Shown: one piece after another, positions 1 to 38,162 of the stretch
Position numbering within the stretch: position 1 is the stretch's first letter
Layout of the letters: each line of letters starts with the position of its first letter
DNA from: Candidatus Absconditabacterales bacterium
GTDB lineage: Bacteria > Patescibacteriota > Gracilibacteria > Absconditabacterales > Absconditicoccaceae
Assembly (NCBI GenBank): GCA_937930555.1
Contig: CALHCH010000089.1
Location: 1 to 38,162 of the forward strand
Length of the DNA: 38,162 bases
Direction: 5' to 3'
The notes under the pieces: generated by a model
Databases searched by the model: none
What the model was told of the DNA's origin: nothing
The model's input: only the letters and a program-made list of their open reading frames with translations
Translations under genes and position numbers: made by a program

Positions 1-1227
1 GATGGTATTGGTAGCACCACTCACAGCTGGTCCGTGATCTGCTAGCAGTATCAGTATACTATCGATAAATCTCAACGCATAGTCTGGTAATTCTTTTTGT
101 AACCAGAGATGTCAAATCACATTGGACACACTCCCCTGCTGCACAAAATCTGAGATATTGATACCATTATATTGCAACTCATCACCTCTTTCATCAGCAA
201 TAGTTGAGGTGAAGTTTGTTTTTCTTCTCCCACGCAGGACTGACATCTTGCGTTCTAGCTCGGTCGTATCTACCTCAGTATATCCTATACCATGCTCATC
301 TGCTACCTGCTGTATCAAATCCCCAAATCCATCAAAATTAGAAGGAACAAAAGCACCAGCTTCGCGAAGGTAGGTATTTTTGTGACTTGCTGTCTCCTCC
401 TCACTATTTGCTTTGGCTCACGCATGACCAAACTGTACTTCCGTCTTCATTTTTTCTGCTGACTCGCCGATACATCGTGCAACGACTGGCTTGGTGATCT
501 CACCAGAGGTGATCATATCAGCTATCTGCATCTCGATACGATTGCCTACTTCTCACAGGAGTACGATCATCTTGATATCGTCTTGTGACTCTAGGTATTG
601 GATCACAGGCACAAACGGCATCATAGGAAATCTATCACCTCATATCTGAAATGCACTATGCACTCCATCACTACGACTACTCACGATACGGCAGAGCTCA
701 TTCATCATACCACCTGATTTGGTCACGATACCTACTGACCCTGGAGTGGTGAGTCTAGATTTGAGTATATTGTCTAGTGATCATCCAGTATGTCCGATAC
801 GAAATACTCCAGACAGCATAGCTCCCACAATCGATGGCCCAAACAACTCTACATCTTTGTCTTGAGATAGAGAAATCAGCTCTCTCGTCTCCCTCTCTGC
901 TACTCACTCTGCTATGGTAAATATATGCTTAAATTTTTCTGATGCGATAGCTTCTTTGTTTACTGCTGTACAGCTACGAAACGAAGCGAGATTGATCAAT
1001 GTATCCACATTTGGAAATTGATCAACCTGATCCCAGCTATGGATGGTCGGGATAAACATCTCCGTATCACCAAAAAATACCTTATACTTTTTTCCTGATT
1101 TTTGTGAGCTAAAAACCGCTCTCACACTAGGCGATCTCCCGCATAGATAGTCGTAGTCTAGCATGTTTTGAACGATTCCTATATGGGTACCGTGTAGTAT
1201 TGCTTCAGAGCTTGGTGTAAAATCCAT
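1..1227 (-). CDS. aclA: ATP-citrate lyase, large (CoA-ligase/citrate-synthase) subunit, 3' end cut off
   Basis: This subunit works with the neighbouring small subunit to cleave citrate with ATP and CoA into acetyl-CoA and oxaloacetate in the cytoplasm. The 409 visible residues align well from memory with the C-terminal half of animal ACLY. They start [13 protein letters not shown], have the [11 protein letters not shown] and [11 protein letters not shown] segments, and carry the catalytic phosphohistidine motif EVQFGHAGAKA with His near residue 268. The second glycine of that motif is encoded by TGA. The reading frame continues off the left edge after [13 protein letters not shown], so about 200 residues of the citrate-synthase-like domain are missing here. 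It starts 29 bases after the small-subunit stop, so the two genes form an operon. The names follow the Chlorobium convention (AclA large); plants use the reverse. Confidence 0.93.
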
Positions 1228-1256
1228 ATGTTATAACTACTAAATGAGTAAAGAAA

Positions 1257-2549
1257 TTATACTATTTGTTCCATAAAATTTGTCATATCAACCTCACCAC
1301 CCGCTACATCGTACTCCAAGCCATGTTTTTCACAAAAACTTTGCATCAAACTCAATCATTCTATATCATTCACTCATCCACGTCTGATTATAATCTTGAT
1401 ATTTTGAGCCTTGATCTTATCTACCCTGTCTTCCAATGCATCTACAAATGCTTGTCATACAACATCTATTCTAGTAAAGTTCGCAATTGGTCATAGATAG
1501 CATAAGTATTTTTTACCATTTGATGTACTTTTGTACAACATATCAAAAAGTCATTGTATGTATGCTCTATTATGTCGATAATTTGGATTACCCGATAATT
1601 CTCCATAGTTTATCACCTCGTCCATCAATCACATATCAGAAAATTTGTCCATAATTGCAACACTAGCTCATCCACTTCATAGCAACAATCCAATTCTTCA
1701 ATTTGGATGTAGAGTTGTAAATTTCAAACTTGCTCAAGTCTCCGCATCCATACTTTCAACTTGCAACTCAAATTCACTACTCTCAGCTCCAAAAGCCTTG
1801 ACCCAAGACACATGTTTCCAGTTTCTTTGTTTCCATTCTTCACAGGTATCTACCCTCGCTACCATATCCAAACACACGACATTACTCCCCTCTCCTAGCG
1901 AAGCGTTTGGGACAAGGTGAATGACGGAGTCAGAGGAGGTGCCCTGGGGTAGAGGGGTTGGGGGTGAGGGTATTACAAATGGATTGACCTCTAGATAGGC
2001 AAATCACTGATCTACAAAAAAACTATAAAAACGCATCACAAAATCCTGAACTGCAGTGTTGGTGATACCGAGCTGCGTGACACTCTCGATATCCAATAAC
2101 GATCCCACTGGGACTTTGATCTCACTCACACTGTCTCGATTTTCTTCTACCTCTACCCCTCACTCAGTGGAGAAATATATGATATCATTATCTCTGTCTG
2201 TTTTGATGGCGATATACCACTCATCATCGTGAGGCACAAACTGCTCTACCAAAAACGTATCCAGCACTCACTCCGTGCCATCTATATCCATAGTCTGCTG
2301 CCATCTCTCTTGTATCCAAGATATCACGCCTGCAGCATCGAGCTTGACTCACACGAGTCCATACTTCCCTCTTTTGCCAAACAACTGATCCGGCTTGACC
2401 ACAAATTGCTCTATCCCTGTCTCAGCGAGACGTGACGAGAGACTATCTAGCTCATCCTGCGATGAGACCAACACTCACTGATATGATATACCACTATATG
2501 CCGACCACAAGGTCTTGGCGTCATATTCTCTGATTGCTCTTTGTGACAT
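1257..2549 (-). CDS. aclB: ATP-citrate lyase, small (ATP-grasp, citrate-binding) subunit
   Basis: This is the ATP- and citrate-binding partner of the adjacent large subunit, 430 residues. It corresponds to the N-terminal half of animal ACLY: MSQRAIREYDAKTL, then FVVKPDQLFGKRGKYGLVG, then FVPHDDEWYI, TEGGVEVEE, YLEVNPFV, and a C-terminal part with LLLGGGGASVV and NYGELSGNP. ATG at 2549 is chosen because the protein then begins like its relatives. An extra run of about 29 residues (SPPTPLPQG through SLGEGSN) sits just after the conserved EVNPFV strand, where relatives have only a short turn; it is encoded by a palindromic repeat described separately. A terminator lies upstream of the gene (2590-2620), so transcription probably starts between that terminator and 2549. 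Confidence 0.93.
1886..1970 (-). repeat. Palindromic repeat inserted in frame in aclB
   Basis: On the plus strand this stretch begins CTCCCCTCTCCTAGCG and ends GGGGTTGGGGGTGAGGG, so its ends are C-rich and G-rich and can fold on each other. In the coding strand it reads PSPPTPLPQG...LGEGSN, a peptide signature I know from dispersed palindromic repeats in many bacterial genomes. It keeps the aclB frame and adds about 29 residues at a surface turn. The edges are approximate. Confidence 0.7.
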
Positions 2550-2589
2550 ATTACTACTACAAACTAAATCCTAACAAGGTCTTGAGTGT

Positions 2590-2620
2590 AAAAAAAACCT
2601 CTCCCACATCAAGGAGAGCT
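2590..2620 (-). terminator. Intrinsic terminator after the CorC-like gene
   Basis: On the minus strand a CTCTCC stem, an 8-base loop and GGAGAG are followed by a run of eight T. It lies between the CorC-like stop (2724) and the aclB start (2549), so it separates the two transcription units. Confidence 0.75.
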
Positions 2621-2723
2621 TGTTGACTTTGGATATGACATATACTACATATGATAATTGATAATCACGGCTATATACAGCACTACACATCTTTTTCTTA
2701 TTTCTTAAGTCTTGATTCTTTTT

Positions 2724-4025
2724 TTACTCCTCAATCATCTCATAGCTCACCTTTACCTTCTGTATTGCATCACCAGCTTTGTTTACTCTCAGTACTTCTA
2801 GCTTGATATCACCAAACTGTATGGTATCTCATTTTTTGGCAAAATCTTTGAGGACTTCCAAGAAGATATAGCTTACCGTATCTTCCTCTGATATATCATC
2901 ATACTCTTCTGGGATCTGATATCCTGATATGGCAAGGATATCTATCACATCTCTGAGGATAGTATCTCACTGCACTCTAGCGGTAGTAGCGTCTATCTTG
3001 ACGATCTCAGCGTCCTCTCGTCCGTCTGACTCATCCCTGATCGCTCACACCAGATCCTCCAGTATATCCTCAAACGTCACAAACCCAGCCGTCCCACCAA
3101 ACTCGTCTATCACAATCGCAAAATGTCGACCGTGTTTTTTCATATTCATAAATACATCAAAAATACTGGCCGTGATCGGTACTTTTGCTATGGTCTTGAG
3201 ATTAAACGATTTGAGGGTTCTTTTGAGATTTTCTGGTTTTTGAGTGAGTTCTAGTACATCTCTGAGCGTGATGAGTCACACAATCTGATCTTTGTCTTCA
3301 CGGTATATAGGCAATCTAGAATGAGTGTTGGCTAGTATCTCGTCTTTTGCTTGTTCGAGAGTAAGTAGCTCTGATACTGCTATAAGATTGGTCCTATGCT
3401 GAAACACCGACTCCACATCCCTGTCACTAAACTCCAAAAAATTGTGTATAATCAGAGATTCAGTCTTGGTAAAAATACCAGACTTCATCCCTTCTTCCAC
3501 AAATATATCCACATCTTCTTTGGAGACGGTATTGTCATTGGCTCATACTAGACGCTTGAGTGCATAGATGATCTGCTCCAATACCCATACCAATGGAAAC
3601 AAAAGCCAAGTAATCAACTGTATAAATGGCGCCACAAACATCCCAAACTTGAGAGCAAACTCTGCAGCAAATACCTTGGGGATGATCTCTCCAAAAAATA
3701 AGATCAAAAACGTAATAGATACTGAGATAAGCAAAAATCCTGCAGCTCATCCTATAGCAAGCTTGGCAAGCAGCGTATCTCATAACGTAGAAGCATAGAT
3801 AGAAAGTGCTACATTTACGAGATTGTTTCCGATTAGGATAGCTATCAGCGTCCTCTCGCTTTTTTCTCTGAGTGCGAGGAGAAGTTTGGATGTACCAGGA
3901 TTTTTGATATTTTCTGTGATGTACTTTTTGATCTTGTACATCGGGACTCACATGATCGCCAGCTCTGATGAGCTAAACAATGCAGAAAGTATAAGTAATA
4001 CGACAATAATAAGTCAGGGTCACAT
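2724..4025 (-). CDS. CorC/HlyC-family membrane protein (DUF21, CBS pair, transporter-associated domain)
   Basis: A 433-residue membrane protein of the CNNM/CorC (hemolysin C-like) family, which is linked to magnesium or cobalt transport. The N-terminus MGPGLIIVVLLILSALFSSS begins a DUF21 region with about four membrane segments (to about residue 150), including the typical LFFGEIIPKVFA motif. A CBS pair follows: HSRLPIYREDKDQIVGLI, then HFAIVIDEFGGTAGFVTFED. The C-terminal CorC_HlyC domain includes DTVSYIFLEVLKDFAKK and ends YEMIEE. Glycines in the start region, DTLLAKLAIGG and other places are TGA-coded. The start at 4025 is the ATG that gives a complete first membrane helix. The gene stands alone, with a terminator downstream at 2590-2620. 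Confidence 0.9.
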
Positions 4026-4101
4026 ATAGGTAAATCTCTAAGGTAAAAAGTGAAAGTAAGTCGAGTATAGTGATATAATTATAAAAATACAGAAATCCTC
4101 A

Positions 4102-4118
4102 TTCCTAATTCTTTTTTC
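4102..4118 (-). repeat. Copy of a 17-base purine-rich direct repeat downstream of a gene
   Basis: The minus strand reads GAAAAAAGAATTAGGAA just after the TIM-barrel gene stop (4131). The identical 17-mer occurs twice, overlapping, at 12113-12143, again directly after a minus-strand stop codon. Confidence 0.6.
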
Positions 4119-4130
4119 CTCTCTCCATAT

Positions 4131-4931
4131 TTATCCCAATTTCAACTGCTCATAATTCTCTTTGTAATACATTCTACATTTTTTCAAAATCACTTTCACT
4201 TTATCGATATCAGCAAGATCTTTTTTGGAGATATTGAGCTTGAGAGAAAAGAATCCATAAAACTCATTTTGCTTAAACTTTTTGAGTAGTGTTGGGATTT
4301 TGAATACACCATCTCAGAGTGGAAGGTGTTTTTGACCTCATTTGCCTACATCCGAAAGATATACTACACTCAAAAACGGTATAAAATTTGATATCTTTTT
4401 CATAAACTGATAATCGAGAATTTCCTCTTCTACATGTGCAATATCCAGCGCCAGATACATGCGATATTTTTTGATGATTTCCACAATACTAGAAAAATAA
4501 TATTTTGGAATTACTCACAAGATATTTTTGTCTTCAGGATTGATGATAGAAAATTTGACGGTCTTATTGTGAGCCTTATAGCTCGGAAGATTTGATTTCA
4601 AAAATCTAAATGAGGTGATATTCATAATGCTTGGAGCATTGATCGAGACAACCTCAGCACCTAGCTCCTTACCTAGATCTACAGCCTGATTCATTTCTTT
4701 GATATTTGCCTTGTCTGAGATCTGCACGACCTTGACTGGCATGTCATATTTTTTGCTCAGATCTAGTACATACTCTGTATGCCAAGCATCAAAATTTTTC
4801 CACATAGCGAGATCTATCCCGTCAAAATTGAGTTCTCTAGCGGTATCAAAAATAAGATCCAGACCGTATCCAGAAAGCGTATCAGTACTCAACAACAACT
4901 GTGCTTTATTTACATCTTTTTTGCTAGCCAT
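4131..4931 (-). CDS. Xylose-isomerase-like TIM-barrel protein
   Basis: A 266-residue cytoplasmic protein resembling the sugar-phosphate isomerase/epimerase (AP endonuclease 2) family. The visible pattern is that of the barrel: LIFDTARELNFDGIDLAM near the N-terminus, LSKKYDMPVKVVQIS, AVDLGKELGAEVVSINAPS, then a LALDIAHV strand with a possible metal-ligand Asp/His. The C-terminal part (YYKENYEQLKLG) is not distinctive. I see no substrate-specific motif, so the reaction is unknown. ATG 4931 is preferred over a TTG five codons upstream; neither has a strong ribosome-binding site. Several glycines are TGA-coded. A GAAAAAAGAATTAGGAA repeat lies directly downstream. Confidence 0.65.
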
Positions 4932-5000
4932 AGATTCACCACACAAATTAAATAGTCTTTAACTACTCAATTGTACTGAAATCACTCACATCTGTCAAAT

Positions 5001-5705
5001 TTATACCAACTCCAAAACATATCACGTTTTTTTTACTTTGCATCCATAGATCTCTCAGAGCTTATCTACCACAGCACCTGCGTCGTATCTAGGGTCTTGA
5101 GGAGATTTGTAATATCGGGTATGCTGGTCTATGAGGGTGATATCAGTCAGATGCATCCAATCCTGAAACATCTGCGAATAGGTACATACCAAAGAATTTT
5201 TCTTCCCATTGCGCAATCACCAAAAAACCTCTGCCTTTTGTTTTTTGGTACTCTGAGAATGCAACAACAAAAATCATTCATTCTCGATATCTATATTTTT
5301 ATCGTTTTGGAGTGACCAGACGTTGGGATAGATTATCAGCGACTGAGATGGTATATCCGATTTTTTTACTTTTTTTGCTAGTCTTCTTTTGGCTACCTCT
5401 TCTGGATCTGCGAGATATAGTGGGATTGCTTTTTTGTATGCACAAAATCGATGATGCGTAAATCGGTGTAGCATCTGCAAGGACTGCTCCGAGAGGAGTC
5501 ATTTTTGTATCATGATGATCTCAGCGTCTTGGAGTTTGGGTTCGATGTATTTGGTATACTGCTCTACTCGACTCAGTGACTCTCATAGACATAGCACATA
5601 TCCATATCCCACCGCCTCAAAAAAGTCTCAAGCAACCGTATCTGCTACATATGCCTGAGCTATCCTATCGTGACCATAATATCTATCAAAAAAATAGTAG
5701 TACAT
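5001..5705 (-). CDS. Degenerate PriA-like protein, function uncertain
   Basis: A 234-residue protein starting MYYYFFDRYYGHDRIA and ending KKTGYVLELV. Its second half follows the order of motifs in the PriA primosomal helicase: SQSLIIYPNVWSLQ (PriA: SLLLVPEIALT), LLLHSQSTKKQKAEVFWGLR (LHSSLSDSERYEVWRKVR), LVCTYSQMF (GTRSALF), ITLIDQHTRYYKSPQDPRY (LIIVDEEHESSYKQ..PRY). The DEEH box has become IDQHT and there is no Walker A motif, so it is unlikely to be an ATP-driven helicase. It begins 12 bases after the toxin stop and follows trpS and a TA pair on the same strand. An in-frame TAG just upstream limits the start to this ATG. It could be a DNA-binding relic or a repurposed protein. Confidence 0.5.
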
Positions 5706-5717
5706 AGCATCAAGCGA

Positions 5718-5954
5718 CTAGAATCTATCATATACATCTCATCTTTCTTGTATCTTAATAACTACAAATGTAGTTTCTTGTTTTTTCAAAATTATCCTCA
5801 CCTGACCAATACGTACTTTGTATAGATTTTCGGTCCCAACAAGTTTTTGTATATCGTAGCTACCTATATCTCATAATTCCAATGCATGTAAAAATTTTCA
5901 TATCTGCTTGGAATATCTACTTTTGCGAGCATATTTAAGCCATCTTTTCACCAT
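5718..5954 (-). CDS. RelE/ParE-type toxin of a type II toxin-antitoxin pair
   Basis: A 78-residue basic protein, MVKRWLKYARKSRYSKQ at the start. It has the usual layout of the RelE/ParE fold: ...IQKLVGTENLYKVRIGQVR, then IILKKQETTFVVIKIQERGDVYDRF. Members either cleave mRNA on the ribosome or poison gyrase; the sequence does not decide which. The ATG at 5954 lies inside the 3' end of the antitoxin gene, a 20-base overlap that implies coupled translation. Two internal glycines are TGA-coded, so the toxin is intact only under code 25. Confidence 0.75.
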
Positions 5955-6183
5955 ACTCTTGCTCATATGAAGATAAAAGCTCTGTCGCAGACATGCCTGA
6001 TTCTCCAAAATCCACCACAGTCTTTCGATCGCTATCAGAAAAAGTAATCTCCTTTTCTTCTACAAATCTCTTGAGATAGTTGTTCATCACGATATTGAAC
6101 GTAAGACCCATACTCTTGGCCAATTTTGTAGCCTGATCTTTGAGGTCTTTTTCTACTCTGATGGTAGTAGTGACAGTCGCCAT
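5935..6183 (-). CDS. RelB/DinJ-type antitoxin
   Basis: An 82-residue antitoxin starting MATVTTTIRVEKDLKDQATKLAKSMGL, the ribbon-helix-helix N-terminus typical of RelB/DinJ proteins that bind their own operator. The acidic C-terminal part (SSYEQEYGEKMA) is the likely toxin-wrapping segment. It precedes and overlaps the toxin gene. ATG 6183 is chosen over upstream codons because the ribbon-helix-helix domain begins there; the upstream DNA is very AT-rich. trpS ends 87 bases before it on the same strand. Confidence 0.8.
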   Translation of the reverse strand: MATVTTTIRVEKDLKDQATKLAKSMGLTFNIVMNNYLKRFVEEKEITFSDSDRKTVVDFGESGMSATELLSSYEQEYGEKMA

Positions 6184-6270
6184 AGTATATAATAAAATAA
6201 AAAAGATAGCATTTGTATTATATATAATTTCTTTTGCATTGCAAATGTAATACATATAACACACCTTACA

Positions 6271-7248
6271 TTAGAGCGAAAATCCAATCTTCTGATACAC
6301 ATCTTGTATCTTTTTGCTCGCTATCTCATTGGCTTTTGGTGCGTTCTTTGTGAGTATATCTATGACGTGCTCATCTGATATGGTGTGAAAGTTGTCACGG
6401 ATAGGTCAGATAAAATCTATTACTCTCTCTATCATTTCTGCCTTAACCTCTCCAAAAGAAAGTCACCCATCAGTATATCTTTTGCGCAATACTACATCTT
6501 CTTTTGATGTGAGAAACAGTTTAAAAATCTTGTATACATTACACTCGTCAGGATCTTTGGGCTCGTGGATAGCGATTGCTGCTGTCGGGATTTTCTTAAT
6601 TTTTTTGGTCAGCTCTTGATCGGTATCTAGGAGTCAGATGTAGTTATTCTTTGATTTGGACATCTTGCGTCCATCCGTGCCAGGTATCACACCGATCTCC
6701 TCACCGATCACAGGCTCAGGCAGCACAAACATCTCCCCAAACACATGATTGAACTTACCAGCCACATCTCTAGCGTATTCTACGTGCTGTTTTTGGTCTT
6801 TGCCAGTCGGGACATGCGTCGCATCATACAACAATATATCAGCCGCCATCAGCATAGGATAGGTAAACAATCCTACCGGTATCTCATTGGCTTTTTGTTT
6901 GCCGACTTTGTCTTTGTAAGCATGCATACGCTCCATAAAACCCATATGTGTATAACAATTGAATACCCAAGCAAGCTGCGCATGTCCGGGTACATCAGCC
7001 TGATTGTAGATAAACACTCTCTCCGTATCTACTCCACACGCGAGGTAGAGCTTGAGCGTATTAAGAGTGTTTTGTCTTAGCGATCCGTCTTGCACAGTGG
7101 TCAGACTATGCATATTGGCCACAAACAAAAATACCTCAGCATCGGGATGCTTGTCTCACATATCCATCAATGGCTTCACGGCTCCAAAATAATTCCCGAT
7201 ATGAAATTGATCAGAGGTCACTTGCAGTCAGGTCAGGATTCTTTGCAT
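6271..7248 (-). CDS. trpS: Tryptophanyl-tRNA synthetase
   Basis: A class I aminoacyl-tRNA synthetase that charges tRNA-Trp, 325 residues, close to the usual 330. It starts MQRILTGLQVTSDQFHIGNY, in which HIGN is the HIGH signature. It continues with FVANMHSLT, YNQADVPGHAQLAWVFN, GLFTYPMLMAADILLYDATHVPTGKDQKQH, and the KMSKS loop at about residues 194-198 (GRKMSKSKNNYI). Glycines in the LTGLQ, MGDKHP and NYIG contexts are TGA-coded, while TGG remains tryptophan (AQLAWVFN), consistent with TGA not meaning Trp. The start is the ATG immediately before the conserved QRILTG. Confidence 0.95.
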
Positions 7249-7355
7249 CAAAACAAAAACGATATAAACATCAAGTATATATCGTTCCTGAGCGTGTTTG
7301 CAATTTGGAAAATAGCTGATTTCAAAATATTCTTTTGCAAAAAAACATAAAATTA

Positions 7356-7371
7356 ATATAATTTATTATAT
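7356..7371 (+). promoter_or_regulatory. AT palindrome upstream of a toxin-antitoxin operon
   Basis: ATATAATTTATTATAT is a perfect palindrome with 7-base arms, 26 bases before the antitoxin ATG at 7398. TA operons are usually repressed by their own antitoxin at such sites, and it also contains TATAAT-like sequence that could be the -10 box. In DNA this AT-rich a chance match is possible. Confidence 0.35.
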
Positions 7372-7397
7372 ACAAAACTTTTATTAATTATATACAT

Positions 7398-7652
7398 ATG
7401 ACATATACACTAAAGATGTATAATGCATGACAGATAACATTGCCAAAACGTTGGAGATCTCAGTATGATACTGAGCATTTTGTAGCAATAGAAAACGAAG
7501 ATGGCTCTCTCATAATAAAACCAATGACTCTACAAAAAAAAGATAATTCAGTGTATTACGAAAATGAAGATTGATTTGGGGTGTATTTTCCAGATGGTGT
7601 CCCTGCACAAGATTTGCTGATGGAAATAGAAAAACTCAACTATGACAACTAA
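7398..7652 (+). CDS. AbrB/MazE-like antitoxin
   Basis: An 84-residue protein, MTYTLKMYNAGQITLPKRWR, with the swapped-hairpin AbrB pattern: GQITLPKRWR, then FVAIENEDGSLIIKP. The C-terminal half (YYENEDGFGVYFPDGVPAQD) is acidic and probably binds the toxin. The Gly of AGQ and another glycine are TGA-coded. The gene overlaps the downstream RelE gene by 11 bases, which implies translational coupling. It lies divergent from trpS. Confidence 0.75.
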
Positions 7653-7890
7653 GATAGAAAAAGTGCTACGCAAACTAGATCAAAAACAAAGAGAGATCAT
7701 CATATGAATAATGAAAGATGTAGCGACTGGAAAATACAAAAAACATAATCCTACTAAGCTAGTAGGATACAAGCATAGATATAGGATTAGAAAATGAAAA
7801 ATACGTATTGTGTACGATATAGACCCAGATACCAATACTCCACTCATTATAGATGTTGCACACAGATCTCATGTATACAAAACATTGTAG
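7642..7890 (+). CDS. RelE-type toxin
   Basis: An 82-residue basic protein: MTTKIEKVLRKLDQKQREII at the start, then GKYKKHNPTKLVGYKHRYRI, RKGKIRIVYDID, and ending DVAHRSHVYKTL. This is the RelE superfamily layout with the basic surface typical of ribosome-dependent mRNA interferases. The start ATG lies within the antitoxin's last codons. It ends 25 bases from the convergent lysozyme-like gene. Confidence 0.75.
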
Positions 7891-7914
7891 TAAATAGACA
7901 CAATTCGAATCTAG

Positions 7915-8511
7915 CTACCCATACTCTCTCACCCCTCTATTTACAATCTCCAGATATCTTTCTGCACTTACATTTCCTACTTTCTGATTAGCATTCATCT
8001 GCTTATTGGTCAAAAAATCTCCAGCTCCTCTCGCTCACAAAAAATGAACCAACGAGAGCAATTCCACATCGCTGTATGAGGTATTTTTGTGAGTCTTTTT
8101 TAATTTTTTTAGACCTGGGATGAGTGTGGTGCGGATGTGATGATCCATATATATCTCCTGATACTCAGGTGTAGTGAGGAAGTCTTGGTGACTTGTCGCT
8201 CCAGTCACACGTACAATATCATCTCGAAAATATCTAGGGAGAAATTGGTATCTCCCAAGTGCAGAGGTGCGAGGATTGTAGGCGAGGTAATTGTCACGCT
8301 TAGATTCTACTAGATGAAGTCCATAACAAAAAGCGTTTCTATCTATTGATCCAGCTATGATATGAGTTTTTCGTTGTATATTTCATGTAGATTTTTTGGA
8401 TGAGGTAGTTGTGTGATCTGTATTTCCAGATATCTTACGTCGAGCAGTACCAAAAACGTATACTACAGTCAGTATCGTCAATCGAATATTGTTACTTTTT
8501 TTGGTTTTCAT
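7915..8511 (-). CDS. Exported lysozyme/transglycosylase-like protein
   Basis: A 198-residue protein with an N-terminal hydrophobic stretch (IRLTILTVVYVFGTA) preceded by KTKKSNN, which would act as a signal peptide or anchor. The core matches the lysozyme-like (GH104/phage transglycosylase) pattern: LHLVESKRDNYLAYNPRTS with a candidate catalytic Glu, then ALGRYQFLPRYFRDD, then QDFLTTPEYQEIYMDHHI. Such enzymes cut the glycan strand of peptidoglycan. The C-terminal part (GARGAGDFLTNKQM) contains TGA-coded glycine. It is convergent with the RelE gene. Its true substrate could be the cell's own wall or that of a partner cell. Confidence 0.6.
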
Positions 8512-8527
8512 CAATTAATGAGCAAGA

Positions 8528-10714
8528 CTAGAATGCATCCAAATCAATGTTTTTGTCAGTATCTGAAGGTGTAGTTGGCGTCTCAGACGTCTCATGTGAG
8601 CTCACCACAGCTGATCAAGAGAGTTTTTGCTCAAAAGATGAATGCTGCAAATTCTTCTTTCACAATTTTGGATATTTGCGTCACTGCTGACGCTGCTGGA
8701 TTTGTCTATGATAGTAGCTATTTTTTTCTTGATCAGCTAGCTTTTGCTGAGAAGTCATGTTGTTTTTTTGGAGTGTAGAGGTCTTCAATTCTTCGACAGA
8801 TTGGTGATCTAGCTGTCTTCTTTTTTCTTTTTGTTCTATAGAGTCATATGTAGGTGGGGTAGTTATTTTCTTTATTTCATCGTCTATACTATTGTGTTCA
8901 GTCTTGGGAGTATTAGGTTGTTTGCTAACATCTAATAGAGACTCAACCAAATATTCTTCATGTGATACTGATGCGCTTCAAGGTGCTGATGAAGTCGCAG
9001 CTACTGCAGTAGTCGGGACAGCTCGAGGTGATGTTGGTGTGGTCATGGTGTCTACATTTATATCTGTGGATTGTTTGCGATCTGTAGGAGCGGATTCACC
9101 TAGACTCGCTCTCACAAATTCACGAAACAACGGATGCGGATCCAAAAATGCTGACTCAAACTCAGGATGAGCCTGTGTCGCCACAAAATATGGATGACTC
9201 GTATACTCTACAAACTCTACCAATCTCCTGTCTGGAGAGCAACCACTGAGTTTAAAATTTCCTATACGAGAGAGCTCCTCGTGATATCTCTCACTGACCT
9301 CATATCTATGTCTATGACGTTCTGTGACTTTATTGTGACCATATGCTCTGGCTACCTTGGAGGTAGGATCTAGGATGGCTTCGTAGTGACCTAGACGCAT
9401 CGTACCTCATTTGTGAGATATATCCTGCTGGCTCTCCATCAGATCTATCACTAGATGTGTAGATGTAGGATCAAACTCAGCTGAGTGTGCATCTGTATGT
9501 CAGAGGACGTTTCTCGCGTATTCTATCACTGCCACCTGCAGACCCAGACATATACCCAGATATGGCACTTTGTGCTCTCTACAGTATTTGGCTACGGTGA
9601 TCATACCCTCCACTCCTCTCTCACCAAATCCTCCAGGCACGATTAGTCCCTGGATAGTATGCTCAGCAAAAAAGTCTGCTATATAATGCTCTCCTTGCTC
9701 CTGTACTGCTACGGTATCTAGTCGGTGGATATGTGTCTTGGCGTTGAAGTGTACTCATGCGTGCAATGTCGCCTCTATCACGCTCAGATAGCACTCATCT
9801 AGCTCGGTGTATTTGCCTGCTATACATATGTTGAGTTCTTTTTTTGGATCTAATAGCACATCTACTCTCTGCTTCCATTCTAAAAATTTTGGGGGCATAT
9901 ATGATCGACCAAACGACTCCTGGATCTGCTGATCAAATCACTGGGACTCAAAATCAACCGGCACCTGATATATGGTAGCTCTATCAGGACAATGTATACA
10001 ATGAGACTCTGGTATGCCACATAGCTTGGAGATCTTGGTGGTCGGGATATCGGTGACATCACTCGGAGTCCTAGTCACCACAAAATCAGGAATAATCCCG
10101 ATTTCTCTCAATTTTTGTATACTATGTTGGAGAGGCTTGGTTTTTATTTCACCATTGTAGCTATGGCGTACTAGTGGCGCCACATGCACAAACTGTACCA
10201 CATCATCAGCTGATGTATCCAACTGTCTCACTGCTTCATAAAAATGAGGCCCCTCTATATCACCCACTGTCCCTCATATCTCTATCACTACTACCGCCTT
10301 GTCGCCATCCTGCGTAGCTAGCTTGTCGCCTACAGCTTGTATCCTATGTATCACCTCATCCACGATATGTGGCACGACCTGCACCGTCTGTCCCAGATAG
10401 TCACCTTTGCGTTCTTTGGTGATGACGGACTGGTATATCTGACCGGTCGTGATAGAATTTTCAAACATCACCTGCTGATCCAAAAATCTCTCATAGTGAC
10501 CAAAATCCAAGTCCACCTCGCCACCATCGTGAGTCACAAAACATTCACCGTGCTCATAGGGCGACATCGTCCCAGCATCCATCTGGATATACGGATCACA
10601 CTTGATGATCTCGACCCTATAGCCACTATGCTTGAGGAGACTCCCGATAGACGCAGACACGATCCCCTTTCCGATACCAGACATCACTCCACCAGTCACG
10701 ACGATATATTTCAT
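8528..10714 (-). CDS. pyrG: CTP synthase with a long C-terminal extension
   Basis: Makes CTP from UTP, ATP and glutamine. It starts [20 protein letters not shown] (synthetase P-loop), then [14 protein letters not shown], in which the first Gly of the GG is a TGA codon, and the glutamine amidotransferase nucleophile motif [11 protein letters not shown]. The domain closes with [19 protein letters not shown], where the enzyme normally ends near residue 545. Here it runs on to residue 728. The extra 180 or so residues are rich in Ser, Thr, Gln, Lys and Pro ([35 protein letters not shown]) with no recognisable domain, and end KNIDLDAF. The first ATG that matches the family is at 10714. Confidence 0.93.
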
Positions 10715-10824
10715 AGCCAAATTCAAAAATAACTAAAAAATCGACATGCTTCCACTAATTGACTTATATGTATAGATATGGTTTGGGATTGCGAGAGGAG
10801 ATTGGTGGAAAAGTTTTTTGAGTA

Positions 10825-10860
10825 TAAAAAAAGTCCCCTATCAATACTGACTCGGGGACA
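10825..10860 (-). terminator. Intrinsic terminator between the small secreted protein and pyrG
   Basis: On the minus strand GTCCCC, a 15-base loop and GGGGAC are followed by a run of seven T. It lies just downstream of the 10887 stop and ends that small transcription unit before pyrG. Confidence 0.75.
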
Positions 10861-10886
10861 CATAATTGTAGATTTTTGCACCTAGG

Positions 10887-11168
10887 TTACCATCTTAGGA
10901 AGAACTGGACCTTGGATGCATCAATCTGATTCCTAACTACTTTTTTTGTGGATAAACCACCAAAAGTTTTATTGATATCACTATCTTTGGTCTCTGTTGA
11001 GATATTGGAAGAAAGAATGAGCTGCTGCGTTGCTACTTGAGGAGCGAGTCCCTGGGCTATTGCAGTTTGCATATTTTCTGTTGATTCCGTTAAGCTTAGC
11101 TCGCTTGAAGATAAGTTAGTGATAAATAAAGTAGGAACACCGAATAGAAGCAAAAAGATTAGTTGCAT
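10887..11168 (-). CDS. Small exported protein of unknown function
   Basis: A 93-residue protein that I do not recognise. It begins with a clear signal peptide or membrane anchor (MQLIFLLLFGVPTLFITNL), followed by a polar Ser/Thr/Gln-rich segment (TENMQTAIAQGLAPQVATQQ) and a basic end (KKVVRNQIDASKVQFFLRW). There is no lipobox cysteine. Its own terminator lies downstream at 10825-10860 and TraX-like and pyrG genes flank it. The ATG at 11168 is chosen because the hydrophobic segment starts immediately after it. Confidence 0.6.
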   Translation of the reverse strand: MQLIFLLLFGVPTLFITNLSSSELSLTESTENMQTAIAQGLAPQVATQQLILSSNISTETKDSDINKTFGGLSTKKVVRNQIDASKVQFFLRW

Positions 11169-11281
11169 AATATATAATTTGGTGCCCAAACCTTATAAGC
11201 AACTCTCTCTCTAAGTCAACACTTTTTACGAATTTTTTACTCTATTGCCAAAACCTTCTCCATACCATACATTACCCACGA

Positions 11282-12001
11282 TTAGACGATACTCAGCACT
11301 CCCAATATCACCGCCTGCACGACATACAATTCCAGACTATGTTTGGATATCCAGACGAGAGTAGCTTGGATTTTTGTATTATTGGGGATGAGTGGAGTAT
11401 TGGAGCGGGTGATGGCTAGTAGGCATCCTAGGAGGAGGACTCCTACCAGTCATATCCATATCAGCATATCATCACCCAGTCATAGTCGCTGCTGAGATCG
11501 GAGCATCTGTATCATCACCGCTCACAGTATCACTAGTCATATCGGCATCGTCGCACCATATCCTCTCGCTCGATACCCCACCAACCCAAACACCACACTC
11601 ATCGACCCATACTCCACTCGCTGCTGTGTCTGACTAGCATACACCACAGCGATCACACACAGGAGTATCTCTGGATACAGATGATGCTGACGCTGGACTC
11701 GTCACAATATCACTCTCGTAGTAGCTATACCAAGCAATATATTTGCATACCAAAAATCTATATATCATTGTGATGCAGCAATCCACAATCAGATCTGAAA
11801 CACAATCCCCCATATCCATAGGCTAGGTCTGGAGCGATAGGAGCGATTGTATCATACCAAAAACAAAAATATCGGAAAAGCGATGCGACCCACAATACGA
11901 AGTATCTCTACATCAGGGTACCACAAAAATCCCACATGATCCACAATCATAGCGACCAGTGCGAATACCTTGAGATAATCATACAGATTTGGTCTGAGCA
12001 T
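11282..12001 (-). CDS. TraX-like polytopic membrane protein
   Basis: A 239-residue membrane protein. The N-terminal region matches the TraX/acyltransferase-3-like pattern: YDYLKVFALVAMIVDHVGF, then EILRIVGRIAFPIFLFLVGY. The C-terminal WISKHSLELYVVQAVILGVL is the typical closing helix with the YxxH-like motif of the family. In between are about six further hydrophobic segments with several TGA-coded glycines (for example FQIGLW and MPIGLVILG). TraX acetylates F pilin in E. coli; relatives in other bacteria are mostly uncharacterised membrane acyltransferases, so the substrate here is unknown. Confidence 0.75.
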
Positions 12002-12078
12002 TAGTCACAAGATAGTGGAACTACAAAAAAACTCAACCCCTAAGACGCGGTATTGGAGATTTTTCTGTTATACAAAAA

Positions 12079-12099
12079 GGACGCGGCAAGCCGACGTCC
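12079..12099. repeat. GC-rich palindromic repeat
   Basis: GGACGCGGC, AA, GCCGACGTCC forms a near-perfect hairpin (CGGC/GCCG inside GGACG/CGTCC, one bulged A). It is far more GC-rich than the surrounding AT-rich spacer and resembles dispersed repeats of the type GGACGCGGCAAGCCGCGTCC seen in other genomes. No T run follows closely, so it is not an obvious terminator. Confidence 0.55.
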
Positions 12100-12112
12100 C
12101 TACAATATAATT

Positions 12113-12143
12113 TTCCTAATTCTTTTTTCCTAATTCTTTTTTC
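12113..12143 (-). repeat. Two overlapping copies of the purine-rich 17-base repeat
   Basis: The minus strand holds two copies of GAAAAAAGAATTAGGAA offset by 14 bases, starting five bases after the cupredoxin-gene stop (12148). The third copy in the window is at 4102-4118, in the same position relative to a stop codon. Confidence 0.65.
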
Positions 12144-12147
12144 TATT

Positions 12148-12927
12148 TTACTCTACTACCAAGTTACCTACCATACCTTGTGCGCGGTGATTGCCTACAC
12201 TACAATAATACTCAAATGTACCCAGCGTATCAGCTACAAATGTAACACTCGTCACACCATCAGCACTCGTCACTACTGCAGTCGCAGCATCAAACTCATC
12301 TATTTTCCAATCATGCGTTCATTCAGTGCTTTCAAAGTTGATAGTAACAGTATCTCACAATGAGACATAGATGTTTTGTTCTGAAAACGAGAAGTTACTT
12401 CCTGTTACGTCCACTTGTATAGAAGCTCAACTTGACTCAGACATTGTATCATCGTCATCCATTTGATCCATACTTGATGCATCATTTGCATTATCCATGT
12501 CATCCATATTGTCCATATCATCATCTTGCATATCGTCCATATCATTTTGATCCATCATATCATCACTATGGTCCATGTCGTCATCGCTGTGAGTCTCTTG
12601 CATAGTAGGTGCAGTCATAGCTGCCTCTTCCATCATTGCGATTTTGATAGCTAGCTGTTCTCTTTCTCTCGCTATCACGAGATCTATCGTATCATAGATC
12701 CACTCTAGCACATAGTACACTCTTCCATTGCTGTTAAGTGTAGGTAGGATCTCCACGATTTTGTTTGCTATACCCACGAGTCTATTTGGGTCGTTGTTGC
12801 CCATAGTATTGATTTTGATAGCCAGATCATCCATCAGCTCCACATCAGCATCGGACGGACTATACATACCCATCACAGATCCAAACATAAGTACACTAGA
12901 AAGCAATCAAACAAGAATTTTTTTCAT
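12148..12927 (-). CDS. Exported cupredoxin with Met/Asp-rich linker
   Basis: A 259-residue exported protein. The signal peptide is MKKILVGLLSSVLMFGSVMG. Residues 25-95 form a helical region (AIKINTMGNNDPNRLVGIAN). Residues 100-155 are a low-complexity run of Asp, Met, Asn and His built on DDMD/DQMD units. From about residue 165 a plastocyanin-like domain follows: VTGSNFSFSEQNIYVSLGDT, then GTHDWKIDEF, then FEYYCSVGNHRAQGMVGNL. The type 1 copper ligands are all present: His205, Cys242, His247, Met252. It could carry electrons or bind copper at the cell surface; the Met/Asp/His linker could itself bind metal. Several glycines in the domain are TGA-coded. Confidence 0.85.
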
Positions 12928-13042
12928 ACCAACAAAGTAACTAATAAAAATATCTACCCACTGTATAGCCAAATACCCAAATCATTGCAAGGGCTAATAG
13001 GTGGCGACCCACACAACTAATCACAACACAAAAAATCAAAAA

Positions 13043-13996
13043 TTAGGTAGCATCACGAGAGAGTACCAACACACGTCTCGCCCCATCATGCATGGGTCAC
13101 TGCGGTACAGGCACAAAATCATGCAACGCATCCATAATCACCTCAGTACGATATCTAAAAAAAGCCCCATGTTTGGTCCCTACATCGTGGACGATAAAAT
13201 GATCTGCATCATATCATACAAGTGTCATCATATGATATCTAGGCCCTCCGTTGCTATAGTATGGATTTTTTAGCATCTTGCCTGCAAATGGAGCAACTAT
13301 TGGGTGTCAGGCGGCGAGCTCCTCACGCAGCTGATCAGAGGTGGGATTGTCCAATATAGTAGTGGTACCTATACCATAGTATGCATCGTACATCTCTTGA
13401 GTCTGAGTCACGGTTGTATCTACATAACTCCCAAACATTGTATTTTGCAATGCGACTAGATTGAGTATCTCTTGCGTAAATTGCTCCCTAGTGAGCGACT
13501 TATGAGTTAGTCGATAGGCTGGGAGGATGATACTCGCTTCCTCACAGGCATCTTGTCGAGGTTGATTTCGATCTCCATCTGGCGCCTGTGACCAAAACGT
13601 AAGATCCAATTGCACCGATTCTGGCAATATTTTTGGAGATGTTTTTTTTACATCTACCACACCAATTTCTTGCATCACCTCTTCATTTTTTGTGTCAGCT
13701 TTAGTTTTATGCACTACAGCATCCTTTTGATCTAGATAGTCCGATGGGTCAAATACTATTTTATTTTTGGTCTCAGGTGTTTTTTGAGTATCTATGTTGT
13801 TTGTAGTGTTCAGACTGTTTGGTGGCTCCACAGCAGTGGATGGTGGAGACTCTGGCAAGATGAGATCAAACTCTACTGGCTTATCTACCTCAGGTATATC
13901 TCTAGATGACTGAGGTAGCAACACATATCCAGCAAGTATCGCTCATCACAAAAACAACGATAACACACTCCATCCCAATATCAATTCCTTGTCCAT
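13043..13996 (-). CDS. Membrane-anchored C39-like cysteine peptidase
   Basis: A 317-residue protein with an N-terminal membrane anchor (LILGWSVLSLFLGGAILAGY), a Pro/Thr/Lys-rich spacer to about residue 125, and a C39-like papain-fold domain. The catalytic Cys151 sits in QPRQDACEEAS and His255 in PRYHMMTLVGYD, followed by the Asp of FIVHDVG. Domains of this type (peptidase_C39_2) are common in CPR and Firmicutes secreted proteins; the substrate is not predictable. The start at 13996 is preferred over ATG 14002 because an AGGT lies six bases upstream. It is divergent from the SOUL gene, with which it shares a short promoter region. Confidence 0.75.
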
Positions 13997-14081
13997 AGAC
14001 ATACCTAGACTATACCAAATCTTGGTTGAATTTGTAGTGTGTTTCACTAGCTTGAAGTCAGTCTTTATCAATCACGACACT

Positions 14082-14711
14082 ATGCGAAAAGCTCTCCTCA
14101 TCATATGTATACTCCTCCTAGCTGCTCGACATATCCGAGGACGATATGTCACTCACAATATCGAGACGCCACCTGGTGAGAGCACTATGATGTGAGATAT
14201 TGAGATCCGTACTATGCCATCTGTACTCGTGGCATCGGTGTTGGTGCCTGGTGATGAGATCAGCTCACCCAACAATGCGTTTAGTCAGTTGGCAGGGTTT
14301 ATATTTGGAGACAATGTGTCTCGTGACAAGATCGAGATGACCGCACCTGTCACCAGCAAAAAAATCAAAAATAATGAAAAAATCGAAATGACTGCTCCCG
14401 TCACGTCCAAAGTCAGTGGGGAGATGACGGAGGTATCGTTTGTGATGCCGAGCAAATGGACGAAAGACACACTACCTATACCCAACAACAATAATATCAC
14501 CATCTCACAAACGCAGCCCAAAAAGCTTGCAGTACGAACATTTGGTGGCTATGCTACCTCAGCCAATATAACCAAAGAAAAAGAAAAGTTTGTCCAAGCA
14601 TTGGTCGAAAACAATATCTCACGATCTGGTGAGATGACCCTCGCTCAGTACAATGATCCCCTCACTCCAGCCTGGATGAGAACCAATGAGTGGTGGGTGG
14701 AGATAGAGTAA
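14082..14711 (+). CDS. SOUL-family heme-binding-like protein, exported
   Basis: A 209-residue protein starting MRKALLIICILLLAA, a signal peptide or anchor. The body is the SOUL/HBP domain: VASVLVPGDEISSPNNAFSQ, FIFGDNVSRDKIEMTAPVTS, KIEMTAPVTSKVSGEMTEVS, FVMPSKWTKDTLPIP, LAVRTFGGYA. The KIEMTAPVTSK element occurs twice in tandem, as in several bacterial SOUL proteins I know. Only one glycine (MMGDIE) is TGA-coded. Members bind heme or tetrapyrrole in eukaryotes; the bacterial role is unclear. Convergent with the lipoprotein gene at a shared terminator (14729-14767). Confidence 0.85.
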
Positions 14712-15412
14712 TATTTCTGGATAAACAAAAAGCCAGTACCTGCAATTCAGGGACTGGCTTTATTTTTTGGTGGAAATTTGATTTCCAAATCTTTACTGAT
14801 ATACAGCAATTTCTTTTGGCAAATTTGAAATCCTGTATTGTAAGCGTTACAAAGCTGTTCATCTACAGATCGATAGTGTATATCGCCCACTTTATACAAA
14901 GGTATCTTTTGGTCATCAATACGTAATACCAAATTAGCCCAAAAAGATGATAATTTACCATCTTCAAGTCGATAGACGTAGTGCACATAGTCACAATCCT
15001 CATCTACAATTGGATTTCCAAAAAGGAACTTTTCTTCATACTGTTTGATCTGATAACGAAATGCAACGTAGATATCAAAGATATTTAAACTCCTATCTAC
15101 ATGATGGATTTCTGTCACTCTTTGACCAGCATCATCTTGCCCTATCAGGAGATAATGGCTTGAGCATACAGCATAGATCTTACAAGAGTCCAGCCTAACA
15201 TCATTAAACTTGCCTACTCTACCCATAGGCAGCTGCTCCCTATCATCCAGATCAATATAGTAATCCAGAGAATCGATCCGATGATATACGTGAGACTCTA
15301 CTCCCATACTCGGAAGTAGAGAGTCGAGATTTTGCTCTTTAGAGATACTTTTCCACACAGTGCAACTTGAAGAAAATCCAGTTACTACAATAAAGAGTAC
15401 AATAATTTTCAT
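14549..15412 (-). CDS. Lipoprotein of unknown function; code-25 end is doubtful
   Basis: A lipoprotein starting MKIIVLFIVVTGFSSSC, with a lipobox and Cys17. The mature part (DSLLPSMGVESHVYHRIDS, VGKFNDVRLDSCKIYAV, FWANLVLRIDDQKIPL) matches nothing I recognise. With TGA as glycine it runs to TAG at 14549 (287 residues) and overlaps the SOUL gene by 163 bases on the other strand. With TGA as stop it would end at 14747 after KNKASP (221 residues), inside the shared terminator hairpin at 14729-14767. About ten glycines are encoded and none of them by TGA, unlike most neighbours. The coordinates follow code 25; the shorter form fits the terminator better. Confidence 0.55.
14729..14767. terminator. 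Bidirectional intrinsic terminator
   Basis: AAAGCCAGTACCTG, a short loop and CAGGGACTGGCTTT form a long hairpin with A runs on the left and T runs on the right, so it works in both directions. It ends the SOUL gene (plus) and would end the lipoprotein mRNA (minus). Confidence 0.85.
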
Positions 15413-15511
15413 AATATTTTTTGTTTTGGTTAGCAATTTTATTTGTAGATGACACAAAAAATATGTCTTCACAAAATATATAAAACATATTGTATATTAC
15501 AAGTCAATAAT

Positions 15512-15539
15512 CAAAAAACGAGAGTGTACCACTCTCGTC
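15512..15539 (-). terminator. Intrinsic terminator of the Kazal/NTR gene
   Basis: On the minus strand ACGAGAGTG, a 3-base loop, CACTCTCGT, then TTTTTT. It lies 51 bases beyond the stop codon of the Kazal-domain gene. Confidence 0.8.
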
Positions 15540-15540
15540 C

Positions 15541-15589
15541 TCTATTCTAAACTCTGTATCCTCTATTCTGCATTCTCTATTCTACTCTA
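15541..15589 (-). repeat. Degenerate purine-rich minisatellite after the Kazal/NTR gene
   Basis: On the minus strand the DNA between the stop codon at 15590 and the terminator is built of variants of AGAATAGAG and AGAGTAGA. No reading frame is open through it. It resembles the repeat after the M15 peptidase gene (25765-25800). Confidence 0.5.
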
Positions 15590-16657
15590 TTATAGTTCAC
15601 TATCTATTTTCCACAATACCTCCAACAGGAAGGCATAATTTCTCAATACAGGACTTCATTGCACAAAGCTAGATACAGCAAGTGTATAATTAATCTCATC
15701 GATTTTTTCGCTTACTTTTGAGATTACCATATCTTGATCGTCTGCACTTGCTGTATCCAATCGCTTACTAATGATTGATTCTATAAGCTGCTCGTGTGAT
15801 GACTTGAGATACACAAACTCAAACGCTACACATGTTGCTCTCTCTTGCTGAAAACAAGCTTTTTTGGTACAAGCTCAAAGCATACTATTGGTAACAGTGC
15901 AGTTGTTGCATCCATCATATCGACTAGTACAAAAATTGGGTGCATCTATGATATTGAGAGGGTTTGGATTGTCTACACAAAACCCATCATAGGCTCTACT
16001 CACCCCAGCTGCTTGCATATCACAGATATCACCATACGATATACCATCCACCCCACATACTGGACCGCTATATCCTCTATCGCATACATCAGGATCACCA
16101 AACTCACACTCACCAGCATATGCTATATCTACACCATCACACTCTGCGACACAGCGATTGCTATATGTCTGGCCATCTACTCCACACTGTGGATCATACT
16201 CCATCGTACAGATACACATATCTGACTCTGACTGCTCATCTACGATTTCCTGATATGGACAGCTGCTACATAGCCCACCACTGAGTGTCTCTCCGTCATT
16301 GGATAGTATAGTATATGATCATCCTACCTCCATATCTGCACAAGCTCCTCATCGAGTACAATTGATATTGCTTACCTCACGAGTGAGTATAAGCGTTTCT
16401 AAATCAGTTCACTTGAGTACCCTATCTACCGAGATAGTATATGTATACGTCCCAGGCGTTGCATTACCTCATTGCTGAGCACAAAACTCTTCGTCATAGT
16501 CACTTGATACATACTGCACATCTTCGATCGTACCTTCGACCACGATCATCGCATCACCTAGCTGATCCTCAAAACTAGGAAAACTCGCACAACTCAAACC
16601 ATATGCAGTACTACTCACAAATAGAAATCAAATAATTCACAAAAATAATTTCTTCAT
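15590..16657 (-). CDS. Secreted NTR-like plus Kazal-like protein
   Basis: A 355-residue exported protein with signal peptide MKKLFLGIIGFLFVSSTAYG. Residues 22-145 have the pattern of a TIMP/NTR-like domain: CASFPSFEDQLGDAMIVVEG, ISVDRVLKGTD, GGACADMEVGGSYTIL, GGLCSSC. Two Kazal-like modules follow at about 147-185 (CICTMEYDPQCGVDGQTYSN) and 190-225 (CDRGYSGPVCGVDGISYGD). The C-terminal half has two more cysteine pairs and a helical end. Kazal domains inhibit serine proteases, so the protein may protect the cell or block enzymes of a partner. Several glycines (QQGGN, VGGSY) are TGA-coded. It has its own terminator at 15512-15539. Confidence 0.8.
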
Positions 16658-16751
16658 CGATAAGAAGTATAATAAAAGTTAGTATCGTATAGTGTACGAT
16701 TGGGTTGTTTTTTGGTGACAAGACGCGATTATAAAACAATAAATAGCAAGA

Positions 16752-17120
16752 TTACATATCTGGCATATGATAAAAAAACTCCTCTCTCACGATCTTCCCA
16801 TCTGCGACCTTATATACTGCTAGCTCAGTCTCGGTCATCCTAGGAGCACCCTTGTAGGTGATATCCATCGTATATGTCACAGCAAAATAATCATCAGCGA
16901 TGATTGGTTCGCTGACGGTGATACCGTGAAATTCTTCTAGCATATCTCATCGTATTTCTGATTTCTTTTGGATTCCATCGAGTCAGACTGCATCTGGTGA
17001 GTCAGGATTGTTTACTTCTACGCTCACAATGTCTGAGGAGTAGAGTTCTTCGTGAGCTTGTGAATCTTTTCATTCCCTCACTAGTTCTACTAGTCTGTGT
17101 GCGATCTCTGATATGGTCAT
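16752..17120 (-). CDS. SnoaL-like (NTF2-fold) protein
   Basis: A 122-residue protein: MTISEIAHRLVELVREGKDS, LYSSDIVSVEV, then FAVTYTMDITYKGAPRMTET, ending IVREEFFYHMPDM. This is the SnoaL/NTF2-like layout, a small cone-shaped pocket used for many reactions or for binding only. No catalytic residue set can be assigned. It lies directly downstream of a toxin gene (25 bases) and is likely transcribed with that TA operon. Confidence 0.75.
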
Positions 17121-17145
17121 AGTATGTAGTATATAGATAAAACAA

Positions 17146-17412
17146 TTATTTGTAAATGTCTCATCTTCATCAAGCATCCCAAAAGTATATCACTATCTCA
17201 TTTTCAATGATATAGAATTTGAATCTAAATTGTCATACTCTCAATCTATATGATCATTTATCCAATCATTGAAGTGGTTTGATATCTAGCGATGGATCCA
17301 AAGGATTGTCCATCATGATTTTTACTTTAGCAAAAAATCTATTACTTAACTGAGTATGCTTGCTCAAAAACTTGATCACTTGTTTCGAATATTTGATCTC
17401 ATATTTATGCAT
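17146..17412 (-). CDS. RelE/ParE-type toxin
   Basis: An 88-residue toxin starting MHKYEIKYSKQVIKFLSKH, then LDPSLDIKPLQGLDKGSYRL, RVGQFRFKFYIIENEI, and VIYFWDAGGRGDIYK. The layout is that of the RelE/ParE superfamily. Five or more glycines are TGA-coded, so under the standard code it would look like fragments. Its ATG overlaps the upstream antitoxin gene by 8 bases. Confidence 0.78.
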
Positions 17413-17617
17413 TCTCTTTTACAAAATCCAAAAAATCCTCAGCAGAATCTACAGAATCTGGCATGCTAATCACATCTCAATTTTTGTATGCCTCCATAGC
17501 TTCTTTATGCGTTGTGATGATATCACTTTCTACTCTGACTTCAGGAGTATCTTGCAAGATTTGATGCAATACTGGTATCATAGAGATAAAGTTTTCTTTG
17601 GTAAGAGTGAGAGTCAT
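17405..17617 (-). CDS. Putative antitoxin partner of the adjacent RelE-type toxin
   Basis: A 70-residue acidic protein: MTLTLTKENFISMIPVLHQI, DTPEVRVESDIITTHKEAME, ending SAEDFLDFVKENA. I do not recognise the family, but size, acidity, position before the toxin and the 8-base overlap fit an antitoxin. One glycine is TGA-coded. The polyprenyl synthase gene ends 70 bases upstream on the same strand. Confidence 0.65.
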
Positions 17618-17686
17618 TGTCTCAAAAAAGATAAACAATATATGTATGATAAAAAAAAGGGAAAATTCAAGCCTTAAGTAAGTAAG

Positions 17687-18694
17687 CTACACACTCCTCA
17701 ACATCCCAATCACCTGCTGAAAATACTCCACATATCAAGTATCCAATCACATCTCAGCGAAGTCCTGCTCTACCCCATCCAGCAATACCCCAATCTGCCT
17801 CTGCACATGCTCCTGTATATGGTAGGTCTCAAACAAGGTCTGCAATCTCTGCATACTCTGCTCATCTAGCTTAGCACCTCTAGCTGATCGTAGTGTGTGG
17901 AAATCTGTCTCCGAAAAATGTTCGTGACAAGCTTGCATCACGACAGTCTGATTTCATTCTTGGATATCGGACATTTTTGTTTTTCATTCTTTGTTGGGTA
18001 TCCAGTCCAAGAGATCATCTCTCATCTGAAACGCGACTCCTATCTTTTTACCAAGTTTGCTTACAAGCTCCAAATCTTCACATCCAGCTAGCGATGCACC
18101 GATCATTATCGGTTTTTGGAATGTGTACTGTCCTGATTTGAGATGGTCTTTGGTGGCTATCTGCTCCGAAGTCTTGAGCTGGACAGTATGGCTAAAATCA
18201 ATATCTAGCATCTGTCCTATCACGACTTCATTGAGCATATCCATCACGATCTGATGGGCGTGAGTGCCGGTCATTACTGTACATGCCTCCTGCAATGCTC
18301 GAGTGTATACCAGATCTCCCACAAGCATCGCCTGAGAGAGTCATACATGTGTGTCATCATATGTGGCAGCGAGATGTTGGTGATAGGTCGGTATCTGATG
18401 TCTCATCGTGCCCTGATCGCAGATATCATCGTGGATCAATGCAAATATGTGTATCATCTCCGACACGATACCCACCTGCGTGATATACTCTAGATCCTCT
18501 CATCCATACAGGCTATATCGCAGATACACCATATATGGACGAAATCTCTTGCCGTGATCTACATATGGTCTGAGATAGGTCAGTAAATCAAAGGTCTCAT
18601 CATCAGGAAAATATCCTCTCACAGACTCAAGCTTGCTCTCTAGCCAACTCTCCAGTGCAGTATCAAAATGCGTTTTATATGCTTGTAGATTCAT
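17687..18694 (-). CDS. Polyprenyl diphosphate synthase
   Basis: A 335-residue trans-prenyltransferase that condenses isopentenyl diphosphate onto an allylic diphosphate. The first Asp-rich motif is FALIHDDICDQGT (about residue 88), preceded by GKRFRPYMV, and the second is GVAFQMRDDLLDW (about 226). The GGPP or longer-chain product cannot be decided from memory. It lies divergent from crtI over a 95-base spacer that holds a perfect palindrome, and crtB and a UbiA-type prenyltransferase follow nearby, so a role as the GGPP synthase for carotenoid synthesis is likely. The C-terminal region IQEGNQTVVMQ has a TGA-coded glycine at the usual position. Confidence 0.88.
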
Positions 18695-18744
18695 ATCACT
18701 AAGTAATATCCTTCGGTCAAATAGAGAAGAAAGTAAGTAAAATT

Positions 18745-18765
18745 ATTACTACCTCTTGTAGTAAT
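18745..18765. promoter_or_regulatory. Perfect inverted repeat in the divergent prenyl synthase/crtI promoter region
   Basis: ATTACTAC, five bases, GTAGTAAT: an 8-base perfect inverted repeat centred 40 bases before crtI and 60 before the prenyl synthase start. This placement suits a shared operator for a dimeric regulator. A hairpin in the mRNA is the alternative. Confidence 0.45.
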
Positions 18766-18789
18766 CCTCAACACAATTACAACTGTCAT

Positions 18790-20316
18790 ATGCAAAAATC
18801 TACAAAAAATATCGCTATCATCGGTTCGGGTTTTGGTGGACTGTCGGCTGCCTGCTATCTCGCACAGCAGTGACATCAAGTCACCGTATACGAAAAAAAC
18901 GAACAGCTCGGTGGTCGCGCAAGTGTAAAACGTGCCGAGGGATATACCCGAGATATGGGTCCTTCGCGATATCTGATGCCTGACTTATTTGAGGAGTTTT
19001 TTGCTGATTTTGGCAAAAATATCCACGACTATCTGGATCTGACTCAGCTGGATCCTAGCTACAAGATCTACTACAAAGACAATCCCACGCATCCTATGAT
19101 AGATGTCTCAGCCGATATAGAGACAAACCGTGAGACATTTGAGTCTCTGGAGCCTGGCTCAACAGACAAGCTCTATAAGTATCTAGAAAAATCCAAGTAC
19201 ACCTACGAGATCGGGATGAGTCAATTTGCTACCAGAAATTATGATAATATATGGGACTTTTTTAGACGAGATATGGCGATCAAAGGAGCACAGATGAAGA
19301 TATTTTCTTCTATCCAAACCTATGTCAAAAAATACTTTGCTTCTGATGAGATGCAAAAAATCATCCAGTATCCTATGGTGTTTCTCGGCTCTCCTACCGA
19401 CAAAACTCCCGCACTGTACAATCTGATGACCTATGTGGATTTTGGTATGTGAGTGTGGTATCCGCAGTGAGGGATGTGATCGCTGGTCCAGGCGCTGGTA
19501 GATCTGGGTACTGAGCTGTGAGTGACTTATCGCACTGATAGCGAGGTCAGTCAGATCATCACTACTCCAGCGGCAACCAAGTGGCGACAGCTGTGAAAGA
19601 AAAAATCAAAAGTAACCGCTCTCCAGCTGAGCTCCTGAGAGATCGTACAGATTGACGCTATTGTCTCCAATGCTGATATGCACTGGACAGAGACACAACT
19701 GCTAGATATACCAGATCAGACATACAATGAAGCATATCGAGACAAGCACGTCCTCGCTCCAAGTGGGTTTTGTATGTATGTATGACTGGACCGTAAAATT
19801 GAAGGCCTGGAACACCATACCCTGATATTTAGCGAAGATCGAGAAAAGGGGAACAAAGAAATATTCTCCACCAAGACCTACCCTACCGATCCCTCCTACT
19901 ATATCTGCTGCCCGAGCAAGACTGATCCTAATGTAGCTCCAGAGTGAGGAGAAAATCTATTTTTCTTGGTGCCGTTTCCGTCTCGTATACAGATGGATGA
20001 TAACGCCAAACAAGCATATAGAGACAAGATCATAGCAGATGCGCAGCAAGTCCTGTGACAACAACTAGAATGACACATCGTCCACGAAGAAATCTTCTGA
20101 CCTGATGAATTTAACAAAAGATATCACGCCTATGGCGGCAATGCACTCAGTGGATGAGCGCATCTGTTTCGCCAGACAGCGATATTTCGCCCACACAATG
20201 TCTCCAAAAAAGTAGATGGGCTCTACTATGCATGATGATATACCAATCCTGGTATATGAGTGCCGATATGTATTATCTCTGGGAAGTTGGCGAGTGAGAG
20301 GGTTGAATTATTATAA
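18790..20316 (+). CDS. crtI: Phytoene desaturase-like enzyme
   Basis: A 508-residue FAD-dependent carotenoid desaturase. The N-terminal dinucleotide fold is IAIIGSGFGGLSAACYLAQQ, then YEKNEQLGGRAS. The family-typical region FLGSPTDKTPALYNLMTY is followed by GMGVWYPQGGMGSL, in which the glycines are TGA-coded. The C-terminus ends with GLYYAGGYTNPGIGVPICII, the FAD-closing motif of CrtI. It converts phytoene to coloured, desaturated products. The ATG at 18790 is the only one placing the Rossmann motif near the start. Divergent from the polyprenyl synthase gene. Confidence 0.9.
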
Positions 20317-20341
20317 ATTATTCATAACTATATATTGACTT

Positions 20342-20353
20342 AACAATATTGTT
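20342..20353. promoter_or_regulatory. 12-base palindrome in the promoter region of the HD-domain gene
   Basis: AACAATATTGTT, a perfect palindrome just after a TTGACT (20336-20341) that could be a -35 box. It lies 44 bases before the HD-domain start codon. The AT-rich context lowers its weight. Confidence 0.3.
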
Positions 20354-20396
20354 TATTATCTTTGGAAGATATATTTATTCTCCTAGCATTAGCAAT

Positions 20397-21362
20397 ATGT
20401 CGATTCGTGATGCGTTACATACAATTGAGGTTGATGATTCATTGATAGATCATGAATATCTAGATGAACAAGAATCATTAGAAAAAAGAACTAATCGTCG
20501 ATGATATTTTGCTTTTACAGAAAAAGAATTGCTGCAAATACTCAGTCTAAGACAAAAATGAATGATATGAGATCATCGGAAACCTTTTTTGGATTCAAAA
20601 TGAGAACTGAAAATACATAGCAAAGAATGAGCACATATGTCAGTATATATGGATGGTAATGTAAAAGATCATCAGAGATTACAATCTCAAGAAATCTGAT
20701 ACTATGGCTATGCAAATGTCATCACATGATACCATACTGAAGAAGAACATAAGTTGCTAACAATATTATGAGACACTCATGATTCTGGTGAAGCGAGAAC
20801 TAGAAAGTGAGACATTTTGATTATGAAAAAAGAAGAAGATGAAGAAAAGTTAGATAAAATGGATGAGTATCTAGAGTGAATAATGGTGCATCTCAATAGT
20901 CTCAAATCTCGAACTGAGCTGGATGCTAATCAAAACGATAAAGCCTATGATATTGAAAAAGCTCTACTCCAGATATATGAGATAAATGAAAATAAGAAAC
21001 ATCCGCTCTATGCATCATTTTCAATGTATGAAAAAATATCATATCTAGTATGATGAGTATATGCACTAAAACAATCAAATCATCTAAATGACTTGAATGC
21101 TCTATTAACAGTGTTGCTAAAAAGACAAATGAAAAATTTTGAACAATATATTTCATCACTTAATTATGGTGTTTTACTTTTTCTAGATGATTATCGTTTA
21201 GAGATTGAGAATATGTTTCAATATGTATTAAAATCAAATCTAGATAATGACTTCATCAAAGCCTATAAGAAACGAGGAGAGTATGAATCAATTTTAGATC
21301 AACACACAAATCAGATTAGTGAAATTAGATCAAAGGTAGTGGATCATTTTGAATGAGAGTAG
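20397..21362 (+). CDS. HD-domain protein, function unknown
   Basis: A 321-residue cytoplasmic protein. The N-terminal half carries an HD-type metal phosphohydrolase signature: GYHTEEEHKLLTILGDTHDS, then GEARTRKGDILIM, in which THDSGEA corresponds to the HDxGE core and GDI to the downstream conserved segment. The C-terminal 170 residues are helical (YAVKQSNH-like repeats; LLKRQMKNFEQYISSLN) with no domain I know. Many glycines are TGA-coded. It lies between crtI and a REP-associated transposase and has no clear operon partner, so the substrate cannot be inferred. Confidence 0.6.
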
Positions 21363-21439
21363 ATTCTAGCGCATATAAGCTTCTATATGTTTTATCTCTA
21401 TGAAATTGATAAGTAAAAGCCAAGAGACATAAAAACTTT

Positions 21440-21922
21440 TTACCCAACCCATCTCATAGGATTTTCCTTGATATACTTGCGGATGCGATCTAGATCTTTC
21501 TCATCACGTATTATATGGTCATGATAGCGTCACTGTCGTCAGAAAGGTATATTATTACTGTTGGCATATTTTGTGACACGAGCTTTGATATTGCGTATAA
21601 TAGATCATATCGTCTGTTTTTCTTTTTGATCCAAAATCCCCAAGATAATATGCACATGGTCTGGCATGATCACAAACTCATCTACCACTACATCTTTTCT
21701 GATAGTTTGGGTCTGCAAGATCTCCTGATGGCATACCTCTCATATTTCAGTCAGCTGGAGGGACACATTGCCATATGTCCCAACGATAGCTGACGGACTG
21801 ATAGTACATAGCGAACGTACACGATTTTTGGTGTTGAAAGTCACGAAATAATATCACACCTGAGAGTAATCATATCACTCCAGTCTCGGTGACTTACGAT
21901 CCAATATCCTCACTCTCGTCAT
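21440..21922 (-). CDS. REP-associated tyrosine transposase (RAYT, Y1 family)
   Basis: A 160-residue Y1 transposase. The HUH motif is VIMPDHVHIIL (His89, His91), and the C-terminal part is YHDHIIRDEKDLDRIRKYIK with ENPMRWVG at the end. The N-terminus YYFVTFNTKNRVRS is typical of RAYTs. Such enzymes cut single-stranded hairpin repeats next to their gene. Hairpin repeats lie immediately upstream (21965-22006). TGA codons are read as glycine in the active enzyme, so it is adapted to this code. Convergent with the HD-domain gene. Confidence 0.85.
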
Positions 21923-21964
21923 CACCACACAACACAAACTAAAAACTCTACACACCTACACACA

Positions 21965-22006
21965 GGACACTTGTGTCCGCTCGTAAGGACACACGGAAGT
22001 GTGTCC
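21965..22006. repeat. REP-like hairpin pair next to the RAYT gene
   Basis: Two hairpins eight bases apart: GGACACTTGTGTCC (21965-21978) and GGACACACGGAAGTGTGTCC (21987-22006, perfect 8-base arms). They lie 43 bases upstream of the RAYT start codon and share the GGACAC/GTGTCC arm, the expected arrangement of a REP pair recognised by the transposase. Confidence 0.75.
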
Positions 22007-22053
22007 ACAGCAGGACCATACATGAGTCTCACACATACTACCACAAGCAATCA

Positions 22054-22956
22054 CTACATGAGTACCACCCAAAACAACACAAACCCCACCCCCGCATTGA
22101 TCCGAGGAAATCGTCTGTACAGACTCATCACATCTGATGAGAAGCTAGCAATGATCATCGCAAGATAGACTCATCACATCAGGAGTAGCGGCACTCATAC
22201 GACTGTATATCACAGATATGCTGCGAGTGCCCATAGCAGACCACAGTATATCAGCGTACCACGCTTGCCTAGAAGGACGGCTGTGGTGGTGAGACCTGCC
22301 TCGCGGTCAGGCTGTATATCAGGTATAGCGCTATATGCGTGCATCGCCATAGCCCACAGCCGTGCTGCCACAAAGGCTACTCGGCTAAATCACACTATAC
22401 TATTGCCTGCTACTATCCATCATACCACCGATGGGAGGATATACAGGATGTTGAATATCCCGTCAATGAAGGGTTTGGATTTGGCGCGTATGGGCTTGCT
22501 ACTATAGTAGTAGGCAGACAACCAAAACAGTACCAACGCCAGCCCTCACCATCGTCGCTGAGCATCCATATATACATATCTCTGCACATAGATCAGCAAT
22601 ACCAACAAGAGTCCTCACTCTATACCATTGAATAGCCAGATCTTGCGAGAGAGTCGGGATTTTTGGTTTTCTTGCAAAGCATCTTCATAGCCTTGTTTTT
22701 TGATATTATGTTTGTCGGTATCGCCATCAGCGATATCATTGACGCCGTATACAAACAAATTGGCACTAAAAAGAAAGTAGTCTACAGCAGTCAGCAACAA
22801 CAAAAACATCGGCACTGATCGATAGATCGCAAATCCAGCAAATATATCACCTCAAGTCTGATGTACTATCCCTGCTATCCATCCAATCAAAAATGGTCCA
22901 AACATATACATCCAAAACCTGGGTCTAGAAATTCTAATCAAGCGTTCCCATTGCAT
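22054..22956 (-). CDS. UbiA-family prenyltransferase (lycopene elongase-like)
   Basis: A 300-residue polytopic membrane protein. It starts MQWERLIRISRPRFWMYMFG. The first Asp-rich motif is FVYGVNDIADGDTD (about residue 74), with a second motif AIPDIQPDREAGLTT (about 215); these bind the prenyl diphosphate and magnesium. Between them AYYYSSKPIRAKSKPF is typical of UbiA enzymes acting on carotenoids or quinones. Its start overlaps the end of crtB by 23 bases, so it is co-translated with crtB. This context favours a lycopene-elongating type of reaction (C45/C50 carotenoids), but other prenyl acceptors are possible. Confidence 0.85.
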
Positions 22957-23848
22957 AGCGTATGGTCTTAAACAATAAAGTGCGGAGTTTTTCAAATTTG
23001 GTGGTGCGTGCGGTACGAGTGAGGGTGTCGTAATCATTGCGTATGATCTTGTCCAGGATAGACTCATACATCCAGCTAGCTACCAGCACTGCTCTCCTCC
23101 CCTGAGGATGCAGGAGCTGGATGCCTTTGTTGGCCTCACGATATAGCTCCTTGCATTGCAGGACTTGAGCAGACACAAACTTTTGCCATCTCTCATCTAC
23201 TGGCTTGCCTTGGACATACTGCGTGAGGAGTATATGGTTGAGATCGTGCTGCAGCAGACGATCCTCAGGCATATAGATACGATCGTATTCAAGTAAATCT
23301 TCCGATATATCTCTCAGGAAATTGGTATACTGCATCGCCTCTCCTAGCAACTTAGCAGTACGCCACACCTCCTGCTCCTGACTCTCATCATATCCGATCA
23401 GCTTGCACATCATCAGCCCGATCACCTCCGCCGAGCCATACATATATCACTGCAAGTCCTCATATGTCCTATACACCTTCTGATCCAGGTCCGCATACAT
23501 CGCAGCAAAGAAATCCTCCACCCACTCCAACGGTATCTCATACTGATGACACAGACGCGACATCTCACGACTCACTTCTATCCGATCTGAACGATCTCCC
23601 CCCTTGATAAAGGGGGGTTGGGGGGGATTTGAAACAATAGTAGAGGTTTGAAAAACATCCACAAAAATTCTCCACATCTCGTCCAGCTCCTGTCTCGCCA
23701 GTACAGGATCTGCCGCAGGGTCATCTACCACATCATCGGGTATTCTGACAAACGCATACAACGCGAAAACATCATCCCTCACCTCTTGAGGAAAAAACCA
23801 ATTCGCTACATAGTAGCTGGTGCCGTGTTGTTGCATATATTTTTGCAT
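22934..23848 (-). CDS. crtB: Phytoene synthase
   Basis: A 304-residue squalene/phytoene synthase that joins two geranylgeranyl diphosphates head to head. The two Asp-rich motifs are FVRIPDDVVDDPAAD (about residue 40) and TNFLRDISEDLLEYDRIYMP (about 180), and MYGSAEVIGLMM is the conserved Y.SA.VIG segment. Between residues 70 and 86 an extra SNPPQPPFIKGGD run is present, encoded by a G/C-rich palindromic repeat (23590-23632). ATG 23848 gives MQKYMQQHGTSYYVANWFFP, the normal N-terminus. It overlaps the UbiA-type gene downstream. Confidence 0.9.
23590..23632 (-). repeat. Palindromic repeat inserted in frame in crtB
   Basis: The plus strand reads GATCTCCCCCCTTGATAAAG, GGGGGGTTGGGGGGGATTTG: C and G runs that pair across a short loop. 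In crtB it adds SNPPQPPFIKGGD. The signature NPPQPPFxKGG is familiar from dispersed palindromic repeats in other genomes. It differs from the aclB insert, so two element types have entered genes here. Confidence 0.7.
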
Positions 23849-23884
23849 TGTTTTGTTTGTATGGAAGTATATTTTGTTTGCGAA

Positions 23885-23923
23885 CAAAAAGCCCAACCAA
23901 AATTCTGATCGGGCTTTAAAAAA
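23885..23923 (-). terminator. Intrinsic terminator before crtB
   Basis: On the minus strand AAAGCCC, loop, GGGCTTTTTG. It lies after the 23939 stop and before crtB, separating the gene at 23939 from the carotenoid operon. Confidence 0.75.
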
Positions 23924-23938
23924 TGAATTAAAGATGTT

Positions 23939-24448
23939 TTATTCTAATCCTCTATATTCATAGTATACTTCAAATGGTATATTGAAAGATCTAAGAAATC
24001 CATAGGGATAGCAGCTTATGCAAATATGCGGTTTACCCTCCTTTCTTCTGAGCTTCTTTTTTCCAGGATGCCAATGCAAGTAGTATATACCAAAATCAAC
24101 TTCATCAGGTCGATACTCTTCTATACCATTACCAAACTTCCAACCAACATCGAGCATTTGCTTAATGAACGTATCTTTTGCTATAAGCTGAATTTTTTCG
24201 TCAATAATAGTCGTAATTTCATAGTATGAGTCTTCAATTTTCTTTGAAGATAGAATATTTTCAATTCTAAATCTAAAATCAACTTCACAGAAATGCTTTT
24301 CACCTCTTACAGTTGCCGTATATGTATCATTCTCACAATCTAAAACTTGCTTGCAAACAACTAGTACATCGTAGATATGCTTTCTAGCTACCATTGCAGG
24401 TATGCCAAACTTGAAAGGTAATTTAAATGGTAATTTTAATGTGCTCAT
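23939..24448 (-). CDS. Protein of unknown function, possibly recently acquired
   Basis: A 169-residue protein that I do not recognise. It starts MSTLKLPFKLPFKFGIPAMV, then HIYDVLVVCKQVLDCENDTY, with DVGWKFGNGIEEYRPDEVDF and HWHPGKKKLRRKEGKPHICI, ending PFEVYYEYRGLE. There is no signal peptide or membrane segment. It encodes about a dozen glycines and none by TGA, unlike most neighbours, which hints at acquisition from a standard-code host or simply at codon bias. A TTG eight codons upstream is an alternative start; the ATG at 24448 is preferred. Terminator downstream at 23885-23923. Confidence 0.55.
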   Translation of the reverse strand: MSTLKLPFKLPFKFGIPAMVARKHIYDVLVVCKQVLDCENDTYTATVRGEKHFCEVDFRFRIENILSSKKIEDSYYEITTIIDEKIQLIAKDTFIKQMLDVGWKFGNGIEEYRPDEVDFGIYYLHWHPGKKKLRRKEGKPHICISCYPYGFLRSFNIPFEVYYEYRGLE

Positions 24449-24481
24449 TTTTTTATTTTTTATTTTTATCAATCACGTTAC

Positions 24482-24510
24482 TTGACATATATACTCATAT
24501 ATTCATAAAA
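24482..24510 (+). promoter_or_regulatory. Candidate promoter of the thioredoxin-like lipoprotein gene
   Basis: TTGACA (24482-24487), 17 bases, then ATAAAA. The -35 box is perfect, the -10 box poor. It lies about 75 bases before the ATG at 24586. The AT-rich region makes this tentative. Confidence 0.3.
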
Positions 24511-24585
24511 ATCAACCTCAAACCACTTGCATTCTCTCTCAACTCCCCTACATACAAAACCACCTTTTATCTGTAATTATAAGTT

Positions 24586-25017
24586 ATGAAAAAACTCCTA
24601 CTCATCATCTGACTCAGTCTATGAACACTTGCACTCACCTGATGCAACAAGTGACCATCAGAACCATATACTATAGAAAATCCTACGGATAATTTTCAAG
24701 AATATAGCCCTGTAGCATTGGCTTCAGCACAAGAAGCAGGAGATACGACTGTGATATACTTCTGAGCTAGTCGATGCCCTGGATGTATGGCTCTCAAGGA
24801 TGATATCATAGCAAAAAGCGATACCATCCCAGAGGGAGTCACAGTACTAGCAGCGGATTTTGACCTAGCTGTAGATCTCAAAGAAAAATACGGCGTAAGC
24901 AAAAAACATACTACCGTATACATCAAACCAGACGGTACCGTAGCTACCAAAAACACTAACAAAGAACATAGTTTAGAAGATATCCTCGCTGGAGTACAAA
25001 GCCTAGATAGTATATAA
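24586..25017 (+). CDS. Thioredoxin-like lipoprotein
   Basis: A 143-residue exported lipoprotein. Signal peptide and lipobox MKKLLLIIGLSLGTLALTGC, in which three glycines including the one before the lipid-bearing Cys20 are TGA-coded. The mature part carries VIYFGASRCPGCMALKDDII, a CPGC redox motif at the usual place, then VTVLAADFDLAVDLKEKYGV and TVYIKPDGTV, the thioredoxin-fold pattern. Probably reduces or oxidises disulfides in exported proteins. A strong terminator follows. Confidence 0.85.
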
Positions 25018-25045
25018 TCATCATTTTATATATCAGCCCAGTCAT

Positions 25046-25076
25046 AAGCCTTGAGTGACATGCTCAAGGCTTTTTT
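25046..25076 (+). terminator. Intrinsic terminator after the thioredoxin-like gene
   Basis: AAGCCTTGAG, 7-base loop, CTCAAGGC then TTTTTT. It lies 29 bases after the stop codon. Confidence 0.9.
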
Positions 25077-25134
25077 GATACATTCGATTTTGATTATTTT
25101 TTGATTTTCTTGCATATATTCTTAGACTCCCAGT

Positions 25135-25764
25135 ATGACTACCGTAGCAGATAGAGATCTCCGCAAACTCAAAAAGCCTCTCAGGGAAGCGTGGAGAAAA
25201 ATGGAAAAGAAATGTCACGCCAAGTGACTGTATGTTTTTGTTACCGAAGGCAAAAGATCGGCTCAGAGACAAAAAGAGCTCTACGCACAATGAAGAACCA
25301 AGCCAGGAAAGATAGTGACCTGGACGCTCCACTCCAGGCATATGGTGGGCGAGGCATTTGATATTGCCTGGGATCCCAAGCATCACTGATCGCTCTACCC
25401 TAGCGATCTCCAGCTACGAGAGCAAGTAGGTAAGATCTGAGAGTCTGTAGGTCTAGAGCGATGAGGGAGATGGGCCCAGACTCCAGATAGGCCACATTTT
25501 CAGCTGCCTAGTTCTGCACACGTCCACACACCCCAGGAGGAGCAAGACATCTACAAGCAGTTGTTTGGGTATTTTTTGCAACTCATACAAGATGATAAGA
25601 TCTCCAAAGAAACAATCAAAAATATCCCCGACAAAGTATGGGATCAGGCGAAAGAGCTGGATATCAAAGAAATCGTCGTAGACTACCTCGAGACTCTAGA
25701 CCGAAACGAGCTCGCAGAGGAGTTTGTATATATGTTGGTAAATTTATGGAAAGGGAAAAAATAA
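25135..25764 (+). CDS. M15-family (VanY/endolysin-like) peptidase
   Basis: A 209-residue protein with the metal-binding layout of D-Ala-D-Ala carboxypeptidases and L-Ala-D-Glu endolysins: VFVTEGKRSAQRQKELYAQG, TLHSRHMVGEAFDIAWDPK (the H..D pair), and PDRPHFQLP, the third metal ligand. It has no signal peptide that I can see (MTTVADRDLRKLKKPLREAW), which suits a phage-type endolysin or an enzyme exported by another route. The last 70 residues (ISKETIKNIPDKVWDQAKEL) are helical. TGA codons fall at glycines. A terminator precedes it, so it has its own promoter in the 58-base spacer. Confidence 0.8.
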
Positions 25765-25800
25765 GAAAAGAGAGTAGAGAATAGAGAGTAGAGAAATTAA
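25765..25800 (+). repeat. Purine-rich minisatellite after the M15 peptidase gene
   Basis: Directly after the stop codon the plus strand is built of AGAGTAGAGA and GAATAGAGAGTAGAG units. No open frame or hairpin. Related to 15541-15589. Confidence 0.5.
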
Positions 25801-25852
25801 GATTTTTAGTAGTATATAGTGCTAGCACAATAACCACATATGGTCGATGCAA

Positions 25853-26113
25853 CTACTCCTCTCCCAACAAATTAGTACTTTCTAGAAATTCTTGCAAAAA
25901 TTCTATAGATCATAGATCCAACTGCTGTACAAATTGGGAGATGATGTATATCACTCATCACGCCACTACCGTAGCGCCTATAGCAGTACCAGCACCAGCC
26001 AACAATCCACTCACAAATCTATATCCCAGACGAGATCTTTTGTCTATCACTTCTGAGAGCTGATCTAGAGATATCTGGAGGTCATTTTCTTGGTTGGTCA
26101 TTGTGTTTGGCAT
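25853..26113 (-). CDS. Small membrane protein, DUF5665-like
   Basis: An 86-residue protein: MPNTMTNQENDLQISLDQLS, SEVIDKRSRLGYRF, then one membrane segment VSGLLAGAGTAIGATVVAGG with YIISQFVQQL. Its order of a short polar N-terminus followed by a Gly-rich helix resembles the DUF5665 family of small membrane proteins. Function unknown. Two adjacent TGA codons encode the GG at the end of the helix. Convergent with the M15 peptidase gene. Confidence 0.6.
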
Positions 26114-26173
26114 GAGATAAATATATAGTTAAATTGATAGGTATGTTGGATAGGATAGCAAGTTGGGAGGATA

Positions 26174-26199
26174 CAAAAAAACCACCTCGCAGTGGTTTT
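26174..26199 (-). terminator. Intrinsic terminator downstream of the dehydrogenase gene
   Basis: On the minus strand AAAACCAC, 5-base loop, GTGGTTTTTTT. It is the first such signal after the short-chain dehydrogenase stop (26397), though 200 bases away. Confidence 0.6.
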
Positions 26200-26259
26200 C
26201 ATTTTATATGGTAAGTCTAAAACTCTTATGAGAACAGGATTAAATGAGAGAGAAGAATA

Positions 26260-26305
26260 TAGTAAATCGGATAAGAATTAAGATCAATTAAAATCCGATT
26301 TACTA
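26260..26305. repeat. 13-base perfect inverted repeat in an intergenic gap
   Basis: TAGTAAATCGGAT, a 20-base loop, ATCCGATTTACTA. The gap from 26114 to 26396 holds no gene; only this and the terminator at 26174-26199 are visible. No T run follows either arm, so it is not a simple terminator. It could be a structured RNA, a protein-binding site or the trace of a small mobile element. Confidence 0.6.
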
Positions 26306-26396
26306 AGTAGCATATTGAGTTCTGACTAAATCCTTATGTCTTAAATTATAATCAATATACTATAATCTTACTCTCTATCACTACCTATAATTGTTT

Positions 26397-27344
26397 TTAT
26401 ATCTTCCAAATAAAATTAGTAGCTTTCTCCGACATTTCCCACAATTTTCTAGCAACATCTTTGTCTTTTGCATGTGGCTCGATATAATGTTCTCATACTG
26501 GACCAACCCAATTACTTCTTCATGTTGGACCATAAAAACCTTTTTGCTCTAAGTCTGATTCAGTAGCACACATTAACAATGGATAACAACCTCTTTCAGC
26601 TGATTGTGTAAGCGGAGTCATCAAGAAAAAGATAAATCTCATAAGTAAACTACCACTTGTTTTTATAAGTGATGTTCTAGAAGCACCTGGATGACAAGCA
26701 TATACTTTGACATTTCTATTTTCTGCCCTCTCAAGCCTATCTTGTAATTCATAAACAGACATGATTTGAGCTAGTTTACTTTGACTATATGCATTGTTTG
26801 GAGTGTATCAATCATCCCAATTTATATCATCAAACTTGATTGTCTTAATACCCATATCATATCCCATACTACCAACAGTAACTATGCGTCATTTAGATTT
26901 TTCAATTAGCGGAAACAATATTCCTTGAAGTAAAAAATGACCATAGTGATTTATACCCATTTGACTTTCAAATCCATCTACTGTAATTTTTTGTTCAGGT
27001 ACTTGAGCAATAGCACCATTACATATCAAAGCATCTAAACTAGAAACATTTTCTAATACCTCTTTTGCGGTTTTTCTTACTGATGCTAGCTCTGCTAAAT
27101 CTAAATGTATAAATGACACATCAATATCATCCCCAAGTTCATGTATAATAGCTTTTATAGCGTCTTCAGACTTCTTAGGATTGCGATTCAACATTATTAC
27201 CTTTGCGCCTTTGGATAGCAATATTTTAGATGCTTCAAATCAAGTGCCACTATTTGCACCTGTTATCAGATATGTTTTTCCTTTGAGTGAACTAATGCGC
27301 TCTGGCGCCCAACCTTTTGGACCAAATTGATTCTTATATTTCAT
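26397..27344 (-). CDS. Short-chain dehydrogenase/reductase
   Basis: A 315-residue NAD(P)-dependent oxidoreductase resembling retinol-dehydrogenase-type SDRs. The cofactor motif is KTYLITGANSGTGFEASKIL, in which the last Gly is a TGA codon, followed by ALICNGAIA (NNAG-like) and AYSQSKLAQIM carrying the YxxxK pair. The region PGASRTSLIK is the usual PG motif after the active site. The C-terminus ATESDLEQKGFYGP also fits. The substrate is unknown. It starts at ATG 27344 and is the last gene before the putative integrated element. Confidence 0.87.
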
Positions 27345-27524
27345 ATTACGATGTGATGTTCTAAAAATTTAATATATTAAGATTGTTGACCGGTTCGCTT
27401 GCGGCTTTTAAGAACTTTACTTTTATTTAATTATAATACTTAGGTCATGAGTTTCAATCTGTGCTTTATAGCCAGTTTTAGATTTTAGCATAAAAAAAAC
27501 TCTCCCTAAAGACAGTTCTTACTT

Positions 27525-27701
27525 ATGTTTTTTTATGGTAGGTCACAAGGTAGAAACATAAAACCACTCAATACCTCTTTCGTAGTAGAATATACGAACA
27601 CTATAGTAAAACTCAGTCCTTATATCAATGCTATCTGGCGACAGATGGAATTTTCTGATTATGCAGATAAATGGAGAAAGCATAATGAACACCAACTATA
27701 A
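27525..27701 (+). CDS. Small protein of unknown function
   Basis: A 58-residue open frame: MFFYGRSQGRNIKPLNTSFV, then YTNTIVKLSPYINAIWRQME, ending KWRKHNEHQL. I do not recognise it. It precedes the Rep gene by 84 bases on the same strand, where plasmids often carry copy-control or mobilisation proteins, but nothing in the sequence confirms that. It has no TGA codons. Could be a chance frame. Confidence 0.35.
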   Translation: MFFYGRSQGRNIKPLNTSFVVEYTNTIVKLSPYINAIWRQMEFSDYADKWRKHNEHQL

Positions 27702-27785
27702 TTCTATATTTTTATTACCACGGGGACATCAAAATATAGATACAATGATTAAAACAATCATACTTTTATTATCATATTCTATCTA

Positions 27786-28733
27786 ATGATTACAACTCAA
27801 TCTACTAAGAAAACTATTCAAAAGATGATGAGAAGCCAAGCCAAGAAACAAGAAATAATGGACTATATGCAGGAGCATACTCCACATCTACTCAACAATC
27901 CTCATAGAAAACAAAGAATAAGAGATTGTTGTAATGTGCTAAGATTCATCAACTATGGAAAAGGTGAAGTGAAACTTATGAACGCAAACTTCTGTAAGTA
28001 TGATAAGTTCTGTCTTGCCTGTTCTACAAGGAGAGCTATCAGAAAAATACAGCACTTTGTGCAAGGAATAGAGAAATACTGATTGGAAAAGAAAAAATGG
28101 TATCACATCACTCTTACTATCCGTCATAACAAAGGACAATCATTAGAGCAAAATATGGATAGGATAATGTCCTACAAAAAGACCATAGGACTTGCTGTAA
28201 GGAATAGTCAAAGACCAAATCAAAAGAAGCAATCATTCTTCTCTCAGTTCGATGGAATGGTATCATCTATAGAAGTGACACATTGAAAGAACTGACGACA
28301 TCCACATATACACGCTCTTGTATGTACTGACAATGAAATTGATATAGAATATTTTCAAAAATTATGAGCAAAATCGAACAGACAGCTTATCAATGAACGA
28401 TACAAAATAACGAAAGATAGTTTTTGTGTAGCGATGAGAAAAGTGGATGTGAGCAAAAATCATTTTGATAGACAGGGAATAGCTGAGGTCTTCAAATATG
28501 CTGTAAAGTTCTCTTCTCTTACTACTCCTCAGTTGGTAGAACTGATAGAACTACAAAAGAGAAAACAATACAGATTCTATGCAACTACAGGTATATTTAG
28601 AGGACGAAAAATAGACAAACCAAAAGCTAAGGCATTACAAAAACTATGAATGACCGAAACTGAGAGAGTGACTAAGTTTCTGTATGAAGATTATCAATAT
28701 GATGAGAAATGATTGTTGTATCGTGTTCAATAA
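27786..28733 (+). CDS. Rolling-circle replication initiator (Rep_1-like)
   Basis: A 315-residue HUH endonuclease that nicks an origin and starts rolling-circle replication. Motif order matches the Rep_1 family: FCKYDKFCLACSTRRAIRKI (a Cys pair near the N-terminal third), WYHITLTIRHNKGQSL, SIEVTHGKNGRHPHIHALV with the HUH histidines at 172-176, and the catalytic Tyr238 in AEVFKYAVKFSS, with Lys242 four residues on. Four to six glycines (for example KNGRHPH) are TGA-coded. This argues for an integrated plasmid. It converges with the histidine-phosphatase gene, 18 bases apart. No origin nick site can be assigned from the sequence alone. Confidence 0.85.
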
Positions 28734-28751
28734 ATCATCAAAATTATTTCA

Positions 28752-29420
28752 TTACAAATTTTCTACAACTTCTCTAAATGATTCCGAAGACATTCATAAT
28801 ATTTTACCACGCAGAGAAATCGTTAAGAAACCTACTCATCCCACTCAAGGAATAAAAACATATTCAACGGGCTCAGTGAATCATATAGGAGATAGCCATT
28901 CTACTGGAAGATTCTCTCTACCAAAAAGTGTTGTAAAAATACTTTCGTTAATAGTGTTGTGCGTTGCTATGTAGATAGTATTATCAGTGGCGTCTCTTTG
29001 TTCTCCCAATGTTCTACCTAGTTCTCTAGCCTGTTCATATCAATGATCTGTCAGCTGTCACTCCTTATCTTTCTCTCAATGTCTAAATGCAATGATCTTG
29101 AGAGAGTCTCAAGATCTAATCACTCTTTCAAAAATCTTACTCATATCAAATAAGAAATTTTTAGCTAGATCTTCTGGCTGACTCTCTCGCTTTCAATCAA
29201 GAAAATTTGATACAAGTTCTTCTTCGGTTAGTCCTTGATTCTTCCAATACATAAATTCTTCAGCTATCTCTTCGGGATAATATTCAGTATTGAAAAATCA
29301 TAGCTTAGATCTTACTTCAACATCTATGCTTTCTTTAGCATTAAGGTTAATTTCCTTAGCTACCTCTTTTCAGGTTTCGTTTGCTCTAGGAACGGATGAT
29401 GTGTATATCTTTTTTGCCAT
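28752..29420 (-). CDS. Histidine-phosphatase-family protein
   Basis: A 222-residue protein. Residues 1-105 are helical and unrecognised (KEVAKEINLNAKESIDVEVR). Then comes the histidine phosphatase core: LKIIAFRHGEKDKEGQLTDH, with the RHG-type catalytic His114, GYEQARELGRTLG, and the second conserved His in IYIATHNTINESIF. The ordinary family cleaves phosphate esters through a phosphohistidine. It starts 54 bases after the stop of the giant PEP-synthase-like gene on the same strand, so the two are probably co-transcribed. Several glycines, including RHG, are TGA-coded. A third conserved basic residue cannot be confirmed, so its activity is uncertain. Confidence 0.72.
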
Positions 29421-29474
29421 CAAGAAAATCTAATAAATACTTAATTGTATACTAATAATAATCATTATGCAAAT

Positions 29475-32400
29475 CTATTCGAATATGGAGATAGTTCCTG
29501 TATCTCAATCTACCTCTACATTCATTCAAGTTTTTAGAAGATCTGTGGCATTTCCTGTTGCTACTACGCAAGGTATTCATAGTTCTCTAGATACTATTGC
29601 AGCGTGGGACATCATTCATCATTGATTAGTAATTATTGCTGAAGCCTTATTGCAAGCTGCTATGATACTAGGTTCTGTACTTTCAGCAACAAGTATTTCT
29701 CAATGATTCATTTCTTCGACTAGCTTACTTACTTCATCATATTTGCTTATATCTACTTTGATAACCCTAACTATACCATTCACTTTTCATCAGCTTGCAC
29801 TTGTTCAGGAGATCTTATCTCAAGACTGTTGGTACAGATGATTGAAAGCTGGATAGACTTGTTCTCAAAACTCATAAATCAATTCTCAATTATCAGAATA
29901 GATTAAATGTCATTTCTTTCTTTCCAACAAGATCTTATCTTCAATAACTCCATCATCAAATAATCTCACTGCATCATCAATTTTATAGTATCTTAAATTA
30001 TCCTCTGAGATTCAGAATTGCTTGGAGAGCTTTGAAATTATTCAATTAAAATAACAATCAGGAGTGAAGCACATCTTATTCAAGAAAGCTCTACCATCTA
30101 ACTTGAGTTCCTCAAAAGTTTCAAAGTTTTTTTTGACTACTTCATCCTGTTGTTGATACACTAAATCTGTGTAGAAGTATTCAGTCAATCTATACAAGTA
30201 ACGAAACTTTTGCGACAAAGCAACATATTCTTTAAAATCAGATTTAGTAATTTTGTCACTCGATATGATATGTTGATACTGTTGAGATACTTCTTGCTTG
30301 GTGTTAATAATATCTTGTTGATATTCTTGGTACTTTTTACTATCTCAATATAGTTCCAATCATTCTTGATTAGTTTCTTTTTGTTTCTCGGTACTCATAA
30401 AAGATACTCGTTGATTATCATTACAAACTACCATACACTCAAGGTCGGCATATAATCTAGAAAACTCATCTGAAATAATAAAAGGCACTGCAGAATCAAA
30501 TTGGAATAGTCTAGTATAATATGAGTTGTTGAGTTTCTTTATAACCTTAGTAGTCAGATTCTCTGATCTTTTAATTATATTAACTACGCCATTATGAGCA
30601 TCAACTTCTACTTCATCTCAATCTTTGAAAAACTGAGTTGCAAACTTAGTTCATATTATACAAGGGACACCTAATTCACGAGAAACTATTGCAGCGTGGC
30701 AAGTGATTCAGCCTTCATTAGTTATTATGGCTCAAGCTTTTTTCATTAGTGGTACAAACTCAGGACGAGTCATCGAGGTCACTAAAATATCTCAATCATC
30801 AAAATCATTGAATTGGCTTGCGTCTAAAACAATCTTGATGTTTCATATCACGTGTCAGGCAGTGGCTGTAGTTCATTCTATTCTTCAAACGTTTCACTTA
30901 AACTTTTTGCTGACAAAAGCATTCTCAATCTCATCCATATCAATTTGAATATTATTGGACTCTAAGACATTAACTGGCTGAGATAGACTTTCAAAACCAT
31001 TTATTCTTGCTTCAATATTTTCCTTATTCTTTTTAATATGATTGACTCAAGACTGAAGATCAAAAGGATGTAGTAGCATACAGAAGCTCTTATCTATTCA
31101 GACTCTCCTGCATACATCTAAAGAAATTTTATAGAATAATGCCTGACACATTGCTATCTCATCTTTCCTGTAATCTCTCAACCTGATAACATATCTACAG
31201 TATCTTGCTATCTTATTATGCAGTTCAGAAGCGTCAGCTTGGACTTGTGTATTATCAACCACTTTACTTTCAATATCTTTATATTTCACTAAATCGTTTT
31301 TAATGTAATCCAAGCTTTTCACTTCCTTGTAGTCTGTATATAGATACAAAGCAAGCATTGCAGTTTCATTTCATATTACTCATCATTGAGCTAACAAACC
31401 TTTTTTATACTCGTGCCTTTTTTCAAATGAATCAAAGGATTCATCAGAAATTTTTTTCACAATAATGGTAATATCTTCTTTTGAAATTTGATGACTATCA
31501 AGAACATCAGCCATTATTTCTTCGGTAAAATTTTCTATAAATAAAGTTCTTGTTATGATCTCACTATACAATGATTGTAGACTTTTTGCCAAGTCAGTAA
31601 CATCATTGTCTGAATAGTTTCCCAAATCTTTTACTATTGTTGTCTTATATAATTCAATAATGTCAGAAGCCTTTTCTGTATAATACTTTTGAAAGTCATC
31701 TATATTAAAATCATCATCTAAGTAATTCTTAAAATGATTTCTTGCGATATCACCATAAGCAGTCTCGCTAAAGACTATTAGAGATTCATCCTTGCTCCAA
31801 GCTTGATACATTGGAAATCATCATTCGTCCATTATCCAGGTAGTTAAAAACAATGGAGCATAAGATCATCTAATAACAAAAGACTTATCATCTCATAACA
31901 GTGTTTCAATTTTTTTAGATAATTCTGCCTCTTGAGTATTTTTTTCTATAATTCTCACTACGCCATTATCGGCATCTACTTCAACCTCATCTCAATCCTT
32001 TAGAAGTTGTGTTGCAAATTTGGTTCATATAACTGATGGTAATCACATTTCTCTTGATACTATTGCAGCGTGACTAAGCATTCATCCAATGTCTGTAATG
32101 ATAGCAGTAGACTTTTGCATTAGTGGAACAAAGTCAGGTGTTGTCATAGTAGTCACTAATATATCTCAATCTTGAAACTTGTGAAAGTCGTCAGTTGCAT
32201 AGATAACTCTCACTTTCCCCTTAGCGTATCATTGATTTCATATCTGTCATAATAATTCATTATCACTTTTTGGTTTCGGGACCATCTTATTTTGTAGATA
32301 GGTTAGATCAATTTTTGATTCAGATGTTCTAATATTTTCTTCTTCATCAAAATATAATAACCAATTATGATCTCTACGCGTTTCAATCAATTTAAGATAG

Positions 32401-34190
32401 TTATCTTTAGTTAGCTTGTTTTCAAGAATTTTTCTGATCTCAGGTGGAGTAAGGTGAAGCATATCTCTATATGAAATAGCTAAGTTCTTTGCTAGATTCT
32501 TTAATCGATCGTCTAAATGAAAAGATAATATCGAGGAATATTCTACTCAAGCTTGTCTTACAAATGTTAGATCTTTACTAGCGTCAAGAAACTCTCTAAA
32601 TTCTTCAGAAACTTTGTTATAATAACTTGCTGATTGTCTGTGCTCAGTATGGTTTGCAATAAGATCAAATAACTTTTCATTTGTCATTTTCTCTCAAATA
32701 TAATTGATCATCTCTATCCATCAGTATTCATCAGTGTGTTTTTCAAAAGCTGTATTTATTTCTTTTTCAACAAGAATTTCTTCAAGGGTAGCTTTATCAA
32801 GTCATTTTTCTGCAATTAACTTCTTAATCATTCATAGATCTTTTTGTTGGTCTAGTAGATGTGATGAGATCTTCGGTATCAATCAAGGTATTTCTTCCGC
32901 AGGAATTTTTTCACTCATTGCTTTATCAGCTAAATGTGATTCAAATGATTCTGATAATAAGTATCAAAAACACCAATAAGTCATATAGGTTTCTGCTATC
33001 TCTACAAATCTATCAAAATCATTTACAGTAATATCTTGATTGCTTCAGATCAACTTGATTTCATCAAGCAATCAGTCAAAATTTTTTCTAGCACTCAAAG
33101 CCAGTTTATGATATTTATCAAATGAATTTGATCAAACATCTTCAGAAACAATCTCATCAATTTCTAGTAGAATATCTTTGTCAGCAAAAAAGTGTCATCA
33201 ATTTAAGATAAGTATTCAAGACTTTGAGATATTGAAACCAAGTTTATTAAGTGTCTCTTTATCAAATCGTTTTAACCAAAAGTATGCAGCAAAAATATCA
33301 TTTCTTCGTAGTCAGAAAAAATGATAGTTTGAGTACTTTATCTGATCTAGTTGTGAATCAGTAAATTGATGTGACTGAATTGTGGTAATTGGTCTTGCTT
33401 GCAAGATATACAACTGACCATCTTCCAAAGCCCATTCTATATCCATAGGTTTCTTGTAGTGTTCTTCGATTCTTTCTGAGATTTTTGCTAGTTCTATAAT
33501 ATGCTCATCTGACAGCTTTTGCACTCACTGTATTGTTGATTCAATTTCTTCCTCTTTGATTCATCATTTATCTATATCAACCACAAGCTTCTTACTCTGA
33601 GTGCTAAAGTTCTTTTCAAGAATCTCTTTCTTGGGTTTACTCCGTAGGTAATTATCTGGTGTAATCATTCAAGATACAACAGCTTCTCATAGTCCATATC
33701 ATCACTCTATAATGACCTGATCAGTATTGTTTGTGACAGGGTTAGCAGTAAATGATACTCCAGCTACTTCACTATTTATCATTCTCTGTACCACAACAGC
33801 TACCTTTATCTCATCTTTATCTATTCATTTAGATTCACAATATGCCTTGATGCGATCTGAGTTGATAGACTTATGACATTCCATTATTTGTTCTAACAGA
33901 TTTTCTCTATCTACAAACAGGTATGTTTCAAACTGTCCTGCAAAACTATCATCTACTCCGTCTTCTTTGGTCGCGCTACTTCTTACTGCAACATATTTGG
34001 TAGCTAGTTGATCAAATGCTTCATATATTTTATCTTTCCATTGATTGTGATCGATACCAAATGCTTCGGTAGTAAGGACGAATCAATCAGAAAATGGAAA
34101 TCACGCCCTCATAAGTTCGCCAAGCGATGCTCACTTACCACCACAAGTAGGCACATCAGCAGATGAGATTTCTTTGAATCGTTTGATCAT
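29475..34190 (-). CDS. Giant PEP-synthase/rifampicin-phosphotransferase-like protein with three swivel domains
   Basis: A single 1571-residue frame with no TAA or TAG. Residues 1 to about 270 are a pyruvate-phosphate-dikinase-type ATP-grasp domain: [71 protein letters not shown]. Helical regions of 300-400 residues alternate with three phosphohistidine swivel domains: [15 protein letters not shown] (His707), [15 protein letters not shown] (His1165) and [15 protein letters not shown] (His1529), each followed by a VEVDxxxG strand. There is no C-terminal PEP-binding TIM barrel, so the plan is like rifampicin phosphotransferase with the acceptor and swivel part present three times. Over 60 glycines are TGA-coded. 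The substrate is unknown; phosphorylation of a small molecule or protein is inferred. It precedes the histidine-phosphatase gene. Confidence 0.85.
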
Positions 34191-34244
34191 TTATCTTTTA
34201 TTAGGAAAGTAAAAATATGATTATGTATTCTATATCTATTGTAG

Positions 34245-34283
34245 ATTATAATTCTAGAGCTCTTCTATACTGGGAATTATAAT
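34245..34283. promoter_or_regulatory. 10-base inverted repeat in front of the PEP-synthase-like gene
   Basis: ATTATAATTC, 19 bases, GAATTATAAT, 55 bases upstream of the giant gene. It could be an operator or a hairpin; no T run follows. Confidence 0.4.
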
Positions 34284-34321
34284 ATATCAATTTGCTGTAA
34301 CTAGATTCATAGAATAATACT

Positions 34322-34822
34322 CAAAGGGCAAAAGAAATAAGTCAATTCAAAAAAAATATAAAGACCATTGAGCAGATTTGAGAAATTGGTTCAAAAGACA
34401 TTACATCATCTCTACACTACTTTGATTGATGGTCTGCTATTGTAGGTTCTATGTGATGAACGTGAACTGATACCATTTTATCTACTAAGACAACTGCACC
34501 TCAAGAGATAGTAGAAGCTATAAGTATCGCATCTACTGAACTTTATTCTCAATATGAAGACAATGAAATCAAAGCTGATGAGATGTATAAATGAAAAATC
34601 TTGCAAGTTGATGGAAATGTGAAATCAATTTGAAAAGATATATTGGATGATATGTTTGTTGCGTTGGAATGAGACGGACTTATTTTCACTATCCAATGTA
34701 TGCTCAAATAATCTGAAAAAGAGAAGGCAATCAATCTAAACGAACGAGACTATATCACAGTAGAGTGAAAAAATAGTTGAAAACTTGGGAATGTACTACT
34801 AAAGAACTGCATCATCAAATAA
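34322..34822 (+). pseudogene. Decayed OB-fold (tRNA_anti-like) gene
   Basis: The translated pieces form one recognisable protein of a family with an N-terminal membrane segment and a tRNA_anti-like OB fold. The piece with the anchor (DLRNWFKRHYIISTLLGL) ends near 34430. The next piece is one frame shifted (WSAIVGSMGGTGTD, then ADEMYKGKILQVDGNVKSIG) and stops at TAA 34709. The same frame then continues with the fold's end (EKEKAINLNERDYITVEGKN, LGNVLLKNCIIK) to TAA at 34820-34822. There is no start codon before the anchor. So it is broken by a frameshift, an internal stop and a missing start, and its function is lost. Confidence 0.65.
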
Positions 34823-34891
34823 TACCTAGCTTTCATTGAAACGTGAATAAAACAATCTATACTGAATCAGTTTTGTATAGTAATTTTTTCT

Positions 34892-35617
34892 ATGGTTGAT
34901 AACAGTAATGAGATACGCATACCATCTATAGAAAAACTTGCTATAGATAATCAAAAATCACTCCAAGCAATATCATTGCCGAGTAAAAAACTTGTTGAAA
35001 CTATAAAGATTATGAATGAACAAATGCTTGCACCTATACAACAAATCACAAAGATTATGGAAGAGAATAACAAACAATTATCTTGGGCGTATCAGATTCC
35101 TTTGAAAGATTTTTTCAAAGAGCAAAAAAGAATAACAGAGCATATCAATACTATCGTAAGTAATAATTGATTTACTCAAATGATTGAAAACCTAAAATCA
35201 TCATTGACTGAAATCAACTTTCCTAGAATCGTATTTATGGAAGAAGTAACTTACAAGCAAGAAAAGCATACTGATAAGAAACACGAAACAGAAACTACAG
35301 TCATAGAAAAAACAATAAAGAAAACAGTAGAAATATGATGAAAAGTAAAATGATGATTTGATGTGAACGCTCTAGTACAGGAACAATTAGAAAAAGGTCA
35401 TTGAATGGATATTATCATACCAACCAATAAAGGAGAATTGGAAACTATATATCTTGTAGATGATCTTACAAAAGATGAACTGTCATACTTTCATAGATAC
35501 GGAAAAGAAAAAGCATACTTCTGAGAAGTTTCAGTAAAGTTTCATCATTGAAAAGCAGTATGATGAAAAAAGACGATAAGAATTGATGTTGATAAAAAAC
35601 AGTATTTGAATACATAG
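34892..35617 (+). CDS. Coiled-coil protein of unknown function
   Basis: A 241-residue protein that I do not recognise. The N-terminal 170 residues are helical and likely coiled coil (PSKKLVETIKIMNEQMLAPI, ITKIMEENNKQLSWAYQIPL). The C-terminal part (GMDIIIPTNKGELETIYLVD, SYFHRYGKEKAYFGEVSVKF) is probably a small globular domain. Eleven or so TGA codons fall in the GG pairs of EIGGKVKGGFDV and similar places. No signal peptide. It stands on the same strand as the recombinase within the mobile element, 102 bases before a small frame. Confidence 0.6.
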
Positions 35618-35719
35618 TAGCTACCTGTAAACAGAGAATACAGGACTATTTGTTCGGAAATATAGCTACTTTACGTTCGCTATGCGACAGGTAAAGAACT
35701 ATGGTAACCATTATGATAT

Positions 35720-35863
35720 ATGGTTTCTCTTCCAGAAGCAAGAGAGCTACTATGAGATGAATTTGCTGAAATGTCTGATGAAACAGTTCAACATCTAATC
35801 ACTCTCATCAAATCTATATGCGAATATGTTATCACTACTGATAGCAACTCAATAGAAAAGTAG
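35720..35863 (+). CDS. Small acidic protein of unknown function
   Basis: A 47-residue frame, MVSLPEARELLGDEFAEMSD, then ETVQHLITLIKSICEYVITT. The first glycine is TGA-coded and the protein is mostly helix. A strong terminator follows directly at 35876, which supports its being transcribed. Upstream, TACCTGT (35622) and ACAGGTA (35687) could pair across 58 bases. Confidence 0.5.
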
Positions 35864-35875
35864 CTTTTTCTAATC

Positions 35876-35908
35876 AAATCACAGTCTTTCGAGATTGTGA
35901 TTTTTTTA
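35876..35908 (+). terminator. Intrinsic terminator after the small acidic protein
   Basis: AATCACA, loop, TGTGATT followed by a T run. Lies 13 bases after the stop codon at 35863. Confidence 0.8.
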
Positions 35909-35932
35909 TTTGCATTTTTACTCATAAATACT

Positions 35933-36004
35933 AAGATAAAACTATATTTATTTACATAAGCCCCTATATGAAAATAATTATAGAATTAAACAAAGTTTTA
36001 TCTT
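35933..36004. promoter_or_regulatory. 11-base inverted repeat flanking the recombinase promoter region
   Basis: AAGATAAAACT (35933-35943) and AGTTTTATCTT (35994-36004), 50 bases apart, ending 13 bases before the recombinase ATG. The arms are exact. Possible roles are an operator for autoregulation or part of the recombination site. Confidence 0.4.
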
Positions 36005-36017
36005 TTATATTTCATCT

Positions 36018-37748
36018 ATGAAAAGACAAAATGAGAAACAACGCAAAGAAAGAGTTCTAAGTTTTGATACAGAGAAATGAAGTATTAAAAAATTAGAAGA
36101 AGTAGAAAAGTTGCGTGAGAAAAAAGCAGTAATTTACTGTAGAGTTTCAAGCAAATCGCAAGACTTAGAGTGAAATGGTCTTTCCTCTCAACAAAGAAAA
36201 TGTAGTGAGCGATGTGCAAAGAATGATGTAAAAGTAATAAAAGTATTTAGCGAAAGATGAGTCTCCTGAGCAAAAACAGAACGTAAAGCATTGAGAGAAT
36301 TATTAACCTACCTACAAGAGCAAAATAAAAAATACATCAAAATTACTCATTTTGTAGTCTCTGAAGCAAGTCGCATAAGTAGACCAAATGATATTGCAGA
36401 AGCATTTACTATAGAAGCAGAGATAAAATCCCATTGAGTAGAAATAATCAGATTAGATGCTCCATCTATTGATGATAGCACAGACGAATGACACCTATTC
36501 AAAACCATACAATATGCTGTTGCGTGATATGAGCGTAAAAAAATCTCAAGAAGAGCTGGCGACTGAAGAAGAAATAGATTATTGGAGTGATATCGACCAT
36601 TCCCTCACGTGCCAACTGGTTATATCAGACAGCGTGTATCAAAAAAAGAGTATCACGATCTCATAGATGAAGAGAGATGACCAATTCTAAAAAAATGATT
36701 AGAGATGTATGCTTCTGATGTAATTTTAAGTGATGCAGATTTGTGGAGATATCGAAGCGAACAAGGACTACTCACAAAGTCTAAATGAGCAAACAAACTA
36801 CAAAGAACCTTTGTAGAAAAAGTGATGCAACTACATAGGATACTCTTCTATGCCTGATATATCATTTACCCTGAGCGGTGAGTAGAAGAACCTATTGAAT
36901 GACAACACGAATGAATTATCTCACTATCTACTGCACATAAGATCATAAAAAAACAACAAAGAAAACATAAATGAACCAATAAAATACAATGAGTCTCAAA
37001 AAAAATGTCAGACGAACATCCTATGAGATGAGTAATAACTTGCTTTCATTGCAGAAGAAAGTTCACAAGTTGGAATACAAGCAAGATGGTATGACCAAAA
37101 TGAGATAAGACAAAAAAACTCTATCCATTTTATGGATGCAATAATAAAGACTGTGACGGTAGAATGAACGTAAAGAAAGAAGTATTAGAAGAGAGCTTTA
37201 CTGATTTTCTTGCAAAAATGAGTTTGCCTGAGTGAATACTTAAACTCATCAATACCATATTTGAACAAGCACGAGAAGAAAGCAAGCAAGATAAAGTTAA
37301 AAATAGAAAAAATAGAATAAAGACAATTAAATCTTTAGAGAAAAGGCAAAGCAATATAGAAGAAACACTACTACAAACACAGAACTTAAAACTCTGAAAA
37401 AAATTAGAAGAAGAGCGAGCAACCTTAAGTGAAAAAATAGAAATAATGAATGATGATTTGGAGAATAATACACACTCAGACGCCAAGAAGAAAGCCCTTT
37501 TGCAAAAAGTTCAGCATTTATTTGAAGATCCTCTCGCTATACGAGAACTAGGCAATCAAACTATGAGATGACTATTGATTACGGTTCGATTTGGCGATAC
37601 TCTTTTCTATACAAAAAAAGAGTGACTTAAAACCGTTTGAAACGGCACACTCTTCAGTATCTATCGTGATTTATCTAAATTATTTCCTAGTGGTAGGTGA
37701 CCCGGGATTCGAACCCGGGACCTTGGGCTTAAGAGGCCCCTGCTCTAA
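36018..37748 (+). CDS. Large serine recombinase, reading into tRNA-Lys
   Basis: A 576-residue site-specific recombinase. The resolvase domain has KKAVIYCRVSSKSQDLEGNG with the nucleophile Ser44, then VFSERGVSGAKTERKALREL and VVSEASRISRPNDIA. A recombinase domain follows (GANKLQRTFVEKVMQLHRIL, GQHEGIISLSTAHKIIKKQQ), then a zinc-ribbon with CFHC and CNNKDCDG, and a long Lys/Glu-rich coiled coil. Many glycines are TGA-coded. The frame has no stop before the neighbouring tRNA gene, so its last 18 residues (PGIRTRDLGLKRPLL) are antisense tRNA sequence and end at TAA inside the tRNA. The natural end was probably lost when the element inserted. Confidence 0.85.
37613..37654 (-). terminator. Intrinsic terminator of the tRNA-Lys transcript
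   Basis: On the minus strand AAGAGTG, an inner hairpin CCGTTTCAAACGG, then CACTCTT and a T run. It lies 37 bases after the tRNA 3' end but inside the recombinase coding frame. Confidence 0.7.
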
Positions 37749-37767
37749 CCAGCTGAGCTAGTCACCC
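37691..37767 (-). tRNA. tRNA-Lys (anticodon CTT), CCA encoded
   Basis: GGGTGAC / GTCACCT acceptor, D-stem GCTC/GAGC, anticodon loop CTCTTAA with anticodon CTT, T-stem CCGGG/CCCGG with TTCGAAT loop, then ACCA. The acceptor 1-72 pair is G-U and the 27-43 pair is G-A; otherwise it is a good cloverleaf. The serine recombinase frame overlaps it on the other strand. Confidence 0.93.
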
Positions 37768-37770
37768 TCG

Positions 37771-37802
37771 TAAAGTTGAAAGTGTAAAGTTGAAAGTGTA
37801 AA
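37771..37802. repeat. Two tandem copies of a 14-base repeat
   Basis: TAAAGTTGAAAGTG occurs twice head to tail, followed by another TAAA. It lies in front of the tRNA gene, where a promoter would be expected. Confidence 0.7.
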
Positions 37803-37924
37803 TAGCAAGGTTTTAAACTTTAAATTTTACGCTTCACGCTTCAAAACAGTGCTCACGAATATAGGATTATCTCCCGTGATTGCAATTTATTTTTGGATTT
37901 TTCATTCACGACACATCCTGGAAG

Positions 37925-38162
37925 CTACACATAGTTCTTTTGGTCCAACAATCTCCATAGGAGTGCAAATATCTCCTGTCTCAGGATCGGAGATCAGATA
38001 TATGTCCAGTCACGACTGATGAGTCATTCTGAGACAAATCTATTGAAATAGTCTTCTCGCCAGGGACTACTGTTGTTGTCCTCCAGACCATAAAATATCC
38101 TCCCGAGCAATGCCAGACACTCCTCTCCCAGCAATGGTCTATCGGGAAAAAACGATCCAGCA
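37925..38162 (-). CDS. C-terminus of an SLH-like surface protein, 5' end cut off
   Basis: Only the last 79 residues are in the window. They read AGSFFPDRPLLGEECLALLG, RIFYGLEDNNSSPWREDYF, FVSEGLISRDWTYIGSPIL, RQEIFALLWRLLDQKNYV, a pattern of S-layer homology repeats (PDRPL.G.E.L.LL.R, then I.R.E...LL.R). Such domains anchor proteins to the cell surface. Two glycines are TGA-coded. The rest of the protein lies to the right of the window. Confidence 0.55.

Follow-up and report, generated by a model that had tools for sequence, protein, structure and literature searches.

An in-frame repeat in the ATP-citrate lyase gene of a code-25 bacterium probably derives from a mobile palindromic element linked to DUF559 nuclease genes

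The ATP-grasp/citrate-binding subunit of ATP-citrate lyase, AclB, carries the residues IPSPPTPLPQGTSSDSVIHLVPNASLGEGSN immediately C-terminal of EVNPFV, raising the question of where these residues come from and how an enzyme gene can take them in. The original prediction read them as a palindromic repeat spliced into aclB in frame at 1886-1970, in a recoded host, and likened it to the mobile palindromes found in frame in essential-type enzymes of Rickettsia. The source genome (1.2 Mb, 89 contigs) belongs to code-25 family f1, and aclB lies on its contig G000:C89. Genes of the window, by which we mean the whole stretch of 38,162 nt that was analysed, are open solely when TGA is read as glycine. 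The 430-aa frame of aclB runs through 15 such codons and contains IPSPPTPLPQGTSSDSVIHLVPNASLGEGSN at these coordinates, confirming both the recoded host and the in-frame position. The element proper occupies 1886-1969, 84 nt or 28 codons. The features of the locus are as follows.

1..1227, minus strand: aclA, partial, the partner subunit gene, with the FGHAGA phospho-histidine motif (motif read from the sequence)
1257..2549, minus strand: aclB, ATP-citrate lyase ATP-grasp/citrate-binding subunit, 430 aa in code 25, the host gene (PF24948, PF16114, PDB ACLY)
1886..1970, minus strand: probable solo palindromic element in frame in aclB (84 nt, R1 model match at 1886-1969), multi-copy in its own genome and with an empty site in relatives and PDB ACLY
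1887..1895, plus strand: left arm of the element, CCCCTCTCC (14-copy alignment)
1913..1951, plus strand: 39-nt module of the long subfamily, CAAGGTGAATGACGGAGTCAGAGGAGGTGCCCTGGGGTA (14-copy alignment)
1952..1969, plus strand: right arm GAGGGG and G-rich tail, TTGGGGGTGAGG (14-copy alignment)
Peptide stretches of AclB spanning the insert: EVNPFVIPSPPTPLPQG and ASLGEGSNVVCLDMVAR

Insertion of the aclB element is well supported by comparison with AclB orthologues from three congeners (G001, G002 and G004) and three more distant class members (G012, G060 and G078). All five orthologues with an unbroken open reading frame (G001, G002, G012, G060 and G078) have an empty site in full-length alignments, reading EVNPFV-ITS-DTVICLDMV, EVNPFV-LDS-DGNIVCLDMV and similar. 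The AclB of congener G004 likewise has no room for the insert; its reading frame is shifted exactly at the insert hairpin (L038/L032, G004:C18), perhaps through an error in sequencing. In citrate lyase subunit 1 (PDB 6hxi) and the human enzyme (PDB 3mwd), query residues 194-222 are skipped and both flanks align. The inserted residues are thus absent from the relatives, as the idea of a spliced-in repeat had anticipated. The insertion point is the β-hairpin turn that joins EVNPF, the ATP-grasp strand, to the strand LDMVARVD, and AclB gains 25-27 residues there; judged from the ACLY fold this turn is probably exposed, and a single-sequence AlphaFold model computed without an alignment was uninformative (pLDDT 43). 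The catalytic AclB motifs KPDQLFGKRGK, EVNPF and LDMVARVD are intact and AclA retains FGHAGA, so these motifs give no sign of a dead operon, the circumstance that would have undercut the proposal, and AclB is predicted to remain functional with the insert exposed on the hairpin. No AclB was found in viral contigs.

The insert is one member of a family. Further copies in its own genome share 83–92% nucleotide identity with it (E values down to 1e-26), and a covariance model, R1, built from 14 own-genome copies (13 far from DUF559 and one in leuS) finds 24 copies there, establishing that the aclB repeat is neither chance nor an isolated case. The 14 copies follow a modular consensus, CTCCC(C)TCTCC - TAGCGAAGCGGTTGGGA - GAGGG(G) - CTGGGG(G)TGAGGG, with optional 12-nt and 39-nt modules: a GC-rich hairpin (CCCTCTCC...GGAGAGGG) with a G-rich tail (GGGGTGAGGG) at one side and room for internal modules. 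Strong copies span 36, 45, 57, 60, 63, 84 or 96 nt, a multiple of three in 20 out of 20, and nearly all of the roughly 24 copies lie in frame within conserved genes, with a single copy upstream of nusA. Family scans confirmed as hosts MurC, DnaA, LepA, RsmA (two copies), PheT, LeuRS (three copies), AlaRS and HemW, together with D-aminoacyl-tRNA deacylase, RlmD, MsrA/B, ArgRS and VWA, DUF58, FemAB, ABC and Nth-type proteins. With multiple copies, empty sites and in-frame insertions in about 20 genes besides aclB, most of them essential, the comparison with Rickettsia holds up well. Orientation relative to the host gene is the same in 15 of 19 intragenic copies (p = 0.02). The endonuclease III gene (nth; L007, G000:C18:5415-8475) carries, in frame, a long mosaic insert built from several kinds of repeat, a CHAERNEVESK repeat among them.

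For almost every host gene, congeners are empty at the insertion site with flanks aligning on both sides, and R1 copies are missing altogether from congeners G001, G002 and G004. The insertions in dtd, the second rsmA copy and leuS site 1 are common to the source genome (G000) and G003, with a different loop module in two of the three cases, as reported for Rickettsia elements, which can take each other's place at a given site (PMC3767692). The 39-nt module occurs five times in the genome, always in genes (aclB, murC, lepA, dnaA and tsaC/yrdC), and in 287 other genomes of the class it gave chance-like matches only, none convincing. The palindromic character claimed for the repeat stands for the family and hardly for the aclB copy itself: short members fold as hairpins (z -1.8 to -3.7), whereas the aclB copy is weakly palindromic and folds no better than shuffled sequences (z about +0.4) because the 39-nt module breaks up the stem. 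Folding of the aclB copy was accordingly dropped as evidence of a palindrome.

Reading frames of these copies depend on the genetic code. In code 25, three to six of the six frames are open in each copy (three or four in long copies); in code 11, the long copies have a single open frame out of six. Four copies, those in murC, dnaA and tsaC/yrdC and the third one in leuS, have TGA codons inside the insert in the frame of the host gene, and these insertions are tolerated only because TGA encodes glycine, their frames requiring the recoded code. Reassignment of a stop codon is in this way concretely linked to the tolerance of mobile DNA.

The genome's single DUF559 gene (PF04480, E = 4e-27) sits in frame in leuS with an R1 copy on either side, the two in opposite orientation (G000:C25:5061-5105 and 5508-5564), an arrangement that prompted a test of DUF559 flanks elsewhere. 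DUF559 is also the domain of the E. coli YcjD family and Vsr-like nucleases, and its conserved residues, an invariant D, ExDG and H, mark it as a PD-(D/E)XK/Vsr-like domain. Across the class, the 30 best DUF559 loci, picked by DUF559 score only, show R1 matches just outside both domain ends, and a sequence-agnostic test for inverted repeats in the flanks places 22 of the 30 above the 95th control percentile. Named genomes scanned with a DUF559 alignment (80 loci, the best matches; 376 controls) extend this to Bacteroidota, Acinetobacter, Cyanobacteria, Chloroflexi, Planctomycetota, Omnitrophota, archaea and CPR: inverted flanking repeats exceed the 99th control percentile at 54 of the 80 named loci, and about a third have no clear flanking inverted repeat. 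Of the 129 R1 matches at these loci, 104 lie no more than 250 nt from DUF559, where 11% would be expected (p = 6e-75), with at least one match near DUF559 at 52 loci and matches on both sides at 30. Since R1 was built only from own-genome copies, this test is essentially independent; the share of in-frame cases is a biased one, because the alignment that picked out these 80 loci as its best matches was itself built in part from such cases. In a set of 79 genomes, R1 palindromes occur with DUF559 in 13 of 14 (Fisher p = 0.001); one genome, G014, has palindromes and no DUF559 above threshold, and congeners G001, G002 and G004 have neither. Solo copies share their ends with the palindrome-DUF559-palindrome units, the own-genome R1 model matching unit ends elsewhere.

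No clean nucleotide-level empty/filled pair was found in E. coli or cyanobacterial plasmids, and neither a transposition event nor an exact boundary was observed; ycjD, present in most E. coli genomes, gave no such pair, and DUF559 copies within genomes are too diverged to define element boundaries. R1-like palindromes lie downstream of ycjD, the E. coli DUF559 gene between sapF and fabI (L316, L317 and L322), whereas in some lineages (JJ1887 and EDL933) efflux genes follow sapF in its place, and strain N3 has an SMI1/KNR4 gene at that position. In two genera (L342 and L338; G192 and G204), DUF559 is oppositely oriented within the same flanking region, as if it had flipped between inverted palindromes or been inserted twice.

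Many complete palindrome-DUF559-palindrome units also lie in frame inside conserved proteins. Family scans identify as hosts UvrC (two sites), Elp3, IleRS, MurD, MiaB, MiaA (here at the amino end), TsaC, RibE, RarA, LeuRS, RecG, MnmA, MetRS, HsdM, HsdR and type ISP enzymes. The peptides flanking in-frame DUF559, about 15-40 aa and encoded by the palindromes, mostly bear the same signature on both sides (PSP...PLPxGEG or GRGxGGEG). Pfam and NCBIfam scans of these hosts return host domains and DUF559 only, with no splicing domain around DUF559. LeuRS presents several states at two sites. At site 1, G000 and G003 carry a solo palindrome, G041 a palindrome-DUF559-palindrome unit and G004 no insert; site 2 is occupied by DUF559 in G000 and G033 and by a Nudix domain in G003, and is empty in G004. 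The leuS gene of the source genome (G000:C25:3941-7912, L099), encoding 1,324 aa, additionally contains an in-frame α/β-hydrolase domain and an apparent nucleotidyltransferase-like stretch, and LeuRS inserts elsewhere comprise a Nudix domain in G003 and Nudix plus hydrolase in G004. DUF559 units occupy a similar position of RibE (riboflavin synthase) in four genomes of the class (L221, L227, L229 and L230).

The most economical view groups solo palindromes with palindrome-DUF559-palindrome units in a single family of mobile element, and we assign a probability of roughly 0.78 to the aclB insert being a solo copy of a frame-compatible mobile palindromic element whose complete form carries DUF559. 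The complete element would consist of two inverted palindromes around a gene for a DUF559 PD-(D/E)XK/Vsr-like nuclease and may also sit in frame within proteins without splicing. Its movement, and the part of DUF559 as mobilising enzyme, we infer: DUF559 would act on hairpin or nicked DNA, and solo copies would have been moved in trans or be remnants left after loss of the nuclease. A length that is a multiple of three, together with most of the six frames being open, would mean that insertion into a surface loop adds a flexible peptide rich in Pro, Ser and Gly and the gene survives, and code 25, with TGA as glycine, would open additional frames. In its widest form the proposal, which we favour on balance, is that palindrome-DUF559-palindrome may constitute an undescribed class of bacterial and archaeal element, translated in frame and unspliced in essential genes, with solo GC-rich coding palindromes, that of aclB included, as small derivatives, and with TGA reassignment having widened the range of tolerated frames in code-25 bacteria.

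Other activities could have placed the palindromes. DUF559 might be a homing-type nuclease that hitch-hikes into existing palindromes moved by something else, a reading we regard as unlikely: Vsr-like (EDxHD) homing endonucleases are known from the literature and the orientation and flanks of DUF559 vary, but at most loci palindromes stand at both DUF559 ends and inverted, as the ends of an element would, and the genus members without DUF559 (G001, G002 and G004) are also without palindromes. It is less probable still that the palindromes are REP/RAYT-like, moved by Y1 transposases of the IS200 (RAYT) type with DUF559 as unrelated cargo. Y1_Tnp genes do occur in this genome and genus, one of them in the window (21440-21955), and RAYTs are the known mobilisers of GTAG REPs (PMC3733652). 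However, the window gene is RAYT-like and adjoins its own palindrome (GGACACTTGTGTCC...GGACACACGGAAGTGTGTCC, within 21440-22012), of a family distinct from the aclB element; no R1 copy was found directly flanking any RAYT gene, throughout bacteria it is DUF559 genes that R1-type palindromes bracket, and the R1 consensus has no GTAG tag.

That no mobile element is involved, the insert being an ordinary lineage-specific extension of a coding loop or a chimera of assembly or binning, is very improbable. The loops concerned vary naturally in length in relatives (for example, in MsrA and HemW) and the assembly is fragmented into 89 contigs, yet copies in unrelated genes and in different frames keep 83–92% DNA identity, some recur in G003 at the same positions, and the copies lie mid-contig within otherwise conserved reading frames.

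In-frame coding palindromes have precedents in the RPEs of Rickettsia and Wolbachia, and intragenic REPs are known elsewhere (PMC10969869, PMC3767692, PMC3733652). Like the Rickettsia and Wolbachia elements, the present ones are short, palindromic, multi-copy and in frame in many unrelated, often essential genes, use several frames, and share insertion sites among relatives, with pheT a host in both (PMC10969869, PMC3767692). They differ in sequence and phylum; in length, forming modular multiples of three of 36-96 nt where RPEs measure 100-150 bp; in residing in a code-25 host, some frames depending on that code; and in bracketing DUF559 genes, whereas the cited accounts of RPEs name no enzyme. 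The one-end CGTC tag of the RPE-4/-6 type (as defined in PMC3733652) is absent from the aligned consensus ends. With REP/BIME sequences and their RAYTs (REPtrons, including intragenic GTAG and CGTC REPs) they have in common short hairpins with an unpaired tail, a sometimes intragenic position, frequent proximity to a gene for a single-strand DNA-processing enzyme, and hosts that include DNA repair and tRNA genes (PMC3733652). By contrast with REPs, they bear no GTAG or CGTC tag, are mostly intragenic rather than intergenic, and are associated with PD-(D/E)XK-like DUF559 rather than a Y1 HUH transposase; a GTAG-tagged hairpin flanking a Y1 gene was not found for this family. Inteins and homing endonucleases offer a further parallel, a nuclease reading frame sitting in frame at conserved sites of essential proteins, with a given site filled in some relatives and empty in others. 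Unlike inteins, DUF559 is bracketed by Pro/Gly/Ser-rich palindrome-coded peptides only and has no splicing domain, and solo palindromes are predicted to stay in the protein.

The literature searched, which covered few subscription titles, contained no account of such coding palindromes in CPR bacteria, in keeping with the original prediction, and none of DUF559 with flanking palindromes or inserted in frame; it gave the domain name only. Beyond that prediction, the analysis adds the link to DUF559, the modular lengths in multiples of three and the dependence of some frames on TGA as glycine. If confirmed, the DUF559-palindrome link would define a new class of element and a rival to inteins for life inside essential genes, and DUF559, a widespread but unexplained nuclease gene, would become a testable enzyme for the long-standing puzzle of coding palindromes. 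The density of coding palindromes is high for a minimal recoded genome, reaching leuS, dnaA and lepA.

The window contains a second type of element, listed below, with the architecture CCCCCC-TTGATAAA-GGGGGG-TTGGGGGGGATT, which also flanks DUF559 in loci from Poribacteria, Omnitrophota and Deltaproteobacteria (L270, L271 and L304).

23596..23629, minus strand: second element type CCCCCCTTGATAAAGGGGGGTTGGGGGGGATT, in frame in crtB and coding for NPPQPPFIKGGD, absent from the CrtB of relatives

Its host gene lies in a carotenoid-type cluster (17687-23896) encoding a polyprenyl synthase, a CrtI-like desaturase, a UbiA-like protein and CrtB, and the presence of such a cluster and ATP-citrate lyase genes on one contig is unusual for a CPR bacterium. 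Farther along the window, 29475-34190 encodes a 1,571-aa protein in which PEP-utiliser/swivelling modules are repeated three times.

Follow-up and report, generated by a model that had tools for sequence, protein, structure and literature searches.

A TGA-free lipoprotein gene that ends at TGA in a lineage reading TGA as glycine: a possible standard-code import in an exchangeable slot

TGA is a glycine codon in the bacterium described here, and one of its lipoprotein-like genes, itself free of TGA glycine codons, meets TGA as its first stop-type codon, within a terminator-like hairpin. We infer that the gene is of foreign origin, that TGA is its evolved end and that its message is nonstop; more exactly, we give an even chance to the reading that it is an import of standard-code type, sits in a slot of exchangeable content, ends at TGA and leaves a nonstop message in its present host. 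A foreign, standard-code reading fits best because the lineage carries a class of TGA-free secreted-protein genes, five of which are in the same predicament of TGA before a terminator. The gene lies in what we call the window, the whole 38,162-nt stretch analysed here, which is contig 89 of a 1.2-Mb assembly that is 85.5% complete (genome G000; Table 1).

The preliminary description of this DNA had reported a frame without TGA glycines that runs into TGA 14747 within a bidirectional terminator, and reading the frame and folding the region confirmed it: from the ATG at 15412 on the reverse strand, the first stop-type codon is the TGA at 14749–14747, and none of the 10 glycine codons ahead of it is TGA. 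The antisense extension was likewise borne out, because with TGA as glycine the frame continues through the TGA plus 65 codons to the TAG at 14549. The start of the protein is lipobox-like, as judged by eye. The hairpin has T-rich tails in both directions and folds at −19.4 and −19.5 kcal/mol on the two strands (z −4.8 and −3.1); it is not among the entries of a simple terminator scan.

Table 1 Features of the lipoprotein gene and its slot (positions in the window)
Feature	Coordinates	Strand	Remarks
SOUL heme-binding protein gene, left slot border	14082–14711	+	PF04832, E 1.6e-39
Extension if TGA = Gly	14549–14746	−	65 codons + TAG (14551–14549), antisense to SOUL end
Bidirectional terminator-like hairpin	14729–14761		Common to SOUL and lipoprotein gene; core on both strands
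TGA codon of lipoprotein frame	14747–14749	−	Stop in standard code, glycine in the organism; in hairpin loop and inner stem
Lipoprotein-like ORFan gene	14747–15412	−	221 aa; 10 Gly codons, TGA 0/10; standard-code end is TGA
A6 tract, then TAA in −1 frame	14760–14768	−	Hairpin foot; read directly from sequence
Kazal-type protease-inhibitor-like gene, right slot border	15590–16657	−	Native; TGA in 8/31 Gly

The proposal that this genome reads TGA as glycine was upheld. RF1 was found and the sole prfB match scores better as RF1, no RF2 scored above cut-off in the 85.5% of the genome represented, and 37% of glycine codons are TGA (205 ORFs, 228,587 bases). Between sister species, 27 of the 35 glycines shared in thioredoxin reductase differ in codon and 30 involve TGA, and in superoxide dismutase all 13 shared glycines involve TGA, 10 of them with different codons. 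TGA is therefore no ordinary stop here, given that RF1 alone was found, that TGA supplies 37% of glycine codons and that TGA and GGN replace each other at conserved glycines. Among the longer ORFs of the window (1–38162), the TGA share of glycine ranges from about 0.08 to 0.77 and is highest in AT-rich genes (for example, at 28752–37748); one native ORF of 1,571 aa (29475–34190) has TGA at 69 of its 94 glycines.

Taken alone, the lipoprotein gene is a modest curiosity, because none of its traits is very rare. Zero TGA in 10 glycines is a roughly 1% event by arithmetic from 37%, and is only moderately rare in practice, with 4 of the 50 ORFs of 7–12 glycines in this genome lacking TGA; out-of-frame TAA or TAG codons lie at most 16 nt before 448 of 1,358 internal native TGA codons (33%); and 27% of 474 antisense entries are open for at least 50 codons. 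What is unusual is the combination of a TGA-free frame, TGA and a strong terminator. A scan of 31 sequences found 21 TGA-free frames of at least 120 aa that end at TGA, 8 of them with a terminator nearby by our own rule. Among the scanned sequences from the window's own genome (the window, L023–L032 and L118), the lipoprotein gene is the only strong terminator case, and four others of the 8 are sorting-domain genes.

No homologue of the lipoprotein was found in 98 relatives or in the genome_contigs, viral_contigs and phages collections, as reached by patterns or tblastn, and neither Pfam nor NCBIfam gave a match. Matches to a plasmid (E 0.2) and to a PDB entry (E 1.3) were discarded. A resemblance to a 925-aa TGA-free protein of the same genome (54 residues aligned at 26% in pairwise BLAST; E 8e-5 pairwise, 0.11 genome-wide) was rejected as homology. 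AlphaFold on the single sequence gave an uninformative model (mean pLDDT 30). Codon usage outside glycine, on which 27% of 136 native genes score equally high, fails to separate even the four TGA-free training genes from native ones, and this overlap led us to drop it as a marker of foreign origin. The type IX sorting tail PF18962 is absent; because the protein has no Pfam match, we file the gene as one of the same kind of slot gene and not as a sorting-tail gene.

The slot itself is defined by synteny. The order C39 peptidase–SOUL–slot–Kazal-type–SnoaL is conserved between G000 and its sister species G002 (C39 peptidase, 44% over 314 aa; SnoaL-type protein, 75% over 122 aa; Kazal-type orthologue in the same position, 44% over 410 aa), SOUL orthologues are 66% identical in G002 and 67% in G003, and at this locus the slot is the only part in which G000 and G002 differ. 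It holds the lipoprotein gene alone in G000 (TGA in 0/10 glycines), genes for a 200-aa lipoprotein-like and a 163-aa signal-peptide-like protein in G002 (0/7), and genes for 219-aa and 171-aa proteins in G003 (0/10), where it is covered to the contig end and the right border would lie beyond. The five slot proteins show no mutual resemblance, and all look signal-peptide-like by eye. With native TGA shares of glycine near the slot of 37% (G000), 82% (G002) and 38% (G003), the joint chance of zero TGA in all three slots is of the order of 1e-9 if codons are assumed independent. The final slot genes of G002 and G003 end at TAA ahead of their terminators. In G004 a SOUL gene is present without such neighbours, at a locus that we do not equate with that of the window, and a search for SOUL in G001 gave no match. 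Elsewhere in the window (17687–20316), a polyprenyl synthetase gene adjoins a flavin amine-oxidase/desaturase-like gene, a pair that perhaps belongs to a carotenoid-type pathway.

A far larger group of TGA-free genes exists in the lineage. On contig 7 of the same genome, three long TGA-free genes (925, 566 and 1,251 codons with 50, 49 and 107 glycines; 923, 551 and 1,225 codons from the first Met) stand between TGA-using genes, and two of them match PF18962; in the protein scan neither reached the curated cut-off, and in a genome search one exceeded it. That search, across 118 relatives, gave 91 matches in 39 genomes, 78 of them in genes that are TGA-free over the covered part. In 71 of the matches, 69 genes are TGA-free and 6 TGA codons occur among 3,194 glycines, TGA being counted over the covered part or from the start given by a rule that may miss TGA upstream of the real start; 9 of the other 20 are TGA-free. 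Several of the frames show TGA further upstream, and many genes are covered in part only. The other ORFs on 17 sorting-tail regions use TGA for 1,858 of 5,311 glycines (35%), in a set that by definition leaves out TGA-free ORFs with at least 14 glycines; the share is 23–82% in 16 of the regions and 8% in one (G054).

This class resembles secreted proteins of Bacteroidota, in which a glutamine after the signal peptide is typical: Q follows a signal-peptide-like start in 49 of 62 long TGA-free genes versus 25 of 76 native ones. Its proteins combine Ig, PKD, HYR, SprB or dockerin-like domains with the C-terminal sorting tail and show partial similarity to proteins of Spirosoma, Runella and Persicobacter. 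MopE metal-binding repeats occur with a sorting tail in two TGA-free genes, L118 1880–4714 (G000, 0/88 glycines) and L120 7870–9549 (G003, 0/31). Misbinning as the source of the class was ruled out by the TGA-rich flanks, by cross-species synteny and by the single-contig genome G029, in which TGA-free tail genes stand between TGA-using ones, so that a binning error is no explanation. The remaining 13 of the 91 matches carry TGA, several at native level (18/51 and 17/41 in G038), and adaptation to TGA thus does occur; some of the weak TGA-carrying matches may not be true tails. Native-level TGA in sorting-tail genes was seen in L130, L142, L137 (G038), L134 (G012) and L138 (G014), which suggests that a single lineage carries the class in two coding states.

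Among the 77 TGA-free sorting-tail genes whose stop is in view, 60 end at TAA, 12 at TAG and 5 at TGA (two in G010 and one each in G006, G017 and G054). In these five, TGA follows 1–11 codons after the sorting-domain match, and a hairpin with a T run comes next; under TGA as glycine, the frames run on through the terminator. The sorting domain normally stands at the protein end and so marks the natural end of the five genes. TGA precedes the hairpin in all five, whereas in the lipoprotein gene it lies inside, which makes it an anatomically poorer stop there. The G054 case is weaker because its region uses little TGA (8%). That TGA stops are scarcer here than in Bacteroidota (5/77 versus 11/60 in two plasmid stretches; Fisher p 0.058) is unestablished. 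In G017, a 161-aa signal-peptide-like TGA-free frame (L114 8137–8622) ends at TGA with the next stop 17 codons on, and is a possible further TGA-ended case.

Some TGA-free genes persist across species. In genus g14, three of them (about 256, 490 and 699 codons) form a run flanked by a TGA-using gene and rpsL; this run is present in four species, with protein identities of 40–72% and differences at 0.53–0.77 of four-fold sites, compared with 0.51–0.63 in the adjoining native gene. Two species pairs with no member in common show codon changes at 166 shared glycines, none of them to or from TGA; in the native neighbour, TGA is involved in 34/69 and 37/66 of the shared glycines. In G045, the copies diverge more than the native genes do. 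Likewise, a TGA-free pair of 704 and 706 codons in genus g16 has 37 changed glycine codons, none involving TGA, and in the window's own genus a pair of 923 and 1,140 codons (TGA in 0/50 and 0/76 glycines) adjoins the genes for superoxide dismutase, in which all 14 of 14 glycines are TGA in G002, and thioredoxin reductase. High expression is an unlikely cause of TGA avoidance, as rpsL and rpsG near the 704/706 pair are TGA-rich (5/11 and 7/11; 4/8 and 6/7). TGA-free secreted genes also occur at fixed sites in L105–L109 and L110–L111 (G017, G026, G043, G045, G047, G019 and G036), near rpsL–rpsG or beside a conserved 379/412-aa gene, and are TGA-free despite deep synonymous divergence; these genes probably matter more than the lipoprotein gene itself. 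Either something keeps such genes readable in the standard code or they are repeatedly renewed at the same sites.

These results bear on the earlier suggestion that the lipoprotein gene was taken from a standard-code host and is not yet adapted. Origin in such a host gains indirect support from the unrelated TGA-free slot genes of two sister species and from the many Bacteroidota-type TGA-free genes of the lineage, five of which end at TGA before a terminator; against it, the protein has no detectable relative. The second part is weakened, since syntenic TGA-free orthologues have diverged at synonymous sites as native genes do without gaining TGA. According to the model that we favour, the lipoprotein gene would belong to a standard-code-type set of secreted-protein genes in the TGA-as-glycine lineage (Ca. 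Absconditabacterales and relatives), and species would exchange the contents of the slot between the SOUL and Kazal-type genes. The standard-code end of the gene would be TGA 14747; with TGA read as glycine, ribosomes would enter the terminator and meet no stop before the message ends. Such a nonstop message presupposes that transcription terminates at the hairpin and that TGA 14747 is read as glycine. Little clean lipoprotein would be expected in the present cell, and rescue by tmRNA would be its likely fate; of 31 genomes searched, 23 gave a tmRNA match above cut-off, one congener among them, and the window's own genome gave none.

Three other accounts of the gene's end were weighed. The main rival, that the true end is the TAA at 14760–14762, we consider possible but somewhat improbable: if the assembly lacks one A of the A6 tract, or if ribosome or polymerase slips by −1 on A_AAA_AAT, the gene would end there, with its stop at the hairpin foot just before the stem, the usual place for ordinary genes of the genus, and in line with the TAA ends of the last slot genes in G002 and G003. 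The slippery sequence and the hairpin are both present, and A tracts are normal beside bidirectional terminators. However, the 33% of internal TGA codons with a near out-of-frame TAA or TAG make this a weak coincidence, and the five sorting-tail genes show that TGA-before-terminator ends exist in the lineage. Translation of an ordinary native gene through TGA to the TAG at 14549, in a tail-to-tail overlap with SOUL, would take the organism's code literally, and the extension is indeed open; we nevertheless consider it unlikely, as such a frame would read across the terminator and about 160 nt into SOUL, whereas 1 of 26 native convergent pairs overlaps, by 38 nt, in a gene set that permitted overlaps of up to 60 nt, and antisense frames equally open are common by chance. 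It is rather doubtful that the gene is a decaying import or a functionless chance ORF with a meaningless TGA, an account that can overlap with that of an import: the gene is an ORFan and slot content differs in each species, but the 221-codon frame is intact with a start that appears lipobox-like, and the same kind of slot gene occurs in both sister species examined.

Why chromosomal genes should stay TGA-free is a broader matter. It is quite improbable, in our estimate, that they are kept standard-readable through at least partial expression in a standard-code Bacteroidota partner; if so, the lipoprotein gene would terminate properly only in that partner. Features in favour are the signal peptides of Bacteroidota type, the type IX sorting tails, the tolerated TGA stops, the partial similarity to Spirosoma, Runella and Persicobacter proteins and the coverage correlation given below. 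Sorting tails without a translocon would also fit: the type IX translocon domain SprA_N was not found (0 of 59), with the controls silent too. Promoters of Bacteroidota carry the motif TTTG-N17–23-TAnnTTTG; it precedes 0 of 63 TGA-free genes and 1 of 169 native ones, which provides no promoter support for expression in Bacteroidota. Shine–Dalgarno motifs are near chance before TGA-free and native genes alike. In cyanobacterial mats, Absconditabacteria coverage is reported to be moderately correlated with that of Bacteroidetes (Jaffe et al. 2021, PMC8406219).

The closest published parallel is the code-11-compatible phages of Gracilibacteria and Absconditabacteria, explained in that study by a broad host range (Liu et al. 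2023, PMC10746230). As described there, those phages, like the present genes, have no in-frame TGA and mostly other stops and are usable in both codes; they are genomes found by spacer matches, and prophages in such hosts are TGA-dense. By contrast, the genes described here are chromosomal, have TGA-rich flanks, are partly syntenic, resemble secreted genes of Bacteroidota and in five cases end at TGA. They share domains and the PF18962 tail with type IX cargo of Bacteroidota, but the carrier is a lineage with TGA as glycine and the lipoprotein gene lacks the tail. Recently acquired, unameliorated genes show the same donor-like coding in a recoded host; unlike such genes in general, some of those described here are syntenic across species without having gained TGA. 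Outside subscription papers and preprints, the literature search found no account of chromosomal genes of this kind and none of type IX tails in the lineage.

A changed genetic code is considered a barrier between a genome and foreign genes. A TGA-rich lineage nonetheless carries long TGA-free genes, some of them kept across species and a few ending at the reassigned codon. Such genes would allow a direct test of the code-barrier effect, of the handling of nonstop messages and perhaps of gene traffic between epibiont and partner.
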